Source: Phycisphaerales bacterium (lineage in GTDB: Bacteria; Planctomycetota; Phycisphaerae; Phycisphaerales; SM1A02). From it: a stretch of 64,000 nucleotides of DNA. Made by a program: the position numbers and the translations under genes. The notes under the pieces are model-generated. The model worked only from the letters and a program-made list of their open reading frames with translations. It ran no database searches and was not told the DNA's origin. This document shows, piece by piece, positions 1 through 64,000 of this stretch (position 1 is the first letter of the stretch; every line of letters begins with the position of its first letter). The stretch covers positions 1-64,000 of the forward strand of contig JAQWNP010000017.1 in NCBI GenBank assembly GCA_029268515.1, written 5' to 3'.

Positions 1-85
1 CCTTGGTGGCTGTGCCTGGGGCCAACTAGAAGGTTGGAATAGCCTGGGGGGAACTTTGAAGAGAATTTCTAGGGGAAATCAAGAA

Positions 86-811
86 ATGAATAAGACTATC
101 GTTACCACTATTGGTGCAGCTGGCGTTTTAGCGCTGTCTAGCATTGCGTCAGCGGACCTCGTCACTGTGAACGCGCTCGGCTCCAATGCTCAGTCCGCCT
201 ATGCGCTTCCAAATAGCACGCCTGTTGAAGACTTTGCTTCGGGCGGCGATAACCCGTGGAGCGGTGCGGCAAGCGTGGCCTTTAATAACGATGTTTATGG
301 TAGTGCTACAGGGCAGGCAGATGCCGACCATTCCTGGACACTTACTTCAGCCTCGCTGCTCTACAGTGCCTCAGGGTCAACAAACAACATCTACACCGCG
401 GGCCAAGAAAATGATATTCAGCTCTCATCGAACACAGATACAGTTGTGAAGTTCACTCTTTCCCAAGATGCTGCTTACTCAATTCAAACAACGATGAATC
501 AGCAAGGGCCTGGAGAGACTTTCGGCTACATCGAAAATATGGCCACAGGCTATGTATCGGAATGGTCCTACCAGGATGATGGTGGTACTTTCAGCGAGAT
601 GGGCACCCTGGTCGCAGGCGACTACGTGCTCTATATGGACAGCTATTCGTTTTATCAGCAACTCAGTTTCGGTGAATCGGACCAGACCCAGTCGCAATAC
701 GATCTGACGTTCTCAGTTGCTACCCTGATCCCTCTTCCAGCAGCAGGTTTCATGGGTCTGGCCGGAATCGGTGGATTGGCATTCACCCGCCGCCGTCGAG
801 ACGACGCATAA
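86..811 (+). CDS. Secreted protein with VPLPA/PEP-CTERM-like sorting tail
   Basis: A 241-residue exported protein of unknown function. The start at 86 is preferred over an in-frame start at 56 because AGGGG lies 10 bases upstream and the protein then opens with a clean signal peptide (KTIVTTIGAAGVLALSSIASA, cleavage before DL). The mature part is Ser/Thr/Asn/Gly-rich and probably beta-structured. The C-terminus has the tripartite sorting layout: IPLPAAG, a hydrophobic stretch (FMGLAGIGGLAF), then TRRRRDDA. In VPLPA/PEP-CTERM families this tail is processed by an exosortase-type enzyme and the protein ends up in the envelope or extracellular matrix. No exosortase is in this window. The tail call is strong; the role of the mature domain is unknown. 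A strong terminator follows directly. Confidence 0.8.
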   Translation: MNKTIVTTIGAAGVLALSSIASADLVTVNALGSNAQSAYALPNSTPVEDFASGGDNPWSGAASVAFNNDVYGSATGQADADHSWTLTSASLLYSASGSTNNIYTAGQENDIQLSSNTDTVVKFTLSQDAAYSIQTTMNQQGPGETFGYIENMATGYVSEWSYQDDGGTFSEMGTLVAGDYVLYMDSYSFYQQLSFGESDQTQSQYDLTFSVATLIPLPAAGFMGLAGIGGLAFTRRRRDDA

Positions 812-845
812 GAACGCTTATTTGAGCGAAGCAATTTGATTTCCC

Positions 846-880
846 AAAGAGCCTCAGGCATAACCTGAGGCTCTTTTTTT
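846..880 (+). terminator. Rho-independent terminator of the sorting-tail protein gene
   Basis: A perfect 13-bp stem (846-858 with 864-876), loop CATAA, running into an uninterrupted T tract to 880. It sits 35 bases after the stop codon at 811. This is the clearest plus-strand terminator in the window. Confidence 0.88.
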
Positions 881-885
881 ATATT

Positions 886-921
886 CAAAAACACATCCGC
901 CGAAGCTTTAGCTTCGGCGGA
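886..921 (-). terminator. Probable minus-strand terminator of the PGPGW-type gene
   Basis: A perfect 11-bp stem, TCCGCCGAAGC (896-906) with its complement at 911-921, and loop TTTA. Read on the minus strand the hairpin is followed within five bases by TTTTTG, and it lies 29 bases past the stop of the gene at 950-1273. The T tract is short and displaced, so termination strength is uncertain. Confidence 0.5.
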
Positions 922-949
922 CGTGAACACGAGGGAGTGTCTGTCTTGA

Positions 950-1273
950 TCAGGAGCCAGCGTTGGCTTGTACCGACCTGTCATTACTACGTTGAAACCT
1001 GCGTATGGTTCGTGTCCAGGCCCTCTTTAGCAAACAAATACCAGCATCTCGGATACGAGCAGCAAAGGCGTACTCGGTTGCCAGCAGGGTGAGGCCTCCG
1101 GCGATGAAGACGGTGCCTGGTCCGGGTAGCACCAATAGAGCGAGCCCGATGAGGATCAGCCCACCGCCACCCAAGGTGATCGCCAAGCGCCGAGCCACTG
1201 CCCTGAAACCAGATTGTGCAAAAACACTGGATGGGCTGCGGCGTAGGTTGTTGTTTAGAGCAATTGAATTCAT
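950..1273 (-). CDS. Small membrane protein, PGPGW-type
   Basis: About 107 residues with two adjacent hydrophobic segments around the motif VLPGPGTVFIAGGL, followed by LLATEYAFAARI and a basic tail. This matches the PGPGW family of small bacterial transmembrane proteins (Pfam-level recognition), whose function is not known. The start at 1273 (MNSIALNNN) is chosen because AAGG lies about 10 bases upstream. An in-frame start at 1345 would add 24 residues but has no visible ribosome-binding site. It is transcribed alone, convergent with the 86-811 gene; the two share an intergenic region with one hairpin facing each way. Confidence 0.7.
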   Translation of the reverse strand: MNSIALNNNLRRSPSSVFAQSGFRAVARRLAITLGGGGLILIGLALLVLPGPGTVFIAGGLTLLATEYAFAARIRDAGICLLKRAWTRTIRRFQRSNDRSVQANAGS

Positions 1274-1377
1274 AGCATCTCTACCTTGTGAAAGTCGTTC
1301 CTGGAGATACGACAGGAAATACGGCATGGACACCGTTTTGAGCATTTCAATGTGAAATATCTTTCAGAACCCCATTT

Positions 1378-3126
1378 TTAGCTAAAAAGTGGGGGTCTCT
1401 GAACGGCTGCTGGGAATCGTTTTTCCATGGCCATCGCGATTCTCAGAATCGTGCCTTCATCGAATAGTCGGCCAATAAGGGTGATACCGGTGGGCGTTCC
1501 AGCAGCGGTCAAAGTTGTTGGAAGCGTGATTGATGGATGGCCAGTGCAATTGGTTGAAATGAGCAGCGACCCAGCAAAGCTAGGTGCAATCAATGCATCA
1601 ACATTCATCAATTGATCGTAGTAGATCTGCATTGCCTCTCGGCGAAAGCGTGATACCTGGATGAGTTCCACTGCTGGTATAAACCATGCGGTGCGGAAGG
1701 TATTGGGCCATGCTTCGGGTGCCTGCCACTGAAGCTCATCGTCAAGGTCTTGGCGTGTGATTTGTTCAAAGGCAGCGGCCGCTTCTGCGATCAATATCAG
1801 GAAAAGTGTATCCCATGGTCGGTCGGGCCAATCGAGTTCAATCAGCTTGCATCCAGCTTTCTTTGCAACCGCAAGTGCCTGGCGGTCTTCATCACTGGCT
1901 TGCGGGCCATCAAACCAGCGTGGGTCATAGCCAAGTCTCAGATTGTCAGCAGACTGCATGACATCAAATGTGAATGGTTCATCAACGGATGAAGGATCAT
2001 GGGGATCGTAGCCATTGATTGCATCAAGCACTGGAGCAGTGTCCTGAGCGTAACGGCAGATTGGTCCGAGCTTATCCATAGACCAACATAGAGACATGGC
2101 TCCAGTACGCGGTACACGTCCGAAGGTCGGCCGCAAACCGGTTACACCACAACGCATGCAGGGCGAAACGATAGACCCACATGTTTCACTACCAATCGAA
2201 AATCCAACCAGGCCTGCAGCAGTCGCGGCGGCAGGGCCGGCACTCGATCCGCTTGAGCCTTGTTCCAAATTCCAAGGGTTTTTAGTCGTGCCACCAAACC
2301 AGATGTCTCCGTAGGCAAGAGCGCCCAAGGAGAGTTTTGCAATGAGTACGGCGCCAGCATCGCTGAGCATTTCAACCGTTTTTGCGTTTTGGTTGGGAAT
2401 TCGATCACGGTAGGGAGCGGCCCCCCAAGTGGTGTTAACACCAGCGGTGTCCAGCAGATCTTTCGCTCCCCAGGGGATCCCATGTAGTGGTCCACGATCA
2501 CGGCCAGCCTTCAGTTCCTGATCCGCAACCAAGGCCATTTCAAGGGCCTGTTTTTCCATGAGCGTGATTGTGCATTTGAGCTGCGGGCCAAACTGCTTGA
2601 GTCTCTTCAGATAGAGTTTTGTCAGGCGCTGGCTTGTCAGTTGACCTGTCCGAAGCCAACCAGCTTGGTCCGTGATTGATGCGAAAGCGATGTCCACATC
2701 ATTGGTCGGACATGGTCGCGCAGGTGGGGGTATTCGTTTTGGATCACCGTGGGTCGTTGCCTGACGCAAGTGTTTGTCGGGTAGTTGAGCATGGAAGACA
2801 GTTGCCGGCGCTAGATCATTAGGTAATTGGAGTCTTGCAACACGTGTGTCCAACATGGCAATCTGCTCGCCAATATGCTTGGCCACCATGTCTCGTTCGC
2901 GGGCAGTCAATTTGATGCCCGCCAGCTTCTCTGCTTCGGCGATCGTCTGAGGTGTGATTTTTGTGGCGATATCGGCCTGGTCACCACCGGGTAATGGTGG
3001 TGATGGACTGACGATAGGATCGTTATCTTGAGCCCGTTGTGCTGCACAGGAGAACATCGCACTTGTCGCAGCGCAGCTTGCCGCAGCTAGGATAAAGTGT
3101 CGACGGGATGCCTCGGCAGTCTTCAT
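1378..3126 (-). CDS. Exported amidase (amidase-signature family)
   Basis: A 582-residue amidase-signature hydrolase, which cleaves C-N amide bonds with a Lys/cis-Ser/Ser triad. Visible catalytic residues are Lys222 in WGAKDL, Ser295 in GSSGSSAG and Ser318 in GSETCGSIVSP. The N-terminus has a twin-arginine-like motif (SRRHF at 7-11) and a hydrophobic stretch, so it is probably exported; a Cys at 27 gives a poor lipobox. A roughly 120-residue region separates the signal from the amidase core. The substrate cannot be read from sequence, and the absence of gatB/gatC nearby argues against GatA. AAGG lies about 10 bases before the ATG. The stop codon falls inside an AT-rich hairpin at 1371-1392 that lacks a T tract. 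Confidence 0.88.
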   Translation of the reverse strand: MKTAEASRRHFILAAASCAATSAMFSCAAQRAQDNDPIVSPSPPLPGGDQADIATKITPQTIAEAEKLAGIKLTARERDMVAKHIGEQIAMLDTRVARLQLPNDLAPATVFHAQLPDKHLRQATTHGDPKRIPPPARPCPTNDVDIAFASITDQAGWLRTGQLTSQRLTKLYLKRLKQFGPQLKCTITLMEKQALEMALVADQELKAGRDRGPLHGIPWGAKDLLDTAGVNTTWGAAPYRDRIPNQNAKTVEMLSDAGAVLIAKLSLGALAYGDIWFGGTTKNPWNLEQGSSGSSAGPAAATAAGLVGFSIGSETCGSIVSPCMRCGVTGLRPTFGRVPRTGAMSLCWSMDKLGPICRYAQDTAPVLDAINGYDPHDPSSVDEPFTFDVMQSADNLRLGYDPRWFDGPQASDEDRQALAVAKKAGCKLIELDWPDRPWDTLFLILIAEAAAAFEQITRQDLDDELQWQAPEAWPNTFRTAWFIPAVELIQVSRFRREAMQIYYDQLMNVDALIAPSFAGSLLISTNCTGHPSITLPTTLTAAGTPTGITLIGRLFDEGTILRIAMAMEKRFPAAVQRPPLFS

Positions 3127-3212
3127 TACAGGAGCCTTCTTTAGTCGATATCATACCATTTATGTTATCGCGAAAGTCAGACGTCTAGCCAGTTGTAATA
3201 GGGGATACCACG

Positions 3213-3500
3213 ATGACAAGCGGCACAAAAACACTCATTCAAGTTTTAGATGAATGCTGGAAGGATGAAGACTTTCGTCTTGAGTTTCTCACTGATCCTG
3301 TTGGCGTGCTTATAAAAAATTGTGGTATGGCTGGTATTCAAGGCATGGATGCAGAAATCGTGGCCAAGACAAATGACTCAATGCACATTATCTTGCATAC
3401 TGATACGCCAGATAAATTTCATATCCAGTCACAGCGCCATCCCAGAAAGATTGATGAATCCGAAGTTGATGATGGCGTGGCCATAGCAGAGGATGCATGA
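3213..3500 (+). CDS. NHLP-type (nitrile-hydratase-leader-like) small protein
   Basis: A 95-residue acidic protein with AGGGG 8 bases before the ATG. The first half (ECWKDEDFRLEFLTDPVGVL, then IKNCGM) follows the nitrile hydratase alpha-like leader pattern, in which D-x-x-F-R-x-x-L-x-x-D-P precedes a short helix and a Gly. The stretch MHIILHTDTPDKFHI matches the family's V-x-E-x-T-P-D-x-x-H strand. The C-terminus is acidic (DESEVDDGVAIAEDA) but lacks the GG and hypervariable core of typical RiPP precursors. It could be a diverged precursor, a stand-alone leader-fold protein, or a relic of a nitrile hydratase-like subunit. No maturase is adjacent. Its stop overlaps the start of the following lipoprotein gene by 4 bases, so the two are probably translationally coupled. 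Confidence 0.6.
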   Translation: MTSGTKTLIQVLDECWKDEDFRLEFLTDPVGVLIKNCGMAGIQGMDAEIVAKTNDSMHIILHTDTPDKFHIQSQRHPRKIDESEVDDGVAIAEDA

Positions 3501-4006
3501 TGAACTGTTGGCATACCTCAATAACTCTGGTCTTGCTTATGGTGATTTCTGCATGTGCACCTGGGCCACCAAAGCTAACTAAGGCGCAACAAACATTTCC
3601 AACAAGTTGGTTGGCGGGTACTTGGTCAACAACGATCAGCGATCAGATAATTCGAGTGACTTGGGATGCGCCCACCGGCAACCATATGGCTGGTGCGATT
3701 CGTTACTTTTCACTTGATAGTGGCGAGCTCCAGAGTGAGTCGGTTTTAGTGATCCGGCAGTCGGGTAGGAAGCTGACTTTGACCATCATGGGTGACAAGG
3801 TGCCCGTAGAAACCCTCAAAGAAACCAGTATTGAATCAAAACGAGTGGCTTTTGAAGGATCGGGAGCAGCAACGGTCATAGAAATGGCGTATACAAGAGT
3901 AGACGGGCAAATGCTTGCCGTTGAGCGAACGGTTCGTATGAATGGTCAAGATAAGCCAGTTCGTCAGCGGTGGACGCTTGTTCCGAGCCAGCCTTCGGAT
4001 CATTAA
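3497..4006 (+). CDS. DUF6265-like lipoprotein
   Basis: A 169-residue lipoprotein: a hydrophobic leader ending in the lipobox VISAC, then a short Pro-rich spacer. The core has WLAGTWSTTISD, VTWDAPTGNHMAGAIRYFS and IEMAYTR, resembling the DUF6265 family (a WLxGxW start followed by a W-x-x-P-x-G-x-x-M-x-G segment), probably a small beta-barrel or sandwich fold. The biochemical function is unknown. It overlaps the preceding leader-like gene in an ATGA arrangement. The next gene begins 36 bases later with its own ribosome-binding site, so the three genes may form one transcript. Confidence 0.72.
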   Translation: MMNCWHTSITLVLLMVISACAPGPPKLTKAQQTFPTSWLAGTWSTTISDQIIRVTWDAPTGNHMAGAIRYFSLDSGELQSESVLVIRQSGRKLTLTIMGDKVPVETLKETSIESKRVAFEGSGAATVIEMAYTRVDGQMLAVERTVRMNGQDKPVRQRWTLVPSQPSDH

Positions 4007-4041
4007 AAGGCTCGCCTCATCTGTCGAGCAAGGAGCGAACA

Positions 4042-5046
4042 ATGAATATGCACGTCCTGTTCATTTCTCTTGCCTGTTCGGTTGTGGTGCCTTCATTGGT
4101 TTTTGGCCAAGCCGATGAGACGGATTCGGCCACACCAGCGATGACCGTCACGCAGGGTGGTGGCGGCGAAGCCCAAGTGATGGACACCAGCGCCGAACAT
4201 TGGGTGAAGGGTGCTGGCCCAGTTGAGATCAAGTCTGAATATGACGAACTTCAACGCATGTTGGGGCGCCTCATGTACACCCGAGTGACCGTCCGTTGGG
4301 ATGGTGTACCCATTGGCGAAGCACTTGCACAGCTTCGCAATTCCATTGGTGTGCCGGTGATTCCTCGGTATAACAAAGACGAAGATGATTCGGGTCTGAA
4401 TCCAGACTTCAAGATCTATGCCAACGTTATGGACACGCCGGTACTTGATCTCATAGAGGTCGTCGTGCAACAGGCATCAGATGTTCAGCCAGTGACATGG
4501 CAGATTCGCAAGGGTTTTGTTGAGGTGGGAACTAAGAAGCGGCTGGCGAGGAAGGCGGCGATGGAACGGCGCCTTTATGACGTGTCGCAACTGCTCAAGC
4601 AACCCCCGTCGTTTGGTGTATTCAACAAGGTGTCATCACGAAAAGATGTGTCCGATCAATATGACGTCACCAAGGAACTCTATGATGCGATGAGCAGCAT
4701 GATCGAGCCTGGCCACTGGTATATCGTGCCCCAAAGAGAAGGAAGCAGTAGTGGCCAGGCGCAACGAAGCGACTGGAGGGAATTTGACAAGGGCTTTATT
4801 CATCCTGGATCGCATCATGACGCCCGTGCAGGTCAAAATGGTGAAACGGATCTACCCTCAGAGATCTTCGGGCCCTCCCACGAGGACGTATGGGTGACGG
4901 TTCACCGGTTTAAGGGACGAATGATCGTCAACGCACCGGACTTTATTCACCGCCAGATCGGCGGCTACCCAAAGCCAATTCCACCACCTGGTTTGGAACG
5001 ACAGCCGGTTGCCAAAACGCCTGCTCCAGGGCCAGACGCACCGTAG
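4042..5046 (+). CDS. Exported protein with secretin N-terminal (STN)-like module
   Basis: A 334-residue secreted protein. The start at 4042 is supported by AAGGAG six bases upstream and by a signal peptide ending in SLVFGQA. The central region (about residues 50-180) reads VRWDGVPIGEALAQLRNSIG, VPVIPRYN, then TPVLDLIEVVVQQASD, VTWQIRKGFVEVGTKKRL and RRLYDVSQLL. The same order of elements occurs in the N-terminal part of the secretin at 59573-62479, so this is probably an STN-type beta-alpha module. The C-terminus is Pro-rich and has no secretin domain. The last 19 codons or so and the stop codon lie inside a 65-bp segment repeated at 6208-6272. It may be a partner or adaptor of an outer-membrane complex; this is inferred from the module only. 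Confidence 0.68.
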   Translation: MNMHVLFISLACSVVVPSLVFGQADETDSATPAMTVTQGGGGEAQVMDTSAEHWVKGAGPVEIKSEYDELQRMLGRLMYTRVTVRWDGVPIGEALAQLRNSIGVPVIPRYNKDEDDSGLNPDFKIYANVMDTPVLDLIEVVVQQASDVQPVTWQIRKGFVEVGTKKRLARKAAMERRLYDVSQLLKQPPSFGVFNKVSSRKDVSDQYDVTKELYDAMSSMIEPGHWYIVPQREGSSSGQAQRSDWREFDKGFIHPGSHHDARAGQNGETDLPSEIFGPSHEDVWVTVHRFKGRMIVNAPDFIHRQIGGYPKPIPPPGLERQPVAKTPAPGPDAP

Positions 5047-5054
5047 ATCATCGC
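4990..5054 (+). repeat. 65-bp direct repeat, copy 1
   Basis: Bases 4990-5054 are identical to 6208-6272. This copy contains the 3' end of the STN-like gene including its stop codon. It is partly enclosed by a 13-bp perfect inverted repeat (4985-4997 and 5063-5075) that is not conserved around copy 2. Confidence 0.95.
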
Positions 5055-5195
5055 TCACTTGATCCAAACCAGGTGCATCATCGCTTTATCTCTGATGTAT
5101 CCATCCTTGGCGGCAAGTGATTCGTCGAGTCATGCGTTTGGTGTACAAACGATTGATTTCTTTTCAAGCAATGTTCTCATGGGAAGGAACTGAGC

Positions 5196-6131
5196 ATGTG
5201 TGCCAAACTTTTTCGGGTAGTCATCGCTGGTGGGAGTGGCTTCCTTGGACGTGCTCTGGCGCGGCACCTCGGCCAGCGAGGTGGTTTCGATGTCGTGCTG
5301 CTTTCACGGACTAAGCCCAATGAAAAAGGTCCGTGGCGATTTGAGCCTTGGGATGCTCGTACACCGGGACCATGGTCGGACGTTCTTGATGGCGCCGATG
5401 TGCTAGTCAACCTCGTCGGTCGTACTGTTGACTGTATCAAGACACCAGATCACCAGGACGAGATACTGCGCTCGCGGGTCGATTCCACGCGTGTACTTGG
5501 TCAGGTGATACAACGCCTTGAGCGAAAGCCCTCCACCTGGGTCCAGATGTCGACCGCACACATCTACGGCGATCCGCCCTCTGTTTGGTGCGATGAGTCA
5601 TCCTCGTTCGGCACGGGCCTCGCGCCGGAGGTTGGAATGGCCTGGGAGCATGCCTTCGACGAAGGATGCCCGGAAACGGTGCGTCGCGTGATACTCAGGA
5701 CGAGCTTTGTACTGGGACGGAGTGGTGGGGCGCTACCACGCTTGTCCTTGATTGCGCGGCTGGGTCTTGGTGGACGTGTTGGCCACGGTCGCCAGGGCAT
5801 GAGTTGGTTGCACCAAGACGATATGAATCGGATATTTGAGCGTGCGATCTTGGATTCGTCGATGGAAGGTGTCTACATTGCGACCGGACCGAACCCCGTC
5901 TCCAACGAGGTGTTTATGCGAGCCCTGCGCAAGGCGGTCGGCATGCCCATTGGCTTGCCCGCGATGGCGTGGATGGTTCGAATTGGTGCGCCGCTGTTCA
6001 TGCGTACTGATCCGGAACTCGCCTTATATGGTCGTTACTGCGTGCCGAAACGACTGCTGGCGGAAGGGTTCAAGTTCGAGCACGAAGGCATCGAGAACGC
6101 ACTCTGTTCGCTACTCCGTCGTGTGAAATAA
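5196..6131 (+). CDS. SDR39U1/TIGR01777-type NAD(P)-dependent epimerase
   Basis: A 311-residue extended short-chain dehydrogenase. The Rossmann motif [10 protein letters not shown] is at residues 11-20, followed by [20 protein letters not shown] (active-site region), [18 protein letters not shown] and a C-terminal DUF1731-like domain ([12 protein letters not shown]). This pattern is the YfcH/SDR39U1 family, whose physiological substrate is not established. GAAGGA sits 7 bases before the ATG. The gene lies wholly inside the interval bounded by the two 65-bp direct repeats, and by eye it is richer in G+C and in CG-ending codons than its neighbours. That is compatible with acquisition or reinsertion as a unit. 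Confidence 0.88.
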
Positions 6132-6207
6132 AGAAAAACCGACTGCACATCTCATTCGGTGGCAAGCATTCGGTCGGGGCGTCGCAGCGTCCTGTTGGCA
6201 TGGTCGC

Positions 6208-6272
6208 GGTTTGGAACGACAGCCGGTTGCCAAAACGCCTGCTCCAGGGCCAGACGCACCGTAGATCATCGC
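6208..6272 (+). repeat. 65-bp direct repeat, copy 2
   Basis: A perfect second copy of 4990-5054, 76 bases after the epimerase stop. Flanking bases on both sides differ from copy 1, so the repeat boundaries are sharp. Here it is non-coding. Confidence 0.95.
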
Positions 6273-6397
6273 ACCTGAATCGCTTGACCATGTCATAATA
6301 GAGCGGTCTTTGTCGCTCCCTGCGCATTGTGGCTCAGGGTGTACACGCGCCTTGTTTCTTGGCTGTGTTCGTGCATTCGCTTGCTGAGGGCACTGTT

Positions 6398-7663
6398 ATG
6401 GTTACAGCATCTATTAAAAGATCAATGAATCGCAATGTGCGACTGTACCTCTGGTACGCGTTACTTTTTCATGCGCTCTTTTGGCTGCCCATCTTCTTTC
6501 TTTACTTTACCTCAGTGCTCTCGCTTACCGATGCACTTCGCCTGGAGTCGATTTACTTTTTGGCAGTGGTGATCTTTGAAGTTCCTTCGGGATATTTTTC
6601 CGATGCATTAGGCCGTCGGCGAACAATGCTCTTGGCGTGTAGTTGCTTAATCGCTGCCTATGTCCTTTTTTTCTTTGGCGGTAGTTTTGGAGTTTTTGCG
6701 ATTGCTCAGGTGCTCTTAGCTGGTGGCATCGCGTTTAATTCAGGTACAGAAACGGCACTTCTCTATGAGTCGCTGGACAGCGTTGGCCGCGCTGATGAGT
6801 ACGCAGATCGTGAGGCTGCAGTGACGCGCAATCTCTTTATAGGGAGTGCCGTGGCAGCTCTGGCGGGTGGGGCTATTGCGATGATCGAAATACGCTTGGC
6901 ATACGTTTTGTCATTCTTATCCGGCGTGGCGGTCTTATTGCTTGCATTGTTTTTTGTTGAGCCACCTGGTCGTGATACCCAAAGGCTCAGTGCCGGTGGC
7001 TTTTTGAAACAGCTCTCAGCGTGCGTGCGCTATTGGAAAGACCCACTTTTGCGTTGGCTCTTTCTATTCATGATCATGATGGTTGTTCTCTTTCATATCC
7101 CTTACGAATTTTATCAGCCCTATTTGAAGCTGTTGGTGCAAGGAGATGACCCAGGGTCTGGTGGTGTTGAGCTGACGCCTTTGGTGACTGGTGTGCATAC
7201 TTGCCTGACGATGTTTATTGCGGCATGGTTTGCTGCAAGGAGTATCTGGCTTCGTGATCGAATTGGATTCTTTGGTTTACTAGTTGCAGCTGCCATCCTT
7301 GTTTTGGTGTTGATTGCGCTGATGAGCTTCTGGCTAGGCATTATTGTGGCGGTCGCGTTGCTTTTGCGAAGTTGTCCAAGAGCCATGCTGACGCCACCAG
7401 TGAATGCCGTTATTACGCCTCGTCTGGCACAAAAGAATCGAGCAACCTACCTGTCGCTGCAGAGCCTTACTGGTCGTTTGGGGTTTTCCCTTACGCTCTT
7501 TGGACTCTCATGGGTGACCGTTGCTCAAGACACAGAGGCTCAATTAGCTTGGCCTGATCTTTCGCGAATGTTGCTGATATCGCTCGTTGTCGGCGTCGTG
7601 GTGGCCGTGATATTGCTACTTCTTGCACCAAAAGCGGTGCGTCACTGGAAAACCGACGCGTAA
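6398..7663 (+). CDS. MFS transporter
   Basis: A 421-residue integral membrane protein with about 12 hydrophobic segments. The loop after segment 2 is GYFSDALGRRRTM, the major facilitator motif A (G-x-x-x-D-x-x-G-R-R-x), and a charged central loop (EPPGRDTQRLSAGG) divides two six-helix halves. The start at 6398 is preferred because GAGGG lies 7 bases upstream and the 23 residues of an upstream in-frame extension are not membrane-like. Substrate unknown. It starts 266 bases after the epimerase and immediately past repeat copy 2, which lies in its upstream region. Confidence 0.85.
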   Translation: MVTASIKRSMNRNVRLYLWYALLFHALFWLPIFFLYFTSVLSLTDALRLESIYFLAVVIFEVPSGYFSDALGRRRTMLLACSCLIAAYVLFFFGGSFGVFAIAQVLLAGGIAFNSGTETALLYESLDSVGRADEYADREAAVTRNLFIGSAVAALAGGAIAMIEIRLAYVLSFLSGVAVLLLALFFVEPPGRDTQRLSAGGFLKQLSACVRYWKDPLLRWLFLFMIMMVVLFHIPYEFYQPYLKLLVQGDDPGSGGVELTPLVTGVHTCLTMFIAAWFAARSIWLRDRIGFFGLLVAAAILVLVLIALMSFWLGIIVAVALLLRSCPRAMLTPPVNAVITPRLAQKNRATYLSLQSLTGRLGFSLTLFGLSWVTVAQDTEAQLAWPDLSRMLLISLVVGVVVAVILLLLAPKAVRHWKTDA

Positions 7664-7817
7664 TACAAAATTGTTGATGTTCCTCTGCAAGTTCCCTTGG
7701 TGATCTGGTCTGACAGAGCAGAAGACCTTCTGTTGGGTTTTTGGTACCTATCACGGTACCCCCCACAGGAGGAGTTGTTGTGTGGACGTTTGAGAATCAC
7801 TCTGAAAGGGATGGAAT

Positions 7818-8210
7818 ATGAAAAGCCCATGTCTGCTCGTCGCCGCCCTCGCCGTCATGGCATTGGCAACGGGTTGTAGCCAAGAAAAAATGCGTAAAGC
7901 GGCATTTCAGGCGCAGTTGACCAGCGTATGTAGCGAAATTTCTGATGGCGACTTAGCGCAAGCGAAAGGTCATTTAGAAGAAGCCAAAGAGACGGCCCGT
8001 GGTACGAAAGAAAAGCAGAAGGTGCAAAGCCTTCATCAGCTGATCGCTGGTGCCGAAGCATTTATGGATGGCAACGGCCCTCAAGCCAGAAGTGAGTGGT
8101 CTCAGGCCTCTGACCCACTCTTGCGACAAGAAATTCGTAGCCAGGCCCGTGAAGTCGGCATTGATGTGCCACTGATACCTGTATCTGGAAGTCAAGGAGG
8201 TATCCAATGA
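7818..8210 (+). CDS. Lipoprotein, first gene of the ExbBD/sigma cluster
   Basis: A 130-residue lipoprotein with leader LVAALAVMALATGC (Cys20 as the acylated residue). The mature part is helical and charged (LTSVCSEISDGDLAQAKGHL, EEAKETARGT), resembling a short TPR-like helical repeat. Its function is not recognised. It is the first of about twelve same-strand genes with minimal spacing; its stop overlaps the next ATG by 4 bases. AAAGGG lies 7 bases before the start. It could be the outer- or inner-membrane lipoprotein subunit of the energised complex encoded downstream. Confidence 0.7.
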   Translation: MKSPCLLVAALAVMALATGCSQEKMRKAAFQAQLTSVCSEISDGDLAQAKGHLEEAKETARGTKEKQKVQSLHQLIAGAEAFMDGNGPQARSEWSQASDPLLRQEIRSQAREVGIDVPLIPVSGSQGGIQ

Positions 8211-9301
8211 AAAGATCTGAGCGAAAAAAAGATAACAAGTCGCAAGCGAGAAAAGCAATTGTACTCAGTGGTGCCGCGCTTCTTTTGACTTCAATGGCCT
8301 ATGGGCAGAGAGCTCCGGAACCTGGAGAAAATCGCATCGTGCCGGCAATCACTTCAAGCAGCAGCCTGGCCAAACCGCAAGACGCTGATCAGTCAGAACT
8401 TAATGGCTATGACTTCGGTCATGTTGTTGAAACACTTCAAAGCTCAGTGGATCCACTACAACGTGAACTGGATGCGAGTTTTATGGTGTTCATCGATCGA
8501 GTCGATCAAGCCGTCACACTGCTTGATGCTGGACAGACCAGAGAAGCGGTTGCCATGAGCACCGTTGCGATCGAAGGTGTTTTGCAAGTTCGAGATACGG
8601 TGCTTGAGCCGATGTGGGATGGTCAGATCTATCTGACTGAACAGATTTCAAAGGTGCGCAGCCGACTCGCCAGCGCCGTTTCAGCTGGAACGAATCCTGT
8701 TGGTGATGAGTCATCGGCGCATGATCCGGCCACTGAAGCAGTACTTGATGGAATTGCCAAGAGAATTTCACAGGAACAAGATGCACTGCGTCGCAAACGC
8801 CTCGTGGCCCACTATCGCACTGTACGTGATCTGGCGCAGATAAAACGCACTGCCCAGCGAATGAGTCCTGATCAACGCAAGCTTTGGGTTGGTGTGTTGC
8901 GCGTGCTTGAAGAGGCAGCCCTGGCACATCAGCAGGTCTTGATGGGTTCAGAAATACTCTATACGCAGTTTGAATCGACGGCCGGCCATTTGCAGGAGTA
9001 CCTGGTATTGCTTGATACCGTTGATGGCGCTACAGAATTACTTGGTGTGATCAATGGTATTGAAGGTGCTGGCCAGGGAATGACCAGCTTTGCTACCAGC
9101 ATGCAAGAACTGCAGGCTCGTCTTTCAACATTCAACGGCGCTGTCCAAGAGGCATTACAAACCAGCATGTTTGAGCTCGAGGCGAAGGTTGATTCCCTGC
9201 CAATTTATAGCTCGCTGGATGCTGAGATGACTGGAATCGCACCAACACAACTAGATGCAGAATTGGCAGATCGCCTGTCTCGCATTGAAGGAAGTAACTA
9301 A
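8207..9301 (+). CDS. Exported helical protein of the ExbBD/sigma cluster
   Basis: A 364-residue protein with a basic N-terminus (KRSERKKDNKSQARK) and a hydrophobic signal ending in SMAYGQ. The rest is mostly predicted helix with long amphipathic segments (VETLQSSVDPLQRELDASF, ISQEQDALRRKRLVAHYRT, MQELQARLSTFNGAVQEAL), so probably a periplasmic coiled-coil or helical bundle. I recognise no family. AAGGAGG lies 7 bases upstream and the start overlaps the preceding lipoprotein stop. The position, just before a second small exported helical protein and the ExbB-like gene, suggests a periplasmic component. Confidence 0.68.
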   Translation: MKRSERKKDNKSQARKAIVLSGAALLLTSMAYGQRAPEPGENRIVPAITSSSSLAKPQDADQSELNGYDFGHVVETLQSSVDPLQRELDASFMVFIDRVDQAVTLLDAGQTREAVAMSTVAIEGVLQVRDTVLEPMWDGQIYLTEQISKVRSRLASAVSAGTNPVGDESSAHDPATEAVLDGIAKRISQEQDALRRKRLVAHYRTVRDLAQIKRTAQRMSPDQRKLWVGVLRVLEEAALAHQQVLMGSEILYTQFESTAGHLQEYLVLLDTVDGATELLGVINGIEGAGQGMTSFATSMQELQARLSTFNGAVQEALQTSMFELEAKVDSLPIYSSLDAEMTGIAPTQLDAELADRLSRIEGSN

Positions 9302-9332
9302 AGCTGCGCTACTTTGCGCATTGGAGATTGAA

Positions 9333-9794
9333 ATGAAACGTAAAAATCTAACAATCATCGCAGTTGCGTTAGCGAGTCTTTTGAGTATCGGCATCGCCGG
9401 TACTGCCCAGGCTCAAGAAGCAACGCCCTCAATAAAAGCCCAGTTTCATCAACTGACCAGTCAGCGTGATGGAATCTACCGAAAGCTACATGTTCTGGAT
9501 CGAAAAGCAGCTGACCTTATGAAGCAAGGCAAAGAGCCGGTTGAGGTCCATGCTCAGCAAGTGGCACTCCAGGATGAGTTGGATCTGGTTCAACTTCGTT
9601 TAGAAACCATGGCTGTTCGGTATGACATGGTTCTTCGTCCCGTGCCGTCAGCATCAAGCAATCCGGATCAAAAAACAGCTCACGCCGTTAGCCAAGCATT
9701 TGGTCGGGGTGCCTCGCGTACAAAAACCGAACTCACTTCACAGTGCATGGTGATGTTGGGATCAATGGACTTTGGAGCATTCCTGCGCAACTAA
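9333..9794 (+). CDS. Small exported coiled-coil protein
   Basis: A 153-residue protein. The start at 9333 gives a textbook signal peptide (LTIIAVALASLLSIGIAG then TAQAQ) with GGAG upstream; a longer in-frame start at 9255 would bury it. The mature N-terminal half is a heptad-like helix (QLTSQRDGIYRKLHVLDRKA, ALQDELDLVQLRLETM), followed by a Ser/Gly-rich tail ending SMDFGAFLRN. No family recognised. It lies 29 bases before the ExbB-like start, within the same gene run. Confidence 0.65.
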   Translation: MKRKNLTIIAVALASLLSIGIAGTAQAQEATPSIKAQFHQLTSQRDGIYRKLHVLDRKAADLMKQGKEPVEVHAQQVALQDELDLVQLRLETMAVRYDMVLRPVPSASSNPDQKTAHAVSQAFGRGASRTKTELTSQCMVMLGSMDFGAFLRN

Positions 9795-9822
9795 TAGCGC
9801 TAGAAGGAAGGGACTTGCTGGC

Positions 9823-10230
9823 ATGTTGATTCGTTTTATCGAACTTGGTGGACCGCTCATGTGGCCCTTGCTTGCTTGCTCAGTGCTGCTTGGCGGTGTG
9901 ATCGTCGAGCGAGGCTGGACACTCGGTGTGCGATGGTTTCTCCTGCAACAAAAAGTTCCGCAGGCTGACTTATTGGCGCATCGCCGAGTGATGCCTTTCT
10001 TTCGAGATATTCCACCTAGCCTTGGGTTGCTGGGGACAGTCGTTGGGGTGGTTCAGAGCTTTCAACTACTCAATGGGCGCATTAGTGCTGAAGCTGTAGG
10101 TGAGGGCTTGGGCGTTGCCTGTTTGACCACTGTGTTTGGTATTGGAATTGCTATTACGGCATCAATGGTTGGTTATTTCGTTGACTGGGTCGTCCAAGCA
10201 GATGCACCGGTTGCTGTTGTGGAGGCATGA
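9823..10230 (+). CDS. Short ExbB/TolQ/MotA-type proton-channel subunit
   Basis: A 135-residue inner-membrane protein with one hydrophobic segment near residues 8-27 and two more after residue 60. The stretch PPSLGLLGTVVGVVQSFQ and the following GLGVACLTTVFGIGIAITA match the conserved second and third transmembrane helices of ExbB/TolQ, including the Thr-containing pore helix. ExbB proteins are usually well over 200 residues; here the cytoplasmic loop between helices 1 and 2 is cut to roughly 30 residues. ExbB/TolQ homologues form the pentameric stator of proton-driven energy-transducing complexes. The start at 9823 has AAGGAAGGG upstream. It is followed 3 bases later by an ExbD-like gene. Confidence 0.82.
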   Translation: MLIRFIELGGPLMWPLLACSVLLGGVIVERGWTLGVRWFLLQQKVPQADLLAHRRVMPFFRDIPPSLGLLGTVVGVVQSFQLLNGRISAEAVGEGLGVACLTTVFGIGIAITASMVGYFVDWVVQADAPVAVVEA

Positions 10231-10233
10231 AGC

Positions 10234-10623
10234 ATGATCCTCTCACGAAGTTTTGTTGATGTACTTTTTATTCTCTTGTGTGGAATGATTGTCTTGCTTT
10301 CTGAGTCAATTCGTATTGGATCACTCGAGGTTGATCCTGCAGAAATTGGCGGCGGCGGTATTGATCGGCTCACGGCAGACGAGGTCAACTTACTGGTTGT
10401 TGATGATAAGCAACTTGTTGTAGACGATCAGGCCTTTGCCGATGTTTCAGCGTACTTAGAAGCCCAACGTGAAATGCCAGGGGCCTTAATTGTACCCCGG
10501 CATAGTGATGTTTCTCATCACCGCATGATGCGCGTCTATGACATTCTGACACAGGAAGGCGTGGATGTTCGATTTGGTGTTGAGCCAGTCGTGAGTCCGC
10601 AAGCAAGAACGGGAGATCAATGA
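10234..10623 (+). CDS. ExbD/TolR-like subunit
   Basis: A 129-residue single-pass protein. Residues 6-25 form the membrane helix SFVDVLFILLCGMIVLLSES, with the Asp at position 9 where ExbD/TolR carry the proton-accepting Asp. The periplasmic part follows the ExbD pattern: VNLLVVDDKQLVVDD, then ALIVPRHSDVSHHRMMRVYD and a Gly-Val-x-V-x-x-G ending. With the preceding ExbB-like protein it should form a proton-driven two-protein motor. Its start is 3 bases after the ExbB-like stop and its stop overlaps the next gene. Confidence 0.8.
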   Translation: MILSRSFVDVLFILLCGMIVLLSESIRIGSLEVDPAEIGGGGIDRLTADEVNLLVVDDKQLVVDDQAFADVSAYLEAQREMPGALIVPRHSDVSHHRMMRVYDILTQEGVDVRFGVEPVVSPQARTGDQ

Positions 10624-11531
10624 TGTCAAAAAGCGCACTCGTGATTGGTCTCATAATCTCTGTGGCGGTTCATTTTGTTCTGATCTGGCCTTTGGCGAGG
10701 CAGTCTCCGAATAAGACAGAAGAGCCCTTGGCTCGATCAGTGCGTGTTGTTGAGCTACCGGTGGTAGCTGCGGTGCCTGAGCAATCAGAAGTATTGCCTC
10801 AGGAGCAACCCGAGCCAGAAATTGAACCCGAGCCAGAAATTGAACCCGAGCCTCAGCTGGCAAATGAGCCTACCAATAAAGTCATTGAGCAAACATCAAA
10901 GCTGGCGGTCAATCCGGTCCAAGAACCTCCTGTTGAGTTGCCACGGCCGGCACCTCAACCACTTGAGCCCATCGTGTCGGCGCCACCCTCACCAATGCCT
11001 GCTCCATTAGAGCCTGTTGCTGAGGGACTGCGCGCGGCATTTGATGGGCCTGGAGACTTTGCAGGCCATACCGATGTGCCACTGGTACCCGCCTTGTGGA
11101 TTGACTGGGGCTCACAGCAGGAAGCGATCAATGTGTTGTCGGCTGGTGGTATGCAACTGGTTGTTTTGGAATCAGATGAATCTATTCGGCAGGCCGTCAA
11201 TCTGACTGCACGGGGGCCAGCACTGACCGCATGGCGGCCTGGGCGGCAATCAACATTCTCGACGCGTCTTCGAATTGTGGATCATGTCCAGGCCTTTTCG
11301 AGCATTGTGAAATCAATATCACTGGGCCCTGGAAAGCACCTGGCAGTGCTCTTTCCTATGCGTGTGGATCAGCTCGTTGATATGGCTGAGCGGCGGGCGG
11401 CTTTCGATGAGGGTGCTGATATGGAGCAAATTCGCGGTTTTGCGGGGAAGTTCATGATTTCTTCCAACGTAGGTGCAAGTCAATCCTCAAATGGTGTCTC
11501 TTTCATCATCACTCATTTACAACGGAGATAG
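10620..11531 (+). CDS. TonB-like protein with a non-canonical C-terminal domain
   Basis: A 303-residue protein with the TonB/TolA plan at its N-terminus: a short cytoplasmic tail, one signal-anchor helix (ALVIGLIISVAVHFVLIWPL, containing the typical His) and a long Pro/Glu-rich spacer. The spacer includes a tandem EPEIEP repeat encoded by an 18-bp DNA repeat. The C-terminal 140 residues (ALWIDWGSQQEAINVLSAGG, LRIVDHVQAFSSIVKSISLG) do not resemble the TonB C-terminal domain and lack its Y-P motif. It would couple the ExbB/ExbD-like motor to an unknown periplasmic or outer-membrane target. Its start overlaps the ExbD-like stop by 4 bases. Confidence 0.7.
   Translation: MMSKSALVIGLIISVAVHFVLIWPLARQSPNKTEEPLARSVRVVELPVVAAVPEQSEVLPQEQPEPEIEPEPEIEPEPQLANEPTNKVIEQTSKLAVNPVQEPPVELPRPAPQPLEPIVSAPPSPMPAPLEPVAEGLRAAFDGPGDFAGHTDVPLVPALWIDWGSQQEAINVLSAGGMQLVVLESDESIRQAVNLTARGPALTAWRPGRQSTFSTRLRIVDHVQAFSSIVKSISLGPGKHLAVLFPMRVDQLVDMAERRAAFDEGADMEQIRGFAGKFMISSNVGASQSSNGVSFIITHLQRR
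10807..10850 (+). repeat. 18-bp tandem repeat in the TonB-like spacer
   Basis: Unit AACCCGAGCCAGAAATTG at 10807-10824, repeated exactly at 10825-10842, then eight further bases. It encodes the EPEIEP repeat of the Pro/Glu-rich spacer and is a likely site of length variation. Confidence 0.85.
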
Positions 11532-11535
11532 TCGA

Positions 11536-12207
11536 ATGAACTCAGTTAGATCGCTCATTGTCGTGGGAGGCCTCACTGCCGGCGTTATTGGCGGTAGTTG
11601 GGCATGGACTGTTAGTCATGCGGCGCCAACTGATGGCGAGATTGTTGCCAATGGCATTGAACAAACTGTTGCAGGACTCAAACCTGCCGTCGCTTCAAAT
11701 GTCAAAAAAAATAAATCGCTGAGTCTTCCCGCAATGTATGCGGCTGTGCCGTTAAGCCATTCTCATGCGACGGCCAATAGCACACGTGCGCCTGAACCAC
11801 CAAGTAGTTTGTCTACAGATTCTTCTATCGATGTACCCGTCGAAGTTGTGTTACCTGCCGCCGAAGTTACCTTACAGCACACCGAAGTTGATTTAGGACT
11901 TGATGAGATCAATGAAAATGAGTCAAACTCTGCGACTGTGTATACGAGCCCTTCCGAGGAAGAAAATGTCGCCGCAACAGAGATTCAAGAGGACTTGGTA
12001 ACGAATGCAACAGCGTCAGTAGACAAAAAACGCCCCGTTGATTATGGCCGTCTCAATCAACGCTTAATTCAAGTGGCTGATGCACTCGAGCGATTGAATT
12101 TACGTTTGGCAGCGATGGCAGCGAAAGACAATAAAGATCAGGCTGAAGCTGATGCACCGAACGCCTCAACTGTTGCCCCAGATATGGTTGAGTTCGTGGA
12201 GGGATGA
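11536..12207 (+). CDS. Membrane-anchored protein with C-terminal helix
   Basis: A 223-residue protein with an N-terminal anchor or signal (LIVVGGLTAGVIGGSWAWTV). A long Ser/Thr/Glu-rich, probably unstructured middle follows, then a C-terminal helix (RLNQRLIQVADALERLNLRL) before an acidic tail. The start at 11536 is chosen for GGAG 8 bases upstream; the in-frame start at 11473 overlaps the TonB-like gene by 59 bases. No family recognised. Four bases separate it from the TonB-like gene and three from the next. It may be a periplasmic spacer or assembly factor of the same complex. Confidence 0.65.
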   Translation: MNSVRSLIVVGGLTAGVIGGSWAWTVSHAAPTDGEIVANGIEQTVAGLKPAVASNVKKNKSLSLPAMYAAVPLSHSHATANSTRAPEPPSSLSTDSSIDVPVEVVLPAAEVTLQHTEVDLGLDEINENESNSATVYTSPSEEENVAATEIQEDLVTNATASVDKKRPVDYGRLNQRLIQVADALERLNLRLAAMAAKDNKDQAEADAPNASTVAPDMVEFVEG

Positions 12208-12210
12208 GCT

Positions 12211-12468
12211 ATGATTTTTCGTTTCATTAGACGGAGCTTGATGACACTTCTTCTTGTTGCAGCGGTCGCACTATATTCTCTGGGTGTCCTTCGCTTGGAA
12301 AGTGCAAATCCTGCCATCCGCTGGATTGATCATGGCTCAGGCTGGTTGACCCGTATGGTTGTAGCACAGGGCAATGGTGGCCCTGGAGATGCCATTCATG
12401 CAGCTGCTGATTGGCTTGAGGGATCTTCTTTTGATGCCAGCGAAACCAACGAGGATCAGGAGGGTTGA
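12211..12468 (+). CDS. Small single-pass membrane protein
   Basis: An 85-residue protein with a basic start (FRFIRRSL), one transmembrane helix (LMTLLLVAAVALYSLGVLRL) and a polar tail with acidic end. GGAGGGA lies just upstream, overlapping the previous stop region. No family recognised. It closes the membrane-protein part of the cluster; 188 bases without a convincing gene follow before the sigma-factor start. Confidence 0.6.
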   Translation: MIFRFIRRSLMTLLLVAAVALYSLGVLRLESANPAIRWIDHGSGWLTRMVVAQGNGGPGDAIHAAADWLEGSSFDASETNEDQEG

Positions 12469-12656
12469 TACACTCTGCCTGCCATTCAGACCAGCTGAGG
12501 GCGATGGCTCATCTGGGCAATGATGACTGCTCCTTAGCGGGCTCAGCTCCAGAGGCCAATGGGCGTTTTGTGGGTAAGCAGCGTTCTGCTTCTCAACGAA
12601 CTCCCTCAGCGATCCTGGTACTGCGGATGAGTCAGCTGGGTAAAGATAGAGGTTGC

Positions 12657-13508
12657 ATGACAACAGGCTTCGCTTTTGAACAGATCCTAAGAGAAGCCAG
12701 AGACCGCTGGCCGGCAGTCTGCTGGGATCAAGGCGATTTTCGATCGCATTTGATCCAAGAGCATGAAGATGGCCCACCAAAATTTGCAGTGGATCTTTAT
12801 TTGGCGGGTGCTGCCGGTTTCCGTGTCGAAGAAGCTTGGGAAGCAATCGAAACTGAAATGGGTACTGATGCACGGCGCATTCTGTCAAGTCAACCAATAG
12901 CAGATTGCACAGTGGAAGATCTTTGGTCGGAAGCGCTGGTCAAACTTATGGCAAATGATGATCAGCGAGCACTCTTGCCGAGTGGTCGGTCGGTTGCAAA
13001 AATCATTCGCTACCGAGGCCGTATTCGTTTGCTGTTCTATATTGTTGTGATTGCAAAAAGGCATGCCATCAATCGAAATAGGGTGAGCCGTCGCCAGCAA
13101 TCACTCACGCGCATGCAGGATGACAACACAGTGGATATGCCAGTTATGTCTCAAGAAATTCCACCAGGTGATCTTGCCGCGTCATCTGAAATTGCTCAAG
13201 GGTTACGAGATAAAATTAGAATTGCTATTGAATCGTTAACGACAGAGCAGCGATTCCTCGTCGCAATGGTCTATCGCAATGGTATGAAACAAAAAGAAGC
13301 TGGTGCGATGCTTGGTTTCTCTGAATTCAAAACATCAAGGCACATTAAAGATGCAATGGAGCGTTTGCGAGAACGCCTCATCGCCGTGTACGAGAATCAG
13401 TGGACACCAAGTCTTGAAGCAGCTTGGGTTGGTTGCTGGGCAGAATCTTGGGCTGACGTGCAAGTTCCTTCACCAGGTATGTCATCTGACATAGAGAAGA
13501 AGGAATAG
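12657..13508 (+). CDS. ECF-type sigma-70 family sigma factor
   Basis: A 283-residue protein. Residues about 75-140 look like sigma region 2 (VEDLWSEALVKLM, then IIRYRGRIRLLFYIVVIAKR and a basic stretch). Residues about 185-245 are a region 4 helix-turn-helix (IESLTTEQRFLVAMVYRNGM, KQKEAGAMLGFSEFKTSRHI). The N-terminal FAVDLYLAGAAG segment resembles the N-terminus of ECF factors seen in myxobacteria and planctomycetes. The ATG at 12657 is preferred over a TTG at 12465, whose Shine-Dalgarno is only one base away and whose extra residues look non-coding. It probably directs RNA polymerase to this cluster or to an envelope regulon. The anti-sigma-like gene follows after 5 bases. Confidence 0.82.
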   Translation: MTTGFAFEQILREARDRWPAVCWDQGDFRSHLIQEHEDGPPKFAVDLYLAGAAGFRVEEAWEAIETEMGTDARRILSSQPIADCTVEDLWSEALVKLMANDDQRALLPSGRSVAKIIRYRGRIRLLFYIVVIAKRHAINRNRVSRRQQSLTRMQDDNTVDMPVMSQEIPPGDLAASSEIAQGLRDKIRIAIESLTTEQRFLVAMVYRNGMKQKEAGAMLGFSEFKTSRHIKDAMERLRERLIAVYENQWTPSLEAAWVGCWAESWADVQVPSPGMSSDIEKKE

Positions 13509-13513
13509 ACCTT

Positions 13514-14155
13514 ATGACAAATATGCCACCCAACGAACTGCCAGCCAACCGTCGTGAGATGATCGCAATGATGCAGCAGGCGCTTACAGGTTCTGTTGCA
13601 GGGCGAGCTTCTATTGACGACGAGCAACTCGTGATGCTGGCGACTGGTCGTGTCGATGAAATTCCACAGCCGCAGCGAGAGAGCCTTCTTTTGGCGGTCT
13701 CGGAAGATCACGATCTTGCTGATTTGCTCAGTCAGCTCGCTGCCCTTGAGCTTGAGCCTGACATGATCTTCCGTCCCAAAAATGTTCATCAAGAGGTGAC
13801 TCGGCATCGATTGCATATGGCTCGTTTCAGCTCTTTTGTGCGTATGGCTTGGGCGGCATCAATCATCTTGCTGGTGGGTTTGCTTGCCTGGCGCATTGGC
13901 GAATCAGGAGCAGTGAAGGCAACAGATTCCATACCAGGCAAAATTCAGCCATCAGATCTGACAGTCAGTCAGAGCAACTGGGGTGTATCTGGCCAGACAG
14001 AACCTGCATCAGGGCTACTCGTCGGGCTTGATATAGCAATGCTCGTGGTCTTGGTGATTTGCCTCGTGCTCGCAGTCGCCGCATTTTGGCCATGGGGCAG
14101 AAGCCTACAATCCGGGCTAAGCCGAAACTCGAGTGAGGGCCATCACGGTGATTAG
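13514..14155 (+). CDS. Anti-sigma-like membrane protein
   Basis: A 213-residue protein. The cytoplasmic N-terminus (DDEQLVMLATGRVDEIPQPQ, AVSEDHDLADLLSQLAALE) follows the layout of anti-sigma domains: a short acidic helix, a Gly turn and a helix of repeated Leu. It lacks the H-x-x-x-C-x-x-C zinc motif. Two transmembrane helices follow (MAWAASIILLVGLLAWRI and IAMLVVLVICLVLAVAAFWP) with a roughly 60-residue loop between. Position directly after the sigma gene, the N-terminal pattern and the membrane anchor support a role in sequestering that sigma factor. This is inferred and untested. It overlaps the next gene by 23 bases. Confidence 0.62.
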   Translation: MTNMPPNELPANRREMIAMMQQALTGSVAGRASIDDEQLVMLATGRVDEIPQPQRESLLLAVSEDHDLADLLSQLAALELEPDMIFRPKNVHQEVTRHRLHMARFSSFVRMAWAASIILLVGLLAWRIGESGAVKATDSIPGKIQPSDLTVSQSNWGVSGQTEPASGLLVGLDIAMLVVLVICLVLAVAAFWPWGRSLQSGLSRNSSEGHHGD

Positions 14156-14642
14156 TGCGCAGTTTCACCAACAATATAAACGCCACGCTCCGCGCGCGAC
14201 TAGAAACAAGCTCTCTCGAGCGCGCGTGCTTGGTCTTGCTGCCGTTCTCATCACAGTGATGGTGGCCATGTCACGATCTACGTACGGCGATACCAGTTTG
14301 ATGGACTTCCGGCAAGATGAGAGCTGGAAGGGTATCACTGGCATTGGTGGACAGGCGATCTGGTTGGCAAGGACTGGCATGCCAGGTCGAGCCATGGCCA
14401 ATTCAGAGGGGTTGCTTGAGGCGACGCTGGCCCAATGGGAGGGACCGTCTCAGTCAGCCAGCCTGGCTTTGGATGATGCGCCGAAGTCGACCCTACTGGC
14501 CACTCAAATGGCCAGCCCAGGCGATGCTCGCAGCCGCCTCGCTCAGCCCATGCTTGTTGGGCTGGGCCTAGGAATATTGATCCTGTTGATTGGTTGGGGG
14601 TTGACCAGGCCACGAGATGTGGCCCATCGGGGTGCCTTCTGA
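14133..14642 (+). CDS. Membrane protein of unknown function
   Basis: A 169-residue protein beginning at GTG 14133, inside the end of the anti-sigma-like gene. A basic N-terminus precedes a transmembrane helix (VLGLAAVLITVMVAMS). A polar region of about 90 residues with two Met/Ala-rich helices follows, then a second transmembrane helix (LVGLGLGILILLIGWGLT) near the C-terminus. No family recognised. The 23-base overlap suggests coupling to the anti-sigma-like gene; a role in sensing or in the envelope complex is possible but unsupported. Confidence 0.55.
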   Translation: MRAITVISAQFHQQYKRHAPRATRNKLSRARVLGLAAVLITVMVAMSRSTYGDTSLMDFRQDESWKGITGIGGQAIWLARTGMPGRAMANSEGLLEATLAQWEGPSQSASLALDDAPKSTLLATQMASPGDARSRLAQPMLVGLGLGILILLIGWGLTRPRDVAHRGAF

Positions 14643-14716
14643 GACTTTTTGTCTGCACGTGGTAGGGTGGTGGTACCAGTTCAATTCTGTGTGAGCATTG
14701 GTTGTTCATCTAGACA

Positions 14717-15091
14717 TTGACCGACGATGATCTTATGAAGAATCTTGACCAACCAACTCGCGCCCGTCTGAAACGACAGCGAATCAGAGCCACCAGTACC
14801 TGGGCGGTTGGTCTTGCATTGACGTTGGCTGGAGTGATTCTCTTGTGTAGTGGCATCGTTCGAACGTGGTATATCGGATTGCCTATTCTGGTCGTTGGAA
14901 TTTTACTACTGCTTGCTGGCGTGGCGATGCAACGACGTTATCAAGAGACCGTTGTTGAGGCGCTTGGTCTTGATGTTGAGGCGTATCGTCGATATATGGC
15001 AGGTGATCCAGAAGCACTCGAAGAGATTCGTTCTGAATCACAACTGTCGGATAAGGATCGAGATTCAGACAGTACAGAGGTCAATCAGTAA
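14717..15091 (+). CDS. Small two-helix membrane protein
   Basis: A 124-residue protein with two adjacent transmembrane helices (WAVGLALTLAGVILLCSGIV and IGLPILVVGILLLLAGVAMQ) and an acidic C-terminal tail (residues about 80-124). The start is uncertain: TTG 14717 and ATG 14735 are in frame and neither has a clear ribosome-binding site. Its 3' end overlaps the convergent metallophosphoesterase gene by 11 bases. It is the last same-strand gene after the sigma/anti-sigma pair, 74 bases from its neighbour, so membership of the cluster is likely but not certain. Confidence 0.6.
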   Translation: MTDDDLMKNLDQPTRARLKRQRIRATSTWAVGLALTLAGVILLCSGIVRTWYIGLPILVVGILLLLAGVAMQRRYQETVVEALGLDVEAYRRYMAGDPEALEEIRSESQLSDKDRDSDSTEVNQ

Positions 15092-16655
15092 TTCGCACGA
15101 TGCGTGAGACTTGGTCTTCTTGTCCATACCGATCAATTGCTTTCACGATCACCGCATGAGCACCAGTTGCTAGATTGTCAGGAAGTGGCGCCACCCAGAT
15201 ATGATTTGTTTGTACTGGCTTAGGTAGCGGGCGTCCTCCTGGCAGCTCGTTGTCTTGTTCTCGCCCATGTGAAGCAACAAATGTTGGATCAGTTTGCCTT
15301 GTTTGTTTCATTTGAATAGGTGTGCCGCTTTTGCCAATCTGCATGGTTACCGTTGTGTTTTCATCGCCGGCATATACGTTTGCGATCACCATCGTTTCAG
15401 AACTTTCCTCGCGTGTGATGGCGCTGGGCAATGCGACGTGTAATTGCATTCCTGCGGGCCTGCGCGCCGCCTTGAATCGCATTTTGTAAGCATTTTGATC
15501 AAAAGTAATAATAGAGTAGCCATTCGGATTGCCATCAGCTTGAGTCGCGTGTGGAATGCCATGTTCATCTTTATGTCCACGCCACCAAGAACCACTGGCA
15601 GTGCCATGAACAAGATGGTGGTGGCCAATGTTGGTCGTCGGCACACCAGTCGGGTCTAGGGTGAAGTGATCTTGCCAATGGCGATGTGCAGAGAGACTTA
15701 GCGTATGTGGGTAGTCAGCCAAGAGACTCAATAAATCAGCTTTGTCTTGCACATCAAAAAGAGGGATATGCATCAGCACGACGACGAGTGTCTCATGCGG
15801 AACATACTGTAGATCTGACTTCACAAACTGGAGTGTGGTTGGGCCAAATGCGCCGTGGTAATTTGGTTTGGAATCCTTGCCGTTGTACATGACATCATCA
15901 AGCACAATGAAATGTACAGGGCCCCAATTGAAGCTATAGGTCGCTGGGCCATAGATTCGCTCCCAGGTCTCATCAGATAATTCATCGCTATCAACGTCGT
16001 AGTTGATGTCATGGTTGCCCAGTACGTTGTACCAAGGTATGCCAATCGTTCCCATGATCTGATTGACCATCGGTAAAAGATTTAAGTTATCGAAGACGAT
16101 GTCGCCAAGTGAGGTACCAAATGCAGCCTTGGTGCCAATGATCTCAGCGATGACATCATGAGCCAGGTAGTTTACTTCTGCTTCGTTACGAGGCTGGGGA
16201 TCACCCATGACAATGATTGAGAATTGATCTGCTTCCACGTGCCTCGTAAGCGGAAAATCAAGAGACGCAGGTGGCGCGCCAGTCGGTTCAACACCGGGGT
16301 AAGTAAGTTGCTTTGGCGATCCCTCAGGCTTATGTATGTAATAGAAAAAAGGCAGGCCATTGGGCTTGACGGGGGTCATCCAGTCGCGTGGCTTAATCAC
16401 AAAGACAATTCCACTTTGGTCTAAGGTCAGTTCATATTTTCCAGCACTGTCAGTTTTCAGGATGTTCTGCCCGTCACTGACGCCAACGCCAGGTAGGCCC
16501 GGCTCGCCGGGATCCCTCTGCTGGTTGCCATTGAGGTCGTTGAAAACCATGCCTTGAATCTTCACGGTTTCAGTCGCATGGAGATTTTGGCTCAAGGTGA
16601 GCTCAGAAATGGCCATGAGAAAGACAGTCACAAGAAAGGGCACTTTAATCGACAT
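15081..16655 (-). CDS. Exported calcineurin-type metallophosphoesterase
   Basis: A 524-residue secreted enzyme: signal peptide, then an N-terminal beta domain (GMVFNDLNGNQQRDPGEPGL, PGVGVSDG) of the MetallophosN/SdrD-B-like kind. The binuclear-metal core follows with GDPQ, GTSLGDIVFDN, LGNHD, LMHIPL and SAHRHW, and a C-terminal beta domain begins near residue 370. All five metal-binding blocks of the calcineurin-like family are present, so it should be an active phosphoesterase. The substrate (nucleotide, phospholipid or other phosphomonoester or diester) is not determinable. AGGAG sits 7 bases before the ATG. It is divergent from the gene at 16824 and convergent with the gene at 14717. Confidence 0.88.
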   Translation of the reverse strand: MSIKVPFLVTVFLMAISELTLSQNLHATETVKIQGMVFNDLNGNQQRDPGEPGLPGVGVSDGQNILKTDSAGKYELTLDQSGIVFVIKPRDWMTPVKPNGLPFFYYIHKPEGSPKQLTYPGVEPTGAPPASLDFPLTRHVEADQFSIIVMGDPQPRNEAEVNYLAHDVIAEIIGTKAAFGTSLGDIVFDNLNLLPMVNQIMGTIGIPWYNVLGNHDINYDVDSDELSDETWERIYGPATYSFNWGPVHFIVLDDVMYNGKDSKPNYHGAFGPTTLQFVKSDLQYVPHETLVVVLMHIPLFDVQDKADLLSLLADYPHTLSLSAHRHWQDHFTLDPTGVPTTNIGHHHLVHGTASGSWWRGHKDEHGIPHATQADGNPNGYSIITFDQNAYKMRFKAARRPAGMQLHVALPSAITREESSETMVIANVYAGDENTTVTMQIGKSGTPIQMKQTRQTDPTFVASHGREQDNELPGGRPLPKPVQTNHIWVAPLPDNLATGAHAVIVKAIDRYGQEDQVSRIVRITD

Positions 16656-16823
16656 GAGCGTCTCCTATATTTTTATGAGATCACCATATCAGCCATTTCC
16701 AGGCCCCGTCTCCAAGGATGATTGATGGCTAGTGCGACCTTGAATGCGGGATCGTGTAGGATGCGTATCCAGACGAATCCACGTGAGGATACGCTAGGTG
16801 AGGATTGATGAGGAGCCGGTACG

Positions 16824-17168
16824 ATGAGTCAGCGAGGTCAAAACCAGCAACGCAAACGCCATGACCGGCAGCTGGATCGAAACCGAGAGAAAAAAGGGAA
16901 GCAAAAGCTTCGGGCAGCAGGCGCTGGCGGACATGGCGGTGCTGGTCATAAATTCTCGGTTGGCCATTTCTTCCGACTTTGGTTCTTCTATCTGCTCATT
17001 TTCGGTGCGATAGGACTGATGGTTGCTCTGATTGGTGAGCTGTTTGAGGATAATTGGTGGCTTCTAGCAGATGCAGTACTGGTTGTCGTGATATCGCTTA
17101 TCTGCTCGATTGTCCATGTGGCGAAGCGCCAATGGACGATCTTGGATGACAGAGCTGAACGATTCTAA
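16824..17168 (+). CDS. Small basic two-helix membrane protein
   Basis: A 114-residue protein. The first 45 residues are strongly basic with Gln/Arg/Lys runs and a Gly/His-rich patch (AAGAGGHGGAGHKF). Two membrane helices follow (LWFFYLLIFGAIGLMVALIG and LLADAVLVVVISLICSIVHV), then a short charged tail. AGGAG is 8 bases upstream. No family recognised. It precedes the cardiolipin synthase gene by 35 bases, and the basic N-terminus could contact anionic lipids or nucleic acid; that is speculation. Confidence 0.6.
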   Translation: MSQRGQNQQRKRHDRQLDRNREKKGKQKLRAAGAGGHGGAGHKFSVGHFFRLWFFYLLIFGAIGLMVALIGELFEDNWWLLADAVLVVVISLICSIVHVAKRQWTILDDRAERF

Positions 17169-17203
17169 ATCTGTGATCTTGCCCTTTTAGAGGACTCAAG
17201 AGG

Positions 17204-18592
17204 ATGTGGACCTGGCTTATCTTGCTCTGCGTGGTTGTTGCAGGCTTCTTGCTGGGATCGCTGATGACGATTCATGTGCTGCGACAGCATCGCAGTTCAC
17301 AGTCAACGATCGCGTGGATTGCAATCATCATGTTGCTACCGCCACTCGGTATTCCTTTGTATCTCAGCTTCGGTGGGCGCAAGTCGCGAAAGCGACTTGC
17401 TGAGCGAACCGATTTTCACTTTGAGCCAAGTGCTCAAGCCACGGATCCACGGGCCCAGGCACTGGAGCGCGTGCTTACAAGTTATAACCTTCCACCTGCC
17501 ACTTGGGGCAATAAGATTAAGTTGTGCCAGGATGGTGTGGAGGCCTTCGAAGCTCTGTTAGAAATCATTGATAAAGCCAAAGAGTCGATTCACATACAGA
17601 CCTTTGTATTTGGTACCGGCAACACTGGCCAAATTCTTGAGAAGCATCTCACAGAGCGAGCCAAAGCGGGCGTCAAGGTTCGGCTCATGATTGATGCCTT
17701 TGGCTCATTGGGGCTTCATAGGCGTTTCTTTAAGTCGCTTGAAGCCGCGGGTGGAAAAGTCACCTTCTTCAATCCTGTGATGCATATTCCCTTTTTGCGC
17801 CGTACCAACCTAAGAAACCACCGAAAAATAACGGTGGTAGATGAAAAGTATGTTTGGGCGGGTGGAACAAACTTGGCTGAAGAGTACATCGGTCCGACAC
17901 CACTTGAGTCGCGATGGCGCGATTTGGCATTTACGCTTCAAGGTCCAGCGGTTGCGGTGTACTCAAGAATTTTTTGTGGTGATTGGCATGCGGCGACAAA
18001 TGAAAAATTATCAATGCCAGATTTGAAGGCAACTTCAACAGCGCATAAGAAGGACGGTGCTTTGGTGCAGATCTGTCCCTCTGGTCCTGATGTGCTTCGT
18101 GATGTTTTACACGGAACACTCATGACGGCTTTTTTTCAGGCAGAACGCCGGCTTTGGGTTGTGACACCGTACTTTGTTCCCGATGATCCACTGGTTCGTT
18201 CACTGATTCTGGCAGCGCATCGCGGGGTTGATGTGCGTGTTATTTTGCCAAAGGTCTCGAATCAGAAATTGGCAGATATCGCAAGAGGAACCTACTTAAG
18301 AGAGATGCAGAATGCTGGAGTCCGGATTCACCTCTTTGCTGCAGGTATGGTGCATGCAAAGGTGGTTGTTATCGATGATGACCTGGCAATCGTTGGCTCG
18401 GCAAATATGGATATGCGAAGTCTCTTCCTTAACTATGAAGTTGCCATGCTTCAATACTCGAGGCCAGAAGTGGATGCCACATCGCAGTGGGTGACGAGGT
18501 TGATGGAACAAACAGATATTGGCGTCGAACCTGTTGGTAATTGGCGTGAGACATTTGAAGGGATCGTGCGAATTTTTGCACCACTTCTTTAA
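17204..18592 (+). CDS. cls: Cardiolipin synthase, ClsA-type
   Basis: A 462-residue phospholipase-D superfamily enzyme that joins phosphatidylglycerol-type lipids into cardiolipin at the inner membrane. Two N-terminal transmembrane helices (residues about 3-25 and 36-56, the PLDc_N region ending PPLGIPLYLSFGGRK) are followed by two HKD motifs. The first is H206-x-K208 with D213 in NHRKITVVDE; the second is H384-x-K386 with D391 in VHAKVVVIDDD, followed by GSANMDMRS. Both catalytic halves are intact and length fits the family. AGAGGA lies about 9 bases upstream. It is followed 27 bases later by a dehydrogenase gene. Confidence 0.93.
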   Translation: MWTWLILLCVVVAGFLLGSLMTIHVLRQHRSSQSTIAWIAIIMLLPPLGIPLYLSFGGRKSRKRLAERTDFHFEPSAQATDPRAQALERVLTSYNLPPATWGNKIKLCQDGVEAFEALLEIIDKAKESIHIQTFVFGTGNTGQILEKHLTERAKAGVKVRLMIDAFGSLGLHRRFFKSLEAAGGKVTFFNPVMHIPFLRRTNLRNHRKITVVDEKYVWAGGTNLAEEYIGPTPLESRWRDLAFTLQGPAVAVYSRIFCGDWHAATNEKLSMPDLKATSTAHKKDGALVQICPSGPDVLRDVLHGTLMTAFFQAERRLWVVTPYFVPDDPLVRSLILAAHRGVDVRVILPKVSNQKLADIARGTYLREMQNAGVRIHLFAAGMVHAKVVVIDDDLAIVGSANMDMRSLFLNYEVAMLQYSRPEVDATSQWVTRLMEQTDIGVEPVGNWRETFEGIVRIFAPLL

Positions 18593-18619
18593 TTCAATGC
18601 ATACTGAGGAAAATAAAAG

Positions 18620-19753
18620 ATGAAACGGGTCGTAGTTCTTGGGGCAGGCATGGTCGGAAGGGTCATGGCTGAAGATATGTGTCAAGATAAGGATTGGCAG
18701 GTCACGATTGCCGATCGTTCACAAAAGAACTTGTCTTCAGTTGCAGCTCGTTTGGGTGATCGCGTAACGACTGTTGAGCTCGATTGTAAAGATACAGATG
18801 CAGTTCGTCTGCTTGCCAAAGAAAATGATCTTGTGCTTGGCGCACTTTCGAGTCAAGTCGGACTGACAGTTCTTGAGGCGGTGATCGAATCTGGCCGTCC
18901 TTACTGTGATATTTCATTTATGCCGGAACGTGCTGCGGACCTTGATAAAAAGGCGCGTCAAGCCGGTGTTTGTGCTGTGGTTGACTTTGGTGTGGCACCG
19001 GGCATGAGTCACCTAATGGCTGCCTATGGTGTGAGTCAGCTTGATGAAGCTGCATCAATAGAGATCTACGTTGGGGGATTGCCTCGTGAACCGGTGTGGC
19101 CTTTCTTTTACAAGGCTGGCTTTAGTCCAGCAGATGTACTTGAGGAGTACACGCGACCCACGCGTTTGATAGAGGGTGGCAAAGTCATTGTTCGAGAAGC
19201 GCTCACGGAGCCTGAAATGATCGACTTTGAGGGCGTGGGCTCTTTGGAAGCTGTCAATACAGATGGTTTGCGATCATTGGTGGAAACGCTTGATGTGCCA
19301 GATATGAAGGAAAAGACGCTGCGATATCCAGGGCACTATGAGCTGATGCGCATTTTTCGGGCGACGGGTTTGTTTTCTACAGATCCTATTGAAGTGAACG
19401 GGAAATCGGTCATTCCACGAGAGGTGACTTCTGCTTTGCTATTTCCACTTTGGACGTACGAGCCTGGTGAGCAGGATTTAACGGTGATGCGCATCATCGT
19501 AGATGGCACCCTCAATGGAAAATCGAAACGAATTCAATGGGATCTAACCGACTTCTATAGCACCCAAATGAAGGCCACAAGTATGTCGCGTACGACAGCA
19601 TTTCCCTGCACTATCTTGGGACGCATGCTTGAGAAGGGCGCCTTCAATAAGCCAGGTGTTCACACGCCCGAACTACTGGCGACAGAACCTGGCCTTGTTG
19701 AATTTGTCTTGGCTGAACATGAGGCACGCGGTGTGCATTATCACCAACTGTAA
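18620..19753 (+). CDS. Saccharopine dehydrogenase-family oxidoreductase
   Basis: A 377-residue protein with an N-terminal Rossmann fold (VVVLGAGMVGRVMAEDM at 4-20, acidic ADRS at the end of strand 2). The continuation LVLGALSSQVG, YCDISFMPE and VVDFGVAPGMSHLMA is characteristic of the saccharopine dehydrogenase NADP-binding/C-terminal family (LYS9-like). Such enzymes act on saccharopine, on carboxynorspermidine, or in lysine catabolism; the exact substrate cannot be decided here. GAGGAAA lies about 8 bases before the start. The stop abuts the stop of a convergent small membrane-protein gene with no intervening base. Confidence 0.85.
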   Translation: MKRVVVLGAGMVGRVMAEDMCQDKDWQVTIADRSQKNLSSVAARLGDRVTTVELDCKDTDAVRLLAKENDLVLGALSSQVGLTVLEAVIESGRPYCDISFMPERAADLDKKARQAGVCAVVDFGVAPGMSHLMAAYGVSQLDEAASIEIYVGGLPREPVWPFFYKAGFSPADVLEEYTRPTRLIEGGKVIVREALTEPEMIDFEGVGSLEAVNTDGLRSLVETLDVPDMKEKTLRYPGHYELMRIFRATGLFSTDPIEVNGKSVIPREVTSALLFPLWTYEPGEQDLTVMRIIVDGTLNGKSKRIQWDLTDFYSTQMKATSMSRTTAFPCTILGRMLEKGAFNKPGVHTPELLATEPGLVEFVLAEHEARGVHYHQL

Positions 19754-19972
19754 CTAACGGCTTAGCATACGGCCGCCATAGAAGGCGCAGTAGAGGCCCG
19801 CGACAATCAGGAAAACACCGGGGATGACATCGAGCCATGTCCGAGCATCATCGCCCGTTCCTGACGAGGGGCCAGTGATGAAGAGGCTTACAAAGCCGAA
19901 GGCGGCCAAAAAAAGGCCAATGGCCACAAGAAGTGCTGCAAGTTGGGTTCTTTTTTTGGAGCGTTGACTCAT
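19754..19972 (-). CDS. Small two-helix membrane protein
   Basis: A 72-residue protein: basic N-terminus (MSQRSKKRTQ), helix 1 (LAALLVAIGLFLAAFGFVSL), a short polar loop with GPSSGTGDDARTW, helix 2 (VIPGVFLIVAGLYCAFYGGR) and a basic end. The composition is typical of a real small membrane protein, but there is no clear ribosome-binding site and no family is recognised. Its stop lies directly against the stop of the saccharopine dehydrogenase-like gene. Confidence 0.58.
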   Translation of the reverse strand: MSQRSKKRTQLAALLVAIGLFLAAFGFVSLFITGPSSGTGDDARTWLDVIPGVFLIVAGLYCAFYGGRMLSR

Positions 19973-20051
19973 ATGACAAGAGTCTATAGAAATTATGCTT
20001 TAGGCGTAAGTGTGTGTTGAGATTAGAACGTACGAATCTGAGAGGTATGGC

Positions 20052-20651
20052 ATGAGGGCACTGGTTCCAATTGCAAATGGATCTGAAGATATTGAGGTTG
20101 TTGCGATTGCTGATGTCTTAGCACGCGGTGATATCGAGGTCGTTCTGGCTACGGTAGAGCCCTCGCTTCTGGTTCAGCTGATGAAAGGCATCCGAATACA
20201 AGCATCCTGTGAACTCATGGCGGTTGCTGACGAGGCATTTGATGCGATTGTTGTTCCGGGTGGCGTTCCGGGTTCATTTCATCTTGGTCAATCTGAAACG
20301 TTGCGGAAGATGCTTGTGGCCCATCATCGGGCCGGAGCGGTTGTTGCCGCGGTTTGCTTGGCGCCGGCATTGGTTCTTGAGCCGGCGGGGGTGTTAGCAA
20401 AGAGCGATCGAGCGACTTGTAATCCACTGCAAATTTCAACGCCAACAGAAACATTTGCACCAGATCACTTCACCTCGATGCTGGGCGAAAAATTTGATGG
20501 TGCTGTACGTGTCTGTGTTGATGAGCCGCATCGAATTGTGACTTCTCAGGCGCCTGGTACAACCATTGAGTTTGCATTGGCGGTTGTCAATATGTTGCGT
20601 GGGCCGAAGGTCGCTAGTGAAATCGCTGCGTATCTAAAGATACACGACTAG
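20052..20651 (+). CDS. DJ-1/PfpI family protein (YajL-like)
   Basis: A 199-residue single-domain protein. The start at 20052 has AGAGG 6 bases upstream and yields the canonical opening RALVPIANGSEDIEVVAIAD, with Glu15 in the position of the DJ-1 glutamate that activates the nucleophile. The nucleophile elbow is AAVCLAPALVL with Cys102, and the conserved PGG is at 69-71. DJ-1/YajL members act in thiol stress, as chaperones or as glyoxalase/deglycase-type enzymes; which applies cannot be read here. It is convergent with the amino-acid dehydrogenase gene, 5 bases apart. Confidence 0.9.
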   Translation: MRALVPIANGSEDIEVVAIADVLARGDIEVVLATVEPSLLVQLMKGIRIQASCELMAVADEAFDAIVVPGGVPGSFHLGQSETLRKMLVAHHRAGAVVAAVCLAPALVLEPAGVLAKSDRATCNPLQISTPTETFAPDHFTSMLGEKFDGAVRVCVDEPHRIVTSQAPGTTIEFALAVVNMLRGPKVASEIAAYLKIHD

Positions 20652-20656
20652 CGATG

Positions 20657-21916
20657 TCATCGACGTCCAAAACGACCTGGATCAAGGTCAGGAAGTGCAA
20701 TCGAAGGGTTGCCCTCATCAATCGTCTCAGCCAACAGCCTGGCTGATATTGGTCCCAATGCCAAGCCCATCATGGCATGGCCAGTGGTTGTGTATGCGTT
20801 GTCCCAATTTGGCAATCGGCCCACTGCAGGTAGTCCATCAGTGGTGCAGGGTCTTAGGCCGCACCAACTTGAACGTGGAGCTGATTGCCCGAGCCCCTTG
20901 ATGTAATGTTGCGCACCAACCTGCAGCATTCTCAATCTCTTTTGACGCAAGCGATGATTGATGCCACTGAACTCAATGGTGCCAGCGAGTTGAATTCCAT
21001 TGTCTATTGGAGTGATCGCTACAAACGTCTCGGCGCAGACACAAGCGATCGAAAGTTGGGGGACTGGAGATGGTGGGGAGGCAAGCTTAAGGTGGTAACC
21101 TTTTCCGGCTTGCATGGGAATGGAAGTGTTGAAGTGGCGAACCAATTGGCTTGTCCAAACACCCGCGGCGAGCACAATGTGATCGGCTTCAATACGTTCT
21201 CCGGTATGGGTGCGTAAAGCTTTGAAGCGACTGCCGTTGTTTTCAAATGCAGTACAGCGCGTATTGGTTTTTATGACGACCCCTTTTTTTCGGAGATGGT
21301 CCACGAGTCCCAGAATGAGCTTTCTAGGACTTAGAAATGCACTTTCTTTGAAGTGCGCAGCACCTTGAACACGATCGTGAATGGCAGGTTCAAATGTGCT
21401 TAGCTGTTGCTTATCAAGAAGGTCTATCTTAAGACCAGCAGCTCGCTGCATCTCGGCTTCTTCTTCGATACGTTTTCCAGCCTTGGCCGTACCATATAAT
21501 TCGAGCCATCCGCTGTCACGGTACTCACAGTCAATATCATTGCCCTTGATGAGATCATCGAAACTATTGGTGATTTCACCAGCCATGCGCATCAGCGTCT
21601 TCATGGAACGCTCAAACTGTCGCTTGGTGCATGCTTTTCTGAAGCCCCAGAACCATCGCCAAAGTTCAGGGTCAAGTTTGGGCTTGATATACAGTGGGCC
21701 TTTTGGATCAAGAAGAAAGCCCAGTGTTTTCCGGGTCAAGCCGGGGCGTTGTAGTGGGGGATGACCAACGCCAACAATGCCAGCGTTGCCAGTGGAAGCG
21801 CCATTGTCGATAAGATCTTTATCGATGACGATCACTTCATGCCCGCGTTCAACGAGATAGTGGGCGCAGGAGAGCCCTGTAATGCCGGCACCGACGATGA
21901 CGGTGGTTTTACTCAT
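20657..21916 (-). CDS. DadA-like FAD-dependent D-amino-acid dehydrogenase
   Basis: A 419-residue flavoprotein of the DAO superfamily. The N-terminal FAD-binding motif is VIVGAGITGLSCAHYL with an acidic end of strand 2 (VIDKD). The substrate-loading segment GNAGIVGVGHPPLQRPG and the C-terminal WCGLRPCTTDGLPAVGR and TTGHAMMGLALGP follow the DadA pattern. It likely oxidises D-amino acids (or a related secondary amine) to 2-oxo acids, passing electrons to the membrane; the exact substrate is not assignable. It stands alone, followed on the same strand upstream by the terminator of the thioredoxin-like lipoprotein gene. Confidence 0.85.
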   Translation of the reverse strand: MSKTTVIVGAGITGLSCAHYLVERGHEVIVIDKDLIDNGASTGNAGIVGVGHPPLQRPGLTRKTLGFLLDPKGPLYIKPKLDPELWRWFWGFRKACTKRQFERSMKTLMRMAGEITNSFDDLIKGNDIDCEYRDSGWLELYGTAKAGKRIEEEAEMQRAAGLKIDLLDKQQLSTFEPAIHDRVQGAAHFKESAFLSPRKLILGLVDHLRKKGVVIKTNTRCTAFENNGSRFKALRTHTGERIEADHIVLAAGVWTSQLVRHFNTSIPMQAGKGYHLKLASPPSPVPQLSIACVCAETFVAITPIDNGIQLAGTIEFSGINHRLRQKRLRMLQVGAQHYIKGLGQSAPRSSWCGLRPCTTDGLPAVGRLPNWDNAYTTTGHAMMGLALGPISARLLAETIDEGNPSIALPDLDPGRFGRR

Positions 21917-21952
21917 GTAAGTGCAGTTTATTCCAAACGAGCGTCAGCCGTT

Positions 21953-21984
21953 AAAAAAGCCGCTCAGCATTGGCTGAGCGGCTT
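21953..21984 (-). terminator. Rho-independent terminator of the thioredoxin-like lipoprotein gene
   Basis: A perfect 12-bp stem (21957-21968 with 21973-21984, core GCCGCTCAGC) and a 4-base loop. Read on the minus strand it runs into a six-base T tract. It lies 28 bases past the stop of the gene at 22013-23206. Confidence 0.88.
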
Positions 21985-22012
21985 GAGTCCGATGATGAGC
22001 AGTCCATTTTGA

Positions 22013-23206
22013 TTACTCAGCGTTGGCAGTGGCTTTGGTGTCTTTTGCTTCCTCTTCGTACTTGGTCAGCATGGCACGAATCTCTTCACCCATACCCTCA
22101 CCACTGGCATGCTCTACAGCTTTCTTCTGCCAAGCAATTGCTTCTTTCATATTGCCTTGTTCATAGTAGATTCGAGCAACGGTATCTAGGACGGCTGCAT
22201 TGGCGCCACCGTCTAATTCGTTGCCTTTGAGAGAAGTCTTAAGCGCCCAGTCGAGATCACGGCACTTTTCGTCTGACTCAGTAGCGACTGCCCAGGCGAG
22301 CGAGTTGTAGAGTTGACTGTTTTCTGGATCGGTGCCCAAGATCTCGTCCGCTAATTTATAAGCGGCCGTTTTATTGTCTGTATGCATGATCATGGTTTCA
22401 AACATGGACTTCTTGATGGCGATGTTGTCTGGGTATTGCTCACTCATTTCTGTGAGCACCGTGAGATACGTATCCCAGTCGTTGGCACGACGAGCTTCCA
22501 TGAGTTGGCGATTCTTCGCTTCCATGGCTGCTTGCATTTTCTGTTCTTCTTCTGCTTCCTGTCGGGCTTTATCTGCATCCCATGATCCATCGATGACTTG
22601 CGGTAGTACTTCATCCATTGACATTGGGTGGCCGATCCAGGCGATATTGTCGTTTTGATCGACGACGAAAGCCGTTGGGATACCACGCTGTTGGGCTGCT
22701 TTCATATAAGCATCATGCATTGATCGATCAGGATCAGTGGCGAGTACGTACCGAATGTTCTCGTCCCATTTCTTTCCATTTGAAGCGTCATCGTCCAGGA
22801 ACTTCTGAATCTTGCCGACTTCTTCATCACTGACACCAATAATGGTCACGTCGCTACTGTATTGGTCTTGAAGCTCACTGAGGTGGGGCATGCTTGATCG
22901 GCATGGGCCACACCATGTTGCCCAGAACTCAACGACGTAGACACGGTCGCCATCAAATGATGTCACACCCTCGCCTTTGATCACATGATCTATTGAAAGT
23001 ACCGGCGCTTTGTCACCAACGGCCAGCGTGGGCATGGACGCATTTTCGGCAGGTGCTACTTCGTCACTCGCCATCGGCTGGATCTTAGCTGCGGGTACTG
23101 AATCACCTTCAGCAGAGATTGTTTCAGTCTTCTTGTTGTTATTACAGCCAGCCATCAAAGTGAGTGATGTCGCGGCCAGTGTTACGAGCGTGAGTGCCTT
23201 ATTCAT
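22013..23206 (-). CDS. TlpA-like thioredoxin-fold lipoprotein with helical C-terminal repeat domain
   Basis: A 397-residue lipoprotein. The start at 23206 gives the lipobox LMAGC (Cys21) and has GGGAGGA upstream. A thioredoxin/TlpA domain spans about residues 58-200, with the redox motif WCGPC at 98-102 and the cis-Pro region RGIPTAFVV. The C-terminal 190 residues are helical and TPR-like (NDWDTYLTVLTEMSEQYPDN, ARIYYEQGNMKEAIAWQKKA). It probably acts as a periplasmic thiol-disulfide oxidoreductase, with the repeats binding a partner protein. It ends in a strong terminator. Confidence 0.88.
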   Translation of the reverse strand: MNKALTLVTLAATSLTLMAGCNNNKKTETISAEGDSVPAAKIQPMASDEVAPAENASMPTLAVGDKAPVLSIDHVIKGEGVTSFDGDRVYVVEFWATWCGPCRSSMPHLSELQDQYSSDVTIIGVSDEEVGKIQKFLDDDASNGKKWDENIRYVLATDPDRSMHDAYMKAAQQRGIPTAFVVDQNDNIAWIGHPMSMDEVLPQVIDGSWDADKARQEAEEEQKMQAAMEAKNRQLMEARRANDWDTYLTVLTEMSEQYPDNIAIKKSMFETMIMHTDNKTAAYKLADEILGTDPENSQLYNSLAWAVATESDEKCRDLDWALKTSLKGNELDGGANAAVLDTVARIYYEQGNMKEAIAWQKKAVEHASGEGMGEEIRAMLTKYEEEAKDTKATANAE

Positions 23207-23328
23207 CGTTGGAGATCCTCCCAGAGGTAATTTTGAGGTGTATTCCATGAAACAACGGGCTCAAACTGTCCCGCATCATGTCATCGTATCAGTCTTGTGG
23301 CAGGCCTGCCAAGTCATCCTGTGGTGTC

Positions 23329-24162
23329 TCAACCGCCAGTCAATGCCACAAAGCAGTCATACGCCGCATGAACCCCAACTACGATCCCAAAACCACGGAT
23401 GACATAAATGCCCGCAAAGTAAACTCCAGCCAGAAAATAGAAGGTAATGACGAGAGATTCGGTATCAGTGGACATGCCGAGGGTGGGGTGATACCAGGCA
23501 AAGGCGATGGCTGAAAGAGCAATTGCAATGATGATTGCAAGAGACTGCGGCGTCTTGAGTAAATCCACCAAAATATAATGGGCTAAAGCAATCAAAACCA
23601 TTCGGAAAAGGAGTTCTTCGTAGAGACCGGCGCCAATCGCGATGGTGAGTTGCTGAAGCCTTGTTAATTGTGAAAACGCTTGTGTGGGGAGTTGGTCTGC
23701 GTTTTGAATAACTGTGGCAAGCAACTCGCTGTCACTTGGGGTATTCAAAGGACCAGAGAGTCCAAACTGACTAATCAGTTGCCAGAGAATAATCAAAGGG
23801 GCTGTGAGTAGGATGGATTCCAAAACCATGCCCAATAGAGATGATCCGCTGATGCGCCATGGAGCCCGTGTGAACAAGTGCCAGAAAAGTAGGACCACAA
23901 CAATGATCAATCCGCCAAAGAAAAGCGCATCGCGAGCTGGTACCGCAAAGCCCTCCAGCATCTCAATGAGTTGTTGGTGAGCAATATTGGTGATCGGCAC
24001 GCCGTTGCGATTGAGCACCGTCACGAGCGCAATTTCATATGCGATGATCAGCGGTAGCAGAAACGCCAGAATCTGAAGTGGCTGACGGCTGATTGCCCAA
24101 TAGGACAGACGCCGCGCCACTGATGGCTCGTGTACTTCAGAAGCGGTTTGTCGCTGTTTCAA
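23329..24162 (-). CDS. CPBP-family intramembrane metalloprotease
   Basis: A 277-residue multi-pass membrane protein. All three CPBP/Abi motifs are present: EELLFR at 182-187, FAWYH ending at His225, and GVHAAYD with His265. These residues bind the catalytic metal in Rce1-like proteases. About seven hydrophobic segments are visible. In bacteria such proteins process prenylated or other membrane peptides or serve in bacteriocin self-immunity; no peptide precursor is next to it. It lies 37 bases downstream of rpsT on the same strand. Confidence 0.88.
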   Translation of the reverse strand: MKQRQTASEVHEPSVARRLSYWAISRQPLQILAFLLPLIIAYEIALVTVLNRNGVPITNIAHQQLIEMLEGFAVPARDALFFGGLIIVVVLLFWHLFTRAPWRISGSSLLGMVLESILLTAPLIILWQLISQFGLSGPLNTPSDSELLATVIQNADQLPTQAFSQLTRLQQLTIAIGAGLYEELLFRMVLIALAHYILVDLLKTPQSLAIIIAIALSAIAFAWYHPTLGMSTDTESLVITFYFLAGVYFAGIYVIRGFGIVVGVHAAYDCFVALTGG

Positions 24163-24199
24163 GAGAGGGCCTGCAGGTAGATACCTGATGGGAGCAGGT

Positions 24200-24481
24200 T
24201 TAGTTGTTGGCAGCCTTCTGTTTCAGATCACGAATTCTACGTGAGAGCCGGCTCTTTCTGCGTGCGGCAGTATTTCGATGGAGGGTGCTGGTCGTAGCAA
24301 TACGATCAAGCAAACCGCAGGCTTTGCGGAATTCAGATTCTGCCGTCGGTACATCCTGTGCTTGAATGGCTTTCAGGACGGCCTTGGTCTGGTGCTTGAT
24401 CTGGCGTTTCCGCCACAAATTACGTGCTCTGCATTTCGCATTCTGACGAATTCGCTTTTTGGCGGACAGTGAGTGAGCCAC
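24200..24481 (-). CDS. rpsT: 30S ribosomal protein S20
   Basis: A 93-residue, strongly basic three-helix protein that binds 16S rRNA. The opening AHSLSAKKRIRQNAKCRARN and the ending SRLSRRIRDLKQKA match S20, and the length fits the family. The start codon is GTG with AGGAG 7 bases upstream; a weak start is typical of rpsT and is consistent with translational control. It is followed by the CPBP protease gene and preceded by a candidate promoter at 24539-24566. Confidence 0.95.
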   Translation of the reverse strand: MAHSLSAKKRIRQNAKCRARNLWRKRQIKHQTKAVLKAIQAQDVPTAESEFRKACGLLDRIATTSTLHRNTAARRKSRLSRRIRDLKQKAANN

Positions 24482-24538
24482 GGACAGTCTCCTACAACCC
24501 CTTTGTTGAGATGGGGGCCAATGAAAGTGGAAGCGGGG

Positions 24539-24566
24539 AGTATGTCAGAAATCGTCCAAAATGCAA
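24539..24566 (-). promoter_or_regulatory. Candidate promoter of rpsT
   Basis: On the minus strand, TTGCAT (24561-24566) and CATACT (24539-24544) are separated by 16 bases, about 60 bases upstream of the rpsT GTG. It is a partial match to the sigma-70 consensus, with location as the main support. Confidence 0.3.
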
Positions 24567-24618
24567 TTCGACAGGGCTCTCTTTTTGCTTTGGAGGCCCC
24601 TGGGGCCACTCGCAAGGC

Positions 24619-25989
24619 TCAGACGAGGAGCATTGTGGGGGTTTCAATGAGCTCCTTGAGGGCCTGCATATATTGGGCAGCCATTGCTCCATCAATCACT
24701 CGATGATCGAGGCTCAGCGTGCCTTGCATGTCATGGCCGACCACAATCTGGCCATCTCGGACCACAGGTAGCTCGACGGATGCGCCCACAGCGAGAATAG
24801 CGCTGTTTGGTGGGTTGATGATGGCAGTGAAGTGTTCCACGCCAAACATGCCCAGATTCGAGAGTGTAAACGTGGCATCGCTCATCTCTTCGACGGTGAG
24901 TCCTCGCGTGCGAGCTTTTTCAGCGAGCACCTTGGTTTCGGCAGAGATGAGTCGAAGGCTTTTGAGATCCGCATCACGGATGGTTGCAACCACGAGACCG
25001 CCACCCTTTTCTGGGGGCAATGATATGGCTACGCCAATGTTGACTTGTCCGTGGTAGAGAATATGGTCGCCACCAAATGAAGCATTGAAATCTGGGTGAT
25101 CCGCCATCGCTAGAGCGCAGCCGCGGACCAAAAAGTCATTAACAGATAGTTTTACTTCATGGCTTGCGAGTTGTTCATTCAGTGATTTACGTAACTCTAA
25201 AAGAGGGTCCATGTTGAATTTCATGGTCACTTGATAATGTGGAATGGTTGTTTTTGATTCCACAAGTCGGCGTGCAATTGTTTGCCTCATTGGTGTGAGC
25301 GGTGCGGTGTGATCGCCTGCGACTAAGGCGCTCGAAGAGACAGGTGTCACAATATGGGTCACTTGTGAGGGGGTCGCCATTGAAGTTACCATGGCAGTAG
25401 GGGGGATTGCTGCTTGGTTTTCTTTGGAGGCGTCAATGGCTTGAAGGACATCCCGCTTAATAATGCGGCCCTGTGGCCCTGACCCTTGGATCGCTGAAAG
25501 ATCGATGCTGTTGTCATCGGCAATACGACGAGCCACTGGTGTCACCCGCATATGTTCATGCCCACTCTTGTCGGCAGCCGGTGCCGGTGCTGGCGATACA
25601 GCTGGTTCGGCCGCTGGTGTTGGCGTTGCAGCGGGCTCGGCTGCTGGTGCTGGCTCGGCTGCTGCTGGTGCTAGTTCGGCCGCTGGTGCTGGCTCGGCTG
25701 CTGGTGCTGCTGCTGTGTCGTTATCACTCGCGCTGGCAGCAGGGTCTTCGCCCTCTTCAGCCAGAACAGCAATCGTTTGGCCGACTTCGACCGTCTGGCC
25801 TTCTTGGGCAGTGATCTCAGCCACCGTGCCATCATCAAACGCCTGCATTTCCATGGTCGCCTTGTCGGTCTCGACATCTGCGAGTGTGTCACCGCTGTTT
25901 ACGGCGTCACCCTTTTTAACATGCCATTTGATGACAGTGCCTTGCTCCATGGTGTCTGAGAGGCGGGGCATTGTAATCGGAATTGTCAT
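24619..25989 (-). CDS. pdhC: Pyruvate dehydrogenase E2, dihydrolipoamide acetyltransferase
   Basis: A 456-residue E2 chain of the 2-oxo acid dehydrogenase complex, moving acetyl groups from E1 to CoA. One lipoyl domain carries the modified Lys43 in ETDKATMEM. An Ala/Pro/Glu linker spans about 82-140 with near-repeats of AEPAPAA. The E1/E3-binding domain covers about 149-184 (VTPVARRIADDNSIDLS, GSGPQGRIIKRDV). The catalytic domain ends with DHRVIDG containing His429 and Asp433. GGGAG lies upstream of the ATG. It is third in the E1alpha-E1beta-E2 order, 54 bases after E1beta. No E3 gene is in the window, so lipoamide dehydrogenase must be encoded elsewhere. Confidence 0.95.
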   Translation of the reverse strand: MTIPITMPRLSDTMEQGTVIKWHVKKGDAVNSGDTLADVETDKATMEMQAFDDGTVAEITAQEGQTVEVGQTIAVLAEEGEDPAASASDNDTAAAPAAEPAPAAELAPAAAEPAPAAEPAATPTPAAEPAVSPAPAPAADKSGHEHMRVTPVARRIADDNSIDLSAIQGSGPQGRIIKRDVLQAIDASKENQAAIPPTAMVTSMATPSQVTHIVTPVSSSALVAGDHTAPLTPMRQTIARRLVESKTTIPHYQVTMKFNMDPLLELRKSLNEQLASHEVKLSVNDFLVRGCALAMADHPDFNASFGGDHILYHGQVNIGVAISLPPEKGGGLVVATIRDADLKSLRLISAETKVLAEKARTRGLTVEEMSDATFTLSNLGMFGVEHFTAIINPPNSAILAVGASVELPVVRDGQIVVGHDMQGTLSLDHRVIDGAMAAQYMQALKELIETPTMLLV

Positions 25990-26043
25990 GGTTTAAGGCT
26001 CCCGGGCATTGATGAAACACGAGCGGTTTATGATTCGGCGGAT

Positions 26044-27027
26044 CTAGAGGTTGTAGGTAGCGGAACGAACGGCCTCAATGATCTTGCCGGCATGAGGAAG
26101 CATCGCTTGCTCAAGATTTGTGGCGTAGGGTGCCGGGACATCGTCATTGTTCACGCGGTGTACATGATTGTCCAGATGATCGAAACACCACTCCTGGACT
26201 TGAGCAGAAATTTCCGATGCGATTGAAGCAAATGGCCAAGACTGATCAACAACGACGCATGCATTCGTCTTTTTGACAGAGGCGGAAATTGTTTCCATAT
26301 CGAGAGGGCGTATTGAACGTCCATCAACAACTTCACATTCAATTCCAGATTTCGCCAGTTCTTCGGCGGCCTCTAGAGCAAAGTGAACAGGGCGTCCAAA
26401 GGCCACAATGGTGCAGTCAGTGCCTGTTCTTCGGACCCGAGCTTCCCCAATTGGTGTGAGGTACTCTTCTTCTGGGACTTCACCTTTCAGTGAGAGGAGT
26501 CGCTCTGACTCAAGGCAAAAGACAGGATCATCATCCCGGATGGCGCTCTTAAGTAGGCCTTTGGCGTCATCGGGGAACGCTGGAATAATCATCTTCAATC
26601 CGGGAACATTTGCGAACATTGACTCGACACACCAGGAGTGCGTTGAACCAAGCTGTCCACCAGCGCCGTCGTTTCCTCGAAAGACGATTGGTACGCCAAA
26701 CTGACCGCCGGACATATACAACATTTTAGGTGCATTATTGAGTACCTGGTCTGCGCTGACCAAGCTAAAGGACCAGCTCATGAACTCAATGATGGGACGT
26801 AAGCCCATCATTGCGGCACCAATTCCCAAGCCGGAGAAGCCTGTTTCAGAAATGGGTGTGTCAATAATACGATCAGCGCCGAACTCTTCGAGCATGCCTC
26901 GGCTGACTTTGTAAGCCCCATTGTATTGAGCGACTTCTTCACCCATCAGAAACACACGTTCGTCGCGATGCATTTCTTCTGTCATCGCTTCACGGAGTGC
27001 ATCACGGAATTCAATTTCTCTGGCCAT
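26044..27027 (-). CDS. pdhB: Pyruvate dehydrogenase E1 beta subunit
   Basis: A 327-residue transketolase-fold subunit. Characteristic segments are FLMGEEVAQYNGAYKVSRGM, TPISETGFSGLGIGAAM, FVMS-type FMSWSFSLVSADQV and GGQLGSTHSWCVESMFANVP. The C-terminal half carries VVDGRSIRPLDMETI, typical of the subunit's transketolase C domain. With E1alpha it decarboxylates pyruvate on thiamine diphosphate. The ATG lies 2 bases past the E1alpha stop, with AGGAGG inside the E1alpha coding end, so the two are tightly coupled. Confidence 0.95.
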   Translation of the reverse strand: MAREIEFRDALREAMTEEMHRDERVFLMGEEVAQYNGAYKVSRGMLEEFGADRIIDTPISETGFSGLGIGAAMMGLRPIIEFMSWSFSLVSADQVLNNAPKMLYMSGGQFGVPIVFRGNDGAGGQLGSTHSWCVESMFANVPGLKMIIPAFPDDAKGLLKSAIRDDDPVFCLESERLLSLKGEVPEEEYLTPIGEARVRRTGTDCTIVAFGRPVHFALEAAEELAKSGIECEVVDGRSIRPLDMETISASVKKTNACVVVDQSWPFASIASEISAQVQEWCFDHLDNHVHRVNNDDVPAPYATNLEQAMLPHAGKIIEAVRSATYNL

Positions 27028-27029
27028 GG

Positions 27030-28178
27030 TCAGGCGTCCTCCTGACTTTTGTTTGCATCTTCGCTACGCAACATAGTGGGAAGTGTCGTGCCTTTGAATG
27101 GCCCCCAAGTGCCGGTGTGAACATCGACATATAGTTCATCCAGTGGTGGTGGCGGTGCATCAGTGGCTCGCCGGACAACATCACGAATCTCATCGCGAAT
27201 CTCAGTTGTCATTTTTTTGTACTCGTCAGCGGTCAGATTGCCTGATTCGATGAGGTCGTGCGAAAGGTGATCAATCGGATCTCGCTTGTGCCATTGCTCT
27301 TCTTCTTCAGGAGTCCGGTACTTGCGAGGATCAGACATGGAGTGACCCTTGTAGCGATAGGTGCGAATTTCTACCAGATCGGGCTTGGAGTTCTTTCTTG
27401 AGAAGTCAACAATCTTTTTGAATTGGTCATGAACAGAAACGACGTCCATCCCTTCCTCGATCAGATGTCCCTTCATTCCATAAGCTTCAGCCTTGCGGTA
27501 GAGCGCATCGGCCAATGTGGTACCACGTGCGACTGAAGTCCCCATGGCATATCCATTGTTTTCGATGACAAAGATCACTGGAAGATCGAGTATGCCTGCG
27601 AGGTTCAGAGCCTCATGGAAAGCGCCTTGATTGATGGCGCCATCTCCCAGATAGCACACAGTGACTCGGGCGTGATCAGATTGCTTGAGAATCTCTTGCT
27701 CATACTTTGTCGCAAAGGCCAGTCCTGTTGCGAGCGGCGTCTGGGCGCCAACGATGGCATGCCCCCCATAAAGGTGTTTATCGCGGTCAAACATATGCAT
27801 TGACCCGCCCTTACCTTTTGCACAACCATCAAATCTGCCGAAGAGCTCTGCCATACATCGATATGGATCCATGCCACGTGCAAGGGCGTGGCCATGGCAG
27901 CGGTATGCAGTAATGACTGGATCATCGTCATTGAGGGCCGTAATGGTGCCAACGGCGACTGCTTCTTGCCCGCTATAGATGTGGCAGAAGCCTCCGATAA
28001 GGCGGTTTTGATACGCCTGCATCGTGCGTACCTCAAACTCTCGAATGAGGAGCATTTCCCGTAGCCACTGCTTGAGCTTTTTTACACTTGAACTCTTAGT
28101 CACTTTGCCTTTGGCCTCGTCCTTTACTGGCGGTGCCACCTTTTCCTGAATGGTCTTTGTTGCTGTTGCTTTGGTCAT
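27030..28178 (-). CDS. pdhA: Pyruvate dehydrogenase E1 alpha subunit
   Basis: A 382-residue subunit binding thiamine diphosphate through the GDG...NN motif at 178-208 (GDGAINQGAFHEALNLAG to IENN). Other marks are GGFCHIYSGQEAVAVG, YRCHGHALARG, KGKGGSMHMF and the phosphorylation-loop region YRYKGHSMSDPRKYR. The start at 28178 is a choice: there is no strong ribosome-binding site, and further in-frame starts at 28229 and 28277 would add hydrophobic residues unlike the family. The first 35 residues form a Lys/Thr/Val-rich extension absent from many homologues. It is first in the pdh operon and divergent from the small membrane-protein gene at 28410. Confidence 0.93.
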   Translation of the reverse strand: MTKATATKTIQEKVAPPVKDEAKGKVTKSSSVKKLKQWLREMLLIREFEVRTMQAYQNRLIGGFCHIYSGQEAVAVGTITALNDDDPVITAYRCHGHALARGMDPYRCMAELFGRFDGCAKGKGGSMHMFDRDKHLYGGHAIVGAQTPLATGLAFATKYEQEILKQSDHARVTVCYLGDGAINQGAFHEALNLAGILDLPVIFVIENNGYAMGTSVARGTTLADALYRKAEAYGMKGHLIEEGMDVVSVHDQFKKIVDFSRKNSKPDLVEIRTYRYKGHSMSDPRKYRTPEEEEQWHKRDPIDHLSHDLIESGNLTADEYKKMTTEIRDEIRDVVRRATDAPPPPLDELYVDVHTGTWGPFKGTTLPTMLRSEDANKSQEDA

Positions 28179-28409
28179 GCGCAGTCTCAATCTGGCACTC
28201 GTATCTGGCGCTGCGATTTCCAGGGGCATCCCCTGGCAAAATATGTACAGCCAAGCCAATAGGATAGTGGATAGCATGATTTATGGCGCCCCCGGGGACT
28301 CTCAGAGGCTCTGGCGGTGTCTACGCGGATGGGTTGCCTGGGTACAGTATGTTCGTGCCTCTGCTATTCTGTCCGCGCTGTTTCGGCCTCAATCATAAAT
28401 GGAGCCCCT

Positions 28410-28610
28410 ATGAGCAACGGACCCCGACCAAATCTGGACAATGAGCCGCCAATTATTGATGGACCTGAGCATCATCGCACAGAGTCCTCCTGGACCAGTG
28501 ACGATTCAACTGAGCGTAATGAGGCGGTTAACGTCTTATGGTGGATCTTCTGGGTGATCGTAATCGGGCTGGCAGTCATTGCCGGTCTGTTTGCGTTTTC
28601 GATCTTTTAG
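28410..28610 (+). CDS. Small single-pass membrane protein
   Basis: A 66-residue protein: a polar, acidic N-terminus (PNLDNEPPIIDGPEHHRTES) and one C-terminal membrane helix (WWIFWVIVIGLAVIAGLFAF). GGAG lies 6 bases before the ATG; an in-frame upstream start at 28317 adds Cys-rich residues that look non-coding. It is followed 12 bases later by the MscS-type channel gene, so the two are probably co-transcribed. No family recognised. Confidence 0.6.
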   Translation: MSNGPRPNLDNEPPIIDGPEHHRTESSWTSDDSTERNEAVNVLWWIFWVIVIGLAVIAGLFAFSIF

Positions 28611-28622
28611 AGGATGTTATTA

Positions 28623-29864
28623 ATGCATTTAGATCCTTCAACAACCTCCAGTCCGGTGGATCATCCTGCTGTGGCGTCCGGAGATGGGGCCGAAGCTGGC
28701 CCAGGCACAGGTGAAGCGCATAGCCAGGTCGACTGGTTCGAATGGGATACCTATGTCGAAATAGTTGAGTCATTTTTCGAACTTCACACCCTTGATCTCA
28801 TTCTCACTGTCGTTTTTCTTTTGACTGCTGTGATTGCGGACATCGTCCAAAGATTTATGATTCGTAGGTTGCGTAAACGTGCTGAGAGAAATGGTCACGA
28901 AGTACGGTCTATTATTGCGGCTGCCATCACGGGTCCTTTGGGGTTTGGGATCTGGATTACGGCAATTACAACTTCAATACAGTTGTATGTTCCTGAAGAC
29001 ACCAGGGTCATTCCCGTGTTTTACGAATATGTCGGTGACATTCGTATTCTTGTCATTATTGCGTTACTCGCATGGTTCATTGCTCGGTGCCTTCGGCGGA
29101 GCGAAGTGGTTGTTGTCAACCGGCACCAAGCCGCCAATGCTGAGTTTGACCTGACTGCATTACAAGCACTTATGGGCTTTGGTGTGATCATGGTTTGGAT
29201 CGTTGCGGTACTGGTGGGTTTTCAATCGCTCGGTTTCAATCTGGCAGCCTTGCTGACGATCGGTGGTGTCGGTGCGGCAGCAATCGGATTTGCGGCTCAG
29301 GATTGCATCTCGAATTTCTTTGGAGGTTTGATGGTGCTTTTCAATGCGCCATTTAAAGTGGGCGATTGGATTCAGTCACCAGATCGAGAACTTGAGGGCA
29401 CCGTGGAGCGGATTGGTCTTTATGCGACGGTCGTTCGTTCATTTGATAAGCGGCCAATCTATGTGCCGAATTCTATTTTCCTCAAGGCTATTACTGTCAA
29501 TCCATCAAGAATGACCAATCGACGGATTAAGTTTAATTTGACTTTGCGTTATCAAGATTTGGGTCAGGTTCAGGCGGTGAGTGATGCCATTAAGAAAATG
29601 CTGATGGAGCATCCAGAGATTGATACTGCGCAGACGATGCTGGTTAACTTCACAACATATGGTGACTCATCGATTGATATCATGATTTACACATTCACAA
29701 AAACGACCGTCTGGGCCAAGTTTGAAGATATACGGTCGGATGTGCTTCTTAGGATTGGTGGCATTGTCAAGCAACATGACGCTGACTTTGCATTCCCAAC
29801 ACGTACGATTGAGTTTGCTGGATCTCCGCCACAGGACGTTCAACCATTAGGCGTCTCCAGTTAA
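28623..29864 (+). CDS. MscS-family mechanosensitive channel
   Basis: A 413-residue inner-membrane channel that opens under membrane tension to release osmolytes. After a polar N-terminus there are about four to five membrane helices. The pore helix and beta domain read FNLAALLTIGGVGAAAIGFA, AQDCISNFFGGLMVLFNAPF and KVGDWIQ, the standard MscS TM3/beta block, followed by GTVERIGLYATVVRSFD and VPNSIF. The C-terminal domain ends without extra modules. The start at 28623 is preferred over 28614 because AGAGG is then correctly spaced at 9 bases. Confidence 0.92.
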   Translation: MHLDPSTTSSPVDHPAVASGDGAEAGPGTGEAHSQVDWFEWDTYVEIVESFFELHTLDLILTVVFLLTAVIADIVQRFMIRRLRKRAERNGHEVRSIIAAAITGPLGFGIWITAITTSIQLYVPEDTRVIPVFYEYVGDIRILVIIALLAWFIARCLRRSEVVVVNRHQAANAEFDLTALQALMGFGVIMVWIVAVLVGFQSLGFNLAALLTIGGVGAAAIGFAAQDCISNFFGGLMVLFNAPFKVGDWIQSPDRELEGTVERIGLYATVVRSFDKRPIYVPNSIFLKAITVNPSRMTNRRIKFNLTLRYQDLGQVQAVSDAIKKMLMEHPEIDTAQTMLVNFTTYGDSSIDIMIYTFTKTTVWAKFEDIRSDVLLRIGGIVKQHDADFAFPTRTIEFAGSPPQDVQPLGVSS

Positions 29865-29889
29865 AACGATGACATGAAGTGGAGTTTTT

Positions 29890-30177
29890 ATGAGCAACCA
29901 TGCAAATGATTTGATGACCGTGGCGACACCGCAGTCTGAGGTAGAGGCCCAGGTCTTGGTCGATGCGCTTAATGATGCAGGCATCAAAGCGGTTGCTTTT
30001 GCATCCGCTACTGGGGGGACAGCCCTGCCTTTCCCGGGGGGTGTCGCAGTTCAGGTCCCAGAAGCTGATGTGGATCGAGCGAAAGCGATCATTGCCGACG
30101 TTGGCACGGAAGGGGCCCAGATTGACTGGGATAATGTTGATGTTGGAGAGGCAGAAGGTGATGGTTCAGACGCTTAG
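29890..30177 (+). CDS. DUF2007-type putative signal-transducing protein
   Basis: A 95-residue acidic protein. TVATPQSEVEAQVLVDALND and AGIKAVAF match the DUF2007 pattern (a ferredoxin-like fold: a strand, a helix with E-A-x-x-x-x-x-L-x-x-x-G-I, then VQVPEADVDRAKAII). The acidic tail is extra. The function of the family is not known, although PII-like folds suggest a sensing role. It follows the MscS gene by 25 bases with GGAG upstream of the ATG and is likely in the same operon. Confidence 0.75.
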   Translation: MSNHANDLMTVATPQSEVEAQVLVDALNDAGIKAVAFASATGGTALPFPGGVAVQVPEADVDRAKAIIADVGTEGAQIDWDNVDVGEAEGDGSDA

Positions 30178-30315
30178 CGATCTTTGCCTAATACGTACGC
30201 ATACACAGGGCAACCTTGGGGCCATGCCCACCTCCCTGGTCCATTGAGTATGGTTCATTGCCTAAAATTCAATGTTCATTGGAAAGATAGATTTAAAATG
30301 GCAGGGCTGCGGCTG

Positions 30316-30344
30316 TTGAGGGGCTATGGGGCCTCTGGTACGCT
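30316..30344 (+). promoter_or_regulatory. Candidate promoter of tRNA-Arg
   Basis: TTGAGG (30316-30321) and TACGCT (30339-30344) are separated by 17 bases and lie about 30 bases before the mature tRNA. The same GTACGCT -10-like element with a TTG-N-R-G -35-like element and a 17-base spacer occurs upstream of the secretin gene (59296-59324). Confidence 0.42.
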
Positions 30345-30373
30345 GCCTCTCTGCATGCAGGTACTGCAAAGAT

Positions 30374-30447
30374 GCGGGTGTAGCTCAATTGGATAGAGCA
30401 TCGGTCTACGAAACCGAAGGTTACAGGTTCGAGCCCTGTCACCCGCG
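30374..30447 (+). tRNA. tRNA-Arg (anticodon ACG)
   Basis: A complete cloverleaf: acceptor GCGGGTG paired with CACCCGC, a D arm GCTC/GAGC, anticodon stem TCGGT/ACCGA with loop CTACGAA (anticodon ACG, wobble A normally deaminated to inosine) and T arm ACAGG-TTCGAGC-CCTGT. The discriminator is G at 30447 and the 3' CCA is not encoded. It reads CGU/CGC/CGA arginine codons. Confidence 0.96.
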
Positions 30448-30487
30448 TTGCCAAGCAGTCATCAATCGCATGTAAAACCCACTTTGA

Positions 30488-30628
30488 GCATTTGATCAAT
30501 GTGAACTGCTGCCTGCAGTACTCGATCTTGCCCCCTCATCAGACTGTCAAGTAGATCTAAACAACGATGGTCTTGTCAATGTCACGGATCAACTCGCGGT
30601 GATTGCAGGCTGTGGAGTGTGCCAATAG
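30488..30628 (+). pseudogene. Relic of a dockerin-like C-terminus
   Basis: A 46-codon open stretch with no start codon, beginning right after an in-frame TGA and ending at TAG 30626-30628. It encodes FDQCELLPAVLDLAPSSDCQ followed by DLNNDGLVNVTDQLAVIAG and CGVCQ. The second part is a calcium-binding dockerin-type repeat (D-x-N-x-D-G-x-V-x-x-x-D). In this group of bacteria such repeats close large secreted proteins. The rest of the gene is missing, and tRNA-Arg lies 40 bases upstream, so it reads as a truncated remnant, possibly left by a rearrangement beside the tRNA gene. It is too short for routine ORF calling. Confidence 0.55.
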
Positions 30629-30646
30629 TCGGTTTCGAACGGTGAA

Positions 30647-31357
30647 CTAGAACCCGCCGTCGCGCATTTTTTCGATTGACTCAGAATAGGGATACGATGC
30701 AAAGACACCTGTTGGTGCGAGTTCCCACATACGGAGTGATGGATAGACGTCGCCACAGTAGCCAGATTCATGCATCGTTCGCAGCACGGTCTCGAAACTC
30801 GGTTCATTACCTGAGGCATCAACGAGTCGGTTTGACTTAGCGCCTAAGAAGCTAATCGATGCGCAAGGCAGTCGGTCATAGCGATGTTCAAGCATACGGC
30901 CTATTTTCCGGAAGCCACCAGCAATGTCGTTGAGTGTGAAGTGGTCCCGATCCGGGTGGCGTAAAAGTGCCAGTACCTCAACAGCGTCCATGTCGTATTT
31001 AAGAACCAGTACATCATCAGGTGATGCTGAGCTCGCAAAGGTACGAGCATGCATCGTGATAGAATCGGCATTCCATTGGCTGGTTGGTAGCAGATCTGCA
31101 AGATGACCAATGATGCCATTGGCATTGTCGTCAGGATTCACGCCACAAATCAAAGTGCGATAGCGGCGAGAGAGCATGTCATTCAGTAGATGTTGGCCCC
31201 ATTGAATACGGACACATCGCCCATCCGGATTCGCGTCCTTTGGATTGCCAGCCGGTAAAAGTACCACACGATCAGCCCGTCGATCGGCGTGCATAAGGGC
31301 ATCGCCCTCGCCATCATAAAGCTTGGGGACATGTTCTTCTGATGCTGTTTTTGTCAT
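30647..31357 (-). CDS. Conserved-looking protein of unknown function
   Basis: A 236-residue soluble protein. The start at 31357 (MTKTASEEHV) has AGGAG 8 bases upstream. Visible elements are RVVLLPAGNPKDANPDG, TLICGVNPDDNANGIIGHLA, DVLVLKYDMDAVEVLALLRH and a C-terminal GVFASYPYSESIEKM; the pattern suggests an alpha/beta fold with conserved acidic residues. I recognise no family. It has a single Cys near the middle, Cys63 by the chosen start, and others further on. It is followed on the minus strand by the dockerin-like relic. The gene upstream is the double ABC-2 permease, whose own stop is 108 bases away on the other side, so it appears to be a separate unit. Confidence 0.6.
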   Translation of the reverse strand: MTKTASEEHVPKLYDGEGDALMHADRRADRVVLLPAGNPKDANPDGRCVRIQWGQHLLNDMLSRRYRTLICGVNPDDNANGIIGHLADLLPTSQWNADSITMHARTFASSASPDDVLVLKYDMDAVEVLALLRHPDRDHFTLNDIAGGFRKIGRMLEHRYDRLPCASISFLGAKSNRLVDASGNEPSFETVLRTMHESGYCGDVYPSLRMWELAPTGVFASYPYSESIEKMRDGGF

Positions 31358-31465
31358 GGCGAATCTCCTCATAGAACAACGGTTTTGTTCTGCTCGCGGT
31401 ATTCATCATACCAGGGCAATTCCAAAACGAGGAAGATCGCTATTGCATTGCATTGGCCGATTGAA

Positions 31466-33307
31466 TCATGCTGTCCCAGCCAATCTACGGACAGTCATCA
31501 TGAAGCCTCGCTTCATATTGGCGTACATAGCCCAGACAATGAGGCTGTAAATCAGAGCGCCCACAACAGCACCAATAAAGAGCGTGAGGCGAGCTGTGAA
31601 AACGCTGTCGTTCAGTGCATCGGGGATCATTTGGACAGGATATGAACTTGTGTAGAGCACGTTGATTGGGCTGAGGCTCTCGATGAAGGCGCCCGCGAAA
31701 GAGAAGTTCGCCCCAGCGGGAATACCACAGAGACTGAGGAGGCCCAAAACACTTCCAGCGGTGAGTACCGAGAAGACCACGGAGGAAATGGTGCTCTTGC
31801 TGCGGATTGACCATTGCAGGCCAACCATCACGCAGAAGGCAGTAAATGGTACCAGTACCAGTATGAGTGCGATGACCACTTCAGGGAGTACCAGTGGCAG
31901 CACCAGTGCACTACCACCAAATGGGTTTGGTATTGATGCGGTGGCCCCGCGCCCAAAACCATCACTTAAGACAAAGATGGCGACAATGAGCATCGAGGTG
32001 ATTGGAACAGCCATCATGGGCGCAAGAAACTGAACAATGCCTCGGAGTTTGCCAGCGATATAGGGGCCCGGTTGAATAGGCGTCGTCAGAATGAGATCAA
32101 GGGTTCCATCTTCACGTTCACGAGCCACTGCTGTGGCGCTCATATTGATGGCGACCAGCGTAATGACGATGACCTCAGCAGCAACAAGTACCGTGATCAC
32201 TTGCTTGGCCACCTTTTGGTCAACGGTGTCTGTTGCCATGAGAACTGTCAATAGAAATGGGATTGCAATACCCACAATGACAAATCCCCAGCGACCAAGA
32301 ATGGAGGGCAGGTTACGACCACGATTATGCGATTCTCGCCATGAAATTGGATTACGGCCAACCGGTCGTGGGACGCGCGTTGAGCTGCCAACAGCACTGA
32401 GCCCAACCAGTCGACGCCACCACGGAAGGCTGCCGGTGGCCATTCCAATCATACGAACACGCAGTGTTGAATAAGCAACCATCAACCCAGATAGGATCAA
32501 ACAAATCCAACAGAATGTTGCAATGGGATGGGAAAACCACAGGTTTGAGATCCAAGAGCTTGAATCTGTTGGTGGACGGGCAATATAAGAATTTGAATAG
32601 AGTAGAACTTCGAGTGCTAAAAACGGATTGAGTGGGGTGAGTACAGTGGAAAGGTCTGTGATCGATCCGGCACGAACCGGTTGTCGGATCTGTATGTCAG
32701 CGGCATAGGTCAGAAATAAGTAAATGATGACGCAAAAGTAGAAAAGAAACACGGCGCGCTTTCCAGCCGTACGGGTGACCGATAGTGTGACGGCAATAGC
32801 CGCCACCAGCAGCGCGCTGCATGCAGCAATGGCGTAACTTTGGAAAATGGAGCTACCAGGAACACCACCAAAATATTGGGTGACAGCAAAGAGCGGGAGG
32901 CTGGCAAGGAGCAGGGCCAGTACAAAGAACAATCGTCCAAAGAGATTGCCAAGCACAATCTGCATCGAGTTCAAAGGTGTTGTCAGCAGGATGTCCCAGG
33001 TTCGCGGTGATGCTTCTTGAGCAATGGCACCTGCCATGAACACTGGCGTCAACAAACAGATCAATCCAACCTGAAGCAAACTGACCACGGTAAAGAGCTG
33101 GGCGCCACCAGCAGCAAAGCTGCGCATGGACATAGAGCTGCCACCGATCTCACCGAGCAAGACAAAGAGCATGACCACAATCATGATGGCCAGATATCCA
33201 GAGCGGAGATAGAGATGGCGCACCCGCCTCGAACCACCTTGGATCAGACGGAGGCAGATGGGGTTGGTTGGAAGCAGTCGCAAGACCCAGTTGAGTATGG
33301 CTGGCAT
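31466..33307 (-). CDS. Double-length ABC-2 type permease
   Basis: A 613-residue membrane protein built of two ABC-2 permease halves. Each half has a cytoplasmic coupling segment: EASPRTWDILLTTPL at about 98-112 and REREDGTLDLILTTPI at about 396-411, each flanked by about six membrane helices. Internal homology indicates fusion after duplication. Such permeases form ABC exporters with a separate ATPase, but no ABC ATPase gene is next to it, so the partner must be elsewhere. The start at 33307 has AGGAAG upstream. The 650 bases before it contain no gene. Confidence 0.85.
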   Translation of the reverse strand: MPAILNWVLRLLPTNPICLRLIQGGSRRVRHLYLRSGYLAIMIVVMLFVLLGEIGGSSMSMRSFAAGGAQLFTVVSLLQVGLICLLTPVFMAGAIAQEASPRTWDILLTTPLNSMQIVLGNLFGRLFFVLALLLASLPLFAVTQYFGGVPGSSIFQSYAIAACSALLVAAIAVTLSVTRTAGKRAVFLFYFCVIIYLFLTYAADIQIRQPVRAGSITDLSTVLTPLNPFLALEVLLYSNSYIARPPTDSSSWISNLWFSHPIATFCWICLILSGLMVAYSTLRVRMIGMATGSLPWWRRLVGLSAVGSSTRVPRPVGRNPISWRESHNRGRNLPSILGRWGFVIVGIAIPFLLTVLMATDTVDQKVAKQVITVLVAAEVIVITLVAINMSATAVAREREDGTLDLILTTPIQPGPYIAGKLRGIVQFLAPMMAVPITSMLIVAIFVLSDGFGRGATASIPNPFGGSALVLPLVLPEVVIALILVLVPFTAFCVMVGLQWSIRSKSTISSVVFSVLTAGSVLGLLSLCGIPAGANFSFAGAFIESLSPINVLYTSSYPVQMIPDALNDSVFTARLTLFIGAVVGALIYSLIVWAMYANMKRGFMMTVRRLAGTA

Positions 33308-33954
33308 GGCGAATCTTCCTGCATTGGAGAACTTAGGGAGCAAAAGGTGTTTGTAGGCTGCAAAAGCCCATTCTGGACCTGGGAGGCCAGGGGGTGTATC
33401 GGACGCTAGAGCCGAGCTTGACGGAAAATGATCTCACTGCCTCAGGGATCCAGTCTTGACGGGTTCAAGATGCTGTCGATAATAGTAGATACTCGCTGAG
33501 AGGCGAGGACGACTGGCTGATGAGCAGCGTGCTGATCACAGTCGATGACATTACACACGGCCCGCTCGGTCCAGGATCGCAGTGCGTTCGTTTAGAGGCT
33601 ATCTACAATTGCTGCCTCCAGTGTTGATCACTGTTGGAGAGGGTAATTCGGATAGCACGAATAGATTGAATTAGTTCGCGACAGTAGTTTTTATTTTTTT
33701 TAGTATCTACTCCGGAGTTTTAGCCCCGAATCAGCACATAACGTCTATTGAAGGCTTTTCGTCATCTATTGGTAGAAACGGCATCTCAGCTGGTTCACGG
33801 TAGGGTGAAGAAGGCAACTTTATGTACACGGGGCGATTTCAGCTGTCGTCATTTCGATCAATTCGTATAAGCGGACTTACGGTAATGAGTGCCATGCTCT
33901 TTTGACGTGATGGCACGCTTGGGTATGGATTGAGCGGTCTCTTCCCAGATTAGA
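33308..33954 (+). other. Intergenic region without a recognisable gene
   Basis: About 650 bases between the ABC-2 permease (minus) and rny (plus), so it must hold both promoters. I see no convincing short gene or known RNA. Notable items are a T-rich run at 33687-33700, a perfect 10-bp palindrome ACTCCGGAGT at 33709-33718, and a 10-bp inverted repeat AGTAGATACT (33484-33493) with its complement at 33702-33711. In-frame stop TGA at 33931 limits rny extension upstream. Confidence 0.5.
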
Positions 33955-35547
33955 TTGGGGTTGCCAGTGCTATTATTGGGCGTTGAGGGGACTGGACTGG
34001 TCTTGTGGATCATTGCTGCGGCTGTAGGCGGCGCCATTTTTTCTTGGCTGCTTATCGCTCAGCTCACAGGCGGCACCATTAGCAGAGCCCGCAAGGAAGC
34101 GGAGCGTCGATTAGAAACTGCGGAGCGCGAGGCAGAAAGTATTCGCGGCAAGTCGGAGTTGGACGCGGAACGTTTTGTGCGGCAACAGCGAGAGACCTTT
34201 GATAAAGAACAGGCCGCAGCGAAAGCTGATTTCAAGAAAGCAGAAAAACGTCTGGCAAGCCGCCAAGACAAACTGGATTCAAAACTGGATCGCCTGTCGT
34301 CAAAAGAGAATAAGCTTGATCAGCGGCATGAATCTCTGTTGAGTAAGGAAACCGCACATGAGGAGGCCATTGTGTCTCTTCAAAAAGAACGAGATCAAAT
34401 TCGTGCTCGGTTGGCAGAGGTTGGATCGCTTACGGAAGAGGCTGCTCGCGAGCAGCTGCTTGAAGAAGTTCGACAGTATGCTGAGCATGATGCTCGCGAG
34501 CTATCGCAGCGTATTTTAGATGAAGCAGAAACAGACGCGCGCGGCAAGAGTCGTGAGATCACCTTGATGGCTATCCAGCGTTATGCCGCAGAGCATGTGG
34601 CTGATTCAACAGTTCGATCGGTCCGGATTGCATCAGATGATCTCAAGGGCCGAGTCATTGGCCGTGAGGGGCGAAATATTCGAGCATTGGAACGTGCTAC
34701 TGGAGCGGACATCTTGGTTGATGATACGCCCGGCGTTATTTCAGTTTCATGTTTCGATCCCGTGCGTCGGGCGATTGCGGGCGAGGCGTTAGCCAAGCTC
34801 GTCGAAGACGGTCGAGTGCATCCCTCTCGAATTGAAGAAGTTGTTGCCTCAGTCCGTGCCGACATGCAAGAGCGCATTAAGACCTACGGTAGTGATGCAG
34901 TGATGGAAACGAGCATTCGAGGTCTTCATCCCAAGATTGTTGAAGCACTGGGCAAAATGCACTTTCGCACAAGTTATGGGCAGAACGTGCTTCGGCACTC
35001 TATTGAAGTTGCATTCCTGAGCCAGATCATTGCTGATCAATTGGGGCTTGATGGCGACATCGGCCGCCGCTGTGGGCTGCTTCACGACATCGGTAAGGCG
35101 ATGGACCATGAGATGGAGGGAACACATCCTGTCATTGGAGCTGAGTTCTGTCGTCGCCACGGCGAGAAGACCGAAGCAGTACTTAATGCGGTTGCCGGCC
35201 ACCATGGGGATATCCCCGCAACCACACCCTATACACCGATTGTCATGGCCGCTGATGCGATCTCTGGAGCACGTCCAGGAGCGAGGCGGGAATCGATGGA
35301 GATGTATGTCAAACGTCTTGAGCAACTCGAATCTTTGGCGAGAGAACATGAGACCGTGACAGAAGCACATGCTATTCAAGCAGGGCGTGAAGTGCGGGTC
35401 ATCGTGGATGCAAAGAAAGCTGATGATGCACTGGCATTTGATATTGCAAGTAAGATTGCCAAGCGTGTTGAAGAAGAGATGACTTTCCCCGGAGAGATTA
35501 AGGTGACGGTGCTACGTGAAGTTCGCGCCGAAGCAACTGCGAGATAA
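33955..35547 (+). CDS. rny: Ribonuclease Y
   Basis: A 530-residue membrane-anchored endoribonuclease that initiates mRNA decay. It has an N-terminal membrane helix (GLVLWIIAAAVGGAIFSWLL), a long coiled coil (about residues 42-200, rich in Glu/Lys/Arg), a KH domain (GRVIGREGRN at 232-241) and an HD phosphohydrolase domain with His377-Asp378 in LLHDIGKAMDHE. Architecture and length fit RNase Y. The start is TTG 33955; a stop at 33931 excludes a longer form, and GTG 33970 is an alternative with GGGG upstream. Confidence 0.93.
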   Translation: MGLPVLLLGVEGTGLVLWIIAAAVGGAIFSWLLIAQLTGGTISRARKEAERRLETAEREAESIRGKSELDAERFVRQQRETFDKEQAAAKADFKKAEKRLASRQDKLDSKLDRLSSKENKLDQRHESLLSKETAHEEAIVSLQKERDQIRARLAEVGSLTEEAAREQLLEEVRQYAEHDARELSQRILDEAETDARGKSREITLMAIQRYAAEHVADSTVRSVRIASDDLKGRVIGREGRNIRALERATGADILVDDTPGVISVSCFDPVRRAIAGEALAKLVEDGRVHPSRIEEVVASVRADMQERIKTYGSDAVMETSIRGLHPKIVEALGKMHFRTSYGQNVLRHSIEVAFLSQIIADQLGLDGDIGRRCGLLHDIGKAMDHEMEGTHPVIGAEFCRRHGEKTEAVLNAVAGHHGDIPATTPYTPIVMAADAISGARPGARRESMEMYVKRLEQLESLAREHETVTEAHAIQAGREVRVIVDAKKADDALAFDIASKIAKRVEEEMTFPGEIKVTVLREVRAEATAR

Positions 35548-35600
35548 TTCCGACAAAGTGGTGAGCCTTCTCACCAAAAATGTTTTTGGAGAGAATCGTC

Positions 35601-36176
35601 ATGCCAATAAAGGCTACAGACGTCAGGCGTGGGCAAGCCCTGATTTTTAATGGTCAGTTGAACATCGTGCTCGATACCGATCACGTGAAGCCTGGTAAGG
35701 GGCCAGCGTATGTACAAGCGAAGATGAAAAACTTGGAGACAGGTACCATCAAGGTAAACCGTCTCAATTCATCTGATAAGCTTGATGACGTCAATATTGA
35801 CCGTCGTGAAATGCAATATCTCTATGACAGTAGTGGTCAGGGTAATGGCCCTTTTGTCTTTATGGACAATGACAATTATGAACAGTTTGAAGTAGATGGT
35901 GATGTGCTTGGTTCTGATCAGAGCCAATGGCTCAAAGAGAACATCACGGTCAAGATTATGATGCACGAAGAACGCCCGTTGGGTGTTGAAATGCCACTGG
36001 TCGTGGAATTAGCGGTGACCGAGACGGCGCCACAGCCAAAGGGTGCTACAGCCACAAATCAACTCAAAACAGCCGTGGTCGAAACCGGTGCCAATGTGCG
36101 CGTGCCACCCTTTATTGAGATTGGTCAGGTCGTCAAGATCAATACCGAAACCGGGGAATACCTAGGCAAGGCATGA
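35601..36176 (+). CDS. efp: Elongation factor P
   Basis: A 191-residue translation factor that relieves ribosome stalling at polyproline. The opening PIKATDVRRGQALIFNGQ and the modification-loop PGKGPAYVQ with Lys33 (the position of E. coli Lys34) are present, followed by the OB-fold domains ending GQVVKINTETGEYLGKA. The start at 35601 has GGAGAG upstream. How Lys33 is modified is not shown: epmA/epmB are not in the window. It follows rny by 53 bases and precedes rsmA by 7. Confidence 0.95.
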   Translation: MPIKATDVRRGQALIFNGQLNIVLDTDHVKPGKGPAYVQAKMKNLETGTIKVNRLNSSDKLDDVNIDRREMQYLYDSSGQGNGPFVFMDNDNYEQFEVDGDVLGSDQSQWLKENITVKIMMHEERPLGVEMPLVVELAVTETAPQPKGATATNQLKTAVVETGANVRVPPFIEIGQVVKINTETGEYLGKA

Positions 36177-36183
36177 TGTTCTC

Positions 36184-37017
36184 ATGCAAACACTGACTGA
36201 GATTCGCCAGTTGTTAGCTGAGCATGGCCTTCGGCCACGTCGTCGCTTGGGTCAGAATTTCATGCATGATAAGAATCAGGTGGCCAAGCTGGTGTCTGCA
36301 GCAGCACTGGAACCTGGTGAACTTGTGTTGGAAGTCGGCCCCGGTACAGGCACGCTGACCGAAGCATTAATCGCAGCTGGGGCTCGAGTCGTCGCCAGTG
36401 AACTCGATGCTGGTCTTGCAGCGCTCATTCGTGATCGCTTTGGAGAAGAGATAACGATTGTTGAAGGCGACTGTTTAGCAGGTTCTGATTCACTTGCGCC
36501 AGCGCTTTTAACGGCCCTTGGTGATCAGCCCTTTGTGACGGTTGCCAATCTTCCATACCAGGTGGCGAGCCCACTGATGGTTTTGCTTCTTCAGACCTGT
36601 GTGAATTGCCGAGCTATTTTTGTGACCGTTCAGCTTGAGGTGGCCCAACGGATGACAGCAAGCCCTGGGACCAAACAGTGGGGGCCACTCACTGTCATGT
36701 TGCAGGCATTTGCTGACATTAAGCGGTTGGCGGTGATTCCTGCCAGCAGCTTCTGGCCAGAGCCAAAGATTAAAAGTGCACTTGTTTCCTTGCAGAGGCG
36801 GCCGCAGACGTTGATCTCAGACGCGCATGGATTTGGTCGCTTTGTGACCCAGCTCTTTACCAAGCGGCGTAAACAGTTGGGCGCTATTCAACCTACTTGG
36901 AAAGTGTCGTCGCTTGATTTTGATTGGACGAGACGTCCAGAGTCTTTGGCAATATCGGAATTGGTAACACTGTTTGAATTCGAGAAAAAAGCGAGGATGC
37001 AAAGAGAAGTACAATGA
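36184..37017 (+). CDS. rsmA: 16S rRNA dimethyladenosine transferase (KsgA)
   Basis: A 277-residue SAM-dependent methyltransferase that dimethylates two adjacent adenosines near the 3' end of 16S rRNA. LGQNFMHDKN opens the protein, motif I is LEVGPGTGTLTEALI, the acidic loop is ASELDAG, and the catalytic motif is NLPYQVASPL. A C-terminal helical domain follows (FVTQLFTKRRKQLGAI). Length and motifs fit KsgA. Its stop overlaps the mtnP start in an ATGA arrangement. Confidence 0.94.
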   Translation: MQTLTEIRQLLAEHGLRPRRRLGQNFMHDKNQVAKLVSAAALEPGELVLEVGPGTGTLTEALIAAGARVVASELDAGLAALIRDRFGEEITIVEGDCLAGSDSLAPALLTALGDQPFVTVANLPYQVASPLMVLLLQTCVNCRAIFVTVQLEVAQRMTASPGTKQWGPLTVMLQAFADIKRLAVIPASSFWPEPKIKSALVSLQRRPQTLISDAHGFGRFVTQLFTKRRKQLGAIQPTWKVSSLDFDWTRRPESLAISELVTLFEFEKKARMQREVQ

Positions 37018-37928
37018 GCGATATGGATTCACAATTAAGGATTGCTATTGTCGGCGGAACTGGCGTCGGCGATGCCCTTGCAAATCAGCTGGATGCCGAA
37101 GGACGTCGCACTGAACGTCCTGAGACACCTTTTGGTTTGCCAAGCGACGCGATCCAACTCGGTTCTATTGAAGGAACGCCGGTGGCCCTCCTTCGGCGCC
37201 ACGGTGCCCAGCATCAATTTAATCCGACCCATGTGCCATACCGGGCAAACATATTTGCCCTCAAGCTTCTGGGCTGCACGCACGTGCTTGCCAGCGGCGC
37301 CACTGGATCATTGCAAGAGTCAATCAAGCCGCGCGATCTGGTGCTTTGCGATCAGTTGATTGATCGCACCACAGCCCGTGATCAGCAGCGCACCTTCTTT
37401 GACGGGGCTGCGGTTCATGTCGAGTTTGCTGATCCCTGTTGTGGTGTGATGCGGCAATGGCTGATGAAAGCAGCTGAAAGCTGTGACGATCTCAAGCTGC
37501 ATCCTCAAGGCACTTACGTGTGTATGGAAGGGCCTGCTTTTTCGACGCGAGCAGAGTCGCGTATGCATCGTTCCTGGGGTGGTGATCTCATTGGCATGAC
37601 GGCTTTGCCAGAAGCTCGCTTAGTGCGTGAGGCAGAAATGGCGTATGCCTTGGTTGGTATGCCGACTGACTACGACGCCTGGCGCGAACATGATCCTGGA
37701 CAAGATACAGCGACGGTGCTGACTGAGGTGTTGGCGCATCTCACCCATGCGTCTGATGCGTGTTTGAGATTAATTCGCGCGGCGCTGCGTGATGTCACCG
37801 TGTTGCGTGATACGCCCAGTCAGGCTGGTTCAGCGCTGGCCAATGCGATCTGGACATCGCCTGATGCCATTGATGTAGAGACGCGCCAAGCGCTAGCCCC
37901 GTTGTGGGGTAACCGTTTGGATGGGTAA
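37014..37928 (+). CDS. mtnP: S-methyl-5'-thioadenosine phosphorylase (MTAP/PNP family)
   Basis: A 304-residue purine-nucleoside-type phosphorylase that cleaves methylthioadenosine in methionine salvage. Phosphate-binding motif RRHGAQHQFNPTHVPYRAN, QGTYVCMEGPAFSTRAESR, IGMTALPEARLVREAEMAYA and TDYDAW are those of the MTAP branch, the last being the substrate-specificity loop. A longer C-terminal tail than usual is present. It overlaps the end of rsmA by 4 bases, suggesting coupled translation of two RNA- and SAM-related functions. It could alternatively act on guanosine or inosine. Confidence 0.87.
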   Translation: MSDMDSQLRIAIVGGTGVGDALANQLDAEGRRTERPETPFGLPSDAIQLGSIEGTPVALLRRHGAQHQFNPTHVPYRANIFALKLLGCTHVLASGATGSLQESIKPRDLVLCDQLIDRTTARDQQRTFFDGAAVHVEFADPCCGVMRQWLMKAAESCDDLKLHPQGTYVCMEGPAFSTRAESRMHRSWGGDLIGMTALPEARLVREAEMAYALVGMPTDYDAWREHDPGQDTATVLTEVLAHLTHASDACLRLIRAALRDVTVLRDTPSQAGSALANAIWTSPDAIDVETRQALAPLWGNRLDG

Positions 37929-37969
37929 GCCATTTCGTTAGAAACGGCGAACAAACAGGTCTATTGTGC

Positions 37970-40900
37970 CTAAAAATCAGCCAGATCGAGCGATGCTGAG
38001 GCGGTCGTTTCGCCATCGATCTGGTCGTATGCGATCCGAATCACCAGTTCGAAGTCAGGGAAGCGGCGCGTGACCTGCATATTAAACCGACGAAGATCAT
38101 TGCGGCGGAAATCCCATTGCGGAAAGACCTTCACTTTGTAGCGCTTGCTGAGGTCGTACTCCCAGCCGATATCTAAAAGTTCAGATTCATTGAACGAGGT
38201 CATTCGGTATTCCACATAAGTCCTCATCTTTGGAGAGTGATCAAAGGACACCCCAACCGACGTTCGGGCCAGTTCATTGTTGTCCAAATCCCAAATGACA
38301 TCGCCAGAGAAAGACATTGTGTCAGTGACCATCCAAACACCTTTTCCACGGAGATGGTCACCAAGTGATGAATACTGTGGTCGCCATGAGAAAAACTGCG
38401 GCGTTGGATACCGCTGATCGGGATCGTCTCCGGTCACGACGGCATAGGTATCGAGCGTGAGGAAATCGACTGAACGCCAGCGGCCGGGACCACCCCGTTG
38501 TGTTTGAAATGTATTTCGGATGCCGATTTGAGCCGCTGCACCATCCGCGATTTGATCGACGGAAGCATCGTATTGAGGGCGTTCAGCATCATTGAAATCA
38601 TTGCTTGCATACCAGAGCATCAGGTAAGGCTCCAGGATGTGGCGCATGCGGTTGAGGTCGAGTAGTTCGTTTTTGACAGTGTTGTAAACGCGCTGAATTT
38701 CGGTATTGAGTCGTACGCCGATTGAACCCGACAGCAGCAGATTCTGCTCTTCATCCGCCTTGGTCGAGTACTCATCTAAGAAATAGGATGCTTCAACAGA
38801 GACAAAAGGTGTTGCTTTGAGCCAGCCAAGTGTGAGTGGCGCTGATAACTCTTGTCGGGTGTTTAGCTGTGTGACCCAGCTCTCGATGAGGCCCTGATTA
38901 CGTAGTTCGTCAGAAAAGTCCTCATTTTTGGTAGCCACAAAGCCTTTGTTGCGGACGCCGGCTTCTTCCGGTGTTCCTGGTTGAAAGACCATGCGCATAC
39001 GGCTGGCTCGATACTCACTTGAGTAGGTCAGGATATCAAAGAGATTGTCCCCATACCTGCGGTAGGTTAATTCCGGGAACTTGTCGACTTGGTATTGGCG
39101 GCTTGCGAGAAGCCATGCGTTCGAAATGAAGTTGTTGATTGAATAGTCTGCTAATGCCGTAAACGCAGTGTTTTGATCTTGGAATTTGGCATAGAAACTA
39201 GTCTCATACTCGCGCCGATCGTAATAGTCTTCCGAACGCCAAGATGAGACGTATGTTTCATCACTGATGTAGGAAAATTGAGCTTGTACAAGCCAGTAAT
39301 CGCTAAGAATTGAAGTGTTTTTCCATAGAGCGAGGCCGCGCAGGTTTTCTTCAACCGCCAGGGTTCGCCCGGCAGCGGTTCGTTCTTCGCCCTGGTCAGA
39401 CTGAAGATAGAGATCCAGTTCCCCGGAGGTGTCTCCAAAGTAATAGCCGGCATCAACTCCGCCACCAACACCGCGCGTCGTATATGCATCAAGTTTGAGG
39501 GTTGTATCGATGCCTTCGGGCGGATCCATACCCATCAACGACCAGAAATCCCAACGGGTTCCAATGATGGCGCCCTTATACTTGTTATATCCGGCACGAA
39601 TACTCTTGAGCGGGAACCGACGGTGGGACCCGTGAAAGACCGGCCAATAGCCAACTGGGACGCCACCTGCACGGAAAGTATTGTGCTGGCTATGAAAGAA
39701 GATCTGCTCTTCATCAGCTGCATCTGCTGAGGGCACGCGATCAATCCTGACCTGCTCAGAACCAATGGCAAAGTGAGGCGTAAAAAACTCACTGGTCGAA
39801 ATCGTGGCTTGGCGGGCATGCCATTGCTGATCAGCAGCTTGTCGGAGTTCGCCTGCACGTGCATAGAGCGGGAAACGGCCATCGCGATTGTATGTGCGCA
39901 AAACGGCATTGAGCATGACTGCCTGGCCATTCTCAAAGTCGTAGTAGACTTTTGGAGCTCGAATGACATATTCCCCATTATCAACATCTGCGACGACATT
40001 GCCTTCAAGGTAGATGCCAAGAATGTCCTCATTCGACATCTCTTCGGACATGATGTCCTTGACTGATCCGGGTTGCAGGAAAACCACACCGCGTTGTGCC
40101 GTGAGTGTGAGCGTAGAGAATTTGTCAAAGTCTTTGGTGCTGCCGGCGTGATACTCAATCATGACCGTGCCCATGATGCTAATCGTGTTCTGATCTGAGC
40201 CCGGTTCAAACTCGGCGCGACCAGCTATAAATCGAATTCTTCCATTTGGTGCCTGGAGCCACGGCGTTGAGTTCCCTCGATTGGGCAGCGATTCCATGGT
40301 GCTTGGTTCGATCTTCGGTGCCTTTGGTGGCGAACCGCCTGGAGTGGGTATGAACTCGGGCGCTTTATACTTCCTTTTGACCTGAGGCACTTGGCTTAGT
40401 TGCTGTGGTTTAGACACGACCTGCCAAAGATGTTCGGCCATGCGTTCATGGGCCATCTCTAAGAGTTGTGGCATGTCTGGTTTGCCGGGTGTCATGAGCG
40501 CCGTATGAATCTGTATTTTGCCGGTTGTACTTGCCGTAACCAACACATGATTCCCCGCCACACCGAGGCCTGCTGTTGAGGTGCGATTTTCAACTTGCGG
40601 GAAGTAAATGGCAATCTGGCTTATCAGCCCCTTGTCACTATCCATGCGATTAAGCCAAACAACTGCTCGGTTCGATTGAAAGGCATATTGGCCAATGTTT
40701 ATTTTGACGTTGCCATCGAGCACGAGCCTTTGAGTTTCATTGACGGTCCAGTTCCAGACCCGAAGAGCTGAGAATGAAGCTTCTTCAATGATTGGCTCGA
40801 TCGGTAAAACGATGCCGCTCAGTCGATCGCCAGAAATCTCAATTTCGCCAGAGGGCTTTTGAATGAGCTGGCCACTACCTAATGACGTGGCGGTTGCGGC

Positions 40901-41125
40901 AGCGTCGTCCCCTGGGCTTGGTGCGGGTGCAACTTCAATGTCAATAGGTTTGGTAATCGGTGGGGGAATGGGTAATTCATCTGCGGCCGAATCTTGTGCA
41001 TTGATTCGTCCGGCAGTGAACAATAGAAGTAGTGCCGATAGAACCAATGCCAGCTTGCTGGCGCGTCGCCAAGGATGGTCAATCCCGAGTGTTAGTGAGT
41101 GGGGTGAGCTCACAAAGGCAATCAT
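37970..41125 (-). CDS. lptD: LptD-like outer-membrane LPS assembly protein
   Basis: A roughly 1,051-residue outer-membrane protein. A signal peptide (LALVLSALLLLFTAG, cleavage after RINAQ) leads to a region of about 240 residues with one LptA/OstA-like stretch (FSALRVWNWTVNETQ). A second OstA-like domain follows (IRFIAGRAEFEPGSDQN, GIYLEGNVVADVDNGEYVIR), and then a beta-barrel of alternating aromatic strands to the C-terminus. LptD inserts lipopolysaccharide into the outer membrane. The start at 41125 is chosen because the upstream GTG 41209 gives a 52-residue n-region; neither has a good ribosome-binding site. It follows ftsY by about 100 bases. No LptE is visible. Confidence 0.82.
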   Translation of the reverse strand: MIAFVSSPHSLTLGIDHPWRRASKLALVLSALLLLFTAGRINAQDSAADELPIPPPITKPIDIEVAPAPSPGDDAAATATSLGSGQLIQKPSGEIEISGDRLSGIVLPIEPIIEEASFSALRVWNWTVNETQRLVLDGNVKINIGQYAFQSNRAVVWLNRMDSDKGLISQIAIYFPQVENRTSTAGLGVAGNHVLVTASTTGKIQIHTALMTPGKPDMPQLLEMAHERMAEHLWQVVSKPQQLSQVPQVKRKYKAPEFIPTPGGSPPKAPKIEPSTMESLPNRGNSTPWLQAPNGRIRFIAGRAEFEPGSDQNTISIMGTVMIEYHAGSTKDFDKFSTLTLTAQRGVVFLQPGSVKDIMSEEMSNEDILGIYLEGNVVADVDNGEYVIRAPKVYYDFENGQAVMLNAVLRTYNRDGRFPLYARAGELRQAADQQWHARQATISTSEFFTPHFAIGSEQVRIDRVPSADAADEEQIFFHSQHNTFRAGGVPVGYWPVFHGSHRRFPLKSIRAGYNKYKGAIIGTRWDFWSLMGMDPPEGIDTTLKLDAYTTRGVGGGVDAGYYFGDTSGELDLYLQSDQGEERTAAGRTLAVEENLRGLALWKNTSILSDYWLVQAQFSYISDETYVSSWRSEDYYDRREYETSFYAKFQDQNTAFTALADYSINNFISNAWLLASRQYQVDKFPELTYRRYGDNLFDILTYSSEYRASRMRMVFQPGTPEEAGVRNKGFVATKNEDFSDELRNQGLIESWVTQLNTRQELSAPLTLGWLKATPFVSVEASYFLDEYSTKADEEQNLLLSGSIGVRLNTEIQRVYNTVKNELLDLNRMRHILEPYLMLWYASNDFNDAERPQYDASVDQIADGAAAQIGIRNTFQTQRGGPGRWRSVDFLTLDTYAVVTGDDPDQRYPTPQFFSWRPQYSSLGDHLRGKGVWMVTDTMSFSGDVIWDLDNNELARTSVGVSFDHSPKMRTYVEYRMTSFNESELLDIGWEYDLSKRYKVKVFPQWDFRRNDLRRFNMQVTRRFPDFELVIRIAYDQIDGETTASASLDLADF

Positions 41126-41227
41126 AACCACTACGACGGAAAGTGTTGTTCTTTCGTAGCCGAGCTGTGGTACATTTCGAAGAAGGGCTGGAGTCGCCTC
41201 TGGAGACACTGGGGCTAGACGCTCGGG

Positions 41228-42160
41228 CTAACCTCTTCCTTCATTGAACATTGCCTCGAGAAAGTCATTCGGATGAAAGGGCTCAACGTCCTCCGGTCGC
41301 TCACCAGTGCCGATGAGCTTCACGGGAATACCTAATTCATCCTGAACAGCCAGCACAATGCCCCCACGAGCCGTGCCATCAAGTTTGCTTAAAAATAAGC
41401 CACTGACATCGATGGCTTCCTGGAAGTGCCGAGCTTGAACAAGGGCGTTTTGCCCCTGGGTGGCGTCAAGCACCAAAAGGACCTCATGGGGGGCACCAGG
41501 AATCTGTTTGGCAACCACATCACGGATTTTGGTTAATTGCCGCATGAGCGACTCTTCGCTGTGCAACCTGCCAGCGGTATCAATCAAGAGTACGTCGCTA
41601 TTGCGTGCCTTCGCTGCTGTTGCAGCGTCAAAAGCAACACTCGCGGGATCACTACCTGGCTCACCACGGATCAGATCAACCCCGAGACGATCTGACCAAA
41701 CCGCTAGCTGTTCAATGGCTCCAGCTCGGAAAGTATCGGCAGCCGCTAGCATCACACTCTTTCCATCTTCTCGAAGAGAGTGAGCAATTTTAGCCACACT
41801 CGTTGTCTTACCGACACCGTTGACGCCTGCGACAAGAATGGCGGTGGGTCCATCTCCGGAGGTTACTATTTGGTGCTCGGATTCACGCCAGCGATCTGCG
41901 AGCAGTGTGCGAAGAAATTCGAAAACATCTTCACCACGTTTCAGCTTTCCTTGCCGTACATCTTCTCTGAGAGATGTGATGATGACCTGAGTCATTTGGA
42001 CACCAACATCTGCCTTGAGAAGAAGTACTTCAATCTCGTTAATCAGGGCATCATCAAGGGTGCGGCCAGCGAGAATTGATCGTAGCGGTGAAGTCAACGT
42101 CTCCTGCGTCTTGCGGAGAGCGCCGGTCACTGCCGAGAGTGTTGCGCGGAAGAGTCCCAT
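41228..42160 (-). CDS. ftsY: Signal recognition particle receptor FtsY
   Basis: A 310-residue NG-domain GTPase that docks the SRP-ribosome complex at the membrane. G1 is GVNGVGKTTSVAKIA at 112-126, followed by AADTFRAGAIEQL, DTAGRLH and SKLDGTARGG. The acidic A domain present in E. coli FtsY is missing, so the protein is the short form with membrane contact through the N-terminal helix. It lies 5 bases downstream of nusB. Confidence 0.95.
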   Translation of the reverse strand: MGLFRATLSAVTGALRKTQETLTSPLRSILAGRTLDDALINEIEVLLLKADVGVQMTQVIITSLREDVRQGKLKRGEDVFEFLRTLLADRWRESEHQIVTSGDGPTAILVAGVNGVGKTTSVAKIAHSLREDGKSVMLAAADTFRAGAIEQLAVWSDRLGVDLIRGEPGSDPASVAFDAATAAKARNSDVLLIDTAGRLHSEESLMRQLTKIRDVVAKQIPGAPHEVLLVLDATQGQNALVQARHFQEAIDVSGLFLSKLDGTARGGIVLAVQDELGIPVKLIGTGERPEDVEPFHPNDFLEAMFNEGRG

Positions 42161-42165
42161 GAGTA

Positions 42166-42630
42166 TTATTCTGTCGGTATCACTGTTTCAGGCAATTCAG
42201 TTTGATTGTCTTGCAGACCACCATTTTCACGTAGAAATCGGTACATCTTGTCCAGGATGCCATTAATAAACATTGGCGAATGTTCTGTGCTGAATTCCTT
42301 AGCTAGTTCAACAGCTTCATTAATGGCGACTTTTGGCGGTGTTCTTCCAAGAGCCATTTCGCAATACGCCAAGCGAAGAATAGAGCGATCAACAACAGGT
42401 TGCCTTCTGGTGGGCCAATCTTCTGCAAACTCAGTGGCCATTTCATCGGCCTGGGTGTGAATGGCCCATGCTTCCCGAGCGAGTCGCAAGGCTTCATCAT
42501 GATCAGCCTCAGATCCTGGCGATTCACGAAGCGATTCACGAACGACCTCGTCTCCAATATCAGTACTAGAGTCGAATTGATACAAACACTGCAGAGCAGC
42601 ACGGCGCATGTTTTGAGGTGAGTCGGTCAA
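42166..42630 (-). CDS. nusB: Transcription antitermination factor NusB
   Basis: A 154-residue helical protein of rRNA antitermination. It has RRAALQCLYQFD, ILRLAYCEMALGRTPPKVAI and INEAVELAKEFSTEHSPMFI, the conserved NusB signature, then NGILDKM. The start codon is TTG 42630, overlapping the ribH stop; an ATG at 42609 would give a shorter N-terminus. The ribH-nusB order matches many bacteria. Confidence 0.93.
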   Translation of the reverse strand: MTDSPQNMRRAALQCLYQFDSSTDIGDEVVRESLRESPGSEADHDEALRLAREAWAIHTQADEMATEFAEDWPTRRQPVVDRSILRLAYCEMALGRTPPKVAINEAVELAKEFSTEHSPMFINGILDKMYRFLRENGGLQDNQTELPETVIPTE

Positions 42631-43115
42631 GTGACAGGTTCTCTTAGAGCTCGAATCGACTGAGCCAGTTGGATTGCGGCGGCCATTGAATCATGTCCTT
42701 TATTGCCTACGGAACCGCCTGAACGTTCTTGGGCTTGCTCGATGGTCTGACAGGTTAACACACCAAGTGCGATGGGTATGCCTGTATTAACCATGATGCT
42801 ACTGAGCCCTTGTACAACACCGTTTGCAATATGCTGATCGTGAGTTGTTTCGCCAGTGATGATACAACCGATGGCTACGATGGCGTCTGGACGATGGGGA
42901 CGTTGTGGATCTGCCAATGCAGCACACAGACCAATCAGTTCCCAGGCCCCCGGTGCCAAGTGGCGTATGACCTGTGTGCCTTCCCCACCTGACTCCATAA
43001 AGCAGCGCACCGCGCCAGCACAGAGTGAATCTGTGATCTCACTGTGATAGCTGCTTACCGCAAGCTCAATGCGGGTACCAGTGGCGTCAATTGTGGCAAG
43101 ATCTTTATCGTACAT
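42627..43115 (-). CDS. ribH: 6,7-dimethyl-8-ribityllumazine synthase
   Basis: A 162-residue enzyme of riboflavin biosynthesis that condenses the ribitylaminouracil with a 4-carbon phosphate. VRCFMESGG, HLAPGAWELIGLCAAL, AIVAIGCIITGETTHDQHIA and the catalytic TTHDQH segment are typical, as is PIALGVLTCQTIEQAQER. It probably forms an icosahedral or decameric shell. It is first in ribH-nusB-ftsY-lptD on the minus strand. Confidence 0.94.
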   Translation of the reverse strand: MYDKDLATIDATGTRIELAVSSYHSEITDSLCAGAVRCFMESGGEGTQVIRHLAPGAWELIGLCAALADPQRPHRPDAIVAIGCIITGETTHDQHIANGVVQGLSSIMVNTGIPIALGVLTCQTIEQAQERSGGSVGNKGHDSMAAAIQLAQSIRALREPVT

Positions 43116-43231
43116 TGGAGGGGCTGCCTATTTTTGCTGATGCATCCTAGTTTGGGTGCCCAGTGGGGGCAATATGAGCGGTGAATTTATAGTCCAACGA
43201 AGATGTATCGCTCCAGCGTAAGATATAAGCC

Positions 43232-44200
43232 ATGAGTCGTTTCCTAATGCGCATTTTGACAGCGATCCAGTTGACGCGTCTGACCATCGCTTTTGGTGCA
43301 GTCAGCGATATTTGGTTCATTATTCTGCTCACGCGTGCTGAGCCTCGTTATACACACATTCACGTGCACAATCTGCCAATTGGCCTTTCGCTTCTAGCGG
43401 GTGCCGTATTGGCACTCGGCCTCTTCGCTCATGGGGCAGCGCTCAATGATCTTCTGGATCTTCAGCATGATTCAGCGTTCAGTCCCGATCGGCCGATTCC
43501 AGCGGGACGAATTCGAATTGGGCAGGCAGTGGTGATCACGATTGGTGCCTTGCTGATGGCATTTCTTGGTGCATCAATTCTTGGTGTCTGGGCTGTTGTA
43601 TTGACGCTGCTTATGGCTGCAGGCCTTCTGTTCTACAACACAGCGGGCAAATTTATACCCGCAGTGGGCTTTACAACGATTGGGCTTTTATACGTCGTAC
43701 ATATGCTCATTCCGAACCACGAACTCTCCTTTACGCTGCCTCTTTGGCTGATCATGACACATATCATGGCGATTTCGATGGCCGTGCATCTCTTAGAAGA
43801 GAAGAGACCGAGAATTACAACCCAGACGATCGTGATGACTTTGATTGCCTGGATCTTCTGGTCAGTGGTCATTATTGGGGCAGGGATCATGAGTCAAGGC
43901 TCACTCTGGCCTGTTGGTATTAGCCCTTGGGCTGTTGTATACCCGCTTGTAGCGGTGGCCGGTTTTCTGATCGTTGTGCAGTGGAAACTGAAATCAGTCA
44001 GTCCACGTGCTGGAGCAGAGAAGCTTCGACGCTATGGAGCTATGTGGCAAAGTCTTTATGCAGCAGCTTGGCTTCTGGCCTTGGGGATGGTTCCAGAGGC
44101 ACTGGGTATGGGCATTTTTGCACTGGTGGGATTTTGTGGGATGACCATGATTCGCGAGGCAGCTGGGCTCACTGGCAGGCCAGTCGAATTCAGAAGTTAG
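43232..44200 (+). CDS. UbiA-like prenyltransferase family membrane protein
   Basis: A 322-residue protein with about eight membrane helices. The first Asp-rich motif is NDLLDLQHD followed by FSPDRPIPAG, the usual UbiA block that binds Mg-diphosphate. A second Asp-rich motif is not evident: the corresponding loop reads HLLEEKRPRITT. So it may be a non-canonical or inactive member, or use acidic Glu residues. Candidate roles include quinone, tetraprenyl-lipid or heme-related prenyl transfer. The ATG is very close to a TATAAG element at 43222-43227, which could give a very short leader. Confidence 0.72.
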   Translation: MSRFLMRILTAIQLTRLTIAFGAVSDIWFIILLTRAEPRYTHIHVHNLPIGLSLLAGAVLALGLFAHGAALNDLLDLQHDSAFSPDRPIPAGRIRIGQAVVITIGALLMAFLGASILGVWAVVLTLLMAAGLLFYNTAGKFIPAVGFTTIGLLYVVHMLIPNHELSFTLPLWLIMTHIMAISMAVHLLEEKRPRITTQTIVMTLIAWIFWSVVIIGAGIMSQGSLWPVGISPWAVVYPLVAVAGFLIVVQWKLKSVSPRAGAEKLRRYGAMWQSLYAAAWLLALGMVPEALGMGIFALVGFCGMTMIREAAGLTGRPVEFRS

Positions 44201-44562
44201 CCCCGAGCCGCTCCATAGCGGGGTCCATTTGGCCGTCAAAAAGGCGATTAATGATTAGGAAAGACTCCAAAAAACGTATTGCTACTTAATATTTCTTGTC
44301 TCTGGCTTCGTACGAGGTAGCTTTGAGTAGATCGGCCCTGACGACCTCGCTACGGAGGAGAAGCGACGTTGCAGGGCCGGTTTATCTTTTGGACCGGCTG
44401 AGCAGGTCTAATTGCCCCCATAAAAAAAATGAGCGTATGAAGTGCGATTTTTGGCACTTGTGGCGTTTATGCAGCATAAAAGCGTCTCTTGGAGAAGAAT
44501 GTTGCCTCAAAGCCACATTGTCACTTAAGTGGCCCCTCGGTCATGACGATTCCGGGGGTGCT
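44201..44562 (+). other. Structured leader region with mutually exclusive stems
   Basis: About 360 bases between the UbiA-like gene and the kinase-like gene. A short hairpin (CCGCT/AGCGG, 44210-44223) follows the UbiA stop. At 44333-44340 CGGCCCTG pairs perfectly with CAGGGCCG at 44372-44379, enclosing TCGCT/AGCGA (44347-44351 with 44362-44366). The bases GCCGGT at 44376-44381 can instead pair with ACCGGC at 44393-44398, which would break the first stem. The in-frame reading upstream of 44563 is Cys-rich and does not look coding. Confidence 0.4.
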
Positions 44563-45360
44563 ATGAATAAAAATGATGCTCAACAACAACGTCCGATGGA
44601 TTTCAACACTCAATCAATGCCTTTTGAGGGTGCTTCAGGCACCTGGCCGAAAAGGTCCGAACCAATGAGTCAGAAGCAAGAGTTACCAGATCATGTCTGG
44701 GACTTACTCTTGTCTTCACACTCAGCGATTACAGATGCTCATGAACTGATTGATAGTCATTGTGACGAGCCTATTGAGGCAGTTGCCATTGGAGACACAG
44801 TTCTCAGTCATCTTGCGACGGCCCAAGCGGCAATTGAGCGTATTGCACTGACCTACAGTAGTGCGTTGAGTGAATCGAATGATGCTGCTGAATCCGAGCC
44901 AGCCATGACAGAGAATAGAGGCACCCGGCAGGAGATCGATGAACTCGTATCCAGTCTTCGGGAATCAGCCGAGCAACTCGATATTCAACTCGATATTCAG
45001 ATAGATCATCGTGCCTACGCAATGGAGGTCAATTCCATCAAGGAATTTCTTGGGCCTTCACTTCGACGAGCTGTTGAGCTCACGGCTCATGCGCCAACTG
45101 AACTCAGGCGTGTGGAATTAAGTGTTACATTTGCTGAGGCTCTTTGTGGTCGGGGAATGGTTGAGTTTCTAGTTGCTGATACGGGGCCACGAAGTGCTGA
45201 AATGGGAAGTAACTGGGGCGTTCAGTGGCATTCAGCTCAAACAGAGTTAGTGCGAGCAATCGGTGGGGTCTTCGAAGTCATACCCATTCCTGCAGATGGT
45301 GGCTCTGTCGTTCATATGCAGATACCGATGCGCCAGCCTAATCAGCAGCTGGCAGCTTAA
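44563..45360 (+). CDS. Histidine-kinase-like ATPase-domain protein (degenerate)
   Basis: A 265-residue protein. A flexible N-terminus leads into a helical region (HVWDLLLSSHSAITDAHEL to AAQAAIERIALTYSS-like helices), then a segment that looks like a GHKL ATPase domain. FLGPSLRRAVELTAHAPTEL sits where the N-box would be, VEFLVADTGPRSAEMGSN resembles the G1 box, and IGGVFEVIPIPADGGSVVHM the G3 and final strand. No phosphorylatable His in an H-box and no clean N-box are visible. The start at 44563 is used with a GGGGGTG stretch upstream. A response-regulator gene follows 9 bases later, so it probably serves as its partner. It may regulate without kinase activity. Confidence 0.6.
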   Translation: MNKNDAQQQRPMDFNTQSMPFEGASGTWPKRSEPMSQKQELPDHVWDLLLSSHSAITDAHELIDSHCDEPIEAVAIGDTVLSHLATAQAAIERIALTYSSALSESNDAAESEPAMTENRGTRQEIDELVSSLRESAEQLDIQLDIQIDHRAYAMEVNSIKEFLGPSLRRAVELTAHAPTELRRVELSVTFAEALCGRGMVEFLVADTGPRSAEMGSNWGVQWHSAQTELVRAIGGVFEVIPIPADGGSVVHMQIPMRQPNQQLAA

Positions 45361-45369
45361 GGGAACATC

Positions 45370-46806
45370 ATGGGACGGATTCTTGTTGTTGATCAAGATG
45401 TGGTCGTTGTTGAGGCTTTGGCCCAACAAGTACGCGATCTGGGCTATGAGGTAGAGGCACGAACCTCAGGTGAGGCTGCTCTCGTCATATTACATGAGGC
45501 TGCAACAGCCAAAAGCCCATTTCAGGTAGTCATCACAGATCTGGCTATGCCGGGACTCTCTGGTCAGGCGCTGATCCATCGTATTGCTGAAGATCACTCA
45601 GATGTTGTTGTTGTTGCTGTTACAAGCTTCGGAACGATCGAAGAAGCTGTTGCCATCATGCACGCGGGGGCGATCGACTATCTGACCAAGCCAGTTCAAA
45701 AGCGGAACCTTGAGTGCACGATTGAGCGAGCCTTGCGTCGCCAGGCACTTCAGTGTGTGCAATCGAACAGTCGTTCAGGAACAGCAGGTCTCAGTAGTGG
45801 GTCCTCTGGTCTTGATTCAGTGATCAGCGGCGATCCGCGTATGCAGGATGTCTACAGCACAATTGTTGCCGTCGCAGATAGTCCGACGACCGTTTTAATG
45901 ACGGGTGAATCTGGCACAGGTAAGTCACTCTTAGCACGATGTATTCATACGAATTCGGATCGTAAGGACGCGCCATTTGTAGAGGTTTCTTGTGGGTCAA
46001 TTCCAGAGACACTCCTGGAATCTGAGCTCTTTGGTCATGTGAAAGGTGCCTTTACAGGCGCCCATGCAGATAAAGTCGGGCGTTTTTGTGCCGCTGATGG
46101 CGGTACGATTTTTCTTGATGAAATCAACTCGGCCTCACCTGGCATGCAGCTCAAACTTCTGCGTGTCTTGCAAGAACGGCAGTTTGAGCCCGTCGGAACC
46201 AGTGAGTCTGTTTCTGTTGATGTTCGGATTGTCTTGGCAAGTAATCAGCCACTCGAACAACTTGTTGCAGAAGGTACGTTTCGACAAGATTTGTACTACC
46301 GCATCAATGTGGTGAGTGTTGAGCTTCCGCCACTTCGCGATCGTTTGGCAGATGTTGTCCCATTAGTCGAGCACTTTGTTCAAGAAAAGGCAACGATGCT
46401 TAAGCGACAGGTGCTCGGGTTTACTGATGATGCAATGGAACTCCTGCTTAAATATAATTATCCCGGCAACGTTCGAGAGCTTGCCAATATTGTTGAGCGA
46501 GCCATCGTGTTAAGTGAAGATCGGCGCATCAGTGCCCGTAGTTTGCCCCCGGCAATCAAAGAGCAGAACGGCTTGCTTTCTGCAATGGTTCTACCGCAGG
46601 GTCTTGAGGGTGAGCAAGCAGCTGATCAGGAGGTGAAGCCACTTCGCATCGCCTTAGAGGGACCTGAGCGTCAGATCATTCGGCAGGCGCTTGAAACCAA
46701 TGACTGGAATCGACAGCAGACGGCAGATCAATTGCAGATCAATCGTACGACGCTGTATAAGAAAATTCGCTATTACGGATTAGACAAGCTCGCCCGTACT
46801 GCGTGA
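45370..46806 (+). CDS. NtrC-family sigma-54-dependent response regulator
   Basis: A 478-residue transcription activator. The receiver domain (1-120) has Asp57 in ITDLAMPG and Lys107; a linker of Ser/Gly (134-148) follows. The AAA+ domain has Walker A GESGTGKS at 179-186 and the sigma-54 contact loop GAFTGA at 226-231, with DEINSA as Walker B. A Fis-type helix-turn-helix (WNRQQTADQLQINRTTLYKK) ends the protein. It should activate sigma-54 promoters when phosphorylated. The neighbouring kinase-like protein is the likely partner. Its 3' end overlaps the convergent ftsI gene by 34 bases. Confidence 0.93.
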   Translation: MGRILVVDQDVVVVEALAQQVRDLGYEVEARTSGEAALVILHEAATAKSPFQVVITDLAMPGLSGQALIHRIAEDHSDVVVVAVTSFGTIEEAVAIMHAGAIDYLTKPVQKRNLECTIERALRRQALQCVQSNSRSGTAGLSSGSSGLDSVISGDPRMQDVYSTIVAVADSPTTVLMTGESGTGKSLLARCIHTNSDRKDAPFVEVSCGSIPETLLESELFGHVKGAFTGAHADKVGRFCAADGGTIFLDEINSASPGMQLKLLRVLQERQFEPVGTSESVSVDVRIVLASNQPLEQLVAEGTFRQDLYYRINVVSVELPPLRDRLADVVPLVEHFVQEKATMLKRQVLGFTDDAMELLLKYNYPGNVRELANIVERAIVLSEDRRISARSLPPAIKEQNGLLSAMVLPQGLEGEQAADQEVKPLRIALEGPERQIIRQALETNDWNRQQTADQLQINRTTLYKKIRYYGLDKLARTA

Positions 46807-48551
46807 GCAGTCACGTTTGATTTATCTTGTTCTGCTGCATGAGGCTGATCGGGTAGGACGCCCAAGTAAGACAGTGCATGATCGAGCACATCCCTGACAA
46901 CCGGTCCAGCGACAGTGCCGCCATAGTATCCCTTACTGCGCTGTGGATCATCGATGACACAGATGGCAACGAGCCGTGGGTTTGATGCGGGCGCGCCTGC
47001 AATGAAGCTAGATACATAGCGATCTTCAAAGTAGCCGCCACCTTTTGGTTTAGGTAGTTGTGCGGTGCCAGACTTTCCGAAGAGTCGATAGCTTTCTGAA
47101 ACTGCTCGGCGACCAGTGCCCTCGGTCATGACACGTTCGAGCACTTGGCGTGTTTCCAATGCCGCCCAGGCCGGAATCGCACGATCAAGCATTCCCGCTT
47201 CACTTTCTTTTGACGGCGTCAAGCGTAATTGAGGCATGGTGCCGTCACGAGCAATAGCCATAAAGGCACGCACCATTTGCACAGGCGTGACGGCAATTTC
47301 ATGGCCCATTGCAACAGATACTTGCGTGTATTGATTCCAATTTTTCTGCTTGGTGATCAGGCCAGCAGATTCGCCTGAGAAGCCACAGCGTGTAACGCGT
47401 CCAAATCCAAATCGTGCAACTGTTCCCTGCATTTCTTTAAAAGTCATGCGTTGAGCAACAATTGCCATGCCGCTATTCATTGACTTGATGAGTACCTTCG
47501 TCCAGTTTGCTGGACCGTAGTAATGTGCGTCACGAATAAGTCGGCCAGTGTCTGTTCGATAACCAGTACTGGTGGGTGTTTTGAGCATCTCCTTTGGATC
47601 GGCGCGTCCAAGTGATGTGGCGGTAGCCCAAACAAATGGTTTGAAAGTCGACCCAGGCTCATAGGGATCGGTGACGCAGCGGTTGCGCATCAATGCTGGA
47701 TGAACGGCCTTTTCACGTTGGATGTCTTTGCGATGTTCGGGAGGGTTTAGGACGGCATAGGAGGCCAGAATATCTCCTGTGGTGCAGTCAGCAAGAACAA
47801 TTCGGCCACCAGCAGCAGCGCGATTACGTACTTCCTCTTCGAGTCTATTTTGGGCAAACTGCTGTAGGACCAGATCAATAGTGATCTGGATGTCTTCGCC
47901 ATCGCTGCTTGGGCTATACCCATTGGGTTCTATCCATAAGGCTCGACGTCTGGCATCACGTAGATATGTAAGCTTGCCGTTCGCGCCTGCAAGCTGCTTT
48001 TGAAATTTGTATTCAGCGCCACTGAGCCCAGTGTGTTCGGTTCCCACTAATCCGACTAAGGAGGCACCAAGTGGACCGTTGGGCTGTTGGCGGACCTGTC
48101 TCATTTCTAAGCCAACACCGGGCATATTTTCGGCTCGGATGGCATCAACTTGCCAGTCATCTAAGAGAGGAGAGATGACGACATAGCGTTTGTGTAGAGA
48201 CGGTTGAATGCGGCGGTCAATGCCAATGGGATCAATTTCAAGCAACAGGCCGAGATCGACGGCAATTGTATTTGGATCAGTAAGCAATTGAGGGTCAATG
48301 AACAGACGGTAGCCGACCGTGGAAGTTGAGATGATTCGGCCATGGCGGTCAATCAAATCACCACGACGAGCCATCTCAGTTCGGGAGGACATTGGTGAGC
48401 CAACGACTGATGCCAGTTTGGCGTTGGGTGCAATTTTGAGTTGTACAACCCGAGCAAATACAGTGACGAGCACCAGAATTAAGAGCAGTGGCGCCAAACG
48501 AAAAAAGGTACTGGTTCGAACGGCGGACCGCTTTAGGGCGTCATCCACCAT
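46773..48551 (-). CDS. ftsI: Septal peptidoglycan transpeptidase FtsI (class B PBP)
   Basis: A 592-residue protein: membrane helix at about 16-36 (FFRLAPLLLILVLVTVFARV), PBP dimerisation region, then the transpeptidase domain with S301-x-x-K304 (EPGSTFKPF), S357-M-N359 and K493-S-G495 (FGKSGTAQLP). All three active-site motifs are present. It crosslinks septal peptidoglycan. Presence of this gene implies a peptidoglycan wall in this organism. It overlaps ftsL by 11 bases and the convergent activator gene by 34. Confidence 0.92.
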   Translation of the reverse strand: MVDDALKRSAVRTSTFFRLAPLLLILVLVTVFARVVQLKIAPNAKLASVVGSPMSSRTEMARRGDLIDRHGRIISTSTVGYRLFIDPQLLTDPNTIAVDLGLLLEIDPIGIDRRIQPSLHKRYVVISPLLDDWQVDAIRAENMPGVGLEMRQVRQQPNGPLGASLVGLVGTEHTGLSGAEYKFQKQLAGANGKLTYLRDARRRALWIEPNGYSPSSDGEDIQITIDLVLQQFAQNRLEEEVRNRAAAGGRIVLADCTTGDILASYAVLNPPEHRKDIQREKAVHPALMRNRCVTDPYEPGSTFKPFVWATATSLGRADPKEMLKTPTSTGYRTDTGRLIRDAHYYGPANWTKVLIKSMNSGMAIVAQRMTFKEMQGTVARFGFGRVTRCGFSGESAGLITKQKNWNQYTQVSVAMGHEIAVTPVQMVRAFMAIARDGTMPQLRLTPSKESEAGMLDRAIPAWAALETRQVLERVMTEGTGRRAVSESYRLFGKSGTAQLPKPKGGGYFEDRYVSSFIAGAPASNPRLVAICVIDDPQRSKGYYGGTVAGPVVRDVLDHALSYLGVLPDQPHAAEQDKSNVTAHAVRASLSNP

Positions 48552-48888
48552 GGCTCAACTCTTCATTCAGCGATAGTGCTTCTGGGATTGCCAGGGGTTT
48601 AGGAAGCTGGTGTTCCAGATTTTGCTGACCTTGGTCTGAATACCTTTGAGGGGTTGTCAAATCAACCCACTGATTTGGTGTCAGTGCTCGGAGTTTCTCA
48701 ATGACACTCGGTCGACAGGCATTGGCGATTTCATTTCGAAGGGACCAGGCTGCATGGCGTTGCTGCTGAATGCGATGATGCAGCTGTGTGATGTCATGGA
48801 CGGTATCAATCTGCGCTTGCCGTGTGAGCAACAATGCAAGGGCAGTTAATCCTGCAATGATGATTAAGGTCAGTAGTTTAGCAAACAC
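48541..48888 (-). CDS. ftsL: FtsL-like divisome protein
   Basis: A 115-residue protein with an N-terminal membrane helix (LLTLIIIAGLTALALLLTRQ) and a coiled coil (VHDITQLHHRIQQQRHAAWS, LRNEIAN) before a Pro-rich tail. The position between rsmH and ftsI, the short length and the topology match FtsL, whose sequence is poorly conserved. The start codon is GTG 48888 with GGGAG 8 bases upstream. The 11-base overlap with ftsI suggests coupling. Confidence 0.7.
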   Translation of the reverse strand: MFAKLLTLIIIAGLTALALLLTRQAQIDTVHDITQLHHRIQQQRHAAWSLRNEIANACRPSVIEKLRALTPNQWVDLTTPQRYSDQGQQNLEHQLPKPLAIPEALSLNEELSHGG

Positions 48889-48921
48889 AACCGGCGCTCC
48901 CGAGCGAGTCTTTACGGCGAA

Positions 48922-49725
48922 CTAGTGAGCAGTGGGGTACCGCAATACCATCCCGACACGGAGTTGATCTGGATTAGAGATCGTTGCCTGATTGATCTTT
49001 AGGAAGGCATCCATGTGAGAGACAGAGCCCATCAACTTCTGTGTGAGTTCTGAAAATGTGTCTCCAGGTACGACTTTATAGGTGGCATACCCGTTTTTTT
49101 GCCCTGCATTGGACGTAGAGACTGGTGTACGTGGTTTTTGTGTGGCTGCAACTATCACTGTTTCACCTAAAACAACTGACGCCTTGGGAAGGCGAAGTCG
49201 ATGGTTGAGGCGGAGTTGATTGGCATTGCTCAGGCCGTTGTAGCGAGCCACTGTTTTGACCATATTGGTGTCGCCATAGTGAGCGCGACAAATACTTGTG
49301 AGTGAATCACCACTTTGTACCTGATAGAAATCAAAGTCAGCCGAAGTCGCTATTGCATTTGTTGAGGAAGCTGTTCGAGCTAATTGCTGTAGATTCGGAG
49401 TGCGAAGCTGGCGTGGATTCGTCGGCTCAGTGACATTTGAGGCCAATCTCACTGCCGATGTGCTGGTCACAGTTGGGTTCGAAGCTGATGCAACTGGGGC
49501 AGGAGCGGTTGCCTCTATTTGTGTGAGGTTGACTGCGGCAGGGTAGACCTCGATCAGGTCGGGCGTCCGTTGTCTCTGGTTGTTCTGAGAGAGACCATCG
49601 GTGGTTGTACTGAGATCAGCGGTGGCCAATCGTGCAGTTGTTGAGAAGTGGTCTGAGATCAGGATTCCGACAATAAGAATAAGTCCAAATCCAACGACAA
49701 GAGCCAGTTTATGTTCCCGGGTCAT
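48922..49725 (-). CDS. Membrane-anchored protein with two LysM domains
   Basis: A 267-residue protein: a single N-terminal membrane helix (LALVVGFGLILIVGILIS), a Thr/Ala/Asn-rich linker, then a LysM domain at about 135-182 (FYQVQSGDSLTSICRAHYGD, LRLNHRLRLP). A second LysM domain is at about 215-265 (YKVVPGDTFSELTQKLMGSV, LRVGMVLRYP). LysM domains bind peptidoglycan glycan. It lies between rsmH and ftsL, an unusual insertion in this cell-division cluster, so it may belong to division or wall assembly. The division partner is not known. Confidence 0.82.
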   Translation of the reverse strand: MTREHKLALVVGFGLILIVGILISDHFSTTARLATADLSTTTDGLSQNNQRQRTPDLIEVYPAAVNLTQIEATAPAPVASASNPTVTSTSAVRLASNVTEPTNPRQLRTPNLQQLARTASSTNAIATSADFDFYQVQSGDSLTSICRAHYGDTNMVKTVARYNGLSNANQLRLNHRLRLPKASVVLGETVIVAATQKPRTPVSTSNAGQKNGYATYKVVPGDTFSELTQKLMGSVSHMDAFLKINQATISNPDQLRVGMVLRYPTAH

Positions 49726-49878
49726 GATGCGCAGCGTCCCTGCTTGCTTGACTGGGCCGTGCGCATCTCCGAAGCGCCAGAGCCAGAGGCCAGATCAATC
49801 TCAAAATACAAGCGGTGCATCTTGAGTTGGAGGAGTCAGTCCGTTGACAACCTCCGTTGAGTTCCTCACGATCAGGCT

Positions 49879-50805
49879 TTATTTGCGAAGGCGAATGACG
49901 CGTAATTTCGCAGAGCGTGATCGTGGATTCTCTTGTTGTTCATCCGTTTCTGGACGAATTACCCCTTTCGTGACGTGGTCAGCCAGATTTCGGCGAACCA
50001 GATCGTTAAAGGTGCGCTTGACTGGGCGGTCTTCAAGGCTGTGAAAGGCAATCATGCCTATTCGTGCGCCCGGATTCAGCCAGCCACCTTGGTTTGTCTG
50101 CTCTGCCCCCTGGACAATATCGTCCATAAGACCGTGAAGAGCAGCCAGTTCGTCGTTCACAGCAATTCGGAAGGCCATGAACGTCCTTGTGGCGGGGTTG
50201 ATCCGGGATTGTGCTGCACGTCGCCCATAAACTTCCCGTACCAGTTGCGCAAGCGCACCAGTGGAGAGAATCGGCTTCTGGCCCCGATTCTGTGTAAGTT
50301 TTCGAGCGATCTTCCCAGCAAGGGGTTCTTGGCCATATTGCTGGATCAAGCTGGTCAGCTCCGATTCGGGCAATGTCGCAATGAGATCGGCCGCTGTAGG
50401 GCCTGAGGAGGGGTCAAACCGCATATCCAGGGGGCCATCTTTGGAGAAACTAAAGCCCCGCTCAGCAGTATCGATCTGGACAGAGTTGGTGCCAAGGTCA
50501 GCCAGGAGCAGATCCAGTCGGATATTTCGATCTTTGATTTCACGGCAGGCACCGGCAAAGTTCTCATGGATGGCAGTGACCGGTAGCCCCTGCTGGAGAA
50601 GTCGGCCAATGGTGGCGTCGAGACGTGTGCCATCACGATCAAAGGCAAAAAGATGGCCAGACTCTAGACCTCTGAGCCTCTGTGCAATGGCAGCGCTGTG
50701 CCCGCCTTCACCAAAGGTGCAATCAAGACCAATCTCGCCCGGTTGTGGGTTGAGCAGTTCAAGAGTCTCATTGAGTAAGACGGGTTTGTGGGCTGGTTCA
50801 TTCAT
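49879..50805 (-). CDS. rsmH: 16S rRNA (cytosine-1402-N4)-methyltransferase RsmH (MraW)
   Basis: A 308-residue methyltransferase. HKPVLLNETLELLNPQPGEI, LDCTFGEGGHSAAIAQRL, LADLGTNSVQID and FSFSKDGPLDMRFDP are diagnostic for the MraW family. The SAM motif is LDCTFGEGGHS. The ATG at 50805 is preferred over a TTG at 50832. In most bacteria rsmH opens the dcw cluster after mraZ; here mraZ is absent and sucB lies next to it. Confidence 0.95.
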   Translation of the reverse strand: MNEPAHKPVLLNETLELLNPQPGEIGLDCTFGEGGHSAAIAQRLRGLESGHLFAFDRDGTRLDATIGRLLQQGLPVTAIHENFAGACREIKDRNIRLDLLLADLGTNSVQIDTAERGFSFSKDGPLDMRFDPSSGPTAADLIATLPESELTSLIQQYGQEPLAGKIARKLTQNRGQKPILSTGALAQLVREVYGRRAAQSRINPATRTFMAFRIAVNDELAALHGLMDDIVQGAEQTNQGGWLNPGARIGMIAFHSLEDRPVKRTFNDLVRRNLADHVTKGVIRPETDEQQENPRSRSAKLRVIRLRK

Positions 50806-50889
50806 AGCGCGATACGCACGAGCAGGGCGCAAGATTCTGTCTTTATCAATCTCTGCCCTAATCAGGATAGTCTCAGGAGTGGCTTTGTT

Positions 50890-52215
50890 TCAGAGCCCAA
50901 GGAGCATGCGCTCTGGGTTCTCAATGCAGTTCTTGATATGGATCAGGAAGCCGACGGCTTCAGCGCCATCGATCATGCGATGGTCGTAGCTCAGCGCCAC
51001 ATACATCATTGGTTTGAGTGCCACACCACTATCAGCCGTCGTGTCCTCTACAGGCCGCTTCATAATTTTATGTAAGCCAAGGATGCCTGACTGTGGTGGA
51101 TTGAGTATCGGTGTTGACATCAATGATCCGTAGACGCCACCGTTGGAAATGGTGAAAGTGCCACCGGTCATATCTTCAACGGTGAGCTTACCTTCGCGAG
51201 CTCGAGCAGCCATGTTTGCAATGGACATTTCCAGTTCTGCGAAATCCATGGTCTCTGCATTACGAATGATCGGGACCACAAGTCCTTTGTCAGTGCCTAC
51301 TGCAACAGAAAGGTCAGCGTAGTCGTGATATTCAATCTCCTGGCCAACGATGTATGCGTTGACCCGGGGATAAGCCTGAAGTGCGGAGACGCAGGCCTTG
51401 CAGAAGAATGACATGAACCCCAGTTTGACGCCATATCGTTCTATGAAGCTGTCTTTGTGCTCACTTCGAAGCCGCATCACCTGGCTCATATCAATCTCAT
51501 TGAAGGTCGTGAGCATGGCCGTTGTCTGTTGGGCAGACACGAGGCGCTCAGCAACGCGCTGACGGAGTTTGCTCATCCGTTCCCGTCGAGCGCCACGCGT
51601 GGCATTGGCCACTAATGGGGCGTCTGAAGCGGGTGCTTGTTGCGGCACGGGTTGGACTGGTGCTGCTACCACAGGTGGCTGTCGAGTTTCTGCAGCCATC
51701 ACATCTGCCTTGGTAATTCGTCCCGAGGGGCCTGTGCCATGTACTTCAGCGAGTGATACACCGGAAGCTTCGGCAACTTTTCGAGCCAAAGGCGTGGGGA
51801 CAGGATCAGTACGTCGAGCGAAGGTCGCTTCCGCTGGCTGAGCAGCTGGTGGTGCTGCCGCTGGCTGAGCAGGTGGTGCCGGGACAGCAGCGGTTGCTTG
51901 CTCAACAACAGCTGCAGGCTCTGAAGTTGGCGCTACCGTTGGCGGAAGTTCTTCAACTGGGGGCGTGGCGGTCGGTTGGGCTGCGGAATCAATCGAGCCA
52001 ATGGTGTCACCGACTTTCATCTCCGTGCCCTCTGGCACCGAGATGGACAATTGCCCGCTACTGGCCGCAGGTAGTTCTTGTGTTACTTTATCTGACTCAA
52101 TTTCAACAAGCATTTCATCTTGTTGTACGAAGTCACCATTGCTCTTTAGCCAACGTCCGACAGTGACTTCAACAATTGACTCACCAAGACTTGGAATGAC
52201 AATGTTGTTGGCCAT
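50890..52215 (-). CDS. sucB: 2-oxoglutarate dehydrogenase E2, dihydrolipoamide succinyltransferase
   Basis: A 441-residue E2. The lipoyl Lys is in VEIESDKVTQELPA, followed by a Pro/Ala-rich linker. An E1/E3-binding domain (TPLARKVAEASGVSLAEVHG) and the catalytic domain with DHRMIDGAEAV complete it. The closing NCIENPERMLLGL is characteristic of succinyltransferases (TCA cycle). It follows sucA by 69 bases on the minus strand. The E3 subunit is not in the window. Confidence 0.94.
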   Translation of the reverse strand: MANNIVIPSLGESIVEVTVGRWLKSNGDFVQQDEMLVEIESDKVTQELPAASSGQLSISVPEGTEMKVGDTIGSIDSAAQPTATPPVEELPPTVAPTSEPAAVVEQATAAVPAPPAQPAAAPPAAQPAEATFARRTDPVPTPLARKVAEASGVSLAEVHGTGPSGRITKADVMAAETRQPPVVAAPVQPVPQQAPASDAPLVANATRGARRERMSKLRQRVAERLVSAQQTTAMLTTFNEIDMSQVMRLRSEHKDSFIERYGVKLGFMSFFCKACVSALQAYPRVNAYIVGQEIEYHDYADLSVAVGTDKGLVVPIIRNAETMDFAELEMSIANMAARAREGKLTVEDMTGGTFTISNGGVYGSLMSTPILNPPQSGILGLHKIMKRPVEDTTADSGVALKPMMYVALSYDHRMIDGAEAVGFLIHIKNCIENPERMLLGL

Positions 52216-52284
52216 AGGTGGTTACCCGAATTACGAACTTGGTTTCTTATTAGGGAGCGTTATTGTAACTAATCTCACAAAGGA

Positions 52285-55200
52285 CTAACGGGACTTGCCA
52301 CGGCGGCCAGCTGTCTTCTTTCTGGATTGGGTCGTCTTCTTTCTCGACCCGGTGGTTTTCTTCATCTTCTTCTTAGAACTTGTGGTTCCAGTGGCTTTTG
52401 AGCTTGCCGATACCGCCTGGCATTTCGGCGCTTGTTGACGCCGTGTATCAATAATCAGGTGATATGGATCTTCATCGCCAAATCGCCCTGCATTGGCTTT
52501 TTGGTCGCTTTTGGGGATGCCTACAGCCGCATTCTTAATGCGCTGCTGGCCAGCCATGTGCATCTTGTTTGATCCCGCAGCCGGTGAGGCATTGGCTTCC
52601 CGGCCGATGTAGTCAAGCATGACTCCGAAGTGGTGTCGGAATATATCTTGAATGAACTGCCAGGCACCCATGTTTCTTGGTTCTTCTTGAACCCAAATGA
52701 TTTCTTCAGCATTCTTGTACTTTTTGAAAATCACTTCAAAGTCTGGGTCATGTATTGGATAGAGCTGCTCCACCCGCACGATGGCGATGTCATTGGGCTC
52801 TGCCTTGGTCATCTGGTCGACCAGGTCGTAGTACACCTTGCCCGTGCAGAATAGAAGGCGTTTGATGCGTTCAGGATTCTTCGCAATTGGGCAGTCAATC
52901 ACACGTTTGAAAGTGCCCTCAATGAGATCGCTATAACGGCTGGTTGCCTGTGGATTACGCAGCAAGCTCTTTGGTGTCATGACCACCAGCGGCTTGCGGA
53001 ACGCTCGCTCCATTTGTCTTTGCAGCATATGAAAAACTTGTGCGGGTGTCGTGGGATTACAAACGACTTGGTTGTTATGCGCACAAAGCGTCAGGTAGCG
53101 TTCGAGACGAGCTGAAGAGTGCTCTGGCCCCATGCCCTCATATCCATGTGGCAAGAAGAGCGTTAAGCCTGAGGATCGTTTCCACTTAATCTCTGCAGAT
53201 GCCACGAACTGATCGAGTAGTACCTGGGCACTATTCGCAAAGTCGCCGAACTGAGCTTCCCAGATCACCAGCATGCGGGGGTCGCCCAATGAATAGCCAT
53301 ATTCGAAGCCAACACAAGCAGCTTCTGAAAGTGGGCTGTTATATAAGCACACTTTTGCTTGATCATCAGCAATGTGATTGAGCGGAATATATGGCTCGTT
53401 TGTCACTTGATCGAAGATGACCGCATGGCGATGACTAAAGGTGCCCCGTTCGGAATCCTGGCCGGTGAGCCGAACCGCATGGCCATGTAGGAGCAGGATG
53501 CCGTAGCTCAACATCTCGCCGAGCCCCCAGTCAATGGGCTCATCTTCTGCAACAGCCTGGCCGCGGTAGCTCAGTAGTCTTTTGAGCTTTCGGTGTGGGG
53601 TAAACCCCTCAGGAACAGTGCAAAGTGCTTTTGAGACCAGCTTCAGTTCTTCTAGGGTCGCTGCTGTTTTGACAGCATCTTCTGTGTACTCTTGACTGAG
53701 CCCACGCCAGACATTTCGGAAAGCCTCGACCGGGGATGGCACAGGCTTGGTCTTTACGACTTGTTGTGATGCGTCCAGTGCGTTGTGGATCTCTTGATCC
53801 ATCGCTTCAAGTTGAGGCTGGGAAATGACTTCTTGTTCAAGAAGAAATTGTTCGTATTGCTTGAGCACCGTTGGCTGATTATTGATTGCGGTATAGAGCG
53901 CTGGTTGGGTGAATGTTGGTTCGTCTGACTCGTTGTGTCCATGGCGGCGATAGCCCCATAAGTCAATGACGACATCGCGATTGAAAGTTTGTCGGTACTC
54001 AAGAGCAAGCAAGGCAACAAACGAGCATGCCTCAGGATCATCGCCGTTGACATGAAAAATTGGCGCATCAATCGTCTTTGCAAGATCAGTGCAATAGTGC
54101 CCACTAAAACCATCATGTGGATTGGTTGTAAAGCCAATTTGGTTATTGACCACGATGTGGATCGTGCCGCCAACCGTATAGCCATCGAGTTGTGAGAGGT
54201 TGAGCATCTCTGCAACAATCCCTTGGCCAGGGAATGAAGCATCTCCATGAATCAAAAGAGGGACGCACTTTGAACGCGATTCATCACTTCTGAGTCGTTG
54301 TTTTGCACGAGCGCGGCCAAGCACAACCGAGTGTCCATACTCAAGGTGGCTTGGGTTAGAGGCGAGCGTCAGGTGAATAGGCTTGCCGCCAATTGTTTCA
54401 AAGTCCGCGCTATATCCACGGTGATATTTTACGTCGCCGCCGCCCTCTGTGAAGTCTTCAAGCAGTGACTCTTCGAACTCAGTAAAGAGCTCGTCATAGG
54501 TCTTATGAAGCACGTTAACAAGCACATTGAGTCGGCCACGATGGGCCATGCCCAATGAGAGCTCCTCAACGCCACCATCAGCGGCGGTTTCAACAATCTC
54601 GTTGAGCATCGGTATGAGTGACTCACACCCTTCGAGTCCAAATCGCTTTTGGCCGACGTATCGTGTGTGTAAAAATGCTTCGAGGCTGGTGGCTTTGTTA
54701 AGGTTTCGCAACATTCGGATGCGTTGTTCCGTGGGGAATATCGGCTTTCCACCAATAGACTCAAGGTGCTCCTGCACCCAGCGTCGCTGCTGAATATCTT
54801 GAATGTGCATGTACTCGGTGCCGATGTGGCCGCAGTAGGTGCGTGATAAGAGATCAACAATATCGCGTAGTGGCGTTTGATCTGGCAGCGGTAAGCCCTG
54901 CGAATCAAATTTCTCATCAAGGTTTGCATCGGATAGGCCGACGCTTTCAAGCGAAAGTCCTTCCGTGTTTTGCGGTCGTCGTCCCAGTGGATCTAGTTGA
55001 GCGGCGCGATGCCCCAAGGTTCGGTAGCGATGCACCAAGCCGAAGACACGGTTTTGGGCCCATAGATGTTGCCCCGCTTGGTCTTCGGTTGAGGAAGACG
55101 GGGTGCTGGTTGGTAGGACTTCTGTGTTCGAGAGGCTTGCGTTATCTTCGTTTGTTTCATTTTCCGCGACACGTGTGCCGAGGTCGAAGCCTTCAAAGAA

Positions 55201-55479
55201 TCGTTGCCAAGGTGTTTCGACGGATGCAGGATCCATTGACCAGCGGTTGTACATCGCATCGAGGTACTCGGCGTTCCATCCGTTGATAGATCGATCAAGT
55301 GGCGCTGCTGTCGATGATTCGTTCGGAGTGTCTGGGATCTGGTCCACGGTGTCTTTTATTTGCTTCGTATTGTCGAAGGTCGTTTTGGATAATTCATCAA
55401 TAGAGGGCAACACCTTCGGGCTGCGGTACCACTTATGAGGATCGCATTGTAGCCACTCGTGCGTCAAGATGAGTGTCAC
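52285..55479 (-). CDS. sucA: 2-oxoglutarate dehydrogenase E1 with a Lys/Arg-rich tail
   Basis: A 1,064-residue E1 that decarboxylates 2-oxoglutarate on thiamine diphosphate. The family opening is SINGWNAEYLDAMYNRWSMD at about 64-83. Other marks are GMAHRGRLNVLVNVL, HGDASFPGQGIVAEMLNLSQ, VVNNQIGFTTNP and YGYSLGDPRMLVIWEAQFGD. The last 39 residues are an added basic tail with 16 Lys/Arg and many Ser/Thr (SSKKKMKKTTGSRKKTTQSR and more), resembling a histone H1-like tail. The start codon is GTG 55479 with AGAGG 9 bases upstream. An N-terminal segment of about 60 residues before the core is unlike typical E1o. Confidence 0.93.
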   Translation of the reverse strand: MTLILTHEWLQCDPHKWYRSPKVLPSIDELSKTTFDNTKQIKDTVDQIPDTPNESSTAAPLDRSINGWNAEYLDAMYNRWSMDPASVETPWQRFFEGFDLGTRVAENETNEDNASLSNTEVLPTSTPSSSTEDQAGQHLWAQNRVFGLVHRYRTLGHRAAQLDPLGRRPQNTEGLSLESVGLSDANLDEKFDSQGLPLPDQTPLRDIVDLLSRTYCGHIGTEYMHIQDIQQRRWVQEHLESIGGKPIFPTEQRIRMLRNLNKATSLEAFLHTRYVGQKRFGLEGCESLIPMLNEIVETAADGGVEELSLGMAHRGRLNVLVNVLHKTYDELFTEFEESLLEDFTEGGGDVKYHRGYSADFETIGGKPIHLTLASNPSHLEYGHSVVLGRARAKQRLRSDESRSKCVPLLIHGDASFPGQGIVAEMLNLSQLDGYTVGGTIHIVVNNQIGFTTNPHDGFSGHYCTDLAKTIDAPIFHVNGDDPEACSFVALLALEYRQTFNRDVVIDLWGYRRHGHNESDEPTFTQPALYTAINNQPTVLKQYEQFLLEQEVISQPQLEAMDQEIHNALDASQQVVKTKPVPSPVEAFRNVWRGLSQEYTEDAVKTAATLEELKLVSKALCTVPEGFTPHRKLKRLLSYRGQAVAEDEPIDWGLGEMLSYGILLLHGHAVRLTGQDSERGTFSHRHAVIFDQVTNEPYIPLNHIADDQAKVCLYNSPLSEAACVGFEYGYSLGDPRMLVIWEAQFGDFANSAQVLLDQFVASAEIKWKRSSGLTLFLPHGYEGMGPEHSSARLERYLTLCAHNNQVVCNPTTPAQVFHMLQRQMERAFRKPLVVMTPKSLLRNPQATSRYSDLIEGTFKRVIDCPIAKNPERIKRLLFCTGKVYYDLVDQMTKAEPNDIAIVRVEQLYPIHDPDFEVIFKKYKNAEEIIWVQEEPRNMGAWQFIQDIFRHHFGVMLDYIGREANASPAAGSNKMHMAGQQRIKNAAVGIPKSDQKANAGRFGDEDPYHLIIDTRRQQAPKCQAVSASSKATGTTSSKKKMKKTTGSRKKTTQSRKKTAGRRGKSR

Positions 55480-55563
55480 AAGGTTTAGCCTCTGAGGTTT
55501 GTTTGATACTCGGCAATTATCGCCACAGCATTGCTCTAGAGGGTTTTTATTGCCTGCAACTGC

Positions 55564-57948
55564 TTACAGCAGCACCACCGGATCAACATCGATCGCGACC
55601 TGGCTGTTTGCAGCCAAAATTCCTTGGCCTCGCGCTCTGGCAAGTACTTGTTGAAGCGAGGCTGGGTCGTCGGCGATCAGTTCGATTTGTTCACGGAAGT
55701 AGCCGGAGATACGGGCAATAGGGGCCGGTGCGGGGCCCATAATGCGGACATGTCCATCACATAAGTTGCTCAACGCCGTGGCAAGATTGGAAGCCGCCAT
55801 CGTCGCTTGGGCCAGTTCACGATCGCGGCAGACGATGCGAGCCATACGTGTGATGGGTGGGAGCCCAACCTCACGCCGGCCGCTGAGTTCGAGCTCCGCA
55901 AATTGATCATAATTATGTTGTGCGGCCAGTGTAATTGCTGGGGCCGTTGGATTAAACGTCTGGACGATGGCTGTGGCTGTGGGAGCCGGGCTTTTGCCAG
56001 ACTCTTGCGACATGTCAATGTGGTGGCTCGGTCCAGAGTCGGCCTTGGTTGAGCGGCCACATCTTCCAACGACTTGGCTGACAAGCTGGAAGGTACGTTC
56101 AGAGGCGCGAAAGTCAGGCAGTGACAGAGCGGTATCTGCATTGATCACGCCAACAAGCCTTACGCCGGGATAGTCCAGTCCCTTCGCGATCATCTGAGTG
56201 CCCAGTAAGAGTCTGAGCTCGCCTGAGCCGAGTCGGTCTAAGACCATCTCAATGGCGCCTGGGCGTCCCATGGTGTCGGAATCAACACGAGCCATGCTGG
56301 TTTCATTATCAAGTTCTGGGAAGCGTTTTCTTAATGCTTCTTCCACGCGTTGGGTGCCGAGCCCCAGTGTGGCGACTCGTTGGCTACATTGTGGGCAGGC
56401 CTTGGGCAGGCGCTGTTGGGTTAGGCAATGGTGGCAGCGCACATATCCTGCTTTGGCAGTTGGCACATTGCGATGGTAGACCATGGTTACGTCACAGTGA
56501 TCGCACTGCATCACCCAATCACATTGTTGTGCAGCACACATGATGTAGTTGGCATATCCACGGCGGTTCAGCAGCAGTAGTGTCTGTCCACCTTCCGCGA
56601 GCGTGCGTTCAATAGCTGCCACCAAAGGAGGACTTAAGAGATTTGGTGCGACACCGCCATCGCTTCCAGCAGATTTCGGACTCTGGGCAAGATCAACGAT
56701 ATGCACTTGCGGCAGCTGCATCCCAGGCACCCGCTTGGGCATGCAATGTAATTGGTACGTCTTTCGCTGAGCATTGTGCCAGCTCTCCATCGAGGGTGTG
56801 GCACTGCCTAAAACAACCGGACAGTCCGCAAGTTGAGCGCGCCGAATGGCAACATCACGCCCGTTGTAGCGCGGCATCTGATCCTGCTTATAGGAACCGT
56901 CATGTTCCTCGTCGACAATAATAAGCCCGAGGTGCTCGGGTGGCATTGGTGCAAAGACAGCTGAACGGGCGCCGATGACGATACGAGCCTGGCCAGAGAC
57001 GACCTGAGACCACTGTTGATTGCGTTGTGCAGCGGTGAGTTGGGAGTGCAAAATGGCGACATCTTGCTGTGGGAATCGGCTGATGAGTCGGCCAGCTGTT
57101 TGTGGGGTGAGTGAAATTTCAGGTACGAGCAAGATGGCGCTACGACCCTGAGCAAGAACGGTTTCAATAAGACGAATGTAGACCTCAGTCTTGCCAGAGG
57201 CGGTCACTCCGTGGAGTAAGTGAGCGCTGAATCCCGCTGACAGTGACGGTGTGATTTCAGAGATCACTTGTTGCTGTTGTGTTGTGAGTGTGGGTGTTTC
57301 AGCAACAACTTGTGTTGATCTTTGCCATGTTGCCTGGATCCTGGTGTTTTCGGTGGCCTGTAACAGGCTGCGATCAAGAAGTCGTTTAATTGGACCGGTT
57401 GTTCCGAGCTCACATAAGACCTTGAGTTGGCGAAGTTCAATCGGGCGCTGCTCAGCGGGTAGGTCCATCAGCGTCGTCATGACATGGGCTTGTTTCTTGG
57501 GCAGGCGTTGTGGAATCTCAACAGACTCGTTTCGGTCAACCATCATGACGCGCTGCTGCCCAGCTTGTTTTTTTACCGCCGCAGGGAGCATTGCCGCAAG
57601 CGTCATTCCGATGGGTGTTACGTAGTAGTTGCTAATCCACCTTGCTAACTCAATAAGTTCAATAGGAAGCGAGCTGGAGGGCTCGTTGGCTTCAAGAATG
57701 AGTTTGATCGACTCTGGATCTTGGGGTGCATTGGGCAAGTCTGCGAGTTGTGTGCATCGATCAATGACATAGCCAGGTGTTGGCGTATTGCCCGATCCAA
57801 GAGGGACGATCACCCGACGTCCTGGCATCACATATTCCAGTTCTTGTGGGATCGCATAGGTCAGGCCGTTGGGATATCGATCAACACTTCGCTCCACAGC
57901 AATGTGGGCGTAGGCAATCGGCTGAGCTTGGGGGAAAAGGTGAGGCAT
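55564..57948 (-). CDS. priA: Primosomal protein N' (PriA helicase)
   Basis: A 794-residue superfamily-2 helicase for replication restart. The N-terminal DNA-binding region (VAVERSVDRYPNGLTYAIP-type) is followed by Walker A GVTASGKTEVY, DEEHDGSYKQDQMPRYNGRD (DEXH), GSATPSMESW and a zinc-binding cluster of Cys pairs (CDWVMQCDHC, RCHHC, CPQC). The end has the motif-VI helicase block LLLGTQMIAKGLDYPGVRLV. All zinc and helicase elements are intact. ATG 57948 is preferred over TTG 57960. It is divergent from carA. Confidence 0.94.
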   Translation of the reverse strand: MPHLFPQAQPIAYAHIAVERSVDRYPNGLTYAIPQELEYVMPGRRVIVPLGSGNTPTPGYVIDRCTQLADLPNAPQDPESIKLILEANEPSSSLPIELIELARWISNYYVTPIGMTLAAMLPAAVKKQAGQQRVMMVDRNESVEIPQRLPKKQAHVMTTLMDLPAEQRPIELRQLKVLCELGTTGPIKRLLDRSLLQATENTRIQATWQRSTQVVAETPTLTTQQQQVISEITPSLSAGFSAHLLHGVTASGKTEVYIRLIETVLAQGRSAILLVPEISLTPQTAGRLISRFPQQDVAILHSQLTAAQRNQQWSQVVSGQARIVIGARSAVFAPMPPEHLGLIIVDEEHDGSYKQDQMPRYNGRDVAIRRAQLADCPVVLGSATPSMESWHNAQRKTYQLHCMPKRVPGMQLPQVHIVDLAQSPKSAGSDGGVAPNLLSPPLVAAIERTLAEGGQTLLLLNRRGYANYIMCAAQQCDWVMQCDHCDVTMVYHRNVPTAKAGYVRCHHCLTQQRLPKACPQCSQRVATLGLGTQRVEEALRKRFPELDNETSMARVDSDTMGRPGAIEMVLDRLGSGELRLLLGTQMIAKGLDYPGVRLVGVINADTALSLPDFRASERTFQLVSQVVGRCGRSTKADSGPSHHIDMSQESGKSPAPTATAIVQTFNPTAPAITLAAQHNYDQFAELELSGRREVGLPPITRMARIVCRDRELAQATMAASNLATALSNLCDGHVRIMGPAPAPIARISGYFREQIELIADDPASLQQVLARARGQGILAANSQVAIDVDPVVLL

Positions 57949-58034
57949 AGCGATCTTCAATGGTACTGATGTGTATGAGTGTGTTGTTTGTTGGCAAGCA
58001 GGTCGGTCAGGCTCTACACTTCCGTTGGTGCATT

Positions 58035-59270
58035 ATGAAAACACCTTCGAATAAAGACTCAACGGCACGCTTAGCTCTGGAAGATGGCACGATCTTTCAT
58101 GGGCAGGCATTCGCTGGGTCCACTCAGGCTGGAACCTGGTTTGGTGAGGTTGTCTTTAATACTGCCTTGACTGGGTATCAGGAGGCGATTTCGGATCCCA
58201 GTTATGCGGGGCAGATTCTGGTCATGACCGCAACCCAGATTGGTAACTATGGGGTCGCGCCAGACGATGTTGAATCCGGAGGGCCACGTGTGGCGGGTTT
58301 CGTGGTGCGTCAAATGGCTCGCCGTTGGTCGAATTGCCGAGCGGACAAGTCCCTTGAAGAGTGGTTGGAATCTGGGAATGGGGATCAGGCAGGGGTTCCA
58401 GCGATCACGGGCATTGATACCAGGGCACTGGTGAGGCGACTGCGAACCCAGGGGGTCATGCGGGGTGCCATCTGTAGCGATTCAGCAGTCAGTGACCAGG
58501 CGCTTATTAAGTCGATTCAGGCAGCAGATACGATTGAGGGCCGGAATCTTGTAGATGAGGTTGCTCCAACAGCCTCTGGAATCTGGGTCGAAACACTGGG
58601 GCAGTGGGGCAGATGCAATGCAAATTTAGATGCCAAGTCATCCAGGATGCGTGTGGTGGCTATGGATTGTGGCGCTAAGTTCAATATATACAGAAACTTA
58701 TGTGATATTGGATGTGATGTGGAGGCCGTGACGGCGGGGAATCTTGCCCAACGCCTTGAGGACTTGATTGAGCGTGGTGAAATCGATGGTTTGATGGTAT
58801 CTAACGGTCCAGGGGATCCTGCCGCGGTTTCAGAGGGGATCGAGGCTCTGAGCAAGGTCGCGGGGCGAATTCCAACCTTCGGTATCTGTCTTGGTCATCA
58901 GCTATTAGCGTTGGCCTTAGGGGCGACAACCTATAAGCTTAGTTTTGGCCATCGAGGGGCCAACCAGCCGGTTCGAAATCTACTGACTGGTCGAGTCGAA
59001 ATCACCAGCCAAAATCACGGTTTTTGTGTTGATGAAGGCTCTTTAGAGGCTGCTGGCCTTGAGGTGACTCACAGGCATCTCAACGATGGCACTGTGGCAG
59101 GTTTCAGGCATCCTCAGCGACCAATTTTCAGTGTTCAGTATCACCCCGAAGCATCACCTGGGCCTCATGATGCTCAGGACCTTTTTCGGTGCTTTCGGAG
59201 CATGATGGAACGTCCTAGACCGCTTGATGCTGAGATGCTTCTCGAATCTTCAAGCATGGCATTCACCTAA
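58035..59270 (+). CDS. carA: Carbamoyl-phosphate synthase small (glutaminase) subunit
   Basis: A 411-residue subunit that hydrolyses glutamine and channels ammonia to CarB. The N-terminal domain (LALEDGTIFHGQAFAG, GEVVFNTALTGYQEAISDPS) and the class I glutaminase domain with nucleophile Cys in FGICLGHQLLALAL, SQNHGF and the His/Glu pair in QYHPEASPGPHD are intact. The start at 58035 is used because the 25 extra residues of an in-frame start at 57960 are Cys/Val/Met-rich and unlike the family; the ribosome-binding site is weak. carB is not in the window. Confidence 0.93.
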   Translation: MKTPSNKDSTARLALEDGTIFHGQAFAGSTQAGTWFGEVVFNTALTGYQEAISDPSYAGQILVMTATQIGNYGVAPDDVESGGPRVAGFVVRQMARRWSNCRADKSLEEWLESGNGDQAGVPAITGIDTRALVRRLRTQGVMRGAICSDSAVSDQALIKSIQAADTIEGRNLVDEVAPTASGIWVETLGQWGRCNANLDAKSSRMRVVAMDCGAKFNIYRNLCDIGCDVEAVTAGNLAQRLEDLIERGEIDGLMVSNGPGDPAAVSEGIEALSKVAGRIPTFGICLGHQLLALALGATTYKLSFGHRGANQPVRNLLTGRVEITSQNHGFCVDEGSLEAAGLEVTHRHLNDGTVAGFRHPQRPIFSVQYHPEASPGPHDAQDLFRCFRSMMERPRPLDAEMLLESSSMAFT

Positions 59271-59295
59271 TGCTCAGAATGGGCGTTTTCATACC

Positions 59296-59324
59296 TTGCA
59301 GGCGATTCGCGGGGCAAGTACGCT
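59296..59324 (+). promoter_or_regulatory. Candidate promoter of the secretin gene
   Basis: TTGCAG (59296-59301) and TACGCT (59319-59324), 17-base spacer, about 250 bases upstream of the secretin ATG. The element GTACGCT and the spacing match the candidate promoter of tRNA-Arg. The intergenic region 59271-59572 otherwise holds no gene I can see; it would give a leader of about 240 bases including a T-rich stretch at 59399-59408. Confidence 0.38.
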
Positions 59325-59572
59325 ACTCTGCTGAGACGAGGATAGCCTGGTGGTGGAATCGCCTATCTGTGGTTTGGGGTACGAGGTTCCGAGTGTCGTT
59401 TTTTTTCGTCACTCACCCACGATCTGTCTGTCTTTAGGCTGTGTTTGGTGATTTATTTCCAGGTCGGAGATGGGGCCAACACACCAACCTTGGATATCCA
59501 CGTAACGTGGTTATTCAGAAGTAGGCCAGCGTGGTAAGCAAGTGCTTATCGGCGGTGGTTTGGGAGTGATGT

Positions 59573-62479
59573 ATGAAGACGATGGAAAGATCTTGCACGC
59601 TGATTATTGCAGCTGCCTTATTTGGTTTGCCCGTGATTGCTTTACAACAGCAATCAGCAATGGGGCAAAATGAACCAGCGCCAAGTGGGGGCAATGAAAC
59701 AGAAGAGGTCCAAGAGCGCGAGCAAGAGGAAATTAACGACTCAGCATCTGATGCAGCATTTCAAGAGGCGCAGGATGAAGAGGCTCGAATGATTGCTCGA
59801 ACGCGCGGTGAAGCGGCGCTTGCAGAAGCAGAGCATTTTTCTTCGCAAGGCAACTGGGTTCGCGCGTCTGCGAAGTATGCAGAGACTTTGAACTATTTGC
59901 CTAATAACCAAGCCGCAATGGATGGTTTAGCAGAAGCCCAAACGATGTTGAACCAACAGAGCACGCTCACTGACACAGAGCAGCGTATTCGTGAGCAACG
60001 TCAGAAGGCCCTCATTGAGTTTGATGATGCATTTGCCCAGGCTCAGGCCCAATTGGCACAAGGGAACTACGTCATTGCCAATAGAGCGATTGTTCAGGCC
60101 AAACTAAAACTAAGCAATAGTCGTGGCGTCCTGACGGTGGCAGAGTTTGAGCGATTGAATCTGAAATCATCACAATTGATTGAGCAGATTGAAGAAGAGC
60201 GTATTGCTCAGGCTGCTCTTGAGGCTCAGGCTCGGATTGAGCAGGCTTCCCAGGACAAGTCCACAGCAGAGCGAAGGGCATCAGCTCAACGCGAGCGGCT
60301 TATCGCTGAGAATATGCGTCGTGTGCGACAGCTCCAAATGGAACTGAAATATCGCGAAGCGCTGCAAGTGATTGATGAAATTCTCTTTATTGATCCAAAC
60401 AATGCTGCGGCCCTCACGCTGCGTGACATCATGATGACAACAGAGCTTTATGTTGACTATGCAGAGATGACGCGATTGCGTGAGTGGACTTATGCAGAGA
60501 TGGATCGTAAGGGTATGGCAGCCACGATCGGAATCGCACCTAACATTAGCGGGCCGGGGCCAAAGTCTAAGAGCGGCCTTATCAGCTATCCCGAAGATTG
60601 GCCACAGATCACCATGATGCGAGCCGGCGAGGGTTGGGCGAATCTTTCAGCCGAAGATCAAATTGCAATGCACCGAATGGACAATACTGCGGTCCCTGTG
60701 CAGTTTGCTCAGCATGACTTTAGTCAGACAATGCGATTCTTTGAGCAGGTGACTGAAGCACCAATGTATGTTGATTGGAAGGCGCTCAATACGATCGGCG
60801 TGGCAAAGGACACTCCAGTTGATGTGCATCTCGCAGAGATGCCGGCATCCCGGGCACTGACACGTGTCCTTGAGCAAATGGGTGATGATTTTGAACGCCC
60901 AGAGTGGGTTGTTGAAGATGGAATGGTTGTTGTTTCTACCGAATCAGCACTACGCCGACGAACGACAACAGACGTTTATGACATTCGTGATCTGTTGGCC
61001 GAAATACCACAATTTGACTCGGCCCCAGAACTTGATCGAAATGCACCAGGCACCCAGCGTAGATCGTACAACGGTACGAATATGTCCATGGCCTCGTCTG
61101 ACTCGCTCTTTGATGACGATGATCAAGCAGATAAACCAACACGTGAGGATACGATTGATCGAGTGGTATCCATTATTCAAGAGAATATAGACCCTGCTGG
61201 ATGGCAGAGTATGGGCGGTACCACTGGTCGCATCAACGAGTTTAATGGCAATCTGATCATTACCAATACGCCTAAAAATCACCAGGATATTACTGGGCTA
61301 CTCAGCGAACTTCGCGAAGTTCGCGCCCTACAGGTCAACATTGAAGCACGTTTTCTGAGTGTTGCAACAAACTGGTTTGAGCGAATTGGTATTGATCTGG
61401 ATCTCTACTTCAACACCAACAACGACATGTGGAGTGACATGTTGTCGGCGGATCCAAACGCACACCTATCAGACTTCTTCAATACAACACCCGGCGCGAG
61501 GCAGTTCTTTGCCAAAGATCCTGCCGTGATCTACGGTGGCATCGGTGACACAATTAACCCAGCAGCCCCTCCATACATCAATACGATTTCAACTGGAACT
61601 GCAGTTGGTGTACCGGCTGGTGGTGGTCAGGTTAATTACATTCAGGGGCCAGTGGGCACTCCGATTGCCTTGCAAAACGGACAAGGATTTGCGCCTATCG
61701 GGGTACAACAAAACTCATTAGGACTTACAGATCTGCTCGCGGGTGTGACGAACTTCGGTGGTCAGATTCTCAATGCAAACCCCGCAATTGGACTAGGTAT
61801 TCAGTTTCTCGACGATATTCAAGTTGATCTCTTGATTGAGGCAACACAGGCTGATCGCCGTAATGTAACGCTGACTGCACCAAGGCTTACTTGTTTCAAT
61901 GGTCAGCGGGCAGATGTGGCGGTTATCACACAGCAGGCATACGTTGCTAACTTGATTCCAGTCGTTGGTGAAGCATCGGGTGCATTCCAACCGGATGTTG
62001 AGATTCTTGACTACGGTTTCGTGCTCGACGTTGATCCGGTGATTTCTGCGGATCGACGTTATGTCACGATGACTGTTCGATGGCAGTACTCTGTCCTAGA
62101 GAAACTTGAGTCACTCAATTACTCAGGTGCGACTGGTGCAAACGTGATCCCAGGTCAATCGAACGATTTTAACGGTGAAATTCAGTTGCCTATTACGCAG
62201 TTGACAATCGTTAATACGACGGTCTCTATTCCTGACAAGGGAACCGTGCTTATTGGTGGACAACGTAAGGTGACTGAAATCGAAGTCGAGGTGGGTGTTC
62301 CAGTTCTTTCTAAGGTGCCTTGGCTCAATCGATTCTTCACAAATCGTGTGACTGAAAAGGAAGAAAAGAACCTACTGATTCTTGTGCGACCTGAGATTAT
62401 TGTGCAGCAAGAGAATGAAGACCTCTTGTTCCCAGGTCTTTCTGATTCAGTTTCGACCTCAAGCTCGTATATTCGCTAA
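59573..62479 (+). CDS. Secretin (GspD/PilQ-like) with TPR-like and STN-like N-terminal parts
   Basis: A 968-residue outer-membrane protein. A signal peptide precedes an acidic, helical region with TPR-like repeats at about 85-300 (AEHFSSQGNWVRASAKYAET, AQAQLAQGNYVIANRAIVQA, MELKYREALQVIDEILFID). At about 380-470 is an STN-like module (VPVQFAQHDFSQTMRFFEQV, MPASRALTRVLEQM). The C-terminal secretin domain has the typical VSIPDKGTVLIGGQRK and VPVLSKVPWLNRFFTNR then LLILVRPEII. It would form a gated outer-membrane channel, as in type II secretion or type IV pili; no partner genes are adjacent. GGGAGTG lies 6 bases upstream. Confidence 0.86.
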   Translation: MKTMERSCTLIIAAALFGLPVIALQQQSAMGQNEPAPSGGNETEEVQEREQEEINDSASDAAFQEAQDEEARMIARTRGEAALAEAEHFSSQGNWVRASAKYAETLNYLPNNQAAMDGLAEAQTMLNQQSTLTDTEQRIREQRQKALIEFDDAFAQAQAQLAQGNYVIANRAIVQAKLKLSNSRGVLTVAEFERLNLKSSQLIEQIEEERIAQAALEAQARIEQASQDKSTAERRASAQRERLIAENMRRVRQLQMELKYREALQVIDEILFIDPNNAAALTLRDIMMTTELYVDYAEMTRLREWTYAEMDRKGMAATIGIAPNISGPGPKSKSGLISYPEDWPQITMMRAGEGWANLSAEDQIAMHRMDNTAVPVQFAQHDFSQTMRFFEQVTEAPMYVDWKALNTIGVAKDTPVDVHLAEMPASRALTRVLEQMGDDFERPEWVVEDGMVVVSTESALRRRTTTDVYDIRDLLAEIPQFDSAPELDRNAPGTQRRSYNGTNMSMASSDSLFDDDDQADKPTREDTIDRVVSIIQENIDPAGWQSMGGTTGRINEFNGNLIITNTPKNHQDITGLLSELREVRALQVNIEARFLSVATNWFERIGIDLDLYFNTNNDMWSDMLSADPNAHLSDFFNTTPGARQFFAKDPAVIYGGIGDTINPAAPPYINTISTGTAVGVPAGGGQVNYIQGPVGTPIALQNGQGFAPIGVQQNSLGLTDLLAGVTNFGGQILNANPAIGLGIQFLDDIQVDLLIEATQADRRNVTLTAPRLTCFNGQRADVAVITQQAYVANLIPVVGEASGAFQPDVEILDYGFVLDVDPVISADRRYVTMTVRWQYSVLEKLESLNYSGATGANVIPGQSNDFNGEIQLPITQLTIVNTTVSIPDKGTVLIGGQRKVTEIEVEVGVPVLSKVPWLNRFFTNRVTEKEEKNLLILVRPEIIVQQENEDLLFPGLSDSVSTSSSYIR

Positions 62480-62514
62480 AACACACGTTCAGAAACGTGC
62501 TCAAGCTTAGTATG

Positions 62515-62558
62515 ACCGCCATCCTCATCGCTCAGATGATGATGGCGGTTGTTCATTT
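62515..62558 (+). terminator. Probable terminator after the secretin gene
   Basis: A 15-bp stem with one mismatch (62515-62529 with 62535-62549, core ACCGCCATC), loop GCTCA, followed by TGTTCATTT. The T tract is interrupted, so strength is moderate. Confidence 0.5.
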
Positions 62559-62560
62559 AA

Positions 62561-62947
62561 CAAGAGCTTTCCATTAGAAATAACACTGCTGAAGTAGTGG
62601 GACTGTTGATCAATAAAGATTCTCTGGTCAATAGCCTGACGGGTAAGAATCCTGCTACGACAACTTTGCGGTTGGCTGTGAAACGAAATCACCGCCCAGA
62701 AGTCTTCAGACTTTTAGTTGAATCTGGTGTTCAGTTGAATTAGTAAGGCGAAGATGGGCAGACGCCACTGATTGCTGCGGATCAGTGGGGAACAAGCCCT
62801 GAAGTGTTGCACGTGCTGATTGAAGCTGGCGCTAATCCACAAATCAAAGATGCGAAAAGTCAGACCGCTCTCGACTATGCGAAAGAGAATGTCAAATACT
62901 TTCAGAGCTTGGCATTCGTTGAACTCAGAGATGCCACCGCAAGGTGA
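62561..62947 (+). pseudogene. Ankyrin-repeat gene remnant with two adjacent stop codons
   Basis: An open frame of 129 codons with no start codon, beginning after TAA 62558-62560 and closing at TGA 62945-62947. The first 60 codons give ankyrin-type helices (NNTAEVVGLLINKD, RPEVFRLLVESGVQLN). Then TAG (62741-62743) and TAA (62744-62746) follow in frame, and the next codons resume GEDGQTPLIAADQWG and VLHVLIEAGANPQIKD, SQTALDYAKEN. The ankyrin consensus continues across the stops without a frameshift, so the gene is broken by nonsense changes rather than by insertion. The 5' end is also missing. Confidence 0.7.
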
Positions 62948-63053
62948 TGGCTATTCTTGGACAGTCCCAATGTCAGTTAGTGGGTAGGACTGGAGAACAT
63001 ATCTCTGTCGCTCATTGCAAGCAGAAGTGCATGCCTTTACGAAAGGCATCTCC

Positions 63054-63479
63054 TTAGCCGGGCTCTTGGCCTGTCGGCACTACGTAGCGCATCTTGATGT
63101 GATTGCCTGGGGCAATCACTTGTAGCTCAGTCATAAATGAGCGTACCAAGATCAGGCCGCGCCCAGCGGGAATCTCTAGATTCTCTTCAACCGTTGGGTC
63201 AGGCACTGCTACTGGATCAAACCCATCGCCCTCATCGATGACATCAAAGTTGGCTGCTTGGTCATCAAAGGCCCACTTCAGCGATACTTTTTTACGGGGG
63301 TCACCTTGATTGCCATGCTGAAATGCATTGGTCAAGGTTTCCTCGAGTGCAAGCCGAATAGCAAAGCGACTCGTTTCGGAGTAGCCGGCCCCTTCAAGCG
63401 CGGGCAGAAGTTGCTCCAGTAGCAGCTGCGTAGCTTGCTCAAGGTCTGCAAGAGTTACTTGATGAGAGGCACTTTGCAT
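63054..63479 (-). CDS. RsbW-like anti-sigma serine kinase (GHKL ATPase)
   Basis: A 141-residue HATPase_c_2 protein. The N-box is RLALEETLTNAFQHGN, the G1 box DVIDEGDGFDP and the G2 segment GRGLILVRSFMTEL. These are the ATP-binding elements of RsbW/SpoIIAB-like kinases. It would phosphorylate an STAS antagonist and bind a sigma factor. It is second in a two-gene unit, 58 bases downstream of a STAS gene. The sigma factor it controls is not adjacent; the ECF-type sigma at 12657-13508 is not an obvious partner. Confidence 0.85.
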   Translation of the reverse strand: MQSASHQVTLADLEQATQLLLEQLLPALEGAGYSETSRFAIRLALEETLTNAFQHGNQGDPRKKVSLKWAFDDQAANFDVIDEGDGFDPVAVPDPTVEENLEIPAGRGLILVRSFMTELQVIAPGNHIKMRYVVPTGQEPG

Positions 63480-63537
63480 GACGGCTCAAACGGTGTCAAA
63501 ATCACCGGTATAAGTGGGGGCCTGCTAGGGCATTTGA

Positions 63538-63900
63538 TCAATTGAGACTGGCGAGCCCATCCTCAACAGTATCGTGAATCGAAAAGAGCTGGTCTAACTT
63601 AGTGATCTTAAAGACTTCCATAATCTGTTGGTCAATATTGGTGAGTCTCAATTGACCACCCTTGTCGGCAACTTTCTTGTTGAGTGTGATCAGTACACCC
63701 AAGGCCGCAGAGGAAAGGTGATCAACCTCCATAAAACTGATCAGTATGGCGGGGGTATCTCGCTGATCAATAATCTCTGATATCTCTGCACCAATTTGCT
63801 GAATATTGGCTTCGTCAAGAATGTTGCGATCAACGAAGAGGATACAGGTGACGCCATCTCTTTCCTCAACACGAACGCGTGATTGGGCGGGATTCATCAT
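63538..63900 (-). CDS. STAS-domain anti-sigma factor antagonist (RsbV-like)
   Basis: A 120-residue single STAS domain. The phosphoacceptor region is VDHLSSAALGVLITLNKKVA; the first or second Ser of LSS is the likely site. Other marks are RVEERDGVTCILFVDRNIL and the ending DQLFSIHDTVEDGLASL. It would bind and be phosphorylated by the RsbW-like kinase encoded next. Two adjacent ATG codons begin it with GGAG 9 bases upstream. Confidence 0.88.
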   Translation of the reverse strand: MMNPAQSRVRVEERDGVTCILFVDRNILDEANIQQIGAEISEIIDQRDTPAILISFMEVDHLSSAALGVLITLNKKVADKGGQLRLTNIDQQIMEVFKITKLDQLFSIHDTVEDGLASLN

Positions 63901-64000
63901 TTAGCAGGCTCCGCAGTTTTGGCGAACGTGATCGTTGCCAGGGGTTCTATGAATCAGGCAAGAGGGAACTTTCTTCTCACCTACGGCTCATCCTACCGGA

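Follow-up and report, generated by a model that had tools for sequence, protein, structure and literature searches.

A conserved gene cluster in Phycisphaerae for a putative self-regulated envelope machine with an ExbB/ExbD-type motor

Gene organization of the cluster

Few outputs of the ExbBD/TolQR/MotAB motors are known, and more are described as awaiting discovery in section 8 of a 2025 survey (PMC12204202). The region 7818-15091 of the window, a 64,000-nucleotide stretch of DNA from a Phycisphaerales bacterium, raises the question of what such a motor drives when it is encoded together with a TonB-like protein, exported proteins, and an ECF-type sigma factor; the case is compact and testable. 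All twelve open reading frames were confirmed on the + strand, adjacent genes mostly overlapping or lying ≤5 bases apart. The tight twelve-gene run of the original prediction is thus borne out for the genes, the strand, and most overlaps, but is interrupted by four gaps: 31 bp (g2–g3), 28 bp (g3–g4), 188 bp (g8–g9, assuming that the sigma gene starts at ATG 12657), and 74 bp (g11–g12). Scans of the operon for sigma-70-type promoters (6 versus a mean of 5.8) and terminators (9 versus a mean of 6.9) were at chance level, and therefore fix no operon end. The features are as follows.

7686-7713, + strand: predicted ECF-type operon promoter, TGCAAG-N15-GGTCTGA; matches 9 of 10 core positions and precedes g1 in every sigma-bearing locus tested
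7818-8210, + strand: g1, short helical lipoprotein with a lipobox (Cys20); 23 of 24 loci, the remaining one being cut
8207-9301, + strand: g2, exported helical protein; 24 of 24 loci, necessarily so because it served as the search hallmark
9333-9794, + strand: g3, exported helical protein; 23 of 24 loci, the remaining one being cut
9823-10230, + strand: g4, minimal channel subunit of the ExbB/TolQ/MotA family, 135 aa (PF01618)
10234-10623, + strand: g5, ExbD/TolR-family subunit with invariant Asp9 (PF02472)
10620-11531, + strand: g6, TonB-like putative force transducer; transmembrane helix with SxxxH, Pro-rich linker, and unmatched C-terminal domain (11049-11528)
11536-12207, + strand: g7, putative tether; transmembrane segment, linker, and C-terminal helix
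12211-12468, + strand: g8, small membrane protein; homologue in one (G001) of three relatives compared
12657-13508, + strand: g9, ECF-type sigma factor (TIGR02937)
13459-13486, + strand: possible second sigma-type promoter, TGCAAG-N15-TGTC, 27 bp 5' of g10 and within the end of g9
13514-14155, + strand: g10, anti-sigma-like membrane protein with two hydrophobic segments and no family match
14133-14642, + strand: g11, membrane protein; its position in relatives is taken by a 327-421 aa protein with a signal and a C-terminal transmembrane segment
14717-15091, + strand: g12, small protein with two hydrophobic segments, a candidate member seen in the window

Conservation and distribution

The gene cluster is real and conserved. 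The order g1-g2-g3-g4-g5-g6-g7 recurs across the 24 loci that were compared, which come from 22 genomes of the window's class, with no sign of scattering; in view of this recurrence in distant genomes, a chance cluster was set aside. Both motor genes, g4 and g5, are present in 20 of the 24 loci, as is g6. A 25th locus (L084), containing g1–g6, g9, and g10, was excluded from the 24 and served solely as a held-out check. The occurrence is sporadic, in 21 of 400 genomes of the order, after a partial match in G146 (E 9.7e-4) was dropped as chance; partial second matches to g2 (L107) were dropped as well. Of 397 class genomes, 9 carry the g6 C-terminal domain, and each of these is among the 11 bearing g2. 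In two loci (L108 and L109), g1-g2-g3 and a g7-like gene are retained while the motor and g6 are missing, and g1–g3 may therefore have a role independent of the motor.

Motor, transducer, and exported partners

As predicted from the sequence, g4 and g5 are ExbB-like and ExbD-like: the former matches the MotA/ExbB family (PF01618, E 1.7e-12), and the latter lies narrowly above the ExbD cut-off (PF02472, 25.9 versus 25.4). TolQ was the best solved-structure match for g4, and g5 had only a weak PDB match to TolR (E 0.23). Thr72 (20/20) and Thr103 (19/20) of g4, aligned to Thr145 and Thr178 of TolQ, are conserved, as is Asp9 of g5 (16/16) in the ExbD alignment, which comprised 16 of 20 rows after exclusion of four run-on rows. 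The g5 profile drifted and in relatives gave surplus matches, which either ran on or overlapped g4 or g5 in other frames; these were dropped. At the level of sequence, the proton-path residues are retained and the motor is well supported. The description of the machine as proton-driven is an inference from the conserved ExbB threonines and ExbD aspartate.

The resemblance of g6 to TonB, also claimed originally, is seen only in the transmembrane helix and the Pro-rich linker. His18, corresponding to the motor-binding histidine of TonB, is conserved in 19/19 aligned sequences (19 of 20 members; L105 was excluded), with Ser or Ala four residues before it in 19/19. Only these two positions of the S-H-L-S set of TonB are general in g6 homologues; the complete set, at what we take to be the TonB spacing, occurs in the window's g6 alone. 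The NCBIfam TonB profile matched g6 with an E of 0.013, far under its cut-off, and the TonB_C profile gave zero matches in g6 and the 19 aligned C-terminal domains, among which a Pfam scan found no family common to two members. A Foldseek search with the model of the domain (pLDDT 87) returned nothing at E ≤ 0.001, and the best VIA-align match had a Z of 2.4 over 58 residues, a value showing neither a fold difference nor a new fold.

Of the partners, g2 (modeled with a pLDDT of 68) gave Foldseek matches that were all generic helical or coiled-coil and failed to reach E ≤ 0.001. A Pfam scan of its 23 aligned members (of 25 hits; L100, absent from the tree too, and the second L107 copy were excluded) revealed no family common to two members. 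g7 is a conserved transmembrane-linker protein bearing a C-terminal helix motif. In the profile searches made, the unassigned proteins matched no part of Tol-Pal or Ton, in keeping with the original view of the set.

Sigma factor, anti-sigma-like protein, and promoter

The assignment of g9 as an ECF-type sigma factor is confirmed by a score above the NCBI sigma70-ECF superfamily cut-off (TIGR02937, 44.4 versus 42.9), the match over residues 73-242 taking in sigma70 regions 2 and 4; Pfam alone detects region 4 only, and the match to TIGR03001 is weaker than that to TIGR02937. For g10, no anti-sigma family matched in Pfam and NCBIfam, and the label anti-sigma-like is retained on the basis of its position and topology. 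As in known pairs of ECF sigma factors and membrane anti-sigma factors, the sigma gene adjoins a membrane-protein gene and a predicted autoregulatory promoter is found; the present pair differs in that the candidate anti-sigma protein has no recognised domain and that it is tied to a PMF motor. The two genes occur together in 12 of the 24 loci, and nine loci have no such pair, so regulation lies outside the conserved core. A cultured relative, strain ZRK32, has a copy of the cluster without the sigma gene. The search for a sigma gene elsewhere covered two genomes of sigma-less loci and gave only a weak match in G021 and none in G049; the ninth sigma-less locus is in G591, whose other locus carries the sigma gene.

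A new result here is the predicted promoter TGCAAG-N15-CGTC, with a CGTC-type −10 element that we take to be ECF-like. It is found 5' of g1 in 11/11 loci that have both the sigma gene at its position and sequence 5' of the cluster, in 3/3 truncated loci whose genomes encode the sigma factor elsewhere (including L103, whose contig stops before g9), and in 0/9 loci without a sigma gene; the upstream window was placed manually in four loci with an unsure g1 start (L097, L100, L102, and L109). The motif was derived from the same loci on which it was first scored, which was addressed by spacer, shuffle, and sigma-less controls: 17 exact copies occur in 270,639 bases versus a mean of 0.85 in shuffles and 0-3 with other spacers, a looser score (≥8/10) with spacer 18 in 7/12 loci being unexplained. 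The held-out locus also has an exact copy (1/1), and is independent, yet near genus g36 judging by its neighbours. Genome-wide, exact matches in four genomes numbered 7 versus 0 for the reversed pattern, four of the 7 being previously known sites. The promoter is apparently autoregulated by g9, and the regulation is well supported by these sequence comparisons. The conserved sigma-type promoter thus lends sequence support to the proposal of self-regulation, but the sigma/anti-sigma module is optional.

The site TGCAAG-N15-TGTC within the end of g9 is a possible second promoter; exact copies lie 30-31 bp 5' of g10 in two relatives (G082 and G155), and the match in the window could reflect coding conservation. 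No promoter is claimed for the 9/10 matches near g10 in genus g36, which fall within coding regions. Among the 12 loci with g10 adjoining g9, the best score near g10 was 6 or 7 in six.

In relatives, the promoter also precedes S8/DUF4384/CsgG (subtilase), LPP20, LpoB/DUF6844, and DUF1425 genes, as well as anti-sigma genes and a second g1–g3 pair. In the window's genome, the narrower pattern TGCAAG-N15-SGTCTGA gave no further credible site and the LPP20 gene, present in 2 of 12 genomes tested, is absent; the evidence for the wider regulon therefore comes from relatives. Subtilase and caspase genes lie close to some loci. Among the papers searched, we found none joining COG3014 with LpoB, on DUF6844, or joining ExbB with a sigma factor in Phycisphaerae.

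Proposed mechanism and comparison with known systems

The reading that we consider probable is a self-regulated, proton-driven, envelope-spanning force machine of the Ton/Tol kind that would act at the outer membrane or the cell wall. In the inner membrane, g4 and g5 would form the ExbB/ExbD-type motor, whose edge is bound by the TonB-like helix of g6; the proline-rich arm would cross the periplasm to the C-terminal domain, which may pull or remodel outer-membrane or cell-wall partners (the lipoprotein g1 and the two exported helical proteins, g2 and g3); g7 would provide a second tether. In response to an envelope signal, g9 would be freed from membrane protein g10, presumably its anti-sigma factor, and would transcribe the operon from TGCAAG-N15-CGTC. 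Its targets in relatives would also include the genes for subtilase/CsgG, LPP20, and LpoB/DUF1425-type lipoproteins. The likely job is outer-membrane and peptidoglycan maintenance in envelope stress, comparable to that of Tol-Pal.

A diverged Tol-Pal (or CpoB-like) system, having the same job and a recognisable ancestry with drifted sequences, is an unlikely explanation, though the best surviving of the alternatives. The two have in common a TolQR-like motor of TolQ/TolR homologues, a transducer with a His-bearing helix, a lipoprotein, and exported helical proteins in a single operon; coupling among CpoB, LpoB, and Tol is known, and in some relatives LpoB-type genes either neighbour the cluster or are preceded by its promoter. 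However, TolB (TolB_N, PF04052) was detected in 0/13 genomes with positive controls, on which ground Tol-Pal was set aside; OmpA/Pal had no match among the twelve operon products, and the unmatched transducer domain and the sigma control are further differences.

Surface motility or adhesion appears somewhat less probable still. As in gliding by AglRQS-Glt, the motor would drive ring-like proteins of the outer membrane with kinship to FlgO/FlgP/FlgT, and in relatives CsgG/FlgO, LPP20 (which we take to be the FlgP family), and FlgT_N domains do occur in genes that are co-regulated with the cluster or adjacent to it. The window's operon has no such gene called next to it, LPP20 is rare among the genomes tested, and these families occur in non-flagellar lipoproteins too.

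There is little to recommend a divergent Ton system energising uptake through TonB-dependent outer-membrane receptors. It would share the ExbB/ExbD-type motor and a transducer with the SxxxH motor-binding helix and Pro-rich arm, but the receptor plug (PF07715) was found in 0/5 genomes with the system and was positive in the controls (E. coli, Caulobacter, and Bacteroides), and nutrient uptake was set aside. The cluster differs further in the lack of a TonB_C match, the extra g1, g2, g3, and g7, the short ExbB, and a dedicated sigma factor in half of the loci. The original statement that TonB-dependent receptor and Tol-Pal genes are absent holds with respect to plug and TolB domains in the whole genome of the window. 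An anti-phage or antagonism system with a motor, comparable to Zorya, is the least credible reading and was set aside, since the sporadic distribution and the neighbouring subtilase and caspase genes are opposed by a fixed operon under sigma control and by the lack of any PADLOC match at E ≤ 0.001, to ZorA/ZorB, ZorC/ZorD, ZorE, or other defence proteins, for the ten of the twelve proteins that were scanned.

Returning to the envelope force machine, a bolder version is tentative, and we hold it somewhat less probable than not: g6 would represent a third class of proton-driven transducer beside TolA/TonB and vWA, with a new C-terminal fold, and the ECF regulon would couple the motor to CsgG/FlgO-, FlgT-, LPP20-, and LpoB/DUF1425-family lipoproteins and subtilase, in a previously undescribed machine built under stress and working mechanically on the planctomycete outer membrane or cell wall. 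In some relatives, the cluster also links the orphan families DUF1425, DUF6844, LpoB-like, LPP20, and DUF4384 to a power source. Because its genes are delimited and its promoter can be predicted, activation of one sigma factor could reveal both the stimulus and the target.

A further comparison is with the vWA-domain force transducers of PVC bacteria, which, in section 8 of the survey (PMC12204202), combine a PMF motor, a TonB-like helix, a linker, and a non-TonB globular domain, as does the present system. According to the same section, that class has two tolR-like genes, whereas the window has one ExbD gene. The g6 C-terminal domain shows no sequence link to vWA: hhalign against two vWA-type proteins of its own genome gave a probability of 0.2%, and no VWA Pfam match was found among the 19 g6-domain members, by which a vWA transducer was set aside. 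Separately, the window's genome carries vWA-TolQ-TolR-TolR sets at two loci (L003 and L004), as read from their open reading frames.

Gene content and predicted mechanism

The 3.2-Mb genome of the window comprises 20 contigs, with the window on contig C17. The twelve same-strand genes of the original prediction were recovered as ORFs (g1–g12), the last of which overlaps a neighboring gene by 11 bases (window 15081–15091); at this boundary, we found no clear terminator.

7818–15091, + strand, twelve ORFs, g1–g12
15081–16655, convergent to g12, phosphoesterase-like gene

The product of g4 belongs to the MotA/ExbB family (PF01618; E-value, 1.7e-12), that of g5 only narrowly clears the ExbD cut-off, and that of g9 clears the cut-off of the sigma70-ECF family. 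Profile searches with the other nine products (g1–g3, g6–g8, and g10–g12) gave no convincing family match. The cluster probably encodes a proton-driven machine that exerts force to maintain the outer membrane or cell wall and that would be built when a putative envelope signal frees the sigma factor g9. Judging from the families and conserved residues, force would be transmitted from g4/g5 through the TonB-like transducer g6 to the lipoprotein g1 and the exported helical proteins g2 and g3.

Motor, transducer, and tether

In the alignment of g4 (about 135 aa), Thr72 is invariant (20/20) and Thr103 is kept in 19/20 (Ser in L103), these residues aligning with Thr145 and Thr178 of TolQ, respectively; Asp9 of g5 is kept in 16/16 aligned sequences. 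All three residues fall at positions of the proton path in ExbB/TolQ and ExbD/TolR. His18 of g6 is invariant (19/19), with Ser or Ala four residues earlier; the two open the S-H-L-S motif, which PMC12204202 describes as the motor-binding motif of TolA/TonB. A Pro/Glu-rich linker is followed by a C-terminal domain of about 150 residues, the model of which, based on 19 sequences, is confident (pLDDT, 87; pTM, 0.79). This model had no Foldseek match at E ≤ 0.001 and a best Z of 2.4 among 997 chains in fold comparison; a sequence search of the PDB with the domain gave nothing at E ≤ 1, and no Pfam family was common to two of the 19 members.

The gene located 3′ of g6 in the loci read is of the g7 (tether) type, encoding a transmembrane segment, a linker, and usually a C-terminal helix with the pattern YxxLxxxLxxxxxALExxNxxL. 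The same helix motif occurs in the two proteins below, as if the g7 tail had been joined to other carriers.

L100, 9653–10570, g7-type gene with a TPR-like N-terminal part
L055, 4281–5432, further, longer lipoprotein ending in the motif

Distribution and gene order

Among named relatives, an uncultured Phycisphaerae bacterium comes closest, at 93% over the hallmark gene g2. At the level of the order, profile searches detected g2 in 21 of 400 genomes, one of them marginally; for the class the count was 11 of 397 and for the phylum 3 of 392, these three being the genome of the window and two others from its order. The 11 named g2 loci detected among GTDB genome contigs all carry Planctomycetota titles. 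The g6 C-terminal domain was found in nine class genomes (samples of 397 each, drawn alike), all within the 11 with g2; the remaining two represent the motor-less genus described below.

Across the 24 loci (22 genomes) compared, the order of g1–g6 is identical wherever the genes occur. Iterated profiles detected g1 and g3 in 23/24 loci each, the absentees being cut by contig ends, and g4, g5, and g6 in 20/24 each. Contig ends explain the lack of g4–g6 in L096 and of g6 in L063. Neither profiles nor tblastn detected g4 or g5 in L105, reflecting either an assembly error or a deletion; the gap lies between g3 and g6, although the sister locus L101 holds both genes. L108 and L109 (G049 and G070), from one genus, contain g1–g2–g3 and a g7-like gene but lack ExbB, ExbD, and g6, and are a motor-free form of the same gene set. 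An esterase-like gene precedes the set in both loci. Among g8–g12, wide recurrence is limited to g9 and the anti-sigma-like g10; the membrane proteins g8 and g11 matched G001 alone of three relatives compared by BLAST.

Comparison with known systems

A Ton uptake system (TonB-receptor plug in 0/5 genomes), Tol-Pal (TolB in 0/13 genomes), a defence system (no PADLOC match for ten proteins), and a vWA transducer (no detectable relation to vWA) are each judged unlikely. Five other MotA/ExbB loci in the genome of the window exceed the cut-off; reading their ORFs gave the following assignments.

L001, MotAB
L002, ExbB-ExbD-ExbD after a larger exported protein
L003 and L004 (contigs C1 and C2), two vWA-type/TolQ/TolR/TolR sets
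L005, ExbB with no ExbD within the 3.3 kb examined

The L003 and L004 sets look like the class of vWA force transducers reported in section 8 of PMC12204202, so the g1–g12 cluster would be an additional machine. In a limited search of the literature on ExbB/ExbD/TonB, Tol-Pal, vWA transducers, and planctomycetes, no paper describing this gene set was found.

Predicted sigma-dependent promoter

The best-supported new point of this analysis is the link, predicted from sequence, between the sigma factor and the operon. Both g9 and g10 lie within the operon in 12 of the 24 loci, and the motif TGCAAG-N15-CGTC was found upstream of g1.

7686–7713, window copy of the predicted sigma promoter (9/10 match, 104 bp before g1)

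The motif scores at least 9/10 in 11/11 loci that have g9 in its operon position and retain the DNA upstream of g1 (L101 is truncated), and also in the three loci whose contigs end before g9 (L103, L096, and L063), the genomes of which hold g9 elsewhere (G216 in L102, and G082 and G155 at separate sites with profile E-values of 1e-84 and 1e-83). All nine loci without g9 score at most 7/10. This conserved, putatively sigma-linked motif, which tracks the presence of g9, lends sequence support to the self-regulation originally proposed. L084, a locus outside the motif discovery set, contains both g9 and g10, and its g1 is preceded at about 46 bp by an exact copy. When each genus was represented by a single sequence, such a motif was common to 8/8 genera (maximum of 5 in 60 shuffled sets). 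Across 270,639 bases from g9-bearing genomes there are 17 exact copies, compared with an average of 0.85 (never more than 2) over 20 shuffles and 0 to 3 for each of the other spacers (10–14 and 16–21); 162,033 bases of sigma-less loci contain none.

Near g10 there is a further 9/10 copy, ending 27 bp ahead of the gene in the window and 26 bp ahead of it in G001; in G082 and G155, exact copies lie 30–31 bp before g10. This second site is missing in most other loci, and the window copy may reflect conserved coding sequence. In the genome of the window, the narrower pattern TGCAAG-N15-SGTCTGA has one other exact match (intragenic, antisense); the five matches with one mismatch, versus three for a reversed-pattern control, look like chance.

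On the g2 tree (23 rows), the sigma+ label, given also to L103, requires 3 changes, whereas shuffled labels require 7.8 on average and as few as 3 in 0/500; therefore, the sigma module clusters on this tree. Its deep branching order is unsure because of long branches.

Predicted wider regulon in relatives

Sixteen exact copies sit no more than about 80 bp ahead of a system gene or a linked envelope gene; the seventeenth, in L063, faces a nearby contig end.

Motif-linked genes in relatives
L111 and L096, S8 subtilase fused to DUF4384 and CsgG/FlgO; motif exact in L111, 9/10 in L096
L132, LPP20 gene; motif-linked
L135, 775-aa LpoB/DUF6844-like gene; motif-linked; LpoB, 22.5 versus a cut-off of 22.3; DUF6844, below cut-off
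L094, L095, L056, and L084, DUF1425 genes; motif exact in L094 and L095, 9/10 in L056 and L084
L094 (17160–17995) and L095 (16333–17219), both in the cluster's orientation, and L133 (1050–1897), second g1–g3 pair, downstream, one genus; motif 10/10 in L133, 9/10 in L095

The subtilase was verified by Pfam in L056, L104, and L111, and ORFs similar to it by BLAST, one a 117-aa fragment, adjoin the cluster in 10 of the 24 loci, none of which is sigma-less. Two genera have DUF1425 and LpoB-type genes near the cluster. The genome of the window has no LPP20 gene. The prediction of a wider regulon therefore applies to the relatives. In L111, the subtilase/CsgG and LPP20 genes flank a gene (427–2361, cluster's orientation) whose product joins a caspase (Peptidase_C14) to an FGE-sulfatase domain.
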